Shown here: positions 1 to 51,283 of the stretch, one piece after another
How positions within the stretch are numbered: position 1 is the first letter of the stretch
How the letters are laid out: every line of letters begins with the position of its first letter
Assembly: GCA_011525945.1 (NCBI GenBank)
Contig: WYBJ01000158.1
Location: 1 to 51,283, forward strand
Source of the DNA: Burkholderiaceae bacterium
Lineage (GTDB): Bacteria > Pseudomonadota > Gammaproteobacteria > Burkholderiales > WYBJ01
Direction: 5' to 3'
Length of the DNA stretch: 51,283 nt
Notes under the pieces: model-generated
Seen by the model: the letters and a program-made list of their open reading frames with translations, nothing else
What the model was told of the DNA's origin: nothing
The model's database searches: none
Made by a program: the position numbers and the translations under genes

Positions 1-407
1 GAGTAGCGCAGGCGCGTCTCGCCCATGCGGACCTCGACCGTGCGCGGGGGTTGCAAGCGCTCGCGGAAGGCTTCGGCCATCGCCTCGGGCATCGGCCCCA
101 GGCGCGTCGGCTTGCCGATGCTCTGCTCGGGCATACCGTCCTCGCGCGGCAGCGCCAAGGGCCCCAGGCGGATGACCGGGTAGCGTAAGGCGGCGACCGC
201 GCGCTCGCGATCGGGCGGCTGCAATCCGTCGAGCATCCGCACCAGGTCGGCCAGGCGCACGGCGTTGCGCCGGGCAACGACCCGCTCGATCGATGCCCTG
301 CGATCGTAGTAGGCGATCAGCGACGCCGCCACCTGCGCCGCGATCAAACCGCCGATGAGAAGCAGCAGCAGCCGCCCCTTGAGCGAATGCGGCATGGGGA
401 TGCGCAT
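1..407 (-). CDS. Sensor histidine kinase, N-terminal part (runs off left edge)
   Basis: About 135 residues are visible, starting at an ATG (407-405) that overlaps the stop codon of the response regulator upstream (TAATG), so the two genes are translationally coupled. After a short basic leader (MRIPMPHSLKGR) there is one strong hydrophobic helix at about residues 13-33, then a soluble stretch that would be periplasmic. The HAMP, His-phosphoacceptor and ATPase domains lie beyond the window edge, so the kinase call rests on the N-terminal topology and the pairing with an OmpR-type regulator. Probable partner of the downstream-named regulator at 407-1138; the stimulus is unknown. Confidence 0.75.
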   Translation of the reverse strand, partial: MRIPMPHSLKGRLLLLLIGGLIAAQVAASLIAYYDRRASIERVVARRNAVRLADLVRMLDGLQPPDRERAVAALRYPVIRLGPLALPREDGMPEQSIGKPTRLGPMPEAMAEAFRERLQPPRTVEVRMGETRLRY

Positions 408-1138
408 TATTCCAGCACCACAGCCGAGGCGAGCACGTAACCCTCGCCGCGCACCGTCTTGATGATGCGCGGCTCGCGCGCGTCCTCGTCCAGACGCTGG
501 CGCACACGGCTTACCAGCACGTCGATGCTGCGATCGAGCGCCTCTGCGCCCTGGCCCTGCGTGAGTTCCATGAGCTGATCGCGGTTGAGTACGCGATTGG
601 GCCGCTCCAGGAATACCTTCAGCAGTCGAAACTCAGCGCCGCTCAAGGCGACCACGACACCCCTTGGCGATACCAGATCGCGGGTCGTGAGATCGAGCCG
701 CCAGTCGGCGAAGCGCATGCGCTGCATGTGCTCGCCGGTGCGTGCCTGCGCCGCGCCGCGCGCACGCCGCAGGATCACCTTGATGCGTGCCAGCAGCTCA
801 CGCGGATTGAACGGCTTGGCGAGGTAGTCGTCGGCGCCCATCTCCAGGCCGATGATGCGGTCGGTATCCTCGCCGCGCGCCGTCAGCATGATCACCGGCA
901 CATCGGAGCGCGCGCGCAGGTCGCGGCACAAAGTCAATCCGTCGGTCCCGGGCAGCATGAGATCGAGCACGATGAGATCGACCGGCGAGCGATCCAGCAT
1001 GGCGAACATGCCCTTGCCGTCGGCGACCGCCACGCAGCGATAGGCGTTGCGCTCGAGGTACTCGTGCAGGAGCGTGCGAATCTCGACATCGTCGTCGACG
1101 ATCAGAATACAGTCGCGGTGCGGTTCCATGACGTTCAC
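407..1138 (-). CDS. OmpR/PhoB-family two-component response regulator
   Basis: A 243-residue protein with the classic two-domain layout. The receiver domain (about 9-125) has the acidic cluster DDD (15-17), phosphoacceptor Asp59 in LIVLDLMLPG, the conserved Thr in MLTARGED and Lys in LAKPFNP. The C-terminal winged helix (about 140-240) has FRLLKVFLERPNRVLNRDQL and the wing motif TVRGEGYVL. It is expected to be phosphorylated by the kinase that follows it (overlapping start at 407) and to bind promoter DNA as a dimer. Two ATG codons are possible (residues 1 and 4). Length matches the OmpR family; the target genes cannot be told from this window. Confidence 0.93.
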   Translation of the reverse strand: MNVMEPHRDCILIVDDDVEIRTLLHEYLERNAYRCVAVADGKGMFAMLDRSPVDLIVLDLMLPGTDGLTLCRDLRARSDVPVIMLTARGEDTDRIIGLEMGADDYLAKPFNPRELLARIKVILRRARGAAQARTGEHMQRMRFADWRLDLTTRDLVSPRGVVVALSGAEFRLLKVFLERPNRVLNRDQLMELTQGQGAEALDRSIDVLVSRVRQRLDEDAREPRIIKTVRGEGYVLASAVVLE

Positions 1139-1373
1139 AGCTTACCGCAGTCGATGTGGGCGGTGTGCGCCTCGATCGCACCGATCCGGCGCTGTCGTGA
1201 CCCGGACGGCGGCGTTCGCAGGCGCGGACCGCGCGTTCTTCGGGGCTTGCAACACGACATGCACAGGAGCCAAGTTCAGTGACGTACGCGGATTACCGCC
1301 GGTCGGTCAAGTACGTCCCGCAGACCAGGTACGGTACACTCCCAGGATTTCCAATTCACCAAGGAGTCTTGCG

Positions 1374-2456
1374 ATGACGAGCGCCCCCGTACAATTGGGC
1401 ATCATCGGGCTCGGGCGCTGGGCCAAGGTGCTGACGCGCGCCGCCCGCCAGTCCGACAAGCTGAAGATCGTTGCGGGTTACAGCCGCTCGCCCGACACGC
1501 GCGCGGCGTTCGCGCGCGAGTTCGGCGTCCCGGGCGTTGCGGATTTGCAGACGATGCTGGCAAATCCCGACATCAAGGGCGTCATCCTCACCGTACCGAA
1601 CGAACAGCACCTGCCGATCGCCGAGCAGGCAGCAAAGGCGGGTAAGCACGTCTATACCGAAAAACCGATCGCCGACACCCTGGTCGACGGCATCAAGCTC
1701 GCCGCGCTGGGCAAGCGCTACGGCATCCAGATCGTGGTCGGACATTCGGCGCGGCTGCTTGCCGGCACCCGCCGCATGAAACAGGCGATCGATTCCGGCG
1801 AGCTCGGGCGAGTGGTCTTCATGGAGGGCAACTTCTCCAATGAGCGCGCCCTCGAGCTCACCCCCCAGACGTGGCGCTGGTACAAGGCCAAGGCGCCGGG
1901 CGGGCCGCTGTCGCAGCTTGCGGTGCACATTTTCGATTCGCTGCACTGTCTGGGCGGGCCAATCGAGGCGGTCTCCTCGCACGCATCCAAGCTCTCCCCG
2001 GTCGGCGCCGAGGTCGACGATCAATCCATGACCGTGCTCAAGTTCGCCGACGGCAAGCTGGGCTACGTCGGTTCCTCCTGGACCTCGCCGGGGGTCTATT
2101 CCATTCGCGTGTTCGGCCAAAAGGGGCTCATGCACTACGAAGTGGACTTCGGCACCTGGGACACACCCAGTCGCCTGCACGAGACCTCGACGCTCTACAT
2201 CCAGCGCGGCAAGGATTGCTATGGCAAGCGCGAGATGCTGAAGATCCCCGCGAGCGACATGTTCGTCGACGAGCTGGAGATGTTTGCGCAAGCCGCCGCC
2301 GATGCAAGCGCGCCCGAGCTCTCCGCCTACAACGGCGTGGTGGCGGTGGCGGTCGTGAACGCGGCACTGCGCTCGATCGACGGCAACGGCCGCCTCGTGC
2401 AACTCGCCGACGTGATCGGCGAGGCCGAGCGTGAGGCCGGCGCCCGGGCCGCCTGA
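1374..2456 (+). CDS. Gfo/Idh/MocA family oxidoreductase
   Basis: A 360-residue NAD(P)-dependent dehydrogenase. The start at 1374 follows a strong AAGGAG at 1361-1366; the frame is open further upstream but without such a site. The N-terminal Rossmann fold carries GIIGLGRW (9-16), and the family signature EKP lies at residues 96-98 in YTEKPIADT, where the Lys is the usual catalytic residue. The C-terminal alpha/beta domain contains the substrate site. Family members oxidise sugars, inositols or related polyols; the substrate here is unknown. It is followed after 8 bases by a creatininase-family gene, so the two are probably co-transcribed. Confidence 0.9.
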   Translation: MTSAPVQLGIIGLGRWAKVLTRAARQSDKLKIVAGYSRSPDTRAAFAREFGVPGVADLQTMLANPDIKGVILTVPNEQHLPIAEQAAKAGKHVYTEKPIADTLVDGIKLAALGKRYGIQIVVGHSARLLAGTRRMKQAIDSGELGRVVFMEGNFSNERALELTPQTWRWYKAKAPGGPLSQLAVHIFDSLHCLGGPIEAVSSHASKLSPVGAEVDDQSMTVLKFADGKLGYVGSSWTSPGVYSIRVFGQKGLMHYEVDFGTWDTPSRLHETSTLYIQRGKDCYGKREMLKIPASDMFVDELEMFAQAAADASAPELSAYNGVVAVAVVNAALRSIDGNGRLVQLADVIGEAEREAGARAA

Positions 2457-2464
2457 ACGGAGGG

Positions 2465-3274
2465 ATGACCATGCTTCCCAGCCGACAGTTCATCGAGCTC
2501 ACCCAGCCCGAAATCGCCGCCCAGTTCAAACGCAACCCGCTCGTCATTGTGCCGGCGGGCAGCGTCGAGCAGCACGGCCCGCATCTGCCCACCGGCACCG
2601 ACATTTTCGCCAGCATCGCGATCGGCGACGAAGTGGCCAAGCGCATGGATGGCCTGGTGCTGCCGGCATGTCCGTTCGGCGTCACCCCCATGCACATGCC
2701 ATTCGAGGGCACCATCACGCTCACGCCGGACACCTACATGCGCCTTCTCACCGAGGTGTGCGTGTCCACCGCGCGCCATGGCGCGAAGTACCTGCTCATC
2801 ATCAACTGGCACGAGGGCAATATTCCGTCGCTGGCGATCGCAGCAGAGGCGCTGCACCGCGAACACGGCATGACGGTGCTCACCGTGCAGGCTTGCTACG
2901 TGGCCGCCGAGATGTTCGGCAACGAGATGGGCGGTCTTACCCATGGCGGCGAAATCGAGGCGCACGCCGTGCTCGCCTGCCGGCCCGACCTGGTGCATCT
3001 GGATCGCATCGAGTATTCGTCGGAGCATGGGCATGGGCGCAAGTGGGATCGGCTGCGCCGCACGCGCGCCTACCAGCCCGTGCTGACCGACATCCGCACG
3101 ATTGCTCCGACCGGCTGGTACGGCAATCCGGAGAACGCCACCGTGGACAAGGGCCGACACATGCTCGACGCGATCGCGCAGGCGATCGCCACCGAAGCGG
3201 GCGAGATCTTCCGTCAGTTGGACGCGGTGCAGGGCGGTACGGCCGAGATCAAGGCTCTACGCAAGGCGGGCTGA
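2465..3274 (+). CDS. Creatininase-family metal-dependent amidohydrolase
   Basis: A 269-residue protein of the creatininase family, which hydrolyses cyclic or linear amides with a binuclear metal centre. Visible metal-ligand candidates are Glu35 and His37 in GSVEQHGPHLP, Asp46 in TGTD, His116/Glu117 in NWHEGN, and Glu163 in HGGEIEAH. All expected ligand motifs are present, so it should be active. It lies 8 bases after the Gfo/Idh/MocA gene with a GGAGGG site at about 2459; a second ATG occurs at 2471. The family also includes sugar lactone and formamide hydrolases, so the substrate should not be read as creatinine from homology alone. Confidence 0.88.
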   Translation: MTMLPSRQFIELTQPEIAAQFKRNPLVIVPAGSVEQHGPHLPTGTDIFASIAIGDEVAKRMDGLVLPACPFGVTPMHMPFEGTITLTPDTYMRLLTEVCVSTARHGAKYLLIINWHEGNIPSLAIAAEALHREHGMTVLTVQACYVAAEMFGNEMGGLTHGGEIEAHAVLACRPDLVHLDRIEYSSEHGHGRKWDRLRRTRAYQPVLTDIRTIAPTGWYGNPENATVDKGRHMLDAIAQAIATEAGEIFRQLDAVQGGTAEIKALRKAG

Positions 3275-3355
3275 CCCGGATTGGGATGTAACACGCCAAA
3301 CGCGTCCGACACCACGCGCACGCGAGCTCGATCGCTTCACGAGAGGAACTCCGTC

Positions 3356-4336
3356 TTGAGCAATGACGTCATCTGCCTGCGGCCGCTCGCCGATTTCACG
3401 CGCATAGGGGTCCATCCGCCCGCTTCGCTTACGATCCAATACCTGCGCCCGGACGATCCGCAACTGAGCGCACGCATCGCGCGTTCGAGCGCGCTGGTCA
3501 TTCCGGCAGTGGGCCCTAAGCTCGCCGGCTCGCTTTTCGAAGGCTCGCAGCTCGCGCTCGTGCAAGTGACCGGCGCGGGCGTGGACCGGCTGGATGAGGC
3601 GGCACTGAAGCGCCTGCGCATTCCGGTCGCGAACATTCCCGGCGGCAGCAACGCAGCGGTCGCCGAGTACGTCGTCAGCGCGGCATCGAACCTGCTGCGC
3701 CGGCTGGCGTGGGCGGATGCGGAGATCAAAGCCGGACGCTACGTCGAGTTCCGCGCACGGATGATCGCGGACAATCTCGCCGGGTTGGAAGGTCTGCGGG
3801 TCGGCATCGTGGGTCTTGGGACGATCGGGCTTGCCGTAGCGCAAGCGTTCCGCGCCTACGGCTGCACGCTCGCCTATCACGATCCGGCACCGAAGGAGGT
3901 GCGCGCCGCACATGCGTTGGGCATGACGGCAATGGATCTCGATGAGCTGCTCGCCACCTCCGACGTCGTCACCCTACACGTACCTTTACTGCCTTCCACC
4001 AAGAACCTGGTCGGCGCGCGCGAGCTTGCGCGCATGAAGCCGGGCGCAATCCTTGTCAACGCCGCCCGCGGCGGCATTGTCGACGAAGCCGCATTGGTGG
4101 CGGCGCTTGCCTCGGGCCACCTCGGCGGGGCCGCCGTCGACGTCTATTCGACCGAGCCGCCCGGACCGGACAACGCGCTCCTCGCAGCCAATGGCGAAGC
4201 GGCGCATCGGTTGCTGCTCACGCCGCACATTGCCGGCGTCAGCCTGCAGGCGTGGCAACTGCTGTTCCGCTCGGCCTGGGACAACGTCGAGCGTGTGGTC
4301 GTGCGCGGCGAGCCCGCGCATCACCGCGTTTACTGA
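3356..4336 (+). CDS. D-isomer-specific 2-hydroxyacid dehydrogenase
   Basis: A 326-residue NAD(P)-dependent 2-hydroxyacid dehydrogenase, reducing 2-oxoacids or oxidising D-2-hydroxyacids in the cytoplasm. The nucleotide fold contains GIVGLGTIG, and the C-terminal catalytic part shows NAARGGIVDEAAL (active-site Arg) and LTPHIAGVS (active-site His). The chosen start is TTG at 3356, eight bases after GAGAGGA (3341-3347); the frame stays open to an ATG at 3281, but that leader has no family similarity. It follows the creatininase gene by 81 bases. Whether glycerate, hydroxypyruvate or another acid is the substrate cannot be decided. Confidence 0.87.
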   Translation: MSNDVICLRPLADFTRIGVHPPASLTIQYLRPDDPQLSARIARSSALVIPAVGPKLAGSLFEGSQLALVQVTGAGVDRLDEAALKRLRIPVANIPGGSNAAVAEYVVSAASNLLRRLAWADAEIKAGRYVEFRARMIADNLAGLEGLRVGIVGLGTIGLAVAQAFRAYGCTLAYHDPAPKEVRAAHALGMTAMDLDELLATSDVVTLHVPLLPSTKNLVGARELARMKPGAILVNAARGGIVDEAALVAALASGHLGGAAVDVYSTEPPGPDNALLAANGEAAHRLLLTPHIAGVSLQAWQLLFRSAWDNVERVVVRGEPAHHRVY

Positions 4337-4348
4337 CGGCTTGGCGGG

Positions 4349-4969
4349 CTAGCTCGCCCTCTCGGCGGCAAGCCACGCGATCACCTGCACAATCGCGTCG
4401 TCGGCGGCTGCCCCGAGCGCGTGCGCGCTTCCCTGGGCATCGACGCTCGCACACGGCCGCTCGGCCTGGAATAGGCGCTGAGCGCGAAGCTTGCGCTCGG
4501 CGCTGCTCACGCTCGCGCGCATACGCACGAGCCCGCGGCTGCTGGTGGGCGAATCGACCACCTGCTCGAACGCTTCCAGGTGCACGTGCAACACGCGGTC
4601 GGCCGTGAATCCATCGGCGGCCATGCCGAATCCGTTGCGTGCCGCCAAGCCCAACGCCTCGCGCAGTCGCTGCGTGACCAGCTCGGCCGGAGGCGCAGCC
4701 CAGCGACTGAGCGCATACGAGCGCACCTGCGTGGCATCGCGATAGGCCAGTCGATACACCATTGCCGGGGTCTGCAGCCAGGCGCTGGCCGACACCTCGG
4801 CGAGCGCCAGGCGCAACTGCAGCGGCTGTGCCGGGGCCGGCGGCGGATCGATCCCGAAATCGAATAGCGCCGGCTGCGACACGCTCGGCGCAAGCGTGCA
4901 GGCGCCGAGTCCGATGCCGGCGGCAGAAACGATGCCCGCGCTGCCGATGAGGAAGCAGCGGCGTCTCAT
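4349..4969 (-). CDS. ABC-type transport auxiliary lipoprotein (PqiC-like)
   Basis: A 206-residue predicted outer-membrane lipoprotein. The signal peptide has a basic start (MRRR), a hydrophobic stretch and a lipobox LGAC with Cys24 as the lipidated residue. The mature part resembles the ABC-transport auxiliary lipoprotein family that accompanies MCE/MlaD proteins, with LRLALAEV followed by the characteristic pattern around WAAPPAELVTQRLREAL. Its ATG overlaps the stop of the MlaD gene by four bases (ATGA, 4966-4969), so it is the last gene of the lipid-transport operon. It probably docks the MCE complex to the outer membrane. It is too divergent for a safe gene symbol. Confidence 0.82.
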   Translation of the reverse strand: MRRRCFLIGSAGIVSAAGIGLGACTLAPSVSQPALFDFGIDPPPAPAQPLQLRLALAEVSASAWLQTPAMVYRLAYRDATQVRSYALSRWAAPPAELVTQRLREALGLAARNGFGMAADGFTADRVLHVHLEAFEQVVDSPTSSRGLVRMRASVSSAERKLRAQRLFQAERPCASVDAQGSAHALGAAADDAIVQVIAWLAAERAS

Positions 4970-5928
4970 CGCGGCGCCGGAGGAATGAAGCCAGGCTCAC
5001 CCGGCCCGGGCTGCTTCGCTGCGCGCCCGAACACCACGCTGGCAGGATTTGCGCTCAGGTCCGCGATCAGCCGCTCGAGACTGCGCGAGTTGCGCGCGAG
5101 ATCATCGAGCAGCAGGTGCACCCGGGGGAGTGTCTCGGTGCTCGCCTTCGAAGCGAGCGTTTCGCCCGCGCGCGCCGCCTGCTCAATCGATGCGCCGATG
5201 CGCTCGGAGCTCGCAGCAATCCGCTCCAGTGTGCGGCTACGCTCGTCAAGCGTCGCGGCGAGGGCGCGCAGATCCGAGATCAAGGCATCGGCGTGGCCGA
5301 GTGTCGCACCGGCACGGTTTGCCAGCTCCGGCACCGCGTCGGCGCTCTTGTGCAGGGCAACGGAGAGCACACTCACCTCCTGTGCGGCGTGCTCGAACGC
5401 GCTCAGCGTGCGCAACACCCGCTGCCGGTTGTCCTCGTCGAGCCAGGTTTCGAGCTTTGACGCGACCGCGGCGATACGCCCGATCACCTGCTCACCCGAG
5501 CCCGTGACGCGCTCCAGGAACGAGGCGCGCAGCTCGATCCTCGCCTGCTCGGGGTTGCCCGGATCGCGCAACGCGCTGCTGCTGCCGTCGTCCTGCAGGC
5601 TGACATACGACAACCCGGTGATGCCTTGCGGAGCGAGCTCGGCATAAGCGCCACGGGTGATCGGCGTGCCCTGGCTCACCGAGATATCGACCAGGATCGT
5701 GCGCGAGTCGGCGGGATCGAAGCGGATGCTATCGACTTTGCCGACTTCGACGCCGCGATAGCGCACGTCGGCTTGCGCGTTCAATCCACTCACCCCGCCG
5801 CGTGTGTGCAGGACATAGTGGTCCTGCGCGATCGGCTCGCCGCGCAGCCAGATTGCCGCCGCGACCAGCGCCGCGGTGAGCGCCAGCGTGAAAAGCCCGG
5901 CTATCAGGGCGTGAGCTTTGTTTTCCAT
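4966..5928 (-). CDS. MlaD/MCE-family lipid transport protein
   Basis: A 320-residue inner-membrane-anchored periplasmic protein. One hydrophobic helix (about 8-28) precedes a single MCE domain (about 38-118) with the typical VSGLNAQADVRYRGVEVGKV and GITGLSYVSLQ motifs. The C-terminal two thirds is a long helical region rich in heptad-like repeats (LDERSRTLERIAASSERI and similar), longer than the classic short MlaD of about 180 residues and closer to the longer MCE proteins. It should form a hexameric channel bound to the permease encoded upstream. Gene order permease, ATPase, MlaD, lipoprotein supports an Mla-like lipid importer or exporter; no MlaC-type shuttle is present. Confidence 0.88.
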   Translation of the reverse strand: MENKAHALIAGLFTLALTAALVAAAIWLRGEPIAQDHYVLHTRGGVSGLNAQADVRYRGVEVGKVDSIRFDPADSRTILVDISVSQGTPITRGAYAELAPQGITGLSYVSLQDDGSSSALRDPGNPEQARIELRASFLERVTGSGEQVIGRIAAVASKLETWLDEDNRQRVLRTLSAFEHAAQEVSVLSVALHKSADAVPELANRAGATLGHADALISDLRALAATLDERSRTLERIAASSERIGASIEQAARAGETLASKASTETLPRVHLLLDDLARNSRSLERLIADLSANPASVVFGRAAKQPGPGEPGFIPPAPR

Positions 5929-5935
5929 GGATTGG

Positions 5936-6760
5936 CTAGATCGGCATCAGCCGCTGCACGTCCTCGAGCACCTCGAGGGCGCGCCGGCCGCGCTCACCCT
6001 GGAAGAAGTTGCGTACGAACGGGTGGCCCAGCGCGCTCACCTCGCGCAGCGGCCCGACCGCCAGCAGCCGCTGCTCGCACAGCACGGCGACGCGATCGGC
6101 GAGCGACACCAGGGTATCGAGGTCGTGCGTCACCATCACCACGGTGAGATGCATCTCCCTGCGCAGCTCTTGGATGAGCGCGACGAAACTTTCCGAGCGG
6201 TCCGGATCGAGCCCGGCTGTCGGTTCGTCGAGGAACAGAAGCTCCGGATCGAGCGCGAGTGCGCGGGCAAGCCCTATGCGCTTGATCATACCACCCGACA
6301 ACTGCGCCGGCATCTTGGCCGCATGATGCGCTTCGATGCCGACCATCTGCAGCTTCGAGATCACGAGATCGCGGATGATATCCTCGTCCAGCGCGCGCAA
6401 CTCGCGCAATGCCAGCGCGATATTGTCGTAGACGCTGAGTGCCGAAAACAACGCCCCGTTCTGGAACAGCACACCCCAGCGAGCACGCACCGATTCGCGC
6501 TCGGCGCCGCGCGCACGGTTCAAATCGACGCCGAATACCGTGACGGCGCCGCGATACGGCTGCTCCAGACCCAGCATCTGGCGCAACAGCGTGGTCTTGC
6601 CGCTGCCCGAACCGCCCACCACGCCGAGCACCTCGCTGCGGCATACGCTCAAGTCGATACCCCGGTGCACGAGGGTACGCCCGAAGCGACTCCACAGTCC
6701 TCGCACGTCGATCACGGCGTCCCGCTCGATGTCCGCCCTGCCCGCGCCCGGGTTCTCCAT
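5936..6760 (-). CDS. ABC transporter ATP-binding protein (MlaF-like)
   Basis: A 274-residue cytoplasmic ATPase. It has Walker A GGSGSGKTT with Lys55, an ABC signature LSGGMIKR, Walker B LLFLDEPTAGLDP and the switch His in MVTHDLDTL. The signature variant with GGM and a following basic residue is typical of the MlaF/lipid-transport ATPases. It lies 7 bases upstream of the MlaD gene and 9 bases downstream of the permease in the operon direction, so it is the motor of this transporter. Length is normal for the family. Confidence 0.93.
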   Translation of the reverse strand: MENPGAGRADIERDAVIDVRGLWSRFGRTLVHRGIDLSVCRSEVLGVVGGSGSGKTTLLRQMLGLEQPYRGAVTVFGVDLNRARGAERESVRARWGVLFQNGALFSALSVYDNIALALRELRALDEDIIRDLVISKLQMVGIEAHHAAKMPAQLSGGMIKRIGLARALALDPELLFLDEPTAGLDPDRSESFVALIQELRREMHLTVVMVTHDLDTLVSLADRVAVLCEQRLLAVGPLREVSALGHPFVRNFFQGERGRRALEVLEDVQRLMPI

Positions 6761-6769
6761 GGGTTTATG

Positions 6770-7912
6770 CTAGAACGCAAGCCCGACATCGCGGAACGCG
6801 ACCGCGAACACCGCATCCACCAGGATCACGATCGTGATCGCGGTGACCACCGAGCCGGTGGTGCCGGCTCCGAGGCTCTCGGTATTGGGACGGATACGCA
6901 GGCCGTAATGGCACGCCAGCAGTGCGATGAGCACGCCGAACACGACCCCCTTGCCGATACCAAGATAGAGGTTGGCGATGGGAATGGCGCCCGGCAGCGC
7001 CTCGATGAAGTAGCGATAGCTCAGGCCCAGCTCGGCATGCGCCGCCACCATGCCGCCCAGCAGCGCCACCGCATTGGTCCACACGATCAGCAGCGGCAGA
7101 CCGAATGCCAGTGCGATCACCTTCGGCAGCACCAGGCGCGAGGTCTGCGGGATGCCCATCACCGACATCGCATCGAGCTCCTGCGTCACGCGCATGACGC
7201 CGAGCTGCGCGGTCATCGACGAACCCGATCGCCCGGCGACCAGGATCGCCGCCAGCACCGGTCCGAGCTCGCGCACGACGCTCACGCCCAGGATGTTGAC
7301 GATGTAGACGTCGGCGCCGAAGTTCTTGAGCTGGTTGGACGAGAGGTAACTCAGGACCACGCCGATCAGGAAACCGACTAGCGCAGTGATGCCGAGCGCC
7401 TGCGCGCCGGTGCGATAGAGATTGGCCGAGATTTCGCGCCACGGCGCACGACTCGGCCTGGCCAGCATCCGGATGCCGTCGAGCACGAGCGCGCCGACGA
7501 GCAAGACCAGGTCGCGCGCATGCGCATAGAGGCGCAGGCCCCACACCGCAGGCAACCACGCCAGGCGCTGCCAGCGCCGAATCGGCGGCGGTGGCGGCGC
7601 TTCGGCGGCGGCTGCGAGACGGCGAAAGAACGATTCGTGCTCGCTCCTCAAGGCCGCCCGCGGCGTGCCCGGCCGGCCCCATGCATGCCACAGCAGCGCC
7701 GCGCCGGCATGGTCCAGGTGCGCCACCGGGCGCAGATCCCATATCGCCGTGGCATCCGCGCTCGCCCGCGCGAGCTCGGTGTGCAACTCGGCCAGACGCG
7801 GCTGTAACGCCTGCAAGCTCCACGATCCGCGCACTTCGATCGCGCGTGCGCCGCCCTCGGCAGTGTGGTACACCAGCCGCGGCGGATCAAGACTCGTCTG
7901 CGGGGCGTTCAA
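6770..7912 (-). CDS. MlaE-family ABC permease with N-terminal STAS-like domain
   Basis: A 380-residue integral membrane protein. The C-terminal part (about 130-380) is a complete MlaE/YrbE permease, with the family core ELGPVLAAILVAGRSGSSMTAQ and LDAMSVMGI and five or six hydrophobic helices. The first 100 residues are soluble and resemble a STAS domain (IWDLRPVAHLDHAGAALL), which replaces the separate MlaB subunit of other systems. The start is a TTG at 7912 preceded by GAGGG; no better start is visible. It is the first gene of the four-gene lipid-transport operon ending at 4349. Confidence 0.88.
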   Translation of the reverse strand: MNAPQTSLDPPRLVYHTAEGGARAIEVRGSWSLQALQPRLAELHTELARASADATAIWDLRPVAHLDHAGAALLWHAWGRPGTPRAALRSEHESFFRRLAAAAEAPPPPPIRRWQRLAWLPAVWGLRLYAHARDLVLLVGALVLDGIRMLARPSRAPWREISANLYRTGAQALGITALVGFLIGVVLSYLSSNQLKNFGADVYIVNILGVSVVRELGPVLAAILVAGRSGSSMTAQLGVMRVTQELDAMSVMGIPQTSRLVLPKVIALAFGLPLLIVWTNAVALLGGMVAAHAELGLSYRYFIEALPGAIPIANLYLGIGKGVVFGVLIALLACHYGLRIRPNTESLGAGTTGSVVTAITIVILVDAVFAVAFRDVGLAF

Positions 7913-8052
7913 CGCACGCCCTCGTGCAGCTCGATGAAGCGGCGATACCGATCTCGTTTCATGGCGATGGACAGCAGTTCAGGCGGCAACCGCGAAGCGG
8001 CGCGGGCGACGGCGTCACGCGAACCACCGCCGGACGCAACGGCAAGGGAAGC

Positions 8053-8481
8053 TCAGCCGTGGATATAGTTTTCGAGCTGGCGAATGATGAATTCCTGCTC
8101 GGAAATCGTCTCCTTGACCAGATCGCCGATCGACAGCACACCGACCAGGCGATCGCCCTCGAGCACCGGCAGGTGACGCACCCGTTTGCTGGTCATGAGG
8201 GCCATCAATTCCGGCGCCGTCTGCTCGGGGCGCGCGTACATCACCCGCTCGGTCATGATCTCTCGCACTTTCGTATCCTGCGACGACTTGCCCTTGAGGA
8301 TGACTTTGCGCGCGTAGTCGCGTTCGGACATGATGCCCACGAGCTGCGTGCCCTCCACCACCAGCACGGCGCCGATCTCGCGCTGCGCCATCAGCCTGAG
8401 CGCGTCCAATACGTTGCTGTCCGGGGACACCGAGATCACCTCGGCCCCCTTTGCGTCAAGCATCTGGCGGACGGTTTTCAT
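8053..8481 (-). CDS. CBS-domain pair protein
   Basis: A 142-residue protein made almost entirely of two CBS domains (about 8-62 and 72-127), the second ending in MTSKRVRHLPVLEGDRLVGVLSIGDLVK. Such stand-alone pairs bind adenine nucleotides and act as energy or redox sensors; this one has no enzymatic domain. The ATG at 8481 follows AGGAG at a suitable distance, which fixes the start although the frame is open far upstream. The terminal peptide ENYIHG is common in small proteobacterial CBS proteins. It stands alone between the lipid transporter and the GGDEF/EAL gene. Confidence 0.9.
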   Translation of the reverse strand: MKTVRQMLDAKGAEVISVSPDSNVLDALRLMAQREIGAVLVVEGTQLVGIMSERDYARKVILKGKSSQDTKVREIMTERVMYARPEQTAPELMALMTSKRVRHLPVLEGDRLVGVLSIGDLVKETISEQEFIIRQLENYIHG

Positions 8482-8663
8482 GCTCGCTCCTCGCGCCTGC
8501 GAACGCCGCGGATGGATTGATGTGGCCGATGGTAGCCCAAATCGGCATGACGGATAAAGAAGGCACGAGGCGTTGCGCGCGTATCGGCTGCCGAGTCGCG
8601 CACGCCAGCCGCCGCGGCAAAGGGCTGACACCCCGCGCTGGGTACGTGTCGAACGCCCGGGCG

Positions 8664-11015
8664 CTACTCGCCGCTGGCCGCCTGCGCCGGCGGCGCGACA
8701 CGATCGAGCACCTCGGCGGCTTGCTCCGAAGACAGCGGATGGCTGAAGAGGAAGCCCTGCATCTCGTCGCAACCCTGAATGCGCAGGAAGCGCGCCTGTT
8801 CCTCCGTCTCCACACCCTCGGCGACGGCGCGCAAGTCGAAGCTGTGAGCCATGGCGATCACCGCGCGCGCCACCGCGGCGCCGTTTCCCGGTTGCGCGAT
8901 GGATGCGACGAACGAGCGGTCGACCTTGACGGCGTCGAGCGGAAAGCGCTGCAGGTGCGCGAGCGACGAGAAACCCGTGCCGAAGTCGTCCACGGCCACA
9001 CGCACGCCCTGCTCCTTCAACATGCGCAAGGCCCGCACCGCACGATCGGCGCTTTGCATGATGGTCGCCTCGGTGATTTCGAGTTGCAGGCTGCCGGGCT
9101 GCAAGCGCGTCGCGCGCAGCACGTCCTCGACACAGCCGACGAGGTTGCCGTGAGCGAAGTGGCGCGGCGATACATTGACGGCCACGCGCACCGGCTTGGC
9201 GCCCCGGTCCTGCCACATCCGTGCCTGCGCACACGCGGTACGCAGCACCCATTCGCCGATGTGGACCGCCAGGCCCGTTTCCTCCGCCAGCGGCATGAAA
9301 TCCGCCGGCGCGACGATGCTGTCGTCGGCGCGCCGCCAGCGCAGCAACGCCTCCATGCCGACCACGCCGCGCCCATCCATGTCGAACATGGGCTGGTAGA
9401 CCAGCAGCAGTTCGCCGCGCTCGAGCGCATGGCGCAGCGACGCCTCCAGATCCAGCCGCTCGAGCGACAGCCGGTTCATGTGCGGGGAATAGAACTGGTA
9501 CTGGTTCTTGCCCGCTTCCTTCGCCCGATACATGGCGATGTCGGCGTGCTTGAGTAGCGTGTCGGCATCCTGGCCGTCGTTGGGGTACGTCGCGATCCCG
9601 ATGCTGGCCGAGATGTGGAACTCGTGGCCATCGAAGAAGTACGGCTCGCCGGCCTGGTCGATGATCTTCTGCGCCACGCCCGCGACCTGCATGGCCGATT
9701 CATACTGCTCGATCAGGACGACGAACTCGTCGCCGCCGTGGCGTCCCACCGTGTCGCCTTCGCGCAGGCTGTCGCGCAGCCGCTCGGCCACCTCGCGCAG
9801 CAGCCGGTCGCCCGCCTCGTGTCCCATGGTGTCGTTCACCACCTTGAAGCGATCGAGGTCGATGAATAGAACGGCCGCCTTGTGATCGTAGCGCGTGGCC
9901 TGCGCCAGCGCCTGCCCAAGCCGCTGGCCGAAGATGGCGCGATTCGGCAGCCCCGTCAACGGATCATGGCTCACCACGAACTGCAGGCGACGCTCGGTTT
10001 CGCGGCGCGCGATGTGTTGCCCGATGAGAGCGCCGAGCTGGCCTGCGACGCGCAGCAGATCGCGCTCCGGCGCTCGTGCACTGCGTGCGTACAGCTCGAT
10101 GGCGCCGAACGTCTCGCCGTCCACGCATACCGGGAAGGCAAGCGCGGTGCGCAAGCCGGCCTCGCGTGCGGCGGTCGCAAGCGCGGCCGCTTCGTGCTCG
10201 AGCTCAGCGGCCCAGACCGGCATCGCACGGGTGAAAGCCTTGCGCGCGGGCGCATTCGGCTCCTGCGCACCGATACGCGTCGATTGCGCGACGGCGCCGA
10301 AGCGCTCGAGCACCGGATCGCCCGGCGCGTGCCACCATTCCTGGCAGCGCAAGGCGCCGTCCTCGGGATCGGCGACCCAATGCATTCCGCATATCCAGTC
10401 GGACAAGCCGCAGAACGCCTGAATCGCACGGATAACCGCATCGCCCGCGCCGTTGGATTCGGCCAGGCAGCGGGTGACCACTCCGTGCAGAATCATGTGA
10501 CGTTCGACACGCTTGCGCGGCGTGCTGTCGACGTAAATGCTCAGAACGGCGAAAACTCGACCGTCGCGATCCGTGAGCGCCAGGGCATGCACGTCGGCGC
10601 TGAAGCGGCTCGCATCGTTGCGCACGCACTCGATTTCGGCCTGCTCGACATGCTCGCCGTCGAGCACCCGCTGCAGGCGCCGCTCGGCCCCGAGCCGATC
10701 GGCGTCGGGTCCGAACGGCAGCGCGTGGCCGACGACTTCGGCGGCACGCCAGCCGAATAGCCTCTCCGCCCCGGGATTCCAGACGCGTATGCGCCCGTGC
10801 TGGTCTTCGACCACCACCGCCATCGGCGCACAATCCAGCAGGGTGCCGAGCCACTTACCGTTGTCGCCAGGATGCGGCAGCAAGGCGTCGGCGATGGACG
10901 GCGGATTCGATTCCTGACCCACAATGCTCTCGTTCTCGGGCCCGACAGATTGTGCGGGCTGCGACCGGAAACGCAAATGCCGTGCCGATGGATCGTCGGG
11001 ACGGCGGAATTGCAC
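8664..11015 (-). CDS. PAS-GAF-GGDEF-EAL cyclic-di-GMP signalling protein
   Basis: A 783-residue cytoplasmic protein with no obvious membrane segment. Domain order is PAS (about 50-170, LLDCAPMAVVVEDQHGRIRVWN), GAF-like (about 175-335), GGDEF (about 345-515) and EAL (about 520-770). The diguanylate-cyclase site is intact (RHGGDEFVVL), as are the phosphodiesterase motifs EALLRW, VNVSPRHF, LEITEATIM and DDFGTGFSSL, so both activities are chemically possible. The start is GTG at 11015, immediately preceded in frame by a stop codon, so there is no longer version. It probably couples a small-molecule or redox cue to cyclic-di-GMP level. Confidence 0.92.
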   Translation of the reverse strand: MQFRRPDDPSARHLRFRSQPAQSVGPENESIVGQESNPPSIADALLPHPGDNGKWLGTLLDCAPMAVVVEDQHGRIRVWNPGAERLFGWRAAEVVGHALPFGPDADRLGAERRLQRVLDGEHVEQAEIECVRNDASRFSADVHALALTDRDGRVFAVLSIYVDSTPRKRVERHMILHGVVTRCLAESNGAGDAVIRAIQAFCGLSDWICGMHWVADPEDGALRCQEWWHAPGDPVLERFGAVAQSTRIGAQEPNAPARKAFTRAMPVWAAELEHEAAALATAAREAGLRTALAFPVCVDGETFGAIELYARSARAPERDLLRVAGQLGALIGQHIARRETERRLQFVVSHDPLTGLPNRAIFGQRLGQALAQATRYDHKAAVLFIDLDRFKVVNDTMGHEAGDRLLREVAERLRDSLREGDTVGRHGGDEFVVLIEQYESAMQVAGVAQKIIDQAGEPYFFDGHEFHISASIGIATYPNDGQDADTLLKHADIAMYRAKEAGKNQYQFYSPHMNRLSLERLDLEASLRHALERGELLLVYQPMFDMDGRGVVGMEALLRWRRADDSIVAPADFMPLAEETGLAVHIGEWVLRTACAQARMWQDRGAKPVRVAVNVSPRHFAHGNLVGCVEDVLRATRLQPGSLQLEITEATIMQSADRAVRALRMLKEQGVRVAVDDFGTGFSSLAHLQRFPLDAVKVDRSFVASIAQPGNGAAVARAVIAMAHSFDLRAVAEGVETEEQARFLRIQGCDEMQGFLFSHPLSSEQAAEVLDRVAPPAQAASGE

Positions 11016-11229
11016 GACCCCCGTCGCCTAATCGAGCGCTACGCGCGCTTCGACAGCGTTCGCTCGCGCGGCCAAATTGCTTCTGTCCTCTCCCTTTGTT
11101 GCCGCCGCCGACCCGCGCCGCCGTCCGGTTACGCACCTGACATGGCCCGCGCGCGACATGCGTTCCGTCGTGGCTCGCGCCACGGCGCGCAGCCCGACGG
11201 GTGCGCAACACTCGCTCATGATTGCATTC

Positions 11230-12066
11230 TCAACCGCATTGCCAGCGCGCGCGGCGAGCGCCTTCGTCGCGCCACTGCGCCACGCGGCCGCGCACCTCGC
11301 CGAGGTTTACAAAAGCCATTGCAGCCGAAGTTCCGAGGCCCACGCTGTTGGTCGCACCGCGGGCGGTGATGACCGTCTTGATGCGGAAGGCGCGCCAGCC
11401 GCGCAGCGGCATGGTGTCGGGCAGTTGCGGCGGCGGCGAGGCGTTCTGCCAGATGCCGGCGATGCGGGTCTCGTAGGGCGTCGCACGGGCGCTGCGGTTA
11501 GCGGACACGAACTGCAACTCGAACCGAATCTGCCCGTGCGCACCCGCCCCGATACGGCCCCGGACGCGCCAGGGCGCGAGGAATTCGCCCTCCGCGCCGA
11601 TTGCCGCCACTTTCAGAGCCCGCTCGTTCTCGCTGGTGTCGATCGACATGTCGCGCCGGACGCTCGCCGGTCCGGCAGGCACGGCGCGCTCGAGCAGACG
11701 CAGCACGAGTTGCAGCATCATCAGCGGCCCATTGAAGCTGTCGAGTTCGCGCCCGCGTTCGAGCGGAACATCGCGGGCGAGCAGTGCGCCATCGGACACC
11801 AGCAACAACGCGCCGGCGCGCGCCTGCCCTGCGCGCGTTTCCTCCAGTTCGAGCAGGACGTCGCCGCCCGCTGCGCGCTCGAAGCGCCACTGCGCGGAGA
11901 ACCCCAGTCGCTCCTGCGTCACGCCGATGAGCACGCGATTGCCCTTGGCCCATTCGGAGCCGGTGTCCAGGGGAGTCGCCGCGCTCGACGCGGGCTCACC
12001 CGCAGCCAGCGCCGGCGCCAAGGCGAGCCAGATCCCGACCAACACCGTCTTGAACACGCGACCCAT
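11230..12066 (-). CDS. Exported protein of unknown function
   Basis: A 278-residue protein with a clear signal peptide (MGRVFKTVLVGIWLALAPALAAG, cleavage after about residue 22). The mature protein has alternating beta-rich segments and ends RARWQCG. I do not recognise its family. The start at 12066 is preferred because it begins the signal peptide, although the frame remains open to 12162. It probably lies in the periplasm or outer membrane. It is separated from the GGDEF/EAL gene by 214 bases and is divergent from the Bug gene at 12226, so it is likely a single-gene unit. Confidence 0.7.
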   Translation of the reverse strand: MGRVFKTVLVGIWLALAPALAAGEPASSAATPLDTGSEWAKGNRVLIGVTQERLGFSAQWRFERAAGGDVLLELEETRAGQARAGALLLVSDGALLARDVPLERGRELDSFNGPLMMLQLVLRLLERAVPAGPASVRRDMSIDTSENERALKVAAIGAEGEFLAPWRVRGRIGAGAHGQIRFELQFVSANRSARATPYETRIAGIWQNASPPPQLPDTMPLRGWRAFRIKTVITARGATNSVGLGTSAAMAFVNLGEVRGRVAQWRDEGARRARWQCG

Positions 12067-12225
12067 GTCTTGCGACTGCCTCCCGCGAAGCCGCAAGTGT
12101 ACTGACTCCCCGCGCATTGTGCACAAAGTCGCGCGCCGCACCGCATCCCGCGCGGCCGGCACGTTTGTTATAGTGCCCCCCGGCGCGCTCTATTGGCCAC
12201 CCGGGACGACCAACGAGGAGTTTTC

Positions 12226-13392
12226 ATGCCCGCAGTTCACACTACGCCCTCCCGGCTTGCCAAGCGGTGGAAGCGTTGGGATCAGGTCTTGCATGCTGCC
12301 GCGTGGTGTGGTCGTCTACGGCGAAACCTGCGATGCTGGCCGCGGTCGGGCCAGGTCCGGCACGCCGCACCCCGCCGCGACATGCCGCATCCGGCCCCGA
12401 TTCCCCGGGCCGCACAGTTCCGCAACGTCGTTTGCCTCCTCGCCGGCGCGATGGCGGCGGCGCTGCCGCTTGCGGGGGTGGCGCAAGACTATCCCATTCG
12501 CCCGGTGCGCGTGATCGTCGGTTTTTCTCCCGGGGGTGCGCCGGATCTCATCGCGCGCCAGATTGCCGAGCCGCTCAGTGCGCGCCTCGGCCAGACGTTC
12601 GTCGTCGACAACCGGGCGGGCGCCAATGGCGTCATCGGCGCCGACATCGTGTCGAGGGCCAATCCGGACGGCCACACGCTGCTGGTGACCTCGGCGTCGT
12701 TTGCCATCAATCCGAGCATCTACCGCAAGCTACCGTACGATCCGGTGCAGAGCTTTGCCGCGGTGACCAACATCGCACTCGGCGGCGGGTTGATCCTGTG
12801 CGTCAACGCGAGCTCACCCATCCACAGCGTCAAGGAGCTGATCGCGGCTGCCCGCAAGCCGGCGGCGGCGCTCACTTATGGCTCGGCCGGCATCGGCAAC
12901 TCGACCCATCTGACCGCGGCGCTGTTCAACGCGCGCGCGGGCACGCATATGTCGCATGTGCCGTACAAGGGTGCGGGACAGGCCATCGCCGCATTGCTCG
13001 GCGCGGAGGTGAACGTCTTGTTCACCTCCACCACTTCGAGCATGCAATACATCAAGGCGGGTCGCTTGCGAGCGCTCGCCTACAACCATTCCGAGCGTCT
13101 GGACGCGCTGCCCGATGTGCCGACCATGGCCGAGGCGGGCGTGAGCGGCACCGTGATCGAGGGCGGTAGCTGGTATGGCGTATTCGCGCCCGCGCACACC
13201 CCAGGCGCCATCGTCGTGCGGCTGCAGCGCGAGATCGCGCGAGCGGCCCGCGAACCGGCGCTGCGCGAGCGTTTCGCAAGTCTGGGTCTCACCCCGGACG
13301 GGCGGGCGCCGGAGGCGTTCAAAGCCTTCGTCGAGCGCGCGATCGCCCGCTTTCGCGAGCTGGTGAAGCTGGCGCAGATCGAGCCGCACTAG
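12226..13392 (+). CDS. Bug-family tripartite tricarboxylate transporter receptor
   Basis: A periplasmic solute receptor of the Bug/TctC family, which captures carboxylates and related anions. Core motifs are YPIRPVRVIVGFSPGGAPD, VVDNRAGANGVIGA, YDPVQSF, HVPYKGAGQAI and LPDVPTMAEAG. The start is uncertain. ATG 12226 has an excellent GAGGAG (12215-12220), but it places about 52 basic residues before the signal peptide. ATG 12382 gives a normal 336-residue receptor beginning MPHPAPIPRAAQFRN with a standard signal peptide, yet it lacks a ribosome site. A TATAGT box lies at 12169-12174. No TctA/TctB membrane subunits are nearby, which is common for Bug receptors. Confidence 0.88.
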   Translation: MPAVHTTPSRLAKRWKRWDQVLHAAAWCGRLRRNLRCWPRSGQVRHAAPRRDMPHPAPIPRAAQFRNVVCLLAGAMAAALPLAGVAQDYPIRPVRVIVGFSPGGAPDLIARQIAEPLSARLGQTFVVDNRAGANGVIGADIVSRANPDGHTLLVTSASFAINPSIYRKLPYDPVQSFAAVTNIALGGGLILCVNASSPIHSVKELIAAARKPAAALTYGSAGIGNSTHLTAALFNARAGTHMSHVPYKGAGQAIAALLGAEVNVLFTSTTSSMQYIKAGRLRALAYNHSERLDALPDVPTMAEAGVSGTVIEGGSWYGVFAPAHTPGAIVVRLQREIARAAREPALRERFASLGLTPDGRAPEAFKAFVERAIARFRELVKLAQIEPH

Positions 13393-13421
13393 CCCGTCGT
13401 GCCGTCAGCGCGGCAGGCGCC

Positions 13422-13613
13422 TAGTGTCCCGAGTCAGAAGCCGTTGCAACAATGTTCTTGATGCTCGCGACGCCACGAGTGGCAAAAGTGCCGAAATCGA
13501 CGCCAGACGCGAAGCGAACCGCAGCCAGGTTGGACACCTGGCGAGGATTCGCGACAAAGTATGGCGTCGATTTCGGCATCTTTTGTGCGGCGAACTTCTG
13601 ACTCGGGACACTA
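13422..13613. mobile_element. 188-bp MITE-like element, IS630/mariner type (copy 1)
   Basis: A complete non-autonomous element at 13424-13611. It is bounded by perfect terminal inverted repeats GTGTCCCGAGTCAGAAG and its complement. The dinucleotide TA is duplicated at 13422-13423 and 13612-13613 inside a CTAG context, the target choice known for IS630-type elements. A second, nearly perfect internal inverted repeat pairs 13483-13505 with 13562-13585 (one extra base on the right arm), and CCAGGT/ACCTGG forms a small hairpin in the centre, so the whole unit can fold into a long stem. There is no open frame for a transposase. A second copy in the same orientation begins at 51161. Confidence 0.88.
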
Positions 13614-14213
13614 GAGCTCGTTCACGTAGCGGGCAAGCATCTGTTCCTGCGTCTCGGCGGGTTCCGGCGAGCCGCTCTGCTCCTTGATCATCTGCCCCAT
13701 CGAGGGGAAGGTCGAACGCTCGATGCGGTTGTCGGGGCTCCAAAGCCGCGAGCGCATGAGCGCCTTGGCACAATGCAGATACGCCTCCTCGACCCGGATC
13801 TCGACCACGACGCGCGGCGTGTGGCGCTCGCCCTGGAAGCGCGCGAGCAACTCGGGTTCGTTGCGCAGCAGCGCCCGGCCGTTGATACGCAGCGTCTCGT
13901 CCATGCCGGGGATGAAGAATATCGTTGCGCAGCGCCCGCTCTGGACGATGTTGGCATACGAATCGAGCCGGTTGTTGCCGAAGGCATCCGGCAGGTGCAG
14001 CGTCACATCGTCGATGATGCGCACGAAACCCGGTGCGCCGCCGCGCGGCGAGGCATCGACCCGCCCGTCCTTGTCGACCGTGGCGAGCACCAGGAAGGGA
14101 GCCAGGCCGACGAACCGGCGGCAATGCACATCGAGCCGGGCGAGCTGCTTGATAACGGCGCGCGGCTTGGGCTCGGGGTAAACCTGACGCAACTGCTGAA
14201 GACTATCGATCAT
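13611..14213 (-). CDS. PPOX-class flavin-binding protein (pyridoxamine-phosphate-oxidase fold)
   Basis: A 200-residue protein of the FMN-dependent pyridoxamine 5'-phosphate-oxidase-like superfamily, resembling the MSMEG_1061-type subgroup: FLVLATVDKDGRVDASPRGGAPGFV, then LHLPDAFGNNRLDSYANI and GRCATIFFIPGMDETLRINGRA. These proteins reduce flavin or F420-type substrates; the true substrate is unknown. The ATG at 14213 is preferred because GGAG lies 8 bases upstream; an in-frame GTG at 14234 is the alternative. The stop codon TAG (13613-13611) lies in the CTAG target of the MITE-like element, which inserted exactly there without changing the protein. Confidence 0.85.
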   Translation of the reverse strand: MIDSLQQLRQVYPEPKPRAVIKQLARLDVHCRRFVGLAPFLVLATVDKDGRVDASPRGGAPGFVRIIDDVTLHLPDAFGNNRLDSYANIVQSGRCATIFFIPGMDETLRINGRALLRNEPELLARFQGERHTPRVVVEIRVEEAYLHCAKALMRSRLWSPDNRIERSTFPSMGQMIKEQSGSPEPAETQEQMLARYVNEL

Positions 14214-14328
14214 GATGCGCTCCACTCGGTTCACAGGCGCCGGCGACCGGCACGGCTGTCCGGCAGTTTACATCCGGGCACGCCGCGGCGAGGTGTGCGC
14301 GCGGCGGCGACCCCTTCGAGGGATGTCC

Positions 14329-15294
14329 TCAGGGCGGGTTGACACGATTCGGCGCCGCCCGGCCGGTCAATACCGCGATGACGTTGTGCGCGGCGGTCAT
14401 CGCCATGGCCAGCCGCGTCGCCCGAGTCGAGCTGCCGACGTGCGGTGCGAGCACCACGTTCTTCAGCGCCAGGAAGCCGCGATTGAAGTGAGGCTCGCCC
14501 TCGAACACGTCCAGCCCGGCGGCCCGGATCGTGCCGCGCGCCAGCGCCTCGATCAGGGCCGCATCGTCCACCACGCCGCCGCGCGCGGCATTGACGAGGA
14601 TCGCCGACGGCTTCATGCGCGCGAGCTCGGCTGCGCCGATAAGGTGATGCGTCGCGGCGCAATACGGTACCTGCAGGACGACGAAATCGGCCTCGGCGAG
14701 CAGCTCATCCATGGCGACATAGCGGGCCTGCAACGCACGCTCGAGCGCCGGCTCGACGCGCTTGCGGTTGTGGTAGAGAACACGCATATCGAAGCCTGCC
14801 GCACGCCGCGCGATCGCCTGCCCGATGCGCCCCATGCCGATGATCCCGAGCGTGGCATGGTGAACGTCGGTGCCGAGCAACTGCTTCAGGTACCAGCCGG
14901 TCCACTCACCGTTTCTCAGGTACGCCTCGGCCTCGGTGAGCCGGCGCGCCGTCGCGAGCATGAGCGCCCAGACCAGGTCGGCCGTGGTTTCATCCAGAAC
15001 ACCGGGCGTATTGGTGACGGCGATGCCGCGCGCGCTGCACGCGGGAACGTCGATGTTGTTGTATCCGACCGCGATGTTGCCGACCACTCGCAGACGCGGA
15101 CAGGCGTCGATCAGGGCGCTATCGATGCGGTCTGTCAACGCGCACATCACCCCGTCCTTGTCGGCCAGACGCGCGCGCAGTTCCTCCGGCGGGAGCGGCC
15201 GATCGGTCGGATTCGGCTCGACCTCGAGCTCGGCGCACAACTGCGCCAGCACCTCGTCGAACACTTCTCTCGTAACCAGGATTCTAGGTTTCAT
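14329..15294 (-). CDS. D-2-hydroxyacid dehydrogenase (glyoxylate/hydroxypyruvate reductase type)
   Basis: A 321-residue enzyme that interconverts 2-oxoacids and D-2-hydroxyacids with NAD(P)H. Motifs include VGNIAVGYNNID and TNTPGVLDETTADLVWALML (substrate domain), LGIIGMGRIGQAIA (nucleotide fold), NAARGGVVDDAAL with the active-site Arg, the Glu in DVFEGEPH and the His in LAPHVGSST. This pattern is typical of glycerate and glyoxylate/hydroxypyruvate reductases of the GhrB/GyaR group. The start (ATG 15294) begins MKPRILVTREVF, as in homologues. It lies 86 bases downstream of the CitE-like lyase, probably in the same transcript. Confidence 0.9.
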   Translation of the reverse strand: MKPRILVTREVFDEVLAQLCAELEVEPNPTDRPLPPEELRARLADKDGVMCALTDRIDSALIDACPRLRVVGNIAVGYNNIDVPACSARGIAVTNTPGVLDETTADLVWALMLATARRLTEAEAYLRNGEWTGWYLKQLLGTDVHHATLGIIGMGRIGQAIARRAAGFDMRVLYHNRKRVEPALERALQARYVAMDELLAEADFVVLQVPYCAATHHLIGAAELARMKPSAILVNAARGGVVDDAALIEALARGTIRAAGLDVFEGEPHFNRGFLALKNVVLAPHVGSSTRATRLAMAMTAAHNVIAVLTGRAAPNRVNPP

Positions 15295-15380
15295 CGTCGG
15301 ATTTGACGAAGCGATGCAGCGGATCGAAGCGAGCGTACCAGCCAGACGCAAGTATAACCATGCGACGCAGCCGCGCTTGA

Positions 15381-16253
15381 TCAGCGCTGCAATCGTTGCA
15401 TGATCTGCAGCACGCGCTTCGCTTTGGCGACGATCGGGTAGTCGACGAACTGACCGTCGACACGGATCGAAGCGAGCCCGGCGCGCTCGGCCTCCTCGAA
15501 AGCAGCCACGATCTTCAGCGCTCGGGCGTATTCTTCGGCGCTCGGGGTGAACACCTCGTGCACGACGCCGATCTGGTCCGGGTGGATGCACAAGCGGCCC
15601 TGAAAACCCATTGCGGCCGAGGTGCGCGCCGATGCGCGCAGGCCTTCGGCATCCTGCAAGCGCGCCCACACCGTGTCGATCGGCGCCTCCAGGCCGGCCA
15701 CGCGCGAATGAAGCACGATCTGCGCGCGCGCGTGCGCGAGCTCGGCTTCGTCGCGCGTCCATTGCATGTTCATGTCGAGCGTGAAGTCGGCCGCCCCGAA
15801 CACCACGCGCCGATGGCGTGCGCGCGAACCGCAAATCTCGCCGATGGCGGCGAGCGCCGCACCGGTTTCGATGATCGGCATGAGGTCGATCGCACCGGGA
15901 TCGAGTCCGCGTTCGCGCTCCAGCGCGCGCAGCAGCCAGTCGGCGGTGTGCAGATCGGCTGCGCGCTCGGCCTTGGGCAACAGGATGCCGTCGAGCCCCG
16001 GTTGCACGACCTCGGTCAGATCGCGATAGCACCATTCGCTGTCGAGGGCGTTGATGCGCACGTAGGCTCGCCCCGAGCGCGGTTTGCGCAAGCTTGCGGC
16101 GATGGTACTGCGCGCGTCCGCCTTCTCGGCGGCGGCAACGGCATCCTCGAGATCGAGGATCACCGCGTCGGCATCGAGGCCAAGCGCTTTCTCGACTCGC
16201 CGTGCATTGTTTGCCGGCACGAACAGCATGCTGCGCAGAATGCTCATCGCCAT
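15381..16253 (-). CDS. HpcH/HpaI (CitE-like) CoA-ester lyase
   Basis: A 290-residue member of the CitE-like lyase family, which cleaves malyl-, citramalyl- or related CoA thioesters in a Mg-dependent reaction. The N terminus RSMLFVPANNARRVEKAL and the Asp/Glu pattern AVILDLEDAV, VRINALDSEW, LMPIIETGAAL and FGAADFTLDMNMQW are diagnostic; the C terminus includes MGFQGRLCIHPDQIGVV. ATG 16253 is used, with a second ATG two codons later. Together with the adjacent CoA transferase, acyl-CoA dehydrogenase and MaoC hydratase it suits a C5-dicarboxylate or branched-acid route ending in acetyl-CoA plus a 2-oxoacid. This is an inference from context. Confidence 0.9.
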   Translation of the reverse strand: MAMSILRSMLFVPANNARRVEKALGLDADAVILDLEDAVAAAEKADARSTIAASLRKPRSGRAYVRINALDSEWCYRDLTEVVQPGLDGILLPKAERAADLHTADWLLRALERERGLDPGAIDLMPIIETGAALAAIGEICGSRARHRRVVFGAADFTLDMNMQWTRDEAELAHARAQIVLHSRVAGLEAPIDTVWARLQDAEGLRASARTSAAMGFQGRLCIHPDQIGVVHEVFTPSAEEYARALKIVAAFEEAERAGLASIRVDGQFVDYPIVAKAKRVLQIMQRLQR

Positions 16254-16374
16254 CCCCGTCTCGTTGCAGGCTCGCCCGAGCTCACTTTGGCGGCACCGCG
16301 CACGCGCGCCTGCAGCCTCGATCGGGCCGCAAACGCACGATGACGGCTCGACCGCGTCATGTGGGCGCGAAGGC

Positions 16375-17565
16375 TCAGATCACGCCCCGCTTGCGCAGCC
16401 CGGCGATATGCGCGCGATCGTAACCCAGCGCGGCGAGCACCTCGTCGGTGTGCGCGCCCAGCCCGGGCGCGGCGCGTTGCGGCAATTGCTCGCCGGCGAC
16501 GCGCACGGGATTGGCGACCATCCGGGCGACGCCGCCATCGCCGTAGCCGTAGTCGCGGACATTGTCGTGAGCGCGCACGAACTCGGACTCGAGCGCCTGC
16601 GCGACGTCGTACACCGGCGCGGCAGGCACCTTCCCGGCGAAACGCTGCAACCATTGCGCGGTGCAATCACGCTGCAGCACTTCGTCGAGCGCACGTTCGA
16701 GCTCGCCGCGGTTCGCCAATCGGGCGGCGTAGTCGGCGAAGCGAGGGTCGGCGATCCAGTCCGGACGCCCGAGCTCGTTCGCCAGAACCCGCCAGAACCG
16801 CTCCTTGTTGCACATGATCATGATCCAGCCGTCGCGCGTGCGATAAAGCTGTGACGGGGTGAGCGACGGATGCGATGAGCGTCGCTCGCGTCCCTGCACG
16901 ACGCCGGCGTTCAGGTACCACGTGGCGAGGTAGTTGAGGTTATGCAGCGCAACATCGAACAGGCTCACGTCGATGTCGCGCCCCACGCCGCTTGCACGTG
17001 CGCCGGTCAACGCGGCGAGCAATGCGTACGCGGCAGTCAACCCGGTCACGAGATCGACGATCGAGACGCCGAATTTGCACGGCGGTCCGTCCGGGTCGCC
17101 GGTCATCGACATGAGTCCCGTCTCCGCCTGCATCAGGTAGTCGTAGCCGGGCCATGCCGCGCGCGCACCGTCGCGTCCGTAGGCCGACAGATGCGCGCAG
17201 ACGATGCGAGGGTTCGCGGCCTTGAGCTGCGCATACGTCACGCCGAGCGCCGCCGGCAGATCGCCGCGCAGGTTGTCGAGCAAGGCGTCGGCCGAGCGCG
17301 CCAGATCGTGCAACACCGCGCGTGCATCGGGTGACTTCAGATCCAGCGTGACGCTCTTCTTGTTGCGGTTGAAGGTCTGGAAGAAATGGCTGTCGCGCGG
17401 GCCGAAAAAATGCGGCCCGACGCCGCGACCGACATCTCCGCCGTCGCGCGGGTTCTCGATCTTGATCACCTCGGCGCCGAGATCGGCGAGGTAGAGGCTG
17501 CCCCAGGGGCCGGCGCCGTACTGCTCGACCGCAATCACGCGCACACCATCAAGCGGCAGGCTCAT
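16375..17565 (-). CDS. CaiB/BaiF family CoA transferase
   Basis: A 396-residue class III CoA transferase that moves CoA between organic acids. The start MSLPLDGVRVIAVEQYGAGPWGS and the segments GAEVIKIENPRDGGD, FFQTFNRNKKSVTLDLK, ADALLDNLRGDLPAALG and ARAAWPGYDYLMQAETGLMS are typical. The catalytic Asp is expected at the end of the PGYD-type helix region. The ATG at 17565 lies one base after the stop of the coiled-coil gene (TGA-C-ATG), so translation is coupled. Context (acyl-CoA dehydrogenase, hydratase, CitE-like lyase) suggests activation of a dicarboxylate. Confidence 0.92.
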   Translation of the reverse strand: MSLPLDGVRVIAVEQYGAGPWGSLYLADLGAEVIKIENPRDGGDVGRGVGPHFFGPRDSHFFQTFNRNKKSVTLDLKSPDARAVLHDLARSADALLDNLRGDLPAALGVTYAQLKAANPRIVCAHLSAYGRDGARAAWPGYDYLMQAETGLMSMTGDPDGPPCKFGVSIVDLVTGLTAAYALLAALTGARASGVGRDIDVSLFDVALHNLNYLATWYLNAGVVQGRERRSSHPSLTPSQLYRTRDGWIMIMCNKERFWRVLANELGRPDWIADPRFADYAARLANRGELERALDEVLQRDCTAQWLQRFAGKVPAAPVYDVAQALESEFVRAHDNVRDYGYGDGGVARMVANPVRVAGEQLPQRAAPGLGAHTDEVLAALGYDRAHIAGLRKRGVI

Positions 17566-17566
17566 G

Positions 17567-18397
17567 TCAGGGCGCACCGGCTGCGCCGCGTCGCGCCGGC
17601 GTCTCGTCCCGAGGCGCGCCCGGGTGCGAAGTCCTCGTGCGCAACTGCGCTTGCAGCTCGTCCAGGCGATCGAGACGTTCGTGCAATTGCCGGTGCCAGT
17701 CGTCCAGCACCGCCATCCACTCGCGCGACTCGCCCTTGTCCACGCTGAAGCGCTCGGTCTCGGGCGACAACGGGACCGCATTGACGGTTGCAGGAGCGAC
17801 CGGCTCGCGTCCGACCTTCGCCGCGCGGCCGAGCCCCATCGCCGCAACCTGCGCGCCCAGCTCGTGCATACGCTCCTCTACGCGGATGAAACGCTCGTTC
17901 AATGCGGCGATATGATAGTTCTTGAGCGCGAGCTCCCGGTGCATGCGCTCGAGCTCGCCGTTCTTGCTCAGATACTGCGCCTCTGCGTTCGCCGCGATCC
18001 GCTCCTGGCGCTGCAATGCGAACTCCTGGCGCTCGATCTGTTCCTTCAGCGCACGCAGCGTATGTCCAAAGGACTCACCGAGGGATGTACGGATGGGACT
18101 CGCCCATTCGTCGAACTCGCGCCTGCGCGCGACATGCACCTTGACCAGATCGCGCAATTGTTCGATCTGCGTCTCATCGCGCCCGAGCTTGTCGTGCAGC
18201 GTACCGAGCTCGTTTTGCAGTGTGTCGCAGCGCTCGAGCATGCGGGCAAGCGAAGTCTGCTTCTGCGCGGCGTCGGCTTGCAGTCGCTCGTATTGCTCGC
18301 GCAATAGCCGCCATCGGCGGTGCGACCAGCAAGCCGCGACGAGCACGACCAGCGCAGCCGCGAATCCAGCCCAGGAAAGGACCGAGTCGGTCACCAT
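17567..18397 (-). CDS. Membrane-anchored coiled-coil protein of unknown function
   Basis: A 276-residue protein with one N-terminal membrane helix (about residues 6-24, LSWAGFAAALVVLVAACW) followed by basic residues and a very long heptad-rich helical region from about 30 to 175 (for example LLREQYERLQADAAQKQTSL). A less ordered, Pro- and Arg-rich tail ends in GAAGAP. I do not recognise the family; the layout resembles chemotaxis-like or RmuC-like anchored coiled coils without their catalytic parts. It sits between the acyl-CoA dehydrogenase (39 bases away) and the CoA transferase (1 base away), which is unusual for a catabolic operon. Confidence 0.72.
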   Translation of the reverse strand: MVTDSVLSWAGFAAALVVLVAACWSHRRWRLLREQYERLQADAAQKQTSLARMLERCDTLQNELGTLHDKLGRDETQIEQLRDLVKVHVARRREFDEWASPIRTSLGESFGHTLRALKEQIERQEFALQRQERIAANAEAQYLSKNGELERMHRELALKNYHIAALNERFIRVEERMHELGAQVAAMGLGRAAKVGREPVAPATVNAVPLSPETERFSVDKGESREWMAVLDDWHRQLHERLDRLDELQAQLRTRTSHPGAPRDETPARRGAAGAP

Positions 18398-18436
18398 GGC
18401 GCAACGAGCCCCGGGGTCGAGCGCACGTCGCCGGCG

Positions 18437-19642
18437 TCAGGCCGGGTGCCGTTCAACGAGCTGGCGCGCGATGATGATACGCTGCAGCTCATTGGTTCCC
18501 TCGCCGATCACCAGCAACGGCGCATCGCGGTAATAGCGCTCGATATCCAGCTCCTTCGAGTAGCCGTAGGCACCGTGGATGCGCATCGCTTCGAGCGAAT
18601 TCTCCACCGCCGCCTCGGTCGCGAACAGTTTCGCCATGCCGGCTTCCATGTCGCAGCGCGCGCCGCGATCGTACGCCTGCGCCGCAGCATCGGTCAGCAA
18701 GCGCGCTGCTTGCACGCGCGTCGCCATGTCGGCGAGCTTCAACTGGATCGCCTGGTGCTGACTGATCGGCTTGCCGAAAGTACGTCGCAGTTGCGCATAT
18801 CGAATCGAATCCTCCAGCGCCGCGCGCGCGACCCCGACCCCTCGCGCCGCGACGTTGATGCGGCCGAGTTCGAGGCCGGCGAGAACCTGCTGCAATCCGC
18901 GTCCCTCGATATCGCCGATCAGGTTGGCAGCGGGGACGCGGTGCGCCCGAAACACGAGCTCGGCGCTGTCGATGCCCTTGTAGCCGAGCTTCTCCAGCTT
19001 GCGGCTCGCCTCGAACCCCGGGCCCTTCTCGCAGATGAACACGCTCATGCCGCGATGACGCGGCTCCGCCCTCGGATCCGTTTTCACCAGCACGGCGACG
19101 CAATGGCCGTGGATGCCGTTCGAGATCCAGGTCTTGGTGCCGTCGATCAGGTAGTGCTCGCCGTCACGCCGAGCCACCGTGCGAATCGCCTGCAGGTCGG
19201 TGCCGCAATCGGGTTCGGTCAATGCCAGCGCGCCACGCAGCTCACCGCTGGCGAAACGCGGCAGGTAGCGCTCTTTCTGCGCGTCACTGCCGGCGCGCTG
19301 CACCAGCGCCGCCATGATGAGGTGAGAGTTGACGATGCCGGCAAGCGACATCCACACTGCCGAGATGCGCTCGATGATGCCCGCGTAGGTGACAGCACTC
19401 AGGCCGAGCCCGCCATAGCGCTCTTCGATGATGCAGCCGAACAGGCCCATCGCGCGCATCTTTTCCACGATGGCGGCGGGCCAGGAATCGGCGTGATCGA
19501 GCTCGCGCGCAACCGGGCGCACTTCGCGCGCGAGGAACGCGTCGATCGCATCGAGCAGCGCCCGATCCTTCGGATCTGCGCAAGACGCTGCCTGCTGCGT
19601 GTGCGCGAGCGATTGGGTGTCAGGGGACGAGCCGGTGGCCAT
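18437..19642 (-). CDS. Acyl-CoA dehydrogenase
   Basis: A 401-residue FAD-dependent acyl-CoA dehydrogenase, forming the 2,3-double bond of an acyl-CoA and passing electrons to ETF. Signatures: ALTEPDCGTDLQAIRT, KTWISNGIHGHCVAVLV, RTFGKPISQHQAIQLKLADM, IHGAYGYSKELDIERYYRD and GEGTNELQ, the last supplying the catalytic Glu. The set is closest to the short-branched, glutaryl or methylsuccinyl group, but the exact substrate cannot be fixed. The ATG at 19642 follows GCGGGGTG; a GTG at 19651 is possible. The MaoC gene ends 13 bases upstream, so the two are probably co-transcribed. Confidence 0.9.
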   Translation of the reverse strand: MATGSSPDTQSLAHTQQAASCADPKDRALLDAIDAFLAREVRPVARELDHADSWPAAIVEKMRAMGLFGCIIEERYGGLGLSAVTYAGIIERISAVWMSLAGIVNSHLIMAALVQRAGSDAQKERYLPRFASGELRGALALTEPDCGTDLQAIRTVARRDGEHYLIDGTKTWISNGIHGHCVAVLVKTDPRAEPRHRGMSVFICEKGPGFEASRKLEKLGYKGIDSAELVFRAHRVPAANLIGDIEGRGLQQVLAGLELGRINVAARGVGVARAALEDSIRYAQLRRTFGKPISQHQAIQLKLADMATRVQAARLLTDAAAQAYDRGARCDMEAGMAKLFATEAAVENSLEAMRIHGAYGYSKELDIERYYRDAPLLVIGEGTNELQRIIIARQLVERHPA

Positions 19643-19655
19643 GCGCTGCACCCCG

Positions 19656-20174
19656 CTAAAGATCGATGCGGTCCTCGACCGCGTGGCCGCGCTTCGGAAT
19701 CAACGCCGTGCGCTCGAAGATCATGAACACCGTGCCATCGGCCTTGCGTGCGGTGGTGCGCACCGTCACCAGGCCTTCATTCGGGCGACTACTCGATTCG
19801 CGCATGGAAATCACCTCCGATTCGGCGTAGATGGTGTCGCCGGGAAACACTGGCGCGGTGAGCCGCAGCTTGTCGATGCCGAGGTTGGCCGTCGCCTTTG
19901 CGCTCACGTCGGCGACGCTCATGCCGAGCACGATGGCGATGGTGAGGCCGCTATTCACCAGGCAGCGGCCGAACTCGCTCTTCGCGCCATAGGCGCTGTC
20001 GCAATGCAGCGGGTGGAAATTCATCGTCAGCAGCGAGAACTGGATGTTGTCGGCCTCGGTGATCGTGCGCCCCGGCCTGTGCTCGTACACCGCACCGAGC
20101 TCGAATTCATCGAAATAGCGGCCGTGGCTTTCGCGGTAACGGCCAGGTCCGACGGGGCGGGCGTATGCAACCAT
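19656..20174 (-). CDS. MaoC-family acyl-CoA hydratase
   Basis: A 172-residue hot-dog-fold protein, likely a hydratase for an enoyl-CoA such as mesaconyl- or itaconyl-CoA. It shows GRYFDEFELGAVYEHRPGRTITEADNI and TMNFHPLHCD, the active-site loop in which the conserved Asn/His/Asp act. The later segment FPGDTIYAESEVISMRESSSRP is characteristic of this MaoC subgroup. It is the first gene of the acyl-CoA cluster running leftward to 14329. The specific substrate is inferred from neighbours (acyl-CoA dehydrogenase, CoA transferase, CitE-like lyase). Confidence 0.88.
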   Translation of the reverse strand: MVAYARPVGPGRYRESHGRYFDEFELGAVYEHRPGRTITEADNIQFSLLTMNFHPLHCDSAYGAKSEFGRCLVNSGLTIAIVLGMSVADVSAKATANLGIDKLRLTAPVFPGDTIYAESEVISMRESSSRPNEGLVTVRTTARKADGTVFMIFERTALIPKRGHAVEDRIDL

Positions 20175-20486
20175 CCGAAGCTCCTGTGCTGTCGACTATA
20201 TCAGCATGCCGCACCTGCGGGCAGGTGGCCCGAGTCTGTGCGATGGCCGCAGCCATTGTCAACCGAGCGAGCGTTCAGTCTGGCTCTTGCATGAGGCGAT
20301 AGGCCGAAGGCCCGCGGGCGCGAACGGCGTGAATGCGGCCAGCGCCGCATGGCGCCGCAGGCGGGCAAGAGCGCCAAGTCGTGATACCCTCGTTTCGCCG
20401 TGACGCGGCGCTGGTGCGCTCGGGCAACTGCGCATCGCGGTTCCGCCGCGGCTGGCGTCATCACAACATCGAAGGAGGAGCAAGCA
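20175..20486. other. Divergent intergenic region, no gene
   Basis: 312 bases between the MaoC gene (leftward) and a Bug receptor (rightward). Short open frames here have no family features or ribosome sites. It must hold the promoters for both units, but I could not identify convincing -35/-10 pairs or an operator by eye. A strong GAAGGAGGAG at 20471-20480 serves the Bug gene. Confidence 0.6.
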
Positions 20487-21467
20487 GTGAATGCATCTCG
20501 CTACCTGGCGTGCCTTATCGCGATTCTCGCGCTCGCGCCGGCCAAGGCGTCGGTCGCGGCCGACGTGGCAACCTATCCGAGCCGGCCGGTGCGCTGGGTT
20601 GTACCGTTCGCTCCCGGCGCGTCCAACGACATCATCGCGCGCCTGATGGCGCAGAAGCTCACCGAGAGTCTCGGCCAGCAATATGTCATCGACAATCGCG
20701 GCGGCGCCGGAGGCCTGGTCGGCGGCGAGATCGTCGCCAAGTCCGCGCCCGATGGCTACACGCTGCTTTCCGCCAACCCCGGACCGAACATCAACAACAT
20801 CCTGCTGCGAAAGAAACCCCCTTACCAGTTCGACGACTTCACGCCGATCGTGTTCTTCGGTTATGCACCACTCATCCTCGTCGCCAACCCGAAGTTTCCG
20901 CCCAACACCGCCCGCGCGCTGGTGGAGTACGCGCGCTCGAATCCCGGCAAGCTTTCGTGGGCGACGTCCGGATACGGCTCCAGCCTGCACATCGGTCTGG
21001 AGTTGTTCAAGGCGGCTACCAAGATCCAGGTCACCCACGTCCCATACAAGGGCACCGCACCGGCTTTCATCGACCTTATCAGCGGCCAGGTCAACGCGAT
21101 GTACACCACCTCGGTCAGCGCCGAGGCGCACTTGAAGGCGGGGCGTCTGAAAGCGCTGGGGATCGCAGCGAAGAAGCGCCAGGGCGTCCTGCCCGACCTG
21201 CCGACGCTGGAAGAGCAAGGCATCAAGGATGCCGAAGCGATCGTCTGGTTCGGGCTCGCCGGGCCGGCCAAACTGCCGCAGCCGATCGTGCACAAGCTCA
21301 ATGGCGAGATCAATCGCGCGCTCGCCCTGGCCGATGTGAAGAAGCGACTCGATCAGCTCGGCCTCGAAATCGGCGGCGGCACGCCCGAGGACTTCGTGAG
21401 ATTCATGAATGGCGAAGCGAATCGGCTGCGTGGCCTGATCAAATCGGGCGCGGTGACAGCGGAGTAG
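20487..21467 (+). CDS. Bug-family tripartite tricarboxylate transporter receptor
   Basis: A 326-residue periplasmic receptor. The GTG start at 20487 is fixed by GAAGGAGGAG (20471-20480) six bases upstream and opens directly into a signal peptide (MNASRYLACLIAILALAPAK, cleavage near VAA). Mature motifs: YPSRPVRWVVPFAPGASND, YVIDNRGGAGGLVGGEIVAK, APDGYTLL, THVPYKGTAPAFIDL and LPDLPTLEEQG. It probably binds a small carboxylate. Divergent placement beside the MaoC/acyl-CoA dehydrogenase/CoA transferase cluster suggests it supplies that cluster's substrate, which is an inference. Confidence 0.92.
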   Translation: MNASRYLACLIAILALAPAKASVAADVATYPSRPVRWVVPFAPGASNDIIARLMAQKLTESLGQQYVIDNRGGAGGLVGGEIVAKSAPDGYTLLSANPGPNINNILLRKKPPYQFDDFTPIVFFGYAPLILVANPKFPPNTARALVEYARSNPGKLSWATSGYGSSLHIGLELFKAATKIQVTHVPYKGTAPAFIDLISGQVNAMYTTSVSAEAHLKAGRLKALGIAAKKRQGVLPDLPTLEEQGIKDAEAIVWFGLAGPAKLPQPIVHKLNGEINRALALADVKKRLDQLGLEIGGGTPEDFVRFMNGEANRLRGLIKSGAVTAE

Positions 21468-21476
21468 TCGTGACCG

Positions 21477-22133
21477 CTAGCAACCGCGTACGACGACGAT
21501 GTGCACGCGGTAAGGCCCGTGCGCACCCAGGACGAGCGTCTGTTCGATGTCCGCGGTGCGTGAAGGGCCGGAGATGAAGTTCATCGCGCGCGGCAAGTTG
21601 GCGCATTCGCTGCGCACCAGCGCCCAGGCCTCTTCCATGCCGATCACGATCCGCGTCGCGGGCACGATCGCGATGTGCGTTTCGGCAAGGAGACTGGTCG
21701 ATGCCGGCCGATCGGGGGCGGACAACTGCAACAGCGTGCCGGTCTCGGCGATGGCGCAGAAGCAGCCGGTGATACCGATCGCATCCGCGGCTACGGCCTT
21801 GCGCGCTTGCGCCTCGATCCCGCCGCGCTGCCAGTCGAGCTGTGCGAGCGCGGGCCACACCACCACACTTCGCGGCAGGTCATTGCGTGCGAGATAGCCG
21901 GCCACCGCCTCGGGCACGGCCGAGCTGGTCTCGACCTCATCGACAGTCGACGAAGCCGCCAGCGCCCGCTCGCGAAAACGCGCCAGTGGCTGCCAGTCCG
22001 CTGCAGGCCGAGGTCCGGCGGGGTGCTGCGCCATCCGCGCAAGCAACCCGTCGGCGGTCGCGGCGGGCACGGGGCCGCTGCGTCCGAGCGCGCCACGAAT
22101 GCGCTCGAGTATGCGATCGCGCGCGGCCGCCAC
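21477..22133 (-). CDS. lutC: LutC-like LUD-domain lactate utilisation protein
   Basis: A 218-residue protein of the LutC/YkgG (LUD) family, one of three subunits of the LutABC L-lactate-oxidising complex. The motifs ITGCFCAIAETGTLLQLSAP, THIAIVPATRIVIGMEEAW and ISGPSRTADIEQTLVLGAHGP are diagnostic. The start is GTG at 22133, preceded by GGGCGCGGGC; no ATG lies in frame before the family region. It is 10 bases downstream of the methylmalonate-semialdehyde dehydrogenase gene and thus separated from lutB and lutA by that gene. It ends 9 bases from the convergent Bug receptor. Confidence 0.88.
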   Translation of the reverse strand: MAAARDRILERIRGALGRSGPVPAATADGLLARMAQHPAGPRPAADWQPLARFRERALAASSTVDEVETSSAVPEAVAGYLARNDLPRSVVVWPALAQLDWQRGGIEAQARKAVAADAIGITGCFCAIAETGTLLQLSAPDRPASTSLLAETHIAIVPATRIVIGMEEAWALVRSECANLPRAMNFISGPSRTADIEQTLVLGAHGPYRVHIVVVRGC

Positions 22134-22143
22134 GCCCGCGCCC

Positions 22144-23664
22144 TCAGCGCCCCAGGGTCGGCATGACGAAGCTGCTGCCGACGGGCCTGTCTTCGGTCCA
22201 GCGTGTGGTGATGACCTTGGTGCGCGTGTAGAAGTACACCCCTTCCATGCCGTGCACGTGCAGGTCGCCGAAGAGCGAATTCTTCCAGCCGCCGAAGGAG
22301 AAGAACGCCATCGGCACCGGGATCGGGACGTTGATTCCGACCATGCCGACCTCGATCTCGTTCTGGAAGCGCCGCGCCGCACCGCCCGAGCGGGTGAAGA
22401 TCGCCGTGCCGTTGCCGTAGGGATTGCGATTGATGAGATCGATCGCATCGTCCAGGCTCTCGGCGCGCAGCACGACCAGCACCGGGCCGAAGATCTCGTC
22501 CTTGTAGACGGTCATGTCGGGCCTGACCTTGTCGAACAGGGTCGGCCCGATGAAAAATCCCTGCTCGCGCCCCGACACCTCGAAGGCGCGCCCGTCGAGC
22601 ACCAGCGTAGCGCCCTCCGCAACGCCCGTGTCGACATAAGCCTTGACCTTGTCGCGATGCGCGCGCGTGATGAGCGGCCCCATTTCGACCCCACCCTGAT
22701 CGCCCGGGCCGACCGGCAGCTTCGCGGCCTTGTCGCGGATGCTGTCGACGAGCTTGTCGCCGATCGCCCCGACCGCCACCACGGCCGAGATCGCCATGCA
22801 ACGCTCGCCCGCCGAGCCGTACGCCGCACCGATCACGGCGTCGGTCGCGAACTCGAGATCGGCGTCGGGCAGCACGACGGCATGATTCTTCGCGCCACCG
22901 AGCGCCTGCACGCGCTTGCCGTTACGCGATGCCGTCTCATAGACATAGCGCGCGATCGGCGTCGAACCGACGAACGAAACGGCGCGCACATCCGGGTGCT
23001 CGATGAGCGCATCGACCGCTTCCTTGTCGCCGTGCACGACGTTGAGCACGCCGTCGGGAAGACCCGCTTCCGTAGCGAGCTCGGCCATGCGCAGCGACGC
23101 CGACGGATCTTTCTCGGACGGTTTCAAGACGAAGGTGTTGCCGCAGGCGATCGCGACCGGAAACATCCACAGCGGCACCATCACGGGGAAGTTGAACGGC
23201 GTGATGCCGGCGCAAACCCCCAGCGGCTGCAGCATCGAGTGGCAGTCGACCGCGCGCCCCACGTCCTCGGCATGCTCGCCCTTGAGCAGATGCGGCACGC
23301 CCGAGGCGAACTCGACCACCTCGATGCCGCGCTGTAATGAGCCGGCCGCATCGGCCAGGATCTTGCCATGCTCCTGCGTGATGAGGCGCGCGAACTGATC
23401 GCGATTCGCCTCCAGCAACTCGCGAAAGCGCGTGAGCACGCGCGCCCGACGAAGCGGCGGCGTGTCGCGCCATTGCTCGAACGCCTGAGCGGCAGCGCGC
23501 ACTGCGGCATCGATGTCGGCCTTGTTGGCCATCGGCGCCTTGCGGATCACGGCGCCCGTGGCGGGATTGGTTATGTCACCGGTGCGTGTGCCGCTCGCAG
23601 CCACTGCCTTGCCGCCGATCCACAGCGGCAGCGTTCCAGTCGTGTTCGTGTCGACGATGCTCAT
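22144..23664 (-). CDS. mmsA: CoA-acylating methylmalonate-semialdehyde dehydrogenase
   Basis: A 506-residue aldehyde dehydrogenase of the MmsA group, converting malonate- or methylmalonate-semialdehyde to acetyl- or propionyl-CoA. Family-specific features: LPLWIGGKAVAASGTRTGDI at the N terminus, PLGVCAGITPFNFPVMVPLW, GSTPIARYVYETASRNGKRV, LGGAKNHAVVLPDA, and the catalytic Cys in SAGERCMAISAVVAVG, the sequence typical of the CoA-acylating subgroup rather than of acid-forming aldehyde dehydrogenases. Length is normal. It separates lutB from lutC. The pathway (valine, inositol or beta-alanine breakdown) is not decided by the neighbours. Confidence 0.92.
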   Translation of the reverse strand: MSIVDTNTTGTLPLWIGGKAVAASGTRTGDITNPATGAVIRKAPMANKADIDAAVRAAAQAFEQWRDTPPLRRARVLTRFRELLEANRDQFARLITQEHGKILADAAGSLQRGIEVVEFASGVPHLLKGEHAEDVGRAVDCHSMLQPLGVCAGITPFNFPVMVPLWMFPVAIACGNTFVLKPSEKDPSASLRMAELATEAGLPDGVLNVVHGDKEAVDALIEHPDVRAVSFVGSTPIARYVYETASRNGKRVQALGGAKNHAVVLPDADLEFATDAVIGAAYGSAGERCMAISAVVAVGAIGDKLVDSIRDKAAKLPVGPGDQGGVEMGPLITRAHRDKVKAYVDTGVAEGATLVLDGRAFEVSGREQGFFIGPTLFDKVRPDMTVYKDEIFGPVLVVLRAESLDDAIDLINRNPYGNGTAIFTRSGGAARRFQNEIEVGMVGINVPIPVPMAFFSFGGWKNSLFGDLHVHGMEGVYFYTRTKVITTRWTEDRPVGSSFVMPTLGR

Positions 23665-23682
23665 GGGCTTCTCCTAGAAACT

Positions 23683-23870
23683 TTCCCTCACCCCCGCTTA
23701 CGCGAAATGAGAGCGGGCATATCCCGCACTGACCTACAAGCCCCCGTCGCGGGGGTCAAGTGGCTGACTTCCCTCTCCCTTTGGGAGAGGGATCGAGGGT
23801 GAGGGAAGATCTTGCGTCGTGCGCATGCCCTCCCTCACCCCCTGCCCCTCTCCCGAGGGGAGAGGGGGGT
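23683..23870. repeat. Cluster of REP-like palindromic repeats
   Basis: At least two related palindromic units in opposite orientation. Unit A (about 23770-23807) contains CCCTCTCCCTTTGGGAGAGGG followed by GAGGGTGAGGGA. Unit B (about 23830-23868) has the inverse arrangement, TCCCTCACCC then CCCCTCTCCCGAGGGGAGAGG. A third, partial head (TCCCTCACCC, 23684-23693) lies to the left, and a separate CCCCCG/CGGGGG hairpin is at 23741-23755. Such CCCTCACCC/CTCTCCC repeats are scattered between genes in many proteobacteria. The right unit overlaps the end of lutB. Confidence 0.75.
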
Positions 23871-25265
23871 GTGCTTGCTAGCATACAGCGCGCGAAATGT
23901 CTTGCCCTGCGGCGCCGGCATATCGCGACCGCCGGTCCAGCCGCGGCCTAACGGCAGGCGCGCGATCGTACCGCGTTTGCCGCCCATCCAGGCGAGCACC
24001 TTCACCCCCACGGCCGTGATCCAGGCATAGAGCCGCGGCTGCGATGCGAGCCACGCCCAGAGCGCGAGTGCCGTGCGCTCATGCCGCGGACGTAGGCCGC
24101 GCTGATACTGGCGCTCGCGCAGCTTGCGCATGAGCTCGGGCAGCGGAATCTTCACCGGGCAAACGACCCCGCATTGATTGCACAGCGTCGATGCATGCGG
24201 CAGATCGAGCGCGTTCTCGATGCCGACGTAACTCGGCGTGAGCACCGAGCCCATCGGTCCCGGATAGACCCAACCGTAGGCATGACCGCCCACGCTCTGG
24301 TACACCGGACAGTGATTCATGCATGCGCCGCAGCGGATGCAGCGAAGGATCGCACGCACCTCGCTCGCCAGAATGGTCGAGCGGCCGCCGTCGAGCAAGA
24401 TGACGTGAAACTGCTCCGGACCGTCCAGATCGTCGTGCGCACGCGTGCCGGTCGTGACGGAGACATAGTTGCTGATCGACTGCCCGGTGGCCGAGCGCGG
24501 CAACAAGCGCATGAGGGTCGCGACGTCCTCCAGCGTCGGCACCACTTTCTCGATTCCGGTGATCGCGACGTGGATGCGGGGAAGTGTGGTCGCCATGCGG
24601 CCGTTGCCTTCGTTGGTGACGATGAGCGTCGACCCGGTTTCGGCGACGATGAAGTTGGCGCCGGTGATGCCCATGTCTGCATCGAGGAAGCGCGGCCGCA
24701 GCCGCTCGCGCGCCTCGCGCGTAAGCGCTTCGATGTCGGTCTTGCGGGCGGTGCGATGCTTCTCGGCGAACAGATCCGAGACCTGGTCGCGTGTCTTGTG
24801 GATCACCGGCGCGATGATGTGCGAAGGCGGCTCGTGGCCGAGCTGCAGGATGTATTCGCCCAGATCGGTCTCGACGACTTCGATCCCGGCGGCTTCGAGC
24901 GCATCGTTGAGCGCGCACTCCTCGCTAACCATCGACTTTGACTTGACCGCCTTGCGCACGCCGTGCTCGCGCGCGATCGCGGTGACGATCGAATTCACGT
25001 CCTGCGCCGTCTCGGCCCAGTGCACGACCGTGCCACGGGCGGCGGCGTTACGCTCGAACAGCTCGAGAAAGAAGTCCAGATGATCGAGCGCGCGCTGCCG
25101 GATCGCAGCGGCCGCGTCGCGCGTCGCCTCGAAGTCCAGCTCCGCCATCACCGCGGCACGCCCCGGCACGAAGCGGCGTTTGAGCCCGTCGAGCGCCGCG
25201 CGCAGATGCGGATCGGCCAGCTTCTCGCTGGCGCGCGACTTGAAATGCATCGATGCGACTTGCAT
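23835..25265 (-). CDS. lutB: LutB-like iron-sulfur lactate utilisation protein
   Basis: A 476-residue protein of the LutB/YkgF family. The N-terminal two thirds has the LUD fold (SKSMVSEECALNDALEAAGI, ETDLGEYILQLGHEPPSHII, GITGANFIVAETGSTLIVTN). The C-terminal part has two 4Fe-4S motifs: CIRCGACMNHCPVY and CNQCGVVCPVKIPLPELM. It passes electrons from L-lactate oxidation together with LutA and LutC. The last residues TPLSPRERGRG are encoded by the palindromic repeat at 23829-23870, which also supplies the stop codon, so the natural C terminus has been replaced or extended. Confidence 0.92.
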   Translation of the reverse strand: MQVASMHFKSRASEKLADPHLRAALDGLKRRFVPGRAAVMAELDFEATRDAAAAIRQRALDHLDFFLELFERNAAARGTVVHWAETAQDVNSIVTAIAREHGVRKAVKSKSMVSEECALNDALEAAGIEVVETDLGEYILQLGHEPPSHIIAPVIHKTRDQVSDLFAEKHRTARKTDIEALTREARERLRPRFLDADMGITGANFIVAETGSTLIVTNEGNGRMATTLPRIHVAITGIEKVVPTLEDVATLMRLLPRSATGQSISNYVSVTTGTRAHDDLDGPEQFHVILLDGGRSTILASEVRAILRCIRCGACMNHCPVYQSVGGHAYGWVYPGPMGSVLTPSYVGIENALDLPHASTLCNQCGVVCPVKIPLPELMRKLRERQYQRGLRPRHERTALALWAWLASQPRLYAWITAVGVKVLAWMGGKRGTIARLPLGRGWTGGRDMPAPQGKTFRALYASKHTPLSPRERGRG

Positions 25266-25417
25266 GGCGGTTTCAGACCGTTGTCGCCATCAGGGGATTG
25301 GCGCCGATGCGTCGTGTGGCGAGCGGTTTGCCGCAGCCGCCTGCCGCAGAACCATGCGGCGTGCGCAGGCGAGCGCCGATTCCGGCCGCGCGCCGATCGA
25401 CTGCCCCGCCGGGCGCG

Positions 25418-26155
25418 TCATGACCTCTCATCCTCGACGCCCGCGAGCACCTCCGCGACGTGCAATACGCGCGTGGTCGAATCGCCGCGACGACGCAAGC
25501 GACCTTCGATGTTGAGCATGCAGCCCAGGTCGCCCAGTACCACCGCGTCTGTGCGCGCCTGGACGATGCGATCGCATTTCACGTCGACGATGCGAGTCGA
25601 GATGTCGCCGAACTTGACCGCGAACGCGCCACCGAAGCCGCAGCACGCCTGCGCCTCGTCCATTTCGCGCAACGTGAGCCCGCTCACCTTGGCGAGCAAC
25701 GCGCGCGGCTGGTGCTGGACGCCGAGCTCGCGCAGCCCCGAGCACGAGTCGTGATAGGTAATGCTGCCCGCGAACGTTCCGGGAACGGCGGCAAGCTTCG
25801 CCACGCGTACCAGGAAATCCGTCAGCTCATAGGTTTTCGCGGCGAGCGCCTGCACGCGTTCCTGCCAATCGGGCGCATCCGCGAACAGTTCCGGATAGTG
25901 CACGCGGATCATCCCGGCACACGAACCCGACGGCGCCACGATGTACTCGCAGTGTTCGAACTCCGCGACCATCTTCTGCGCGAGCTTTTTTGCCCCGGCG
26001 CGGTCGCCCGAGTTGTAGCCCGGCTGGCCGCAGCACGTCTGCGTGCCCGGCACTACCACTTCGCAGCCGGCCGACCGCAACAGCCGCAAGGTCGCGAACC
26101 CGATGCGCGGGCGCATCAGATCGACCAGACAGGTGACGAAGAGGCCGACGCGCAT
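25418..26155 (-). CDS. lutA: LutA-like cysteine-rich (Fe-S) lactate utilisation protein
   Basis: A 245-residue protein with two CCG-type cysteine-rich domains: VPGTQTCCGQPGYNSGD with the upstream Cys in FVTCLVDLMRP, and MDEAQACCGFGGAFAVKF with Cys in HDSCSGLREL. This duplicated CCG layout is that of LutA/YkgE and related heterodisulfide-reductase-like subunits. The ATG at 26155 begins MRVGLFVTCLVDL, the usual family start. It lies 152 bases upstream of lutB in the direction of transcription and 32 bases downstream of a succinate-semialdehyde-type dehydrogenase, suggesting one long transcript. Confidence 0.9.
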   Translation of the reverse strand: MRVGLFVTCLVDLMRPRIGFATLRLLRSAGCEVVVPGTQTCCGQPGYNSGDRAGAKKLAQKMVAEFEHCEYIVAPSGSCAGMIRVHYPELFADAPDWQERVQALAAKTYELTDFLVRVAKLAAVPGTFAGSITYHDSCSGLRELGVQHQPRALLAKVSGLTLREMDEAQACCGFGGAFAVKFGDISTRIVDVKCDRIVQARTDAVVLGDLGCMLNIEGRLRRRGDSTTRVLHVAEVLAGVEDERS

Positions 26156-26187
26156 CGCCCGGACGGATCGCTCGGCGCTCGATCCGA

Positions 26188-27636
26188 TCACACCCCCGTC
26201 TGCGTCACGAACTTGGAAACCAGATACGCCTCGAGCGCATCCGCCCCGCCTTCGGTGCCGTAACCGGAATCCTTCACCCCGCCGAACGGCACCTCGGGCA
26301 ACGCGAGACCGAAGTGGTTGATCGTCATCATGCCCGTCTCGACCTCGTTCGCCACCGCCGTCGCCGTCTTCGCCGAGCGCGTGAACGCATACGCCGCGAG
26401 CCCATAGGGCAGCCGGTTCGCCTCGGTCACCGCCTCGTCGAAATCGCGGAAGGGATTGAGCATCGCGAGCGGCCCGAACGGCTCTTCGTTCATCGCGCGC
26501 GCCTGCGTCGGCACGCGTGTGAGCACGGTCGGCTCGAAGAAGTTGCCCTTCTCGCCGATGCGGCTCCCGCCCATCTTGCGCTCGGCGCCCGCCTTGAGCG
26601 CATCGTCGACGAACGATTCGATCGCCTTCACGCGCCGGGTGTTGGCGAGCGGCCCCATGGTCGTGCCCTGCTCCAAGCCGTCGCCGACCTTCACTTTGCC
26701 GGCGGCGGCGACGAACTTGTCGACAAAGTCGTCGAACACCTTCTCCTGCACGAGAAAACGGGTCGGCGACACGCACACCTGACCGGCGTTGCGGTACTTT
26801 GCTGCGGCGAGCATCCGGCTCGCCGCATCGATGTCGGCGTCATCGAACACGAGCACCGCGCCATGACCGCCGAGCTCCATGGTCACCCGCTTCATGTGGC
26901 TCCCCGCGAGCGCGGCGAGTTGTTTGCCGACTACCGTTGAGCCGGTGAACGAGATCTTGCGTATGGCCGGGTGCGCGATGAGGTAGCTCGAGATCTCGGC
27001 CGGCACGCCGTAGACGAGGTTCACCACGCCAGGCGGCATGCCGGCATCGACGAACGCACGCACCAGCTCCGCGGGCGATGCCGGCGTCTCCTCCGGACCC
27101 TTGACGATGATCGAGCAGCCGCTCGCAACGGCAGCGCAGAGCTTGCGCACCACCTGGTTGATCGGGAAGTTCCACGGCGTGAAGGCCGCGACCGGGCCGA
27201 CCGGTTCCTTCACCACGAGCTGATAGACGCCGGGCGCGCGCGCCGGGATGACACGCCCATAGGTGCGCCGCGCTTCCTCGGCGAACCAGTCGATGATGTC
27301 GGCGGCGGCGAGCGCTTCCTGCTTTGCTTCGGCCACGGGTTTGCCTTGTTCCATGGTGAGCAGCGGTGCGATCGATTCGGCGCGCGCGCGCATCAACTCG
27401 GCGGCCTTGCGCATCAGCCTGTAGCGATCGAACGCGGCGGTCTTGCGCCAGACGCCGAAACCCTTGCGCGCGGCCTCCAGGGCGCGGTCGAGATCGGGCC
27501 GCTCGGCATGCGCAACACTGCCGATCGCGTCGCCCAAGGCCGGGTTCACGACCGCGAGCGTCTTGCCGGAAGCTGCCTTGCACCAGCTGCCGTCGATGTG
27601 CAGCAGCACTTCGGGATATGCCGGATGGGAGACCAT
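26188..27636 (-). CDS. NAD(P)-dependent succinate-semialdehyde dehydrogenase-type enzyme
   Basis: A 482-residue aldehyde dehydrogenase that oxidises a semialdehyde to the acid. Conserved parts: [46 protein letters not shown], the catalytic Glu in [13 protein letters not shown] and the catalytic Cys in [14 protein letters not shown]. The overall pattern is that of the GabD/SSADH subfamily, but the exact aldehyde cannot be fixed by sequence. It follows the SDR gene by 48 bases and precedes lutA by 32. Start at ATG 27636 matches the family. Confidence 0.9.
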
Positions 27637-27684
27637 GAGCGAGTTCCTCTATGTCTGATAGTGAAGTTCGGAATGGATGCGCGA

Positions 27685-28443
27685 TCAGGGCGCGATGGTC
27701 GTGCCGCCGTCGGCGACGATCGTCTGCCCGGTGATGAAGGCGGCGGCATCGGAGGCGAGGAATACGGCCACCCCGCCGATGTCTTTCGGCTCGCCCAGGC
27801 GTCGCAGCGGCGTCATCTGCTCGCGCCGCTTGCGACGCTCCTCGTCCTCCCAGAGCGCGCGCGCGAAGTCGGTCTTGATGAGGCCCGGCAGAATACAGTT
27901 CACGCGCACGTTCTTCGGCCCCCACTCCACAGCGAGCGCCCGGCATAGCCCCGTCTCGGCCGCCTTGGAGGTGCCGTACAGGCCGTTGACGTTGCTGCCG
28001 CGAAGCGCGCCGATGCTGGAAATGATCACGACCGAGCCGCCGCCGCGCTGGGCCATCCGCGGCATCGTCATGTTGGCGAGCCAGAACACGCTCTTCACGT
28101 TGGTGAGCATGATCTTGTCGAAGGCCTCGTCCGAAACCTTGCTGAGCGGCCCGAAAACGGGGTTCGAGGCCGCGTTGCATACGACGACATCGATGCCCCC
28201 CCATTGCGCCAGCGTGCGATCGACCAGGTTCTGCAACTGTGCCTTGTCGCCGACGTTGCACGGCACCGCGATCGCTTCCTGCCCTCGCGCCTGAAACTGC
28301 GCCAGCACCGCCTCGCAGGCATCGGCCTTGCGGCTGGAGATCACGACCCTGGCGCCGGCCTTCGCCATCTCCTCGGCGATCGACTTGCCGATGCCGCGGG
28401 TCGATCCGGTGATCAGGGCGACTCTATCTTTCAGGCTGAACAT
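27685..28443 (-). CDS. Short-chain dehydrogenase/reductase (SDR)
   Basis: A 252-residue classical SDR. The cofactor motif TGSTRGIG is at residues 12-19, the NAG-type motif is CNAAS, the catalytic Ser is in IISSIGALRG, and the Tyr/Lys pair lies in LYGTSKAAE. The C-terminal block ITGQTIVADGGTT is standard for this class. The ATG at 28443 follows GAGGGAGG; upstream in-frame sequence has no family similarity. It probably oxidises a secondary alcohol or reduces a ketone in the same catabolic cluster; the substrate is unknown. Confidence 0.9.
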   Translation of the reverse strand: MFSLKDRVALITGSTRGIGKSIAEEMAKAGARVVISSRKADACEAVLAQFQARGQEAIAVPCNVGDKAQLQNLVDRTLAQWGGIDVVVCNAASNPVFGPLSKVSDEAFDKIMLTNVKSVFWLANMTMPRMAQRGGGSVVIISSIGALRGSNVNGLYGTSKAAETGLCRALAVEWGPKNVRVNCILPGLIKTDFARALWEDEERRKRREQMTPLRRLGEPKDIGGVAVFLASDAAAFITGQTIVADGGTTIAP

Positions 28444-28620
28444 GAACGACCTCCCTCGGGCAACGCGCGCGTTCGCACCGCCTCCATCCGCCGCCCGCGC
28501 TTGATCGGCGCCGACGAAGGTGCCGGGGATGAGCGAGATCAAAGGCGCCGTGCGCGATCTCCCCCGCGCCCGACCCGTCTGCCCGAGGCAAACGGACGAC
28601 GACCATCGCCGCCGGCACGA

Positions 28621-30951
28621 TCATACGCGTGGCGGCACTGGCGCGCTTTCCTCGACGAACTGCGGCGGATCGAAGGCGCTGATCGGGGGCGGCTCGCCCG
28701 CGTAGCGCTCGATCTCGACCAGACAGGTATGTGCGCTCGTACCCTGCGCGAGTTTCGACGTGCCCTTGTCGATCGTGAGAACGTTCGCGTTGCCGTGTTT
28801 GTCGAGCGTGCCGATCTCGCCCGGCACCAGCGGATCGTACCAGGCGCCGGTCGACATCTGCACCACGCCACGCTTGAGCCCCGCTTCGATGCGCACGCCG
28901 GCAAGGCACTGGCCGCGATCGTTGAAAACGCGCACGATGTCTCCGGCATGCAGAGCGCGCGCCGCCGCATCGTCGGGATGGATGCGGATCGGCTCACGAC
29001 CGCGGATCTTGCGCTCGCGGCTGACGGTGCCGTGATCATACTGCGAGTGCAGTTTGGTCGAAGGCTGGCTGGAGATGAGATGCAGCGGGTAGCGCGCAGC
29101 GCGCTCGCCCAGCCACTCGATGGGCTCGAACCACGCCGGATGGCCGGGGCAGTCGGCATAGCCGAAGGAGGCGATGCGCTCGGAGAATATCTCGATCCGT
29201 CCCGACGGCGTGGACAGGCGATGCGCGCGCGGATCGGCGCGAAACGCGCGCAACATGACATTCGGCTCGGCCGGTTTCGGCACTTCGAAACATCCCTCTT
29301 CCCAGAAATCGTCGAAACCCGGCAGCTCGATGCCGTAGCGGTCGGCGCGCTCGCGCGACGCTTCGTAGAGGTAGCGCAACCACCCGGCCGCGTCTCTGTT
29401 CTCGGTGAACGCGCGATGCGTTCCGATGCGCCGCGAGATCTCGGCGAAGATGGTGTAATCGTCGCGCGCTTCACCCGGCGCCTCGGCCGCCTTTTTCATC
29501 GCGATCATGTAGCGGTCGCGTCCGGTCGAGCCGATATCGTTGCGCTCGAGCGAGTTCGTCGCCGGCAGGACGATGTCGGCATGCTTGGCTGCCGAGGTCC
29601 AGAACTGCTCGTGGATGACGATCGTCTCGGGCTTGCGCCAGGCTGCGATCAGCCGGTTCAGATCCTGCTGGTGGTGAAACGGATTGCCGCCACACCAGTA
29701 AACGAGCCGGATGTCGGGATAGATGCGCTCGGCGCCGTTGAAGTCGTACTTGCCCCCGGGATCGAGCAGCATGTCGGAGATGCGCGCAACCGGGATCGGC
29801 GTCTTCACCGCGTTGATGCCCTGCGGCAGCACCGGCCCGGAATACGCGTGGGCATCCGCACCTTCGGCGTTAACCGGGCCGTAGCCGAGGGCGAATCCGC
29901 CGCCCGGCAACCCGATCTGCCCCAGCATCGCCGCCAGCGCCACCGTCAGCCAGTACGGCTGCTCGCCATGATCGGCACGCTGCAGCGACCAGGCGGTGGT
30001 GATCATGCTGCGGTTGGCCGCGAGCCGCCGCGCAAGATCGACGATGGTGTCGGCCGGCACGTCGCAGATCGGTGCCGCCCATGCGGCGTCCTTCGCCGCC
30101 CCGTCGGCCTCTCCCATGAGATAGGCACGCAAGCGTTCGAAGCCGACGCAATGCGTGGCGAGGAAATCTTCGTCGTGGCGGCCCTCCGCGACCAGCGTGT
30201 GCGCCAGCGCCAGCATGAAGGCGGCATCGGTGTTCGGCCGGATCGGGATCCACTCGACCGCGCGCGTGGTCGCCAAGTCGCTCTTCACCGGGCTCACGTT
30301 GACGAGCGCAACGCCCGCTGCGGCCAGCCGGCGCAGCCACATACCCACCTCGTGCTGCGACGCGCCGCCCGAATTCACCTGGGTGTTGCGCAATGGCACG
30401 CCGCCGAACGCAAGGAACAGCTTGCAGTGCTGCTCGAGCACGGTCCACGGCGTGTGCTGAGCGCGCAACTCATCCATGTCACCGACGATATGCGGCAGCA
30501 GCGTACGCGCGGCACCGAGACTGTAGGTGCCGACGTGCGCGACGTAGCCGCCGGCGCAGTTCATGAAGCGGTGCACCTGGCTTTGCGCGTGGTGAAAACG
30601 GCCCGCACTCGACCAGCCATACGAGCCGGCGAAAATGGCCGAATTGCCGAAGGTCTTGCGCACCCGGTCGACCTCGGCCGCGACCAGATCGAGCGCTCGT
30701 TCCCACGACACCTGCACGAACGGCTCGGCGCCGCGCCGCTGCGTCGCCGAGCCGGGCCCGCCTTCGAGCCAGCTCTTGCGCACGGCCGGGCGCAGCACGC
30801 GCGTGGGCGATGTCAATGCCCCGGGGATCGCGTTGCCGATGGGCGAGGGCTGCGGATCGTGCTTGAACGGTTTCAGCCGCGCCACGCGCCCGTTTTCGAC
30901 CTCGACTTCGTACACGCCCCAATGGGTCGAGGTGAGCAGCGGTGCATTCAT
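28621..30951 (-). CDS. Molybdopterin-dependent oxidoreductase, BisC/TorA-like
   Basis: A 776-residue enzyme of the DMSO-reductase superfamily, closest in pattern and length to cytoplasmic biotin-sulfoxide reductase. The Mo ligand should be Ser110 in AGSYGWSSAGRFHH. Other features are LFLAFGGVPLRNTQVNSGG, IHEQFWTSAAKHADIVLPATNSLERND and the C-terminal molybdopterin-binding segment SQPSTKLHSQYDHG. There is no twin-arginine signal and no N-terminal 4Fe-4S cysteine motif, both consistent with a BisC-type enzyme that takes electrons from NADPH or a small carrier. It stands 177 bases upstream of the SDR gene. The physiological substrate (an S- or N-oxide, or another acceptor) is unknown. Confidence 0.87.
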   Translation of the reverse strand: MNAPLLTSTHWGVYEVEVENGRVARLKPFKHDPQPSPIGNAIPGALTSPTRVLRPAVRKSWLEGGPGSATQRRGAEPFVQVSWERALDLVAAEVDRVRKTFGNSAIFAGSYGWSSAGRFHHAQSQVHRFMNCAGGYVAHVGTYSLGAARTLLPHIVGDMDELRAQHTPWTVLEQHCKLFLAFGGVPLRNTQVNSGGASQHEVGMWLRRLAAAGVALVNVSPVKSDLATTRAVEWIPIRPNTDAAFMLALAHTLVAEGRHDEDFLATHCVGFERLRAYLMGEADGAAKDAAWAAPICDVPADTIVDLARRLAANRSMITTAWSLQRADHGEQPYWLTVALAAMLGQIGLPGGGFALGYGPVNAEGADAHAYSGPVLPQGINAVKTPIPVARISDMLLDPGGKYDFNGAERIYPDIRLVYWCGGNPFHHQQDLNRLIAAWRKPETIVIHEQFWTSAAKHADIVLPATNSLERNDIGSTGRDRYMIAMKKAAEAPGEARDDYTIFAEISRRIGTHRAFTENRDAAGWLRYLYEASRERADRYGIELPGFDDFWEEGCFEVPKPAEPNVMLRAFRADPRAHRLSTPSGRIEIFSERIASFGYADCPGHPAWFEPIEWLGERAARYPLHLISSQPSTKLHSQYDHGTVSRERKIRGREPIRIHPDDAAARALHAGDIVRVFNDRGQCLAGVRIEAGLKRGVVQMSTGAWYDPLVPGEIGTLDKHGNANVLTIDKGTSKLAQGTSAHTCLVEIERYAGEPPPISAFDPPQFVEESAPVPPRV

Positions 30952-31099
30952 GAAGCAAGGCTCCTTCGGCGAACCGGGACGGGAAACGAGCGCGTGCGTG
31001 AAACGCGAGTATTGAGGGTTCGCCGCCGCCGGTCAACCGACCTGGCGCGGTGCCATTGCGTTACCCGGCTAGCGCTTGAAACCGCAGATCGGGCAAGTC

Positions 31100-32170
31100 T
31101 CAACCCGCAGCACGCTGCCGTGGCTGCATGGACGCGCGCTCCCACACGCGCCGCACCGCCGCAACCGCCTGCTCCACTTCCGCCGGGCCGATATGCCGAT
31201 GGGTGACAAAGCGCAGCTGCGTGCGCCCGTAGTCGCTGGTCGCGACACCCTCGGCCGCGAGCTCCTCGACCCAGCGTCTGGCCGCGCGGCCGCTGCCCGA
31301 GATGTCGGCCCGCACGATGTTGGTCTCGATCGACTCCGGATCGACCAGGCTCGCATCGATCTGATGAAAGCCTTCGGCAAGCAGACGCGCGTTGGCGTGA
31401 TCATCGCGCAGCCGCTCGACCATGGATTCGAGCGCAACGATCCCGGCCGCCGCAACGATCCCGGACTGACGCATGGCGCCGCCCAGCATGCGGCGGAAAT
31501 GGCGCGCGCGCTCGATGAACGCGGAACTGCCGCAAAGGAGCGAACCGACCGGCGCGCTCAACGCCTTGGAGACGCAAAAGCAGACCGTATCGGCGTGCAC
31601 CGCGATCTTGTCGGCCGAAACATCGAGCGCGACCGCGGCGTTGAAGATGCGCGCACCATCCAGATGCACCTTGGCGCCGTTCTGTCTTGCGATGCGGGCG
31701 ACCGCGGCCATGTGATCGAGCGGCAGCACCGCGCCGCCGGCGGTGTTGTGCGTGGTCTCCATGCACACCAGCGCCGGTGCGAGTTGCTTGGAGGCGAGCC
31801 CCGATTCGAATGCGAACTCGAGCGCAGTCACGTCCATGGCGCCGCGTGTGCCGGGGATCGGTCGATAGAACAAGCCACCGAGCAGTGACAGACCCGAATT
31901 CTCGTAGCTGATGATATGCGCGGTGCGCTCCAGCAGCACTTCGGCGCCGCGGCCGGTATGGGTGAGAAGCGAGCAGAGATTGGCCATGGTCCCGCTCGGT
32001 AGATACAACGCCGCCTGCTTGCCGACCTTGGCGGCCGCCAAGGCTTCGAGCCTGCGAACCGTCGGATCGCCTTCACGCCCGTCGTCGCCCAGCTCGGCGC
32101 GGTGCATCGCTTCCTGCATCGCTTCCGTTGGCCGGGTAACCGTATCGCTTCTGAGATCGATGGGTGCCAT
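31100..32170 (-). CDS. Low-specificity L-threonine aldolase family enzyme
   Basis: A 356-residue PLP-dependent enzyme cleaving beta-hydroxy-amino acids to glycine and an aldehyde. It begins APIDLRSDTVTRPT, the family N terminus, and has LGDDGREGDPTVRRLE, ALYLPSGTMANLCSL, METTHNTAGGAVLPL, VHLDGARIFNAAVAL and the PLP Lys in CFCVSKALSAPVGS. ATG 32170 is used; upstream codons lack family similarity. The gene is divergent from the UbiD gene across a 199-base region containing a hairpin and a TATAAT box. The exact stereospecificity is not deducible. Confidence 0.92.
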   Translation of the reverse strand: MAPIDLRSDTVTRPTEAMQEAMHRAELGDDGREGDPTVRRLEALAAAKVGKQAALYLPSGTMANLCSLLTHTGRGAEVLLERTAHIISYENSGLSLLGGLFYRPIPGTRGAMDVTALEFAFESGLASKQLAPALVCMETTHNTAGGAVLPLDHMAAVARIARQNGAKVHLDGARIFNAAVALDVSADKIAVHADTVCFCVSKALSAPVGSLLCGSSAFIERARHFRRMLGGAMRQSGIVAAAGIVALESMVERLRDDHANARLLAEGFHQIDASLVDPESIETNIVRADISGSGRAARRWVEELAAEGVATSDYGRTQLRFVTHRHIGPAEVEQAVAAVRRVWERASMQPRQRAAG

Positions 32171-32279
32171 TGACGCTCCTTGTCGCCCTCTTTGCACGGG
32201 TGCCGATGCAGGCGCTGAGCGCCCCGAGGGAATGCGTAAGCATGCCCGAAGGCGGGCCGACGGTCGAGTACGAGTACGA

Positions 32280-32303
32280 CGGTGCGGCGATGCTGCCGCA
32301 CCG
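32280..32303. promoter_or_regulatory. Inverted repeat between threonine aldolase and ubiD genes
   Basis: A perfect 9-bp inverted repeat with a 6-base loop (CGGTGCGGC, GATGCT, GCCGCACCG). It lies about 30 bases upstream of the TATAAT box serving the ubiD gene and 110 bases from the start of the divergent threonine aldolase gene. It could be an operator or an RNA hairpin; no T-run follows, so a terminator is unlikely. Confidence 0.4.
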
Positions 32304-32333
32304 GAGGACGAGTCGGCGAGGACGGTGCGCCGC

Positions 32334-32339
32334 TATAAT
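32334..32339 (+). promoter_or_regulatory. Likely -10 box of the ubiD operon
   Basis: A perfect TATAAT, rare in such GC-rich DNA, 30 bases upstream of the ubiD ATG at 32370. No good -35 hexamer is visible at 15-19 bases, so transcription may need an activator. The inverted repeat at 32280-32303 sits where an activator could bind. Confidence 0.5.
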
Positions 32340-32369
32340 CGGATCGCCGCTCGCCCCTTCGAGAACGAC

Positions 32370-34004
32370 ATGCCGACATGCCCGAACCGCGGCTATCCTG
32401 ACCTGCACGAGCATCTGCGTACGCTTCGGGCGCGCGGACTGCTGCTCGAGATCGACCGTCCGATCGACAAGGATACGGAGATGCACCCGCTGGTGCGCTG
32501 GCAGTTCGTCGGCGGGATCGAGGAGCACGAGCGCAAGGCGTTTCTGTTCACACACGTCATCGACGGCCGCGGGCGCAGGTATCGATTCCCGGTCGTGGTC
32601 GGTGCATTGGCGGGCAACCGCGCGATCTATTGCGCCGGCATGCAGCTCGAAGAGAACGAGATCAATGCACGTTGGGAACATGCCGTTGCCAACCCCATTG
32701 CGCCGCGTGTGCTGGCCGAAGCGCCGTGCCAGGAAGTTGTCATCGAGGGGGCCGATCTTCAAGGCGAAGGCCGCGGGCTCGACATGCTGCCGATCCCCAT
32801 ATCCACGCCCGGGTTCGACAGCGCCCCCACGCTCACGGCTACCAACGTCATAACCCGCGATCCCGAAACCGGCGTGCAGAATCACGGCACTTATCGCGCC
32901 GGGCTGAAGGCCTCGGATCGGCTGGTGGTGCGCATGGCGACCCGCGTCGGCGGCGCGGGCGGCTACCAGCACTACCTCAAGCACCGCAGCCGCGGCGACA
33001 AGACCATGCCGTGCGCGATCGTGCTCGGCGCGCCGCCGTGCGTGGCCATGGTGGCGCCGCAGAAGATGCCGCTGGACGTGGACGAGATCGGTATCGCGGG
33101 CGGGCTCGCGGGAGCGCCGATCAACGTCGTACGCGCGCATAGCGTCGATCTGCTGGTGCCGGCCGAGGCGGAGATCGTGATCGAAGGGCTGCTCGATACC
33201 GAGTTGCTCGAGCCCGAAGGACCGTTCGGCGAATCGCACGGTCACGTTGCGCTGGAGGAGTACAACATCCCGATGCGGGTGACCGCCATTACGCATCGCA
33301 AGGATGCGATCGTCGCCTCCTACATCAGCCAGGTGACGCCGAGCGAATCGAGCGCGATGAAGCGTGTGGCGTACGAGCCGATGTTCCTTGCCCACCTGCA
33401 GAAGACGCTCGGCATTCGTGCCGTGACGCGCGTGACGCTGCACGAGCGCATGACCGCGCTGCGACGCATCGCCATCGTCACCGTCAAGCGCGGCGCGGCG
33501 CGCAGCGAAGTCTGGCGCGCCCTCTACGGCGTGAGCGCGTTTCGCGCCGACTGCGGCAAGATTTGCGTCGCGGTGAACGAGGACATCGACCCGGACAATT
33601 CGGATGCGCTGCTGTGGGCGATCGCGTTTCGCATGAATCCGGTCAAGGATCTGCAGATACTGCCTTACCGCAGCCCCGGTCACGGCCCCGAACGCGAACA
33701 CGAAGCCGGCGACGAGACCGACGCGACGTTGCTGATCGACGCGACCATGAAGGAAGTGCTGCCGCCGCTCGCGTTGCCCAAGCGCGAGCATATGCAGCGC
33801 GCCATGGACATCTGGCACGAGTTGGGGTTGCCGCGACTGCGCCCGCAATCGCCCTGGTTCGGCAGCCCCGAGGGCGACTGGTTGCCGCAGTGGGATCACG
33901 CCGCGGCGCGCGCGGCGAGCGGGCGCTACCTGGAGAACGGCCGCGCCAGCGAGCGTCTGCAGCGCGGCGGCCTCAAGCCCGAAACCCGCTTCGTTCCCGA
34001 GTAG
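32370..34004 (+). CDS. UbiD-family decarboxylase
   Basis: A 544-residue member of the UbiD family, which uses prenylated FMN to (de)carboxylate aromatic or alpha,beta-unsaturated acids. Typical regions: YPDLHEHLRTLRARGLLLEI at the start, VQNHGTYRAGLKASDRLVVRM, MPCAIVLGAPPCVAMVAP, and EGPFGESHGHV, which holds part of the conserved Glu/Arg catalytic set; RADCGKICVAVNEDIDPDNSDALLWA follows. The ATG at 32370 begins the family N terminus; the frame is open upstream without similarity. No UbiX-type flavin prenyltransferase is in the window. It begins a run with alpha-hydroxy-acid oxidase and HyuAB; the substrate is unknown. Confidence 0.9.
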   Translation: MPTCPNRGYPDLHEHLRTLRARGLLLEIDRPIDKDTEMHPLVRWQFVGGIEEHERKAFLFTHVIDGRGRRYRFPVVVGALAGNRAIYCAGMQLEENEINARWEHAVANPIAPRVLAEAPCQEVVIEGADLQGEGRGLDMLPIPISTPGFDSAPTLTATNVITRDPETGVQNHGTYRAGLKASDRLVVRMATRVGGAGGYQHYLKHRSRGDKTMPCAIVLGAPPCVAMVAPQKMPLDVDEIGIAGGLAGAPINVVRAHSVDLLVPAEAEIVIEGLLDTELLEPEGPFGESHGHVALEEYNIPMRVTAITHRKDAIVASYISQVTPSESSAMKRVAYEPMFLAHLQKTLGIRAVTRVTLHERMTALRRIAIVTVKRGAARSEVWRALYGVSAFRADCGKICVAVNEDIDPDNSDALLWAIAFRMNPVKDLQILPYRSPGHGPEREHEAGDETDATLLIDATMKEVLPPLALPKREHMQRAMDIWHELGLPRLRPQSPWFGSPEGDWLPQWDHAAARAASGRYLENGRASERLQRGGLKPETRFVPE

Positions 34005-34028
34005 ACAGGGACGGCACAAGGAGGCGTC

Positions 34029-35303
34029 ATGGCAAACGGTGGTCGAGGGTCCGGGGCAGCGGCGGATGCGCGCGTCGTCGCGCCGGTCGCCGAGGATACA
34101 CTCGGATGGCGCGACAAGCGCACGCTACCCAGGCACCTGCGCGACATGCTGGCGCTGGACGATTTCGAGACCGTCGCGCGCCGGCGCCTGCCGCGTCCGA
34201 TCTACGGCTACGTCTCGGGCGGCGTCGAGACCAATGCGTCGCTGCGCGCGAACCGCGCGGCGTTCGACGACATCGCGTTCGTACCGAAGATGCTCGTCGA
34301 CACCTCGATGCGTTCGGCAGCGACGACGCTGTTCGGTCACACCTATGCCGCGCCGTTCGGGCTCGCGCCGATGGGCGGATCGTCGCTTGCCGCCTACCAG
34401 GGCGACATCGTGCTCGCGCGCGTCGCTGCGCAAGCCAACCTGCCGATGATCACCAGCGGCGCCTCATTGACCGCGCTGGAGAAAGTAAAGCAAGCCGGCC
34501 GCACGTCTTGGTTCCAGGCCTATCTTTCCCACGAGACCCCGGTCATCAGCGCCCTGCTGGAACGCGTCGCCCGGGCCGGTTTCGAGACGCTGGTGCTCAC
34601 CTTGGATGTGCAGGTGCCGTCGAACCGTGAGAACAACGTGAGGAGCGGCTACAACGCGCCGCTCAGACCGACGCCGCGGCTTGCCTGGGATTGTCTGACC
34701 CGACCGCGCTGGCTGTGCGGCATGTTCCTGCGCACGCTCATCACCCAGGGCATGCCGCATTTCGAGAACATGGGTCCGCGCACACCGCTCATCTCCGCCA
34801 CCGGCGTGCGCACCAGCGGCCGCCGCGACAAGCTCGCCTGGAAACACGTCGAGCTGATGCGCCGTCTCTGGCGAGGCCGGCTCGTGCTCAAGGGTGTCCT
34901 GGACCCCGAGGATGCGCGCTTGGCGCGCGAAAGCGGCGTCGACGGCGTGATCGTGTCCAACCACGGCGGGCGCCAGCTCGACGGTGCGGTGGCGCCGTTG
35001 CGGGCGCTGCCCGGCGTCAAGGCGCAGGCCGGCGACATGACGGTCATGATGGACAGCGGGGTGCGGCGCGGCACCGACGTGCTCAAGGCGCTCGCGCTCG
35101 GCGCGCAGTTCGTCTTCATCGGCCGCCCGTTCCTCTACGCCGCCGTGGTCGCGGGCGACGAAGGGGTCGCACACGCGATCAGGCTGCTGCGCGAGGAGAT
35201 CGACCGCGACATGGCCCTGCTCGGCCTCCCGTCTCTGACCGACATGGGTCCGCAGCGCTTGACAGCGGCCAAGGGCGGCGAGTTTCTTCCGCGGCGCGAT
35301 TGA
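34029..35303 (+). CDS. FMN-dependent alpha-hydroxy-acid oxidase/dehydrogenase
   Basis: A 424-residue member of the lactate/glycolate oxidase family. The N terminus to about residue 35 is a variable leader, then RRRLPRPIYGYVSGGVETNAS begins the TIM barrel. FMN- and substrate-binding features: FGLAPMGGSSLAAYQGDIVLA, LVLTLDVQVPSNRENNVRSG, LVLKGVLDPEDARLA and the catalytic SNHGGRQLDGA, where His and Arg act on the hydroxy acid. It converts an L-2-hydroxyacid to a 2-oxoacid, with oxygen or quinone as acceptor. The start ATG at 34029 follows AGGAGG 24 bases after the ubiD stop, so the two genes are one unit. Confidence 0.92.
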   Translation: MANGGRGSGAAADARVVAPVAEDTLGWRDKRTLPRHLRDMLALDDFETVARRRLPRPIYGYVSGGVETNASLRANRAAFDDIAFVPKMLVDTSMRSAATTLFGHTYAAPFGLAPMGGSSLAAYQGDIVLARVAAQANLPMITSGASLTALEKVKQAGRTSWFQAYLSHETPVISALLERVARAGFETLVLTLDVQVPSNRENNVRSGYNAPLRPTPRLAWDCLTRPRWLCGMFLRTLITQGMPHFENMGPRTPLISATGVRTSGRRDKLAWKHVELMRRLWRGRLVLKGVLDPEDARLARESGVDGVIVSNHGGRQLDGAVAPLRALPGVKAQAGDMTVMMDSGVRRGTDVLKALALGAQFVFIGRPFLYAAVVAGDEGVAHAIRLLREEIDRDMALLGLPSLTDMGPQRLTAAKGGEFLPRRD

Positions 35304-35451
35304 AGACTCACCGATCGCCCGCTCTGCCTGGCCCGGTTGCGGTTCCGCGCCGCCCGATCGGGCCTGCGTTGCCGGGAACCGAGGCGCCCGCGAACATCCG
35401 CCTCGCAATGCGAGGGCATGGCGCGGGCGGCAAGCCGGACGAGAAGCAGGG

Positions 35452-37560
35452 ATGCGACGCATGACGCGCTACGGCCTGGGTATCGACATCGGCGGCACTT
35501 TCACCGACATCGTGCTGGTGCGAAACGACGGCACGCTCTTTAGCAAGAAGCTGCTTTCGACGCCTGCCGATTACAGCCAGGCGATCGAGCAGGGCGTCGC
35601 GGCGCTCATGCGCGAAGCATGCATCGACGGCGCCGACATCGGCCAGCTCGTGCACGGCACGACGGTCGCGACCAACGCGATCATCGAGCGCCGGGGCGCG
35701 CTCGCCGCACTGCTCACCACGCGCGGCTTCCGCGACGTGCTCGAGCTCGGGCGCTTTCGCTCGCCGCGCCTGTACGATCTCGCCTTCCGCAAGCCCGATC
35801 CCCTGGTCGAGAGGCGGCTGCGCTTCGAGGTGAGCGAGCGCTGCGATGCCGACGGCAACGTCGTGCAGCCGCTGGACATGGACGAGCTGGCGCAAATTGC
35901 CGGGACGATAGAGCGCCACGGCGTGCAGGCGCTCGCCGTGTGCTTCATCAACTCGCACGTCAACCCGGCGCACGAGCAGGCGGCGGTGCGCTTCCTCGCC
36001 GAGCGGCTGCCGAAGGTGTCGGTATCGGCCTCCACCGCGCTCGTGCCGCAGATCGGCGAGTACGAGCGCACCAGCACCACCGTGGTGAACGCGTACTTGC
36101 AGCCCGTGATCGCGCATTACGTAAGCGCGCTCGAGCGTCGCCTCGCGCCGCTCGCAATCGGCGCGCCGCTCATGATCATGCAGTCGAGCGGCGGCGTGCT
36201 GCCGGCGTCGCTGGTGGCCGAAACGCCGATCTTCATCATCGAATCGGGCCCGGCGGCCGGCGCACTCGGCGCTCAGCGGCTCGGCGCACACCTGGGTCTG
36301 GGCGATCTCATCGTCTTCGACATGGGCGGCACGACCGCCAAGTCGTGCATCGTGCAGGACGGCCAGCTCGGGCTCGCTCCCGAGACCGAGGTGGGCGGCT
36401 CGGCTTCGCTCGGCGCGCGCATGATCAAAGGCGCCGGCTTCATCGTGCAAGTTCCGACCATCGACATCGCCGAAGTCGGTGCGGGCGGAGGCAGCATCGC
36501 CCACATCGACCCGGCCGGCGGCATGCAGGTCGGTCCGCGCAGCGCCGGCGCGGAACCCGGGCCGGTGTGCTACGCGCGCGGGGGCACGCAGCCGACCGTC
36601 ACCGATGCCAACCTGCTGCTCGGCTACCTCAACCCGGACGCGCTCGTGGGCGGCGACCTCGCGCTCGATTACCGCGCCGCCGAAGCGGCGGTGGGTGCGC
36701 TCGGCGAGCGCCTCGGCCTGTCGCTCACCGATACCGCTTATGGCATCCATCTCATCGCGAACGCGACCATGATGCGCGCGCTGCAGGCGGTGACATCGGA
36801 GCGGGGCCGAGATCCTTCGCAGTTCGGTCTGCTCGCGATCGGCGGCAACGGTGGCGTGCACGCCGCGAATCTCGCCGAAGCGCTCAAGGTGGACCGGATC
36901 ATCGTTCCGCCCGTCGCCGGGCTCTTCAGCGCGCTCGGAATGCTGTTTGCGGACATCGAGCACCAGTTCATCAGCGCCTTCTTCCGTCGCCTCGACGGCG
37001 TGCGGGCCGACGAGCTCAACACCGTGCTCGATCCGAGCGTGCGGGAGGCGCAGCGGCTGCTCGCCATCGAAGGCTTCGGTGATGCCGACCGGCACGAGAT
37101 CGCCGTCTACGCCGACGTGAAATACGCCGGGCAGACGGCTCCGCTGAGCTTGCGGCTGCCGGCGTTCCCGGTGTCCGATGCGATGGTCGGCGCCATCCCG
37201 GGCCGCTACGGCGACGCGCACGAGCAGACCTACGGCTATCGTTCGGATGCCGAGCCGATCCAGTTCGTCTCGCTCAAGGTCATCGGCCGCGGCATTGCCG
37301 ACGCGCCGCGCGTGCCGGAGCGCGTGGTGCATGCCCGCCCGAGTGCGCCGCGGCAAGGTACGCGGCGCGCGTACTTCGGCCTTGAAGCCGGCTGGCAGGA
37401 AGCGCGGCTCGTGTCGCGTGCCGCACTCGGCGAGGTAGCGCTGCCGGGTCCCTTGATCGTCGAGGAGTACGACTGCACGACCGTCGTGCGCCCGCACTGG
37501 CGCGTGCGCGTCGACGGCTGGAACAACATGATCGTCGAGCGCGAGAATCGCCATGCATGA
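35452..37560 (+). CDS. HyuA-type hydantoinase/oxoprolinase subunit A
   Basis: A 702-residue ATP-dependent subunit of the hydantoinase/5-oxoprolinase family. The ATPase-type N terminus is YGLGIDIGGTFTDIVLV, and further blocks are LVHGTTVATNAIIERRGA, LTTRGFRDVLELGR, VFDMGGTTAKSCIVQDG, GAGGGSIAHID, GPVCYARGGTQPTVTDANLLLGYL and AIGGNGGVHAANLAEAL. It should act with the HyuB subunit that overlaps it by 8 bases. Members open cyclic amides such as 5-oxoproline, N-methylhydantoin or act on acetone as carboxylases. ATG 35452 is used; the next ATG at 35461 is an alternative. Confidence 0.92.
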   Translation: MRRMTRYGLGIDIGGTFTDIVLVRNDGTLFSKKLLSTPADYSQAIEQGVAALMREACIDGADIGQLVHGTTVATNAIIERRGALAALLTTRGFRDVLELGRFRSPRLYDLAFRKPDPLVERRLRFEVSERCDADGNVVQPLDMDELAQIAGTIERHGVQALAVCFINSHVNPAHEQAAVRFLAERLPKVSVSASTALVPQIGEYERTSTTVVNAYLQPVIAHYVSALERRLAPLAIGAPLMIMQSSGGVLPASLVAETPIFIIESGPAAGALGAQRLGAHLGLGDLIVFDMGGTTAKSCIVQDGQLGLAPETEVGGSASLGARMIKGAGFIVQVPTIDIAEVGAGGGSIAHIDPAGGMQVGPRSAGAEPGPVCYARGGTQPTVTDANLLLGYLNPDALVGGDLALDYRAAEAAVGALGERLGLSLTDTAYGIHLIANATMMRALQAVTSERGRDPSQFGLLAIGGNGGVHAANLAEALKVDRIIVPPVAGLFSALGMLFADIEHQFISAFFRRLDGVRADELNTVLDPSVREAQRLLAIEGFGDADRHEIAVYADVKYAGQTAPLSLRLPAFPVSDAMVGAIPGRYGDAHEQTYGYRSDAEPIQFVSLKVIGRGIADAPRVPERVVHARPSAPRQGTRRAYFGLEAGWQEARLVSRAALGEVALPGPLIVEEYDCTTVVRPHWRVRVDGWNNMIVERENRHA

Positions 37561-39298
37561 AAAAACAGGGATCGACCCGGTGAAGCGCGAGCTCGTGAAG
37601 AATGCGCTGATCGGCATTTGCGACACGATGCTCGTCATGATCGTGCGCACCGCGCGCTCCACCAACATCAAGAATACGATGGATTTCTCCGGTGCGCTGT
37701 GCGATGCCGAGGGGCGACTCGTCGCCCAGGGGCTGGCCGTTCCGGCGCACCTGGGCGCCATCATGCCGGCACTCGCGGGCTGCCTCGCGCATTTCGGCGA
37801 CGATGTTCACGACGGCGACATCCTCTGCAGCAACGATCCGTATTCGGGCTGCAGCCACCTCAATGACATCTTCATGTTCAAACCGGTGTTCGCCGACGGG
37901 CGCCGGATCGCCTTCCTCTGCCTCATCCTGCATCACACCGACCTGGGCGGGCGTGTGCCGGGCGGCAACGCGGCCGACAGCAGCGAGATCTTCCAGGAAG
38001 GCCTGATCGTGCCGCCGAGCAAGATCTGCGATCGGGGTCGACCGAACGCGACGCTGCTTCGCATCCTCGAGCACAACACGCGCATCCCGCAGCGCATGAT
38101 GGGCGACATTCATGCGCAGATCGCCGCGCTCGCGGGCGCCGCGCGCGAGCTGGTCAAGTTTGCACTCGCCACCGGCACGAAGGCGCTACGCGCCAGCATG
38201 GCCGATCTCATCGACTACACCGAGCGACTCACGCGGGCGAAGATCGCGGAGCTGCCCGATGGGCGGGTCGAATTCGAGGACTGGAACGACGACGACGGCG
38301 CGGGCGGCGCGCCGGTCAGGTTCCACGTCACGCTCACGAAGCAAGGCGAGCGCTTCATCGTCGATTTCACCGGCACCTCACCGCAAGGCCGCGGCGCGCT
38401 GCATACGAACTATGCGTTTACCGCCTCGTGCACGTATGCGGCGCTGCGCTGCGTGATCGACCCCGAGATCCCGAACAATGCCGGCTTCTACGCGCCGATC
38501 AGCGTCATCGCGCCCGAAGGCACGTTCGTCAACGTACGCTATCCGGCGGCACTCGGCGCACGCGGCCAGGGCGGCTATCGCATCCGCTCGACGGTGCTCG
38601 GCGCGCTCGCGCTGCTGATTCCCGATCGGGTGGCCGCGTGCGCCGGCGGCTCGGAGTTCGGGATCGTCTTTGCCGGGCACAACGGCAGGGATTCGAAACC
38701 TTTCGTACATCTCGAGTTCCACAACTGCACCGGACAGGGCGGCGGGCCGGATCGCGACGGCCAGGACGGCGGGCCTTATGCCATTGGCAATCTCGCCAAC
38801 GTCCCGGTGGAGCTGCTCGAAGCGGAGAATCCGGTCCTGGTCGAAGCCTATGCCTTCCTGCCCGACAGCGCCGGCGCCGGCAAGTATCGCGGCTCGCTCG
38901 GCATCGTGCGCCAATACCGCATCCTCGCCGAGGAAGCGACCGTCAACCTGCGCTCGGATCGCCACCTGCACGGCTGCTGGGGGCTGTTCGGCGGCAAGCC
39001 CGGTGCGAAGGCGCGCTCGATCGTGAATCCCGGCACGCCGCAGGAAGCGCTGGCGCCATCGAAGTTCGTGCGCGTCATGCGCCGCGGCGAGGTCTTTCGT
39101 GGCGAGATGGCGGCCTCCGGCGGCTACGGCGATCCGTACACCCGCGACCCCGCGGCCGTGCTCGAAGACGTGCGGCAGGGAAAGGTCTCGATCGCGCACG
39201 CGCGCGCGGCTTACGGCGTGTGTGTCCAAGCCGAGACCCTCACGGTCGATGCCGAGGCGACGGCCGTGCTGCGGGCGGCGGTAGCGCCGGCCGGGTGA
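37553..39298 (+). CDS. HyuB-type hydantoinase/oxoprolinase subunit B
   Basis: A 581-residue subunit of the same complex, beginning 8 bases before the HyuA stop (ATGCATGA). Family motifs: LVMIVRTARSTNIKNTMDFSGALCDAEGRLVAQG, DGDILCSNDPYSGCSHLNDI, GRVPGGNAADSSEIFQEGL, FTGTSPQGRGALHTNYAFT and GAGKYRGSLGIVRQYRIL. Length and order (A then B) are normal for the family. With the preceding alpha-hydroxy-acid oxidase and UbiD genes it makes a four-gene run that could process a heterocyclic or aromatic substrate, which remains an inference. Confidence 0.92.
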   Translation: MHEKTGIDPVKRELVKNALIGICDTMLVMIVRTARSTNIKNTMDFSGALCDAEGRLVAQGLAVPAHLGAIMPALAGCLAHFGDDVHDGDILCSNDPYSGCSHLNDIFMFKPVFADGRRIAFLCLILHHTDLGGRVPGGNAADSSEIFQEGLIVPPSKICDRGRPNATLLRILEHNTRIPQRMMGDIHAQIAALAGAARELVKFALATGTKALRASMADLIDYTERLTRAKIAELPDGRVEFEDWNDDDGAGGAPVRFHVTLTKQGERFIVDFTGTSPQGRGALHTNYAFTASCTYAALRCVIDPEIPNNAGFYAPISVIAPEGTFVNVRYPAALGARGQGGYRIRSTVLGALALLIPDRVAACAGGSEFGIVFAGHNGRDSKPFVHLEFHNCTGQGGGPDRDGQDGGPYAIGNLANVPVELLEAENPVLVEAYAFLPDSAGAGKYRGSLGIVRQYRILAEEATVNLRSDRHLHGCWGLFGGKPGAKARSIVNPGTPQEALAPSKFVRVMRRGEVFRGEMAASGGYGDPYTRDPAAVLEDVRQGKVSIAHARAAYGVCVQAETLTVDAEATAVLRAAVAPAG

Positions 39299-39322
39299 AT
39301 GTATCGACCGACGCCGAGACGC

Positions 39323-39517
39323 TCATCGCGCCGCCGGTGGCGAGTGGACCGCGCCTAGCGCGTACGCGCTCGATCCGTGGCAACTGCGCGCAGACGCCAC
39401 CGCATCAAGCGTGGCGCGCTCGAGCGCCGGCGCGTTCGGGTTCGGTGCCACGGGCCAAGGCATGAAGAAGGTAGCCGCTAGGCCCAGAATGGTGACTGCC
39501 AGCTCTCTTGCGCTCAT
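39323..39517 (-). CDS. Small single-helix protein of unknown function
   Basis: A 64-residue protein with GAAGGAG 7 bases before its ATG (39517), the best ribosome site in this gap. It begins MSARELAVTILGLAATFF, a single hydrophobic helix of about 16 residues, then a Pro/Asn-rich stretch and a polar tail ending SPPAAR. It could be a small membrane or secreted peptide. It runs opposite to HyuB and the bicupin gene. No family is recognised; the ribosome site and helix are the only evidence. Confidence 0.45.
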   Translation of the reverse strand: MSARELAVTILGLAATFFMPWPVAPNPNAPALERATLDAVASARSCHGSSAYALGAVHSPPAAR

Positions 39518-39735
39518 GACACTTCTCCTTCGCGGCGTGCTGTCAGGCAGTATCCGCGTCACGAGGCTCACCCGGTGAGCCTGCCGTCGAACTCGAGCGC
39601 GCGAGATCGATTCGGCGCAGTCGCGCGTCGCGTTTTCCCGGTGGCGTCTTCGCCAGCGCGCAAATCGGCATCGGCGGCACGATAGCCGGCCTCGCGGCGT
39701 GGCGCGCAGCGCAAAAGCGCGAACGTGACGAATCG

Positions 39736-39765
39736 TTGCCCGGGCGCAGTTACGTACGGTAAGAT
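39736..39765 (+). promoter_or_regulatory. Candidate promoter of the bicupin/M24-like/Bug operon
   Basis: A TTGCCC (39736-39741) and TAAGAT (39760-39765) pair spaced by 18 bases, a reasonable sigma-70 match in a GC-rich setting, 58 bases before the bicupin ATG at 39824. The rest of the 306-base gap from 39518 to 39823 shows no gene or hairpin I trust. Confidence 0.42.
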
Positions 39766-39823
39766 GCCCGGGCGCGGGGTTCACGTGCCCCAACCTCGTG
39801 CCAATCCACCGCGACGAGGACGT

Positions 39824-40660
39824 ATGGCCATCACCGTCAATCAGAAGCAGGTTCAGGGCGAAGTCATTGCACCGGGCGTGACGCGCCAGCGTCTGATGAC
39901 AACGGCCAGCAACGCCGCCACCAGCGTATGGCTGGACCGCTACACGCTCACCGCAGGCGGATGTCTCGACATCGACGTAGCGCCAGGACATCTCGCGTGG
40001 TTCCAGGTGCTTGCAGGCGCGCTCGCGTTATCGGGCGAAAGCCGCTCGGACCGTCTCGACGAGGCGCACGTGTGCTTCCTTCCCCCGGGCTTCCGCGGTC
40101 GGGCAGCCGCCGCTGCCGGTGCCGTCGTGCTGTACGCCGAAGTGCCGCACGCCGTTCGCTTCGACCCGGCGATCGCGCACGGCGCGCTAGCGCTGCGCAT
40201 CGTCGATTGGACGCGCGAACCGGTGCTCGATTCCGAACACGACGCGCGCAAACGCATCTATCTGGTCACGCCAAAGCTGTTTGGCACCGAAGCGATCAAA
40301 GGCGAGATGATCATCTATCCGCCCGGCACACTGGGCGCGAACCATCATCACGAGGGCGCCGAGCACTTCATGTACGTTTTGCAGGGTTCAGGGACGGGCT
40401 GGGCCAACGAGCAGCCGTTCGCCGTGCGCGAGGGCGATCTCATCTGGTACGCCGATCTCGAGCGGCACTATCTGCGCAGCGACGCCGACGTGGAGTTGCG
40501 CTTCGTCGAGTTCTTCGTGCCCGGCAAGTACAAGACCATCTGGGCGCCCGGCGCGAACGTCTGCACCTGGGCGCCGACCGGGCGCAATATTCGGGGCGGC
40601 GCCGCCTCGCGCGAGATCGCGTATCACCGCTCGGATACCAGCACGCCGGCGGACGTGTGA
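39824..40660 (+). CDS. Bicupin protein (ureidoglycine aminohydrolase-like fold)
   Basis: A 278-residue protein with two cupin barrels. The C-terminal cupin carries a metal site in GANHHHEGAEHFMYVLQGSG (His-rich) with the later His in WYADLERHYLRSD. The N-terminal barrel (about 30-115) is poorer in ligands. The length and two-barrel layout resemble (S)-ureidoglycine aminohydrolases and other bicupin dioxygenase-like proteins, but I cannot assign the reaction. The start at 39824 follows ACGAGGA. Its stop (TGA 40658) overlaps a possible GTG start of the next gene, so the two are probably translated together. Confidence 0.8.
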   Translation: MAITVNQKQVQGEVIAPGVTRQRLMTTASNAATSVWLDRYTLTAGGCLDIDVAPGHLAWFQVLAGALALSGESRSDRLDEAHVCFLPPGFRGRAAAAAGAVVLYAEVPHAVRFDPAIAHGALALRIVDWTREPVLDSEHDARKRIYLVTPKLFGTEAIKGEMIIYPPGTLGANHHHEGAEHFMYVLQGSGTGWANEQPFAVREGDLIWYADLERHYLRSDADVELRFVEFFVPGKYKTIWAPGANVCTWAPTGRNIRGGAASREIAYHRSDTSTPADV

Positions 40661-40716
40661 GCATCGCGGCAAGCCGCGATATTGCGCACCACCGACCCGA
40701 CGACCTATCGACCGCC

Positions 40717-41892
40717 ATGGCCACAGCGCTTTATCCGCAGTTCTCCGCCACCGAGTTCGAGCGCCGGCATAGCGCGATCCGCGCCCTGATGGCGGCCGAG
40801 GGGCTCGACGCGCTCGTCGCCTACGGCAGCTCGGGTGTCAATCGGCACGATCAGGCCGACGTCCATTACGTTTCCGGCTTCCTCGGCAACCGCAACAACT
40901 ACGTCGTGGTCACGGCGCGCGAGGCGCCGGTGATCTTCGTGCAGTCGTTCAATCACGTACCCAACGCGCGCGAGTCGGCCGGCATCCGGGTCGAATGGGG
41001 GGGCGCGAGCTCGGCGCTCACGCTCAGCCATTATCTGCGCGATCTCGGCATATCGAGCGGTCGACTCGGCTACGTCGGCGACGTGCCGGTGCAGACCTAT
41101 CTCACCTGGCAGCGCGAGCTCTCCGACCTGCGCTGCATCGATGTGACGCGCGCGTTCCGGCGTCTTCGGCTGGTGAAAAGCGCGGAAGAGCTCGAGTGGT
41201 TGCGTAAGGGCGCGCAGTTCACGGACCACGCCCTGCAAGCGCTGATCGACGGCGTGAAGCCGGGCCTCAAGGAATACGAGCTCGGCGCTCTGATCGAAAC
41301 GGCGGCACTCGGCTGCGGCGGCCTACCGCATCTGCACTACCTGTCGTCCGGCCCGCAGAGCGGCACGGGCGTGTGCGTGCCGCGCCAGAACCTGTCCAAT
41401 CGCACCATCGAGCACGGCGACGTCATCAACACCGAGATCAGCGTAAGCCACTGGGGCTACTCGGGCCAGATGCATCGCCCCATCTTCGTCGGCCAGCCGC
41501 CGAACGATCTCTATTTGAAGTTGTGGGACACCGCGCTCGAGTCCTACCAGCGCTGCGTGCAGGCGCTGCGCGCCGGCGCCACCAGCGAAGACGTGCTCGA
41601 CGCCGCGGACGTCATTGCGGAGCGCGGATTCACCATCAACGACGGCTTCCTGCACGGCTTCGGCATCGGCCTGCTGCCGCCCAGCATCGGTACGCGCCAG
41701 ACCGTTGCCAGACGCGGTCCGCTCGGGCCCAGCTTCACGTTCGAAGAGAACATGTGCGTGGTGGTACAGCCTAACGTCGTCACGCACGATGAGCACGCGG
41801 GCGTTCAGCTCGGCAATCTGTTCCGCATTACCCGCGACGGCGCCGAGTGCCTGCACAAACTGCCGCTGCGCTACTTCGTCGCCGACGCCTGA
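40717..41892 (+). CDS. M24 pita-bread-fold protein lacking the usual metal ligands
   Basis: A 391-residue protein with the creatinase/prolidase two-domain layout: an N-terminal creatinase-type domain (about 1-140) and the M24 pita-bread domain (about 150-385). At the canonical metal positions the residues are changed: Glu in GDVINTEISV (usually Asp), Gln in GYSGQMHRP (usually Asp), Gln in VVVQPNVV (usually Glu) and Gly in VQLGNLF (usually Glu). Only the His in LHGFGIGL may be kept. It is thus more like metal-free creatinase than an aminopeptidase. ATG 40717 is used; an upstream GTG at 40657 overlaps the bicupin stop. Confidence 0.85.
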   Translation: MATALYPQFSATEFERRHSAIRALMAAEGLDALVAYGSSGVNRHDQADVHYVSGFLGNRNNYVVVTAREAPVIFVQSFNHVPNARESAGIRVEWGGASSALTLSHYLRDLGISSGRLGYVGDVPVQTYLTWQRELSDLRCIDVTRAFRRLRLVKSAEELEWLRKGAQFTDHALQALIDGVKPGLKEYELGALIETAALGCGGLPHLHYLSSGPQSGTGVCVPRQNLSNRTIEHGDVINTEISVSHWGYSGQMHRPIFVGQPPNDLYLKLWDTALESYQRCVQALRAGATSEDVLDAADVIAERGFTINDGFLHGFGIGLLPPSIGTRQTVARRGPLGPSFTFEENMCVVVQPNVVTHDEHAGVQLGNLFRITRDGAECLHKLPLRYFVADA

Positions 41893-41942
41893 CGCGGGCC
41901 GCGACGAGGCGTGCGCCAACGACGACCGAGGGAGGAAATAGC

Positions 41943-42926
41943 GTGATCGATCGCTTGCCGAGGACAATCGCCGCAGCATGCGCATGCGTGCTCGCCATGC
42001 TGACGTTGGCCGGTGCAGAGGCCGCCGATACCTACCCGGTCCGACCGGTTCGACTCATTGCCGGCTCGGCCGGCAGTACCTCGGACATCACGGCACGCTT
42101 CGTCGCGCAGAAGCTCTCGGAACGCTGGGGCCAGCAGGTCGTGGTCGACAACCGGGCAGGCGCGGGCGGCATCATCGGCGCCGAGATCGTCGCGCGCGCG
42201 GCGCCCGATGGCTACACGCTTTTCAATGGCCAGATCGGCACGCACGCGAGCCCGCAGTTCCTGTTCAAGAAACTGGCCTACGATCCGATCAAGGACTTCG
42301 CGCCGATCGGACAGCTCACGACTTCGGGCATCGCCCTGGTGGTGAACCAGCAGGTGCCAGCGAAGGATCTCAAGGAGTTCGTCGCCTACGCCATGTCGCG
42401 CCCCGGCGGGCTGAGCTACGGCTCGGCGGGCGGCGGCACCAGCAGCCAGCTCTCGGGCGAGCTCTTCAACCAGATGACCGGCGCCAAGCTGATGCACATC
42501 CCGTACAAGGGCGCCGGATTCGCGTTGAACGGTGTGCTCTCGGGCGAAGTTCAGGCTGCCTTCCTATCCACCACCACCGCCGCTGCCCAGGTCAAGGCGG
42601 GTAAGCTGCGCGCGCTCGCCGTGCTCAGCAATAAGCGTTTCCCTGCGGCTGCGGACATTCCGACCGCCGCGGAGCAGGGTTATGCCGGCATCGACAGCGA
42701 GGTTTGGTTCGGGCTGTTCGCTCCGGCACGCACGCCTGCCGAGATCGTGCAGACCGTAAGCCAGGCGGTCGGCGACATCTTGCGCACGCCCGAAGCGCGC
42801 ACACTGCTCACTTCGCAAGGCGCCGTACCGATGCCGTCGACGCCGCCGGAGTTCGACAAATTCCTGCGCTCCGAAATCGCCAAATGGGGCAAGGTGATCA
42901 AGACCGCCGGCATACAGCCGAACTGA
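41943..42926 (+). CDS. Bug-family tripartite tricarboxylate transporter receptor
   Basis: A 327-residue periplasmic receptor with GTG start (41943) after GAGGGAGGAAA, and a signal peptide ending near AGAEAADTYP. Motifs: YPVRPVRLIAGSAGSTSDIT, VVVDNRAGAGGIIGAEIVA, APDGYTLFNGQIG, YDPIKDFAPIGQL, HIPYKGAGFALNGVLSG and C-terminal IAKWGKVIKTAGIQ. The gene is 50 bases downstream of the M24-like gene, which suggests that it imports that gene's substrate. The SAGSTSD loop differs from the common PGGxxD, hinting at distinct ligand specificity. Confidence 0.92.
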   Translation: MIDRLPRTIAAACACVLAMLTLAGAEAADTYPVRPVRLIAGSAGSTSDITARFVAQKLSERWGQQVVVDNRAGAGGIIGAEIVARAAPDGYTLFNGQIGTHASPQFLFKKLAYDPIKDFAPIGQLTTSGIALVVNQQVPAKDLKEFVAYAMSRPGGLSYGSAGGGTSSQLSGELFNQMTGAKLMHIPYKGAGFALNGVLSGEVQAAFLSTTTAAAQVKAGKLRALAVLSNKRFPAAADIPTAAEQGYAGIDSEVWFGLFAPARTPAEIVQTVSQAVGDILRTPEARTLLTSQGAVPMPSTPPEFDKFLRSEIAKWGKVIKTAGIQPN

Positions 42927-43045
42927 GCGCCGGTTCGGCCCGGGCAGCGTTTACACGGTCGATGTTGCCCGTGCGCGGCACTTCGCGGACAACCGGCTCA
43001 CCCGCGCGGTCGATGCGTTGACACCGCAGATGTGGCCGTCAAGCC

Positions 43046-43076
43046 CGCGACGGCGAAAGTCCCCTCGCCGTCTGCG
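43046..43076. terminator. Possible bidirectional terminator hairpin
   Basis: Between the converging Bug and LysR genes, GACGGCGA (43049-43056) pairs with TCGCCGTC (43065-43072) around an 8-base loop, extended by CGC/GCG across a one-base bulge. There is no U-run on either strand, so termination is only inferred from stem strength and position. Confidence 0.35.
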
Positions 43077-43117
43077 TGCCCTCGAAAGCAATTCGTGCTG
43101 CAGTTTCAGCCGGGCTT

Positions 43118-44023
43118 TCAGCTCCGATCCCAATACGGCTGCGGGCCGTAGCGCTTGACCAGGAAATCGATGAATGCTCTGACTTTGGCCGAGACATGGC
43201 GGTTTGCGAGATATACCGCATAGATGTGCCGCTCCAATGGGATGTACTCCGACAGCACCGATTGCAAGCGGCCCGCCTGGAGTTGCTCTCCAATGATGAA
43301 GGTCGGCAGCAGCGCCAGGCCGAGACCTCCCAATACGGCCTCGGCAAGCGCATCGTCGTCGTTTATTCTCAAATTGCCGGACGCACGAACGGAGATATCG
43401 CCGTCGGGGCCGCGTAAGCGCCACGGATCCTGCGGATTGATATACGTGTACGTCAAGCAGTTGTGCTGTTGGAGGTCTTCGAGCGTGCGCGGCGCCCCGT
43501 GCCGTGCGAAATATTCGGGCGTCCCGACCATTTTGCGGCGGACGGGCGCGAGTTTCCGAGCCACCAGATTCGGGGTCGGCTGATCCACGATTCTGACGAC
43601 AACGTCGTAGGCCTCCTCGGCGAGATCGACAAAGCGATCGGTCGTGACGATGTCGATCTTCAGCTCAGGATAGGTCGCGAGGAAGCCCGGTAGGGCGGTT
43701 GCGACGTGCAGCCTACCGAATGCGACGGGCACGCTGACGCGCAGCAAGCCGCGAGGCTCCGAATGAAGGTGGCTGACCGCGCGCCTGGCCTCCTCGAGCT
43801 CCTCCACGATACGTGCACAGTGCTCGTAGCATGCCGCACCGGCTTCCGTGAGACTGAGCGCCCGCGTGGTCCGATTCAGAAGACGCGCGCCCAGCGACTT
43901 CTCCAACTGCGCGACGTGTTTGCTCACGAGTGACTTGGACAGATTCAGGCGGCGCGCAGCGGCTGAAAAGCTCTTGTCCTCGACGACGCGAGCAAAGATC
44001 GCCATGCGCTCGAGATCTTCCAT
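43118..44023 (-). CDS. LysR-family transcriptional regulator
   Basis: A 301-residue LysR regulator. The winged helix-turn-helix spans residues 1-60 (MAIFARVVEDKSFSAAARRLNLSKSLVSKHVAQLE), and a periplasmic-binding-like effector domain follows (about 88-297). The sequence SKSLVSKHVAQLEKSLGARLLNRTTRALSLTEAG is typical of the CrgA/AaeR-like subgroup. ATG 44023 is preferred over an open frame reaching 44128, because it begins the family N terminus. The upstream 7-bp inverted repeat at 44056-44081 is a good candidate for its own operator. Target genes are unknown. Confidence 0.92.
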   Translation of the reverse strand: MEDLERMAIFARVVEDKSFSAAARRLNLSKSLVSKHVAQLEKSLGARLLNRTTRALSLTEAGAACYEHCARIVEELEEARRAVSHLHSEPRGLLRVSVPVAFGRLHVATALPGFLATYPELKIDIVTTDRFVDLAEEAYDVVVRIVDQPTPNLVARKLAPVRRKMVGTPEYFARHGAPRTLEDLQQHNCLTYTYINPQDPWRLRGPDGDISVRASGNLRINDDDALAEAVLGGLGLALLPTFIIGEQLQAGRLQSVLSEYIPLERHIYAVYLANRHVSAKVRAFIDFLVKRYGPQPYWDRS

Positions 44024-44055
44024 ATTCCCTCTGCGGGCTGATGGGCGATTGTTGC

Positions 44056-44081
44056 CGACGGAAGAACAGTATAGTCCGTCG
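44056..44081. promoter_or_regulatory. Inverted repeat upstream of lysR, candidate operator
   Basis: CGACGGA (44056-44062) and TCCGTCG (44075-44081) form a perfect 7-bp dyad with a 12-base spacer, 33-58 bases upstream of the LysR start. This size and placement suit a LysR-type binding site for autoregulation and for control of the divergent gene at 44214. Confidence 0.45.
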
Positions 44082-44213
44082 CACAGAAACAGCGTTGTTC
44101 CGCCCGCGCGCCTTATCGCAGCGCGCAAGCACCGCTATCCTCGGGCGTGCAACGTACCGCTGAGCATTGGCCTCTCACGGCGCAGCGTTGCCTCAGCAAA
44201 GAAAGGAACCGCA

Positions 44214-44468
44214 ATGGGACGATTCAGCGCATTCGAGGATGGCGCGCTCCTCAACCGGTTAAAGCGCCTGGACCGAGCCGAAAAAGACCTGCAGAAGAAG
44301 GTCACGATGCGCATCTGGCAGTTGGAAGCAGACGATCGATGGGTCCGCACCGACCCGTTGTTCCGGCAGCTTTCATCCACGCTTGCGAAGGTGTGCAACG
44401 ACATGCGCGAGACGGAGGCCGAACTGCTGCGCAGGGGTAGTCTGGTCGCTGCCAAGAAGGCCGCTTGA
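44214..44468 (+). CDS. Small helical protein of unknown function
   Basis: An 84-residue protein with GAAAGGA 7 bases before its ATG. It is strongly helical and charged (LLNRLKRLDRAEKDLQKKVT, MRETEAELLRRG) with a Trp-rich middle (IWQLEADDRWVRTDPLF) and a basic tail AAKKAA. No family is recognised. It diverges from the LysR gene and converges with the enolase-superfamily gene. Codon use matches the neighbours, which supports a real gene. Confidence 0.65.
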   Translation: MGRFSAFEDGALLNRLKRLDRAEKDLQKKVTMRIWQLEADDRWVRTDPLFRQLSSTLAKVCNDMRETEAELLRRGSLVAAKKAA

Positions 44469-44493
44469 TGCTGACTCCTAGCGCCGCGGTGGG

Positions 44494-45582
44494 CTAGCAA
44501 TAGCGGCGCAACACGTCGCGGTCGATCTCGATACCCAGACCGGGAGCTTGCGGAACGGTAACGATGCCGTCGTGGTGGCGGATGGGCTCGCGGGCGAGCT
44601 CGGTGCGCAGCGCATTCTCGCTCATGTCGTACTCGAGCAGTGTCGGAAACGGCTCCAGCGCGCGCGGCGAGTCGGGCAGCGCCGCGAGCACATGCAGCGT
44701 GGCGGCGAGCCGGATGGAGGTGCCGAACATGTGCGGAATGACGCGGACATGATTGGCGCTCGCCATGGCGGCGATCTTGCGAAACTCGGTGAAGCCGCCG
44801 CAAACGCACACGTCGGGCTGGATAATGTCGAGCGCGCGCTCCTGGATCATGCGGCGGAATGCCCAGCGCCCGCGCTGCTGCTCCGCGCCCGCAATGCGCA
44901 TGTTGAGCGCGCGGCGGATCTCGATGTAGCCCTCGACATCGTCGGCGCTGATCGGCTCTTCGAACCACAATAGCTTCTGCTTGCCGATCTCCTGGCCCAC
45001 CGCGATGGCGCTGCCTCGGTCATAGCCGCAATTCGCATCGACCGCGAGCAGGATGTCGTCGCCGATCGCGCGCCGCACCGCTGCTACGTTGGTGATGTCG
45101 TAAGCGGGACCGAACCCGACTTTCATCTTCATCACTTTGAAGCCCGCGTCGACGTAGCCACGAGCTTCTTCCACCAGGGCGGCGGTCCGGTCGGCGCGCT
45201 CGCGCCGAAACAGCCCCGTGGCGTAGGCCTGCACACGGGTGCGGAAGGCGCCACCCAGAAGCTGGTGGATCGGCTGCTTCAGCGCCTTGCCCATGATGTC
45301 CCACAGTGCGATGTCGACGGCGCTGATCGCCGCGGGATCGGTGCCTTGTCGGTGCAGCCCTTCCCAGATGAGCTCGCAGTCGAAGGGGTTGCGGCCGATC
45401 ACCTGGGATTCGAGCGCGCGCCGCGCCGGCACGATCGCACCTTCGCCCCAGCCGGTGATGCCGGCATCGGTGACGACCTCGACGATGCCGAATGCGCGCT
45501 CAGGGGTCGTGCGCATGGCGTTGGCGAAGGGATCCTCGACCGGGTAAACCGCGGTGTAGGTCTTGACGTCGATGATTTTCAT
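44494..45582 (-). CDS. Mandelate racemase/muconate lactonizing enzyme-family (enolase superfamily) protein
   Basis: A 362-residue TIM-barrel enzyme. The N-terminal capping domain begins MKIIDVKTYTAVYP. In the barrel are KVMKMKVGFG (KxK general base), metal ligands Asp in AVDANCGYD, Glu in LWFEEPI and Glu in IAGAEQQ, and His in RVIPHMFGTS. This Lys plus His arrangement fits acid-sugar dehydratases or mandelate-racemase types, which abstract the alpha proton of a carboxylate. The substrate cannot be fixed. It is near the LysR regulator but separated by a small gene on the other strand. Confidence 0.9.
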   Translation of the reverse strand: MKIIDVKTYTAVYPVEDPFANAMRTTPERAFGIVEVVTDAGITGWGEGAIVPARRALESQVIGRNPFDCELIWEGLHRQGTDPAAISAVDIALWDIMGKALKQPIHQLLGGAFRTRVQAYATGLFRRERADRTAALVEEARGYVDAGFKVMKMKVGFGPAYDITNVAAVRRAIGDDILLAVDANCGYDRGSAIAVGQEIGKQKLLWFEEPISADDVEGYIEIRRALNMRIAGAEQQRGRWAFRRMIQERALDIIQPDVCVCGGFTEFRKIAAMASANHVRVIPHMFGTSIRLAATLHVLAALPDSPRALEPFPTLLEYDMSENALRTELAREPIRHHDGIVTVPQAPGLGIEIDRDVLRRYC

Positions 45583-45996
45583 GGCATGGACTCGCGCTGT
45601 GGACGATGGTCAAGGCAGGAACGATCGCCCGGCGCCCCATGATGGCTTGCCCAGGCGCTCATGTAAACGAGCGGGACGCTGGAAGCTCGCGCAAGCCCGT
45701 GGGGGCGATATCGCCGGCCCAACGAGGGGTCAATCGCGCCGGGCCGGACGACTTCTGCCACGACGCGAGGATGATTCGGAACCCTGACAGGCCCGGATCG
45801 CCTCACGCCGGCGAGCAGCGGGCAATGCAGGCGAGCGTTCCGGCCAGAGCCCATTGCCCGACCGGCACACACGGACCGGCCGGGTCGACCGGGATCAGCG
45901 CATGCACCTGCCTATCGTAGGCTCCGTCGATACGGCGCACGAAGGCAAGGTCTCGCCCATCCGATCTCGGGCCGCGCAACGTCGAGCGTCCCTCGC
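45583..45996. other. Intergenic region without a recognisable gene
   Basis: 414 bases between the enolase-superfamily gene and the Bug remnant. Short open frames on both strands lack ribosome sites, codon bias and family similarity. I looked for the missing N-terminal Bug motifs (YPxRPVR, DNRxGAGG, PYKG) in all frames and did not see them, so the region is not simply the front of the Bug pseudogene. Confidence 0.55.
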
Positions 45997-46224
45997 TCGG
46001 TCTGGTTCGGCGTGGTGGCGCCGACCGGAGCACCTGAGCCGGTGATCCGTCGTGTGGCAGCCGAGGTCGAACGCTTGATTGCCGAACCCAAATTCCGAGC
46101 GCGTGTAAGCGCGATCGCGGTAGAGCCGCTGCAGGGCGGGCCGGACGAGTTCCGCCGCAAGCTCCTCGACGAATACCGTAAGTGGGGCGAGATCGTAAAG
46201 GTGTCCGGCGCGAAGATCGAGTGA
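45997..46224 (+). pseudogene. C-terminal remnant of a Bug receptor
   Basis: About 75 codons encode SVWFGVVAPTGAPEPVIRR, then LIAEPKFRARVSAIAVEPLQGGPDEFRRKL and KWGEIVKVSGAKIE, which match the last quarter of Bug receptors such as the one at 41943. The signal peptide, ligand-binding loops and start are missing; upstream sequence does not continue the homology in any frame. It ends 9 bases before the start of the intact Bug gene at 46234, so it is likely the debris of a deletion in a tandem pair. An in-frame GTG at 46012 could still give a 70-residue peptide. Confidence 0.75.
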
Positions 46225-46233
46225 CCTTGAATT

Positions 46234-47199
46234 ATGTTGCTGCGCATACTCGGGTTGGCTGCACTCGCGCTTGCTGCGCTCGGAGCACGCGCCGGGGAAA
46301 GCTATCCCAGGAAGCCGCTACGCTGGATCATTCCCTACGCAGCCGGCGGTGGCACCGACGCCATCGTGCGGCCGATCGCGGTCAAGGCGGCCGAGGTGCT
46401 GGGGCAATCGGTCATCTACGAGAATCGAGGCGGGGCGGGCGGTCTGATCGCTGCGGAAATCGTGGCGCACGCCGAGCCCGACGGCTATACCTTTCTGGTG
46501 GCGGCGCCCAACACGCACATTTTCGCGACGCTGCTGCACAAGAAGATTCCTTACGATCCGGTCAAGGACTTCGCCCCGATCACCAAGTTCGACCTCACGC
46601 CGAACGTGCTGATCGCGCACCCCGGCTTCCCGCCCAACAGTGCCCGGGAAATGATCGCCTACGCCAAGGCCCACCCGGGCAAGGTCAATTTCGCTTCCTC
46701 CGGCGCCGGTTCCGGCGGCCATTTGTCGGTCCTCCTATTGATGGACACGATGAAGATCGACGTGCTGCACATCCCGTACAAAGGCGCCGGCCCGGCGGTA
46801 CTCGAGGTGCTCGCGGGCAGGAACGACCTGATGTTCATCAATCCGGCCGTCGCCATGGGGCATTACAAGGCGGGCAGACTGAAGGTGCTGGGCTTTGCCG
46901 GGCCCAAGCGCCTCGCCACCATGCCGGACGTGCCCACATTCGAGGAGCAGGGCTTCGTCGATTTCGAGTCGAGCAACTTCAAGGGACTGGTCGCGCCCGC
47001 GGGAACGCCGCGTGCAGTTATCGACAAGATGCACGACGTACTGGTGAAGATCGTCAACATGCCCGACATCCATGCGCGCCTGATCGCAGGCGGCTCGATT
47101 CCGCGCACGACTACGCCAGAGCAATTCGCCGACGAAAATCGCAAGGAAGTCGAACGCTGGGGTAAGCTCATGCGCAAGCACGGCATCCTGCCGCAATAG
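46234..47199 (+). CDS. Bug-family tripartite tricarboxylate transporter receptor
   Basis: A 321-residue receptor with a short signal peptide (MLLRILGLAALALAALGARA, cleavage before GESYP). Motifs: YPRKPLRWIIPYAAGGGTDA, VIYENRGGAGGLIAAEIVA, EPDGYTFLVAAPN, YDPVKDFAPITKF, HIPYKGAGPAVLEVLAG, MPDVPTFEEQG and C-terminal VERWGKLMRKHGI. No strong ribosome site precedes ATG 46234, so translation may depend on the truncated Bug frame ending nine bases upstream. The ligand is unknown. Confidence 0.9.
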   Translation: MLLRILGLAALALAALGARAGESYPRKPLRWIIPYAAGGGTDAIVRPIAVKAAEVLGQSVIYENRGGAGGLIAAEIVAHAEPDGYTFLVAAPNTHIFATLLHKKIPYDPVKDFAPITKFDLTPNVLIAHPGFPPNSAREMIAYAKAHPGKVNFASSGAGSGGHLSVLLLMDTMKIDVLHIPYKGAGPAVLEVLAGRNDLMFINPAVAMGHYKAGRLKVLGFAGPKRLATMPDVPTFEEQGFVDFESSNFKGLVAPAGTPRAVIDKMHDVLVKIVNMPDIHARLIAGGSIPRTTTPEQFADENRKEVERWGKLMRKHGILPQ

Positions 47200-47465
47200 C
47201 GTTCGCCACACCGCACGGCGTTGCGCCGACTGCGACCGCACGCTCGCACTTCCCGGCCGGAACGGTCGCTCGCGCTTCCCGGCGAACGCAACGGCGTGTG
47301 CCGGCGACCTTTCGAGCATGCCCGACGGTCTCGGCGGCGCGCGTAAGGCTATCGTAAGAAGACAATCGGAATCTACGATCGAGCGCCAGCTTCTGTTTCG
47401 GCCACTGGCCGGAGGCGACGAGCGGCGCGCTGATTCACCCGGAAAACGAGCCGTTCGGAGGTAAT

Positions 47466-47921
47466 ATGAGCCGAGAAATTCGTCCTGACGAGCACAACAC
47501 CCACCACATTGATTCGAGCGAAGCGGCGTCGAGCGATTCGATCGCATACCTGGTTGGTCAAGTGTACGAGGTTGCGCCCGCGCCGGCGCGGCGGCGCCTG
47601 ATCGAACATCTTCTGCGGCCGCTGAGCCTGCTGGCGCTACTGGCGGTAGCGAACGGCGTGTTCGCGAAACTCTGGTTTCGGCGAGGATGGCAGGACCTTG
47701 AGATCCGTATCGAGGATACGCATCTCATCACGAACAGCGATATAACGGCACTGGTCGATTTCGTACAGCAGGCCAGTGCCGACACCGTGTATGGAATCGG
47801 GCAAGTGGTGGCGTCGTGTCCCGAATTGCTCACCTCGGCGGCAGCCGGCGTGCTGATCGCCGCGCTCGGGCGATTGGCGGTGTCGCGTTTCGGCTCGAAT
47901 CCTCCGCTGAGTCAAGCCTGA
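47466..47921 (+). CDS. Small membrane protein of unknown function
   Basis: A 151-residue protein with CGGAGGTAAT immediately upstream of its ATG. The first 45 residues are polar (MSREIRPDEHNTHHIDSSEA). Two hydrophobic segments follow, at about 51-68 (PLSLLALLAVANGVFAKLWF) and about 122-141 (LTSAAAGVLIAALGRLAV). I do not recognise a family. It lies between the Bug receptor and the selenoprotein gene, with 164 bases to the latter, so co-transcription is possible but not shown. Confidence 0.65.
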   Translation: MSREIRPDEHNTHHIDSSEAASSDSIAYLVGQVYEVAPAPARRRLIEHLLRPLSLLALLAVANGVFAKLWFRRGWQDLEIRIEDTHLITNSDITALVDFVQQASADTVYGIGQVVASCPELLTSAAAGVLIAALGRLAVSRFGSNPPLSQA

Positions 47922-48085
47922 CGCACGAACCGCGAAGTTCGCGCGCGAGGACGATGCAAGCGTGCCGTGTACCGATCGACCGATGGCGAGCACCCGAGGG
48001 CGCCGGCGAAGGCGCTCATGCGCATCGCACCGTCGGGCACATCCGCAAGATCCGCCGGCGCGATTGACGATCAGGAGAATTGTCG

Positions 48086-49831
48086 ATGTCTATGCAGCAC
48101 GACGACGGATACTACGAATGCCACTGGCCGCGCGGCCAATTGCAGCAGCGCAGCCGCGCGCTCGCGCCGCGGCTGGAATCGCTCGCCGGCAAGAAGGTCG
48201 CGCAGCTCTGGGACGAGCTGTTCAAAGGCGATGTGGTGTTCGAACTGCTCGAAGAAGGACTGAAGCAGCGCTTTCCCGGCATCCAGTTCGTCAACTGGCG
48301 TCAATTCGGCAGCACGCACGGCGCGATGGAGAAGGAAGCCCTCGCAGCGCTGCCGAACAAGCTTCGCGACATGGGCGTCGACGCGGTCATCTCCGGAATG
48401 GCGTGCTGAGGCAGCTGCACTCCCGCCGTGTTGCGGGCCAGCGCAGCATGTGAGATCGCGGGTTTTCCGACCACCTCGCTCACATGCGAGGGTTTCGTCA
48501 GGCAGGCGGCCGCCACATCGATCGGGCTCGGCCTGCGCAACATCCCGATCGCGCTGGTGCCGGGTCACGTCGGCACCAAGAGCGCCGAGGAACTGCGCCG
48601 AGACATCCTGGAGGTCACGCTGCCCGATGTCATCAGGACCCTGACGCACGCCGACGACAGTATCGATCAGCCGCTCGAAGTCGGCGAGCGCGAAATCGTC
48701 GTGCGCGGCAGCTTCACCGAGGTGAACCGGTACTTCTACCGGCACGGCTTCACCGACGGTCTTCCCATCGTGCCGCCGACGCGCGCGGCGCTCGAACGTT
48801 TCCTGCGCTGCACCGAGCGCGATGCATCGGAAGTGCTCGGAGTGATGCTGCCGGACAAACGCGCCGCGACCGTCTGGAACGTTGCCGTGAACGGCGTCAT
48901 GGCGGGGTGCCGGCCGGAGTACATGCCCGTTCTGATCGCGATCGTCGAGGCCATGGCGGATCCGCGCTACGGCGTCGAGCACAGCGGCAACACACCGGGC
49001 GCCGATACGCTGATCATCCTCAACGGGCCTATCGTCAAGCAGCTCGATTTCAACTACACGCAGGGCGCGTTGCGCGACGGCTTCATGCCGAACACCTCGA
49101 TCGGCCGCTTCTTCCGGCTATACCTGCGCAACGTCCCTGGATTTCATCTGCATCAGACCGACAAGGCGACGTTCGGCAACACGTGGCGTGTCGTGCTCGC
49201 GGAAAACGACGATGTCCTGGAGGAGATCGGCTGGCCGACGATCGGTGAGGAGATGGGTTTCGCGCGCGGCGACAACGTCGTCACGATATCGCGCTTCACC
49301 GGCGGCGGATCGCTCTCCTCGGTGACCGGGTCGACGCCGGAGCAGCTCCTGCCCTACCTCGCCGATTCGATCGAGCGCTTCAACAACTGGCAGATCACGT
49401 TCACCACCAGCCACGGCCGCGGCACGCTGCGACCGCTCGCCGTGATCACTCCGATCCTTGCACGCACACTCGCGAGAGCCGGCTGCAGCAAGCTCGACGT
49501 TCAGCGCTTCCTGTTCGAGCGTGTCCGCCGTCCGGCGTGGGACTTCGAGCGGCAGTTACGCGACTGGAATATACGCGGCAAATGGAATCTCGCGGAGGAC
49601 GTCGAAGCCGGTCTGATCCCGAAAGTCTTCCTCGGATCCGGAGATCCCGATCGCCTGGTGCCTATCGTCTGGAAGCCCGAAGATCTGATGATAGCCGTCG
49701 GCGGCGATCCGCTGCGCAACAACGCCTACGTGTTCGCGCACAACGGCTTTCTCGGCTTCCCGACCGGGAAGAAGATCAGCCTGCCGAAACGCTGGGACGA
49801 ACTTCTGGCCGAGGCGAAGAAGCATGCATGA
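48086..49831 (+). CDS. UGSC-family selenoprotein (in-frame TGA read as selenocysteine at 48407-48409)
   Basis: A protein of about 581 residues if the TGA at codon 108 is read as selenocysteine. The ATG at 48086 follows AGGAGAA (48073-48079). Before the TGA the protein contains SLAGKKVAQLWDELFKGDVV and LPNKLRDMGVDAVISGMAC. After it the same frame continues GSC TPAVLRASAACEIAGFPTTS, giving the motif C-U-G-S-C (107-111). This is the hallmark of the UGSC family as I recall it, where Cys replaces Sec in many members. A second domain from about residue 215 (RHGFTDGLPIVPPT, WNVAVNGVMAGCRPEYMPVL, NTPGADTLIILNGPI) extends to the end. The chemistry is presumably thiol/selenol redox; the substrate is unknown. 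Without Sec insertion the gene would give a useless 107-residue fragment. Confidence 0.87.
48414..48447 (+). promoter_or_regulatory. Putative bacterial SECIS element
   Basis: Starting 4 bases after the TGA, GCTGC (48414-48418) pairs with GCAGC (48443-48447), and CCCGC (48422-48426) pairs with GCGGG (48433-48437). The two stems are separated by an asymmetric internal loop, and the apical loop is CGTGTT, with a G at its second position and a GU step. The loop begins 17 bases after the UGA, inside the spacing known for bacterial SECIS hairpins. The element lies within the coding sequence, as expected for bacteria, and is predicted to recruit SelB. Confidence 0.72.
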
Positions 49832-49939
49832 GGCAAGCGAAGCGAGCCGGCGCGGCTCATGCGCTGGGTGAGACGGCGGGCAAGACCGGGCGATCGGCCT
49901 CGCTCGCCACGCGGGCGGCGCAAGGCCGCACACCATCGG

Positions 49940-50923
49940 TCAATTCAGCGTAACGCCCGCATCGTGCATGATCTTGCCCCAGCGGGCCACATCCTTCTTC
50001 AGGAACGCGGCGGACTCCTCGATCGTGGCTGGCGATGGCTCCACCCCCTGACGGATGAGCTGCGTGCGGACATCCTGGGTGTCGAGCACCTTCAGCACGA
50101 CCTCATTCAGGTGCTTCACGATCGCCATGGGCGTCGCAGCCGGCGCGATGAGCGCGAACCATGTACCGATATCGAGTTGCGGATAACCAGCCTCGGACAT
50201 CGTCGGTACGTCGGGCAGCAGCGGCGAGCGCTTCGCCCCCGACACACCCAACGCCCGCAAACGGCCCGCCTTCACATGCGGCGCCATCGACGACACGTTG
50301 GTAAAGAGCATGTGGACCTGACCCGCGATCAGTTCCTGCGCGGCCTGCGCGCTGCCCTTGTAAGGCACGTGCGTAAGCTCGATCCCGGTACTCGTGCGCA
50401 GAAGCTCGCCGAGCAGGTGCCCCGTGCCGCCCATCCCGGTCGAGGCAAAATTGAGCTCGCGCGGCCTGCGCTTGGCAAGAGCAACCAGTTCCTTGATCGA
50501 TCTGACCGGCATCGACGAGTGCACGACCAGCGTGAACGGCAGCGTGCCCACCAGCGAGATCGGAACGAAGTCCTTGACGAGATCGTAACGCGCACGCTTC
50601 GAGTGCATGTTGATCGACACGCTGGAGCTGGGCAGAAAGAGCGTGTGACCGTCCGGTGCGGCTTTCGACGCCAGCTCGGCCGCCACCACCCCGCCCGCTC
50701 CGGGCCGGTTGTCGATGACGACCATCTGGTGTAGCTCTTGCGTGAGCTTCGGCGCCAGAATACGCGCCACCGTATCGTTCCCGCTGCCTGGCGGAAACGG
50801 CAGGATGATGCTGATCGGCCTGGTCGGGTAAGACTGCGACCACGCGCTGCCGCCGGCGAGCACGAGCGCGGTCATCGCCAGCGCGAAACAACGCATCACC
50901 AGTAAGCTGCTTACCCTCACCAC
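49940..50923 (-). CDS. Bug-family tripartite tricarboxylate transporter receptor
   Basis: A 327-residue receptor. It starts with tandem GTG codons at 50923/50920 after GAGGAG; a third option is ATG 50896, which begins a compact signal peptide (MRCFALAMTALVLAGGSAW). Mature motifs: YPTRPISIILPFPPGSGNDT, VVIDNRPGAGGVVAAELASK, APDGHTLFLPSSSVSINMH, THVPYKGSAQAAQELIAG, LLPDVPTMSEAG and the tail ARWGKIMHDAGV. It converges with the selenoprotein gene (108 bases apart). Whether it feeds that enzyme is unknown. Confidence 0.92.
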   Translation of the reverse strand: MVRVSSLLVMRCFALAMTALVLAGGSAWSQSYPTRPISIILPFPPGSGNDTVARILAPKLTQELHQMVVIDNRPGAGGVVAAELASKAAPDGHTLFLPSSSVSINMHSKRARYDLVKDFVPISLVGTLPFTLVVHSSMPVRSIKELVALAKRRPRELNFASTGMGGTGHLLGELLRTSTGIELTHVPYKGSAQAAQELIAGQVHMLFTNVSSMAPHVKAGRLRALGVSGAKRSPLLPDVPTMSEAGYPQLDIGTWFALIAPAATPMAIVKHLNEVVLKVLDTQDVRTQLIRQGVEPSPATIEESAAFLKKDVARWGKIMHDAGVTLN

Positions 50924-51160
50924 ATTCTCCTCATGGCAACTCCGCTACCTCACAATGCCTTCGTCCGCTCGCCGCGGTTCGGCCGCCGAGGCGACCCGAC
51001 GTGCGAGAGAACAATGATACGACCATACGAGCGCACCACCGGATCGAATGTGGCGTCGAAAGCGGCTGCGAAATCGAAGGCGACTCCGAGCCGAGGTACG
51101 GTGAGTGGCATCCGTCGCTGGCGTGACGCGACTCGCGAGAGGCTTGCGTAAAGAAACGGC

Positions 51161-51283
51161 TAGTGTCCCGAGTCAGAAGTCGTTGCAACAATGTTCTTGA
51201 TGCTCGCGACGCCACGAGTGGCAAAAGTGTCGAAATCGACGCCAGACGCGAAGCGAACCGCAGCCAGGTTGGACACCTGGCGA
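51161..51283. mobile_element. MITE-like element, copy 2 (cut by right edge)
   Basis: The first 121 bases of the element at 13424-13611, in the same orientation, again following a TA in CTAG (51160-51163). It starts with GTGTCCCGAGTCAGAAG. It differs from copy 1 at only two visible positions (C to T after the terminal repeat and C to T in the internal arm). The right half and its terminal repeat lie outside the window. Confidence 0.85.

Follow-up and report, generated by a model that had tools for sequence, protein, structure and literature searches.

The window, which is the whole 51,283-nucleotide stretch of DNA analysed here, contains a long reading frame at positions 48086-49831 that is interrupted by one TGA. 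The question raised by this locus is whether that TGA ends a gene or is read as selenocysteine (Sec) inside one. Positions below are on the forward strand except where the reverse strand is indicated. In the sequence and its ORF translation, the TGA at 48407-48409 is the only one in frame, and the frame is open elsewhere. With this codon taken as Sec, the whole gene encodes 581 residues. A Shine-Dalgarno-like AGGAG (48073-48077) precedes the ATG at 48086 with an 8-nucleotide spacing. The codons flanking the TGA read Cys107-TGA-Gly-Ser-Cys111, which places the TGA (residue 108) at the U of the UGSC motif. Cys111 (48416-48418), the partner in this UxxC motif, is near-invariant among 70 homologues. 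Table 11 translation divides the frame into an upstream ORF of 107 residues from the ATG at 48086 (109 if from the TTG at 48080) and a downstream ORF of 467 residues from a GTG at 48428. No Shine-Dalgarno is visible 5' of this GTG on inspection of the sequence. An earlier sequence-only reading of this DNA had given the TGA position and the two ORF lengths correctly. It had also placed the TGA at the U of U-G-S-C behind another Cys and the downstream part without a ribosome site, as is found here.

The UGSC domain model PF24696 matches the read-through protein across the TGA (residues 13-187, positions 48122-48646) with 102.6 bits and an E-value of 3.5e-29; the curated Pfam cut-off is 25 bits. 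The two halves of the protein, searched separately, also match, each to the corresponding part of the model (1.1e-8 and 1.3e-11). The NF041046 UGSC equivalog model gives the window protein 44.5 bits, which is under its 125-bit cut-off. The genome to which the window belongs has 16 UGSC genes over the cut-off, and each contains exactly one in-frame TGA. In all 16 the TGA opens the motif U-G-[SGATC]-C. Homologous loci from other genomes carry a TGA at the motif column in 68 of 80 cases. These 80 loci come from a scan of named genomes and include both metagenome-assembled genomes (MAGs) and isolates, with records labelled as several phyla. In an alignment of these loci with six fused paralogues and the window gene (87 sequences), the motif column contains 75 Sec, 10 Cys, and 1 Gly, and 1 sequence is not alignable. 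The nearest named homologues are mostly betaproteobacterial MAGs, and the bacterium that carries the window appears to be betaproteobacterial itself. Six UGSC-bearing records (L070, L077, L082, L091, L113, and L142) have 'Bordetella parapertussis' MAG titles; these are probably environmental bins with wrong labels.

That Table 11 alone yields two ORFs would fit two separate genes, or a single gene disrupted by a nonsense mutation or a sequencing error. The chance of this is very slight. The TGA column is identical in all 16 paralogues and recurs in homologues labelled as several phyla, the domain spans the TGA, and dN/dS is approximately 0.1-0.35, well below 1, both upstream and downstream of it, which indicates purifying selection on either side. 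The nonsense-mutation and two-gene readings were rejected on these grounds. A genome in which TGA is read as sense throughout, as Trp for instance, would fit one in-frame TGA taken alone, and the probability of such a code is close to nil. The paralogues contain one TGA each, at the motif column only, and 10 of the 16 terminate on TGA. Homologues replace the TGA by Cys and never by Trp, and the genome has the Sec machinery described below. Genome-wide recoding was rejected for these reasons. The TGA at 48407-48409 is thus almost certainly a Sec codon in one 581-residue selenoprotein of the UGSC family, as predicted in silico.

A SECIS-like hairpin is predicted right after the UGA (48421-48438) from folding energy and from covariation at the level of the family. 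In the window it is composed of a 5-base-pair stem, CCCGC (48422-48426) with GCGGG (48433-48437), and a CGUGUU loop. The family hairpin begins approximately 12 nucleotides past the UGA and has the typical form GCCCGC(CGUGUU)GCGGGC. Its mean energy is -12.3 kcal/mol in the 75 Sec genes; the 10 Cys homologues, which lack the hairpin, average -2.9 kcal/mol (p = 1.8e-7). At other offsets the Sec genes give -2.4 to -6.1 kcal/mol, against -12.3 kcal/mol at the SECIS position. Synonymous-codon shuffles, a control in which the relatedness of the sequences stays in, give a mean z of -2.2 for Sec genes and +0.3 for Cys genes. For the window hairpin alone the shuffle z is -0.8, which is not unusual, and the signal is one of the family. 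Pairing is found in 95% of the stem cells, and a compensatory G-C to A-U double change is present in five distinct sequences (sequences being counted here, not events). Most stand-alone paralogues have an analogous hairpin, for example GUCGUGGAGUGUCCACGAC. An Rfam scan of the gene region gave 0 matches. The UGSC Sec genes appear to carry what is expected of a bacterial SECIS, a hairpin shortly 3' of the UGA; for the window copy by itself this prediction is weak.

The genome (G000) contains selA (2e-156), selB, selD, and tRNA-Sec. The sequence-only reading had suggested a search for this machinery and an alignment of homologues, and had held that the family has Sec or Cys at this site; both are borne out, the aligned column being occupied by one or the other in all but two of the 87 sequences. 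Its preference for recoding over a nonsense mutation or two genes is likewise upheld by the conserved domain, the paralogue TGA column, the SECIS-like hairpin, and purifying selection. Two sets of tRNA-Sec, selB, and a thioredoxin-reductase-like gene are present, on contigs C103 (L043) and C331 (L044). Each of three congeners has one tRNA-Sec of the same strength as the C103 copy, and the C331 set may therefore represent a stray contig in the MAG, for which contamination is estimated at 1.5%, or else a duplicate. The SelD gene (L049, G000 contig C193) has an in-frame TGA in the context GGG-U-GCK and is itself a predicted selenoprotein. A PrdB-like gene on G000 contig C157 (L183:1252-1959, reverse strand) has an in-frame TGA in the context SPV-U-PNC with a hairpin directly downstream. 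This too is a predicted selenoprotein, and gene callers would cut it short.

At least 18 selenoproteins are predicted in this genome (16 UGSC proteins, SelD, and the PrdB-like protein). The congeners G001, G002, and G003 have at least 24, 19, and 24 UGSC matches over the cut-off, of which at least 23, 19, and 24 contain a TGA; the candidates were scored in part, and all of these counts are lower bounds. One strong UGSC match in G001 (C44:7810-8313) has no TGA and is a possible Sec-to-Cys conversion inside the expanded set. UGSC genes are present in six of 369 genomes in the class sample, this genome among them. In 2016, 33 UGSC proteins from 26 organisms were listed in a survey that covered more than 5,200 genomes (PMC5029168). 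The number of UGSC copies per genome is far above published values, and this, together with the score below the NF041046 cut-off, is where the window protein differs from known UGSC proteins. Most bacteria described as rich in selenoproteins are anaerobes, and the highest number on record is 39 genes, all families counted (PMC9312934, PMC5029168). In contrast to that pattern, this genome combines 16 genes of one selenoprotein family with five strong matches to COX1, a heme-copper oxidase. The five matches indicate that the genome is equipped for aerobic respiration.

Most of the window protein is a separate C-terminal domain (approximate boundary 48686-49828) containing a near-invariant Cys275 (48908-48910) in the homologue alignment. 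No Pfam model matches it. Zhang and Gladyshev described a fusion of UGSC to a conserved domain named 'Unknown_1' in 2008 (PMC2398784, Fig. S1A), and the C-terminal domain is probably this Unknown_1. The window protein shares with that fusion, and with PF24696 and NF041046, the Sec in U-G-S-C, the same domain, and the fusion to one further conserved domain as far as it is described there. The window gene adds one member to a family and a fusion known since 2008. Seven of the paralogues, the window gene included, are fused to the C-terminal domain of approximately 380 residues and nine are stand-alone. For all 16 UGSC genes the domain is either fused or encoded on the same strand no more than approximately 250 bp away, in either gene order; for the second UGSC copy on contig C126 it is seen as a fragment only. 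UGSC thus occurs paired with Unknown_1, fused or adjacent. Two Unknown_1 copies without a detectable UGSC partner are located on G000 contigs C327 (7143-8192) and C237 (2071-2319). A motif scan near these two genes found no UGSC-like partner with a TGA. The domain, its pairing with UGSC, and the at least 15 paralogues go beyond the sequence-only reading, as does the kinship with PrdB and GrdB described next.

The PrdB model matches 43 of 70 UGSC homologues, the best with an E-value of 3.3e-5; the models of GrdF, GrdB, and GrdH match others. The similarity is remote and lies far under the cut-offs of these models; the window protein scores 18.7 bits against PrdB, for which the cut-off is 300. 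Alignment of UGSC with the C157 PrdB-like selenoprotein by hhalign puts Sec on Sec and Cys on Cys (E = 1.1e-5, 45 columns, probability 82%). In the alignment of the window protein with PrdB, Sec108 falls by offset near PrdB position 150, and the Sec of Clostridium sticklandii PrdB is Sec152. These matches point to the UGSC domain as a remote homologue of PrdB and GrdB, which are the Sec-bearing subunits of D-proline reductase and glycine reductase. In those subunits the selenolate takes part in cleavage of the alpha C-N bond (PMC10298544). UGSC proteins resemble PrdB and GrdB/GrdF/GrdH in the remote homology near Sec, the UxxC motif (PrdB), a two-part layout that includes a partner protein, and what looks like a tie to a thioredoxin-reductase-like electron supply. 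They differ in that the partner is Unknown_1, which looks unrelated, in scores far below the family cut-offs, and in a host that is aerobically equipped and not a Stickland fermenter. The pyruvoyl proprotein GrdE/PrdA (PF09338) was found in 0 of 398 genomes of the phylum, this genome included; the controls gave no signal either. FarB, a GrdB-like selenoprotein with a proposed role in reducing fluoroacetate (PMC10838667), is a parallel in that a Grd-type Sec subunit may be reused for a new small substrate and its paralogues expanded in number. Unlike UGSC, FarB belongs with true GrdB/GrdE homologues in anaerobic Synergistota.

A divergent thioredoxin-reductase-like flavoprotein with CxxC adjoins or is near UGSC genes at 12 loci, including the paralogue on C175, and this genome has a gene of this type adjoining selB and tRNA-Sec. 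Those examined score under the TrxR equivalog cut-off. The window copy has no adjacent reductase gene. UGSC genes have selA nearby at six loci and selB at four. TctC/Bug periplasmic receptors (PF03401) flank the window gene upstream (46234-47199) and downstream (49940-50923, reverse strand), and receptors of this kind are present within 2.5 kb of UGSC/Unknown_1 genes at 26 further loci. The TctC neighbours are weak evidence, since these bacteria have very many receptors of this kind. A member of the mandelate racemase/muconate-lactonizing enzyme superfamily (PF13378 and PF02746) is encoded at 44494-45582 on the reverse strand. Judged by sequence without Pfam, further neighbours that recur at these loci resemble CoA transferases, MmgE/PrpD, TPP enzymes, and dehydrogenases. 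Between the upstream TctC gene and the selenoprotein gene is a 151-residue ORF (47466-47921) with no match in Pfam.

A reductase mechanism is suggested by the PrdB/GrdB homology, the Unknown_1 pairing, and the neighbours, and it has somewhat less than an even chance of being correct. Recoding itself is strongly supported in silico: the UGA at 48407-48409 is predicted to be translated as Sec, directed by the downstream hairpin and by the genome's own SelA, SelB, SelD, and tRNA-Sec. In the proposed mechanism, Unknown_1 would bind a small carboxylate-type substrate, and the selenolate of UGSC Sec108 would attack the activated carbon of the bound substrate, with reductive cleavage of a C-N, C-O, or C-halogen bond. 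Cys111 would then resolve the adduct as a selenenyl sulfide, which would be re-reduced by the thioredoxin-reductase-like flavoprotein. The substrate would differ among paralogues.

An alternative is that the UGSC selenoprotein adopts a thioredoxin-like fold and serves as an antioxidant of the thiol-redox or peroxide type, with Unknown_1 as an accessory redox domain. The UxxC motif and the thioredoxin-reductase-like neighbours fit this, and a Trx-like fold was proposed by Zhang and Gladyshev, as given in PMC2398784. The alternative is rather unlikely. The sequence profiles match PrdB/GrdB and neither Trx nor Prx, and catabolic genes and solute receptors accompany the paralogues. Strands and helices alternate in the predicted structure of the UGSC domain (pLDDT 92.4), whose matches among solved structures are flavodoxin/Rossmann-like, with no thioredoxin in the top 50 and TM-scores of only approximately 0.2-0.5. 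Against the 2008 suggestion, the fold would be flavodoxin/Rossmann-like rather than thioredoxin; this class is tentative because the TM-scores are low. A search with the whole protein gave no credible fold match; fumarase was discarded as spurious (TM-score 0.17, rmsd near 19).

The Sec could also be a nucleophile in a non-reductive reaction by which a small acid is racemised, isomerised, or hydrolysed. LD-carboxypeptidase and isomerase structures are among the fold matches, and sequence searches against solved structures gave only a weak match, to a hydantoin racemase profile (E = 0.016). The PrdB/GrdB match is better, and the thioredoxin-reductase-like partner and the conserved UxxC pair indicate electron transfer, which makes the non-reductive reaction improbable.

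Beyond the reductase mechanism itself, UGSC with Unknown_1 is put forward tentatively, as a possibility that may well fail, as a distinct class of two-part selenium-dependent reductases akin to PrdB/GrdB, with a substrate-diversified set of at least 16 in an aerobic genus. If this is true, a selenium-based catabolic strategy would extend beyond anaerobic Stickland fermenters. The tie to PrdB/GrdB and the constant partner domain would give the UGSC family a testable chemistry. Standard gene callers would split the UGSC gene and each of its relatives in two and so conceal an unusually large set of selenoproteins of a single family.
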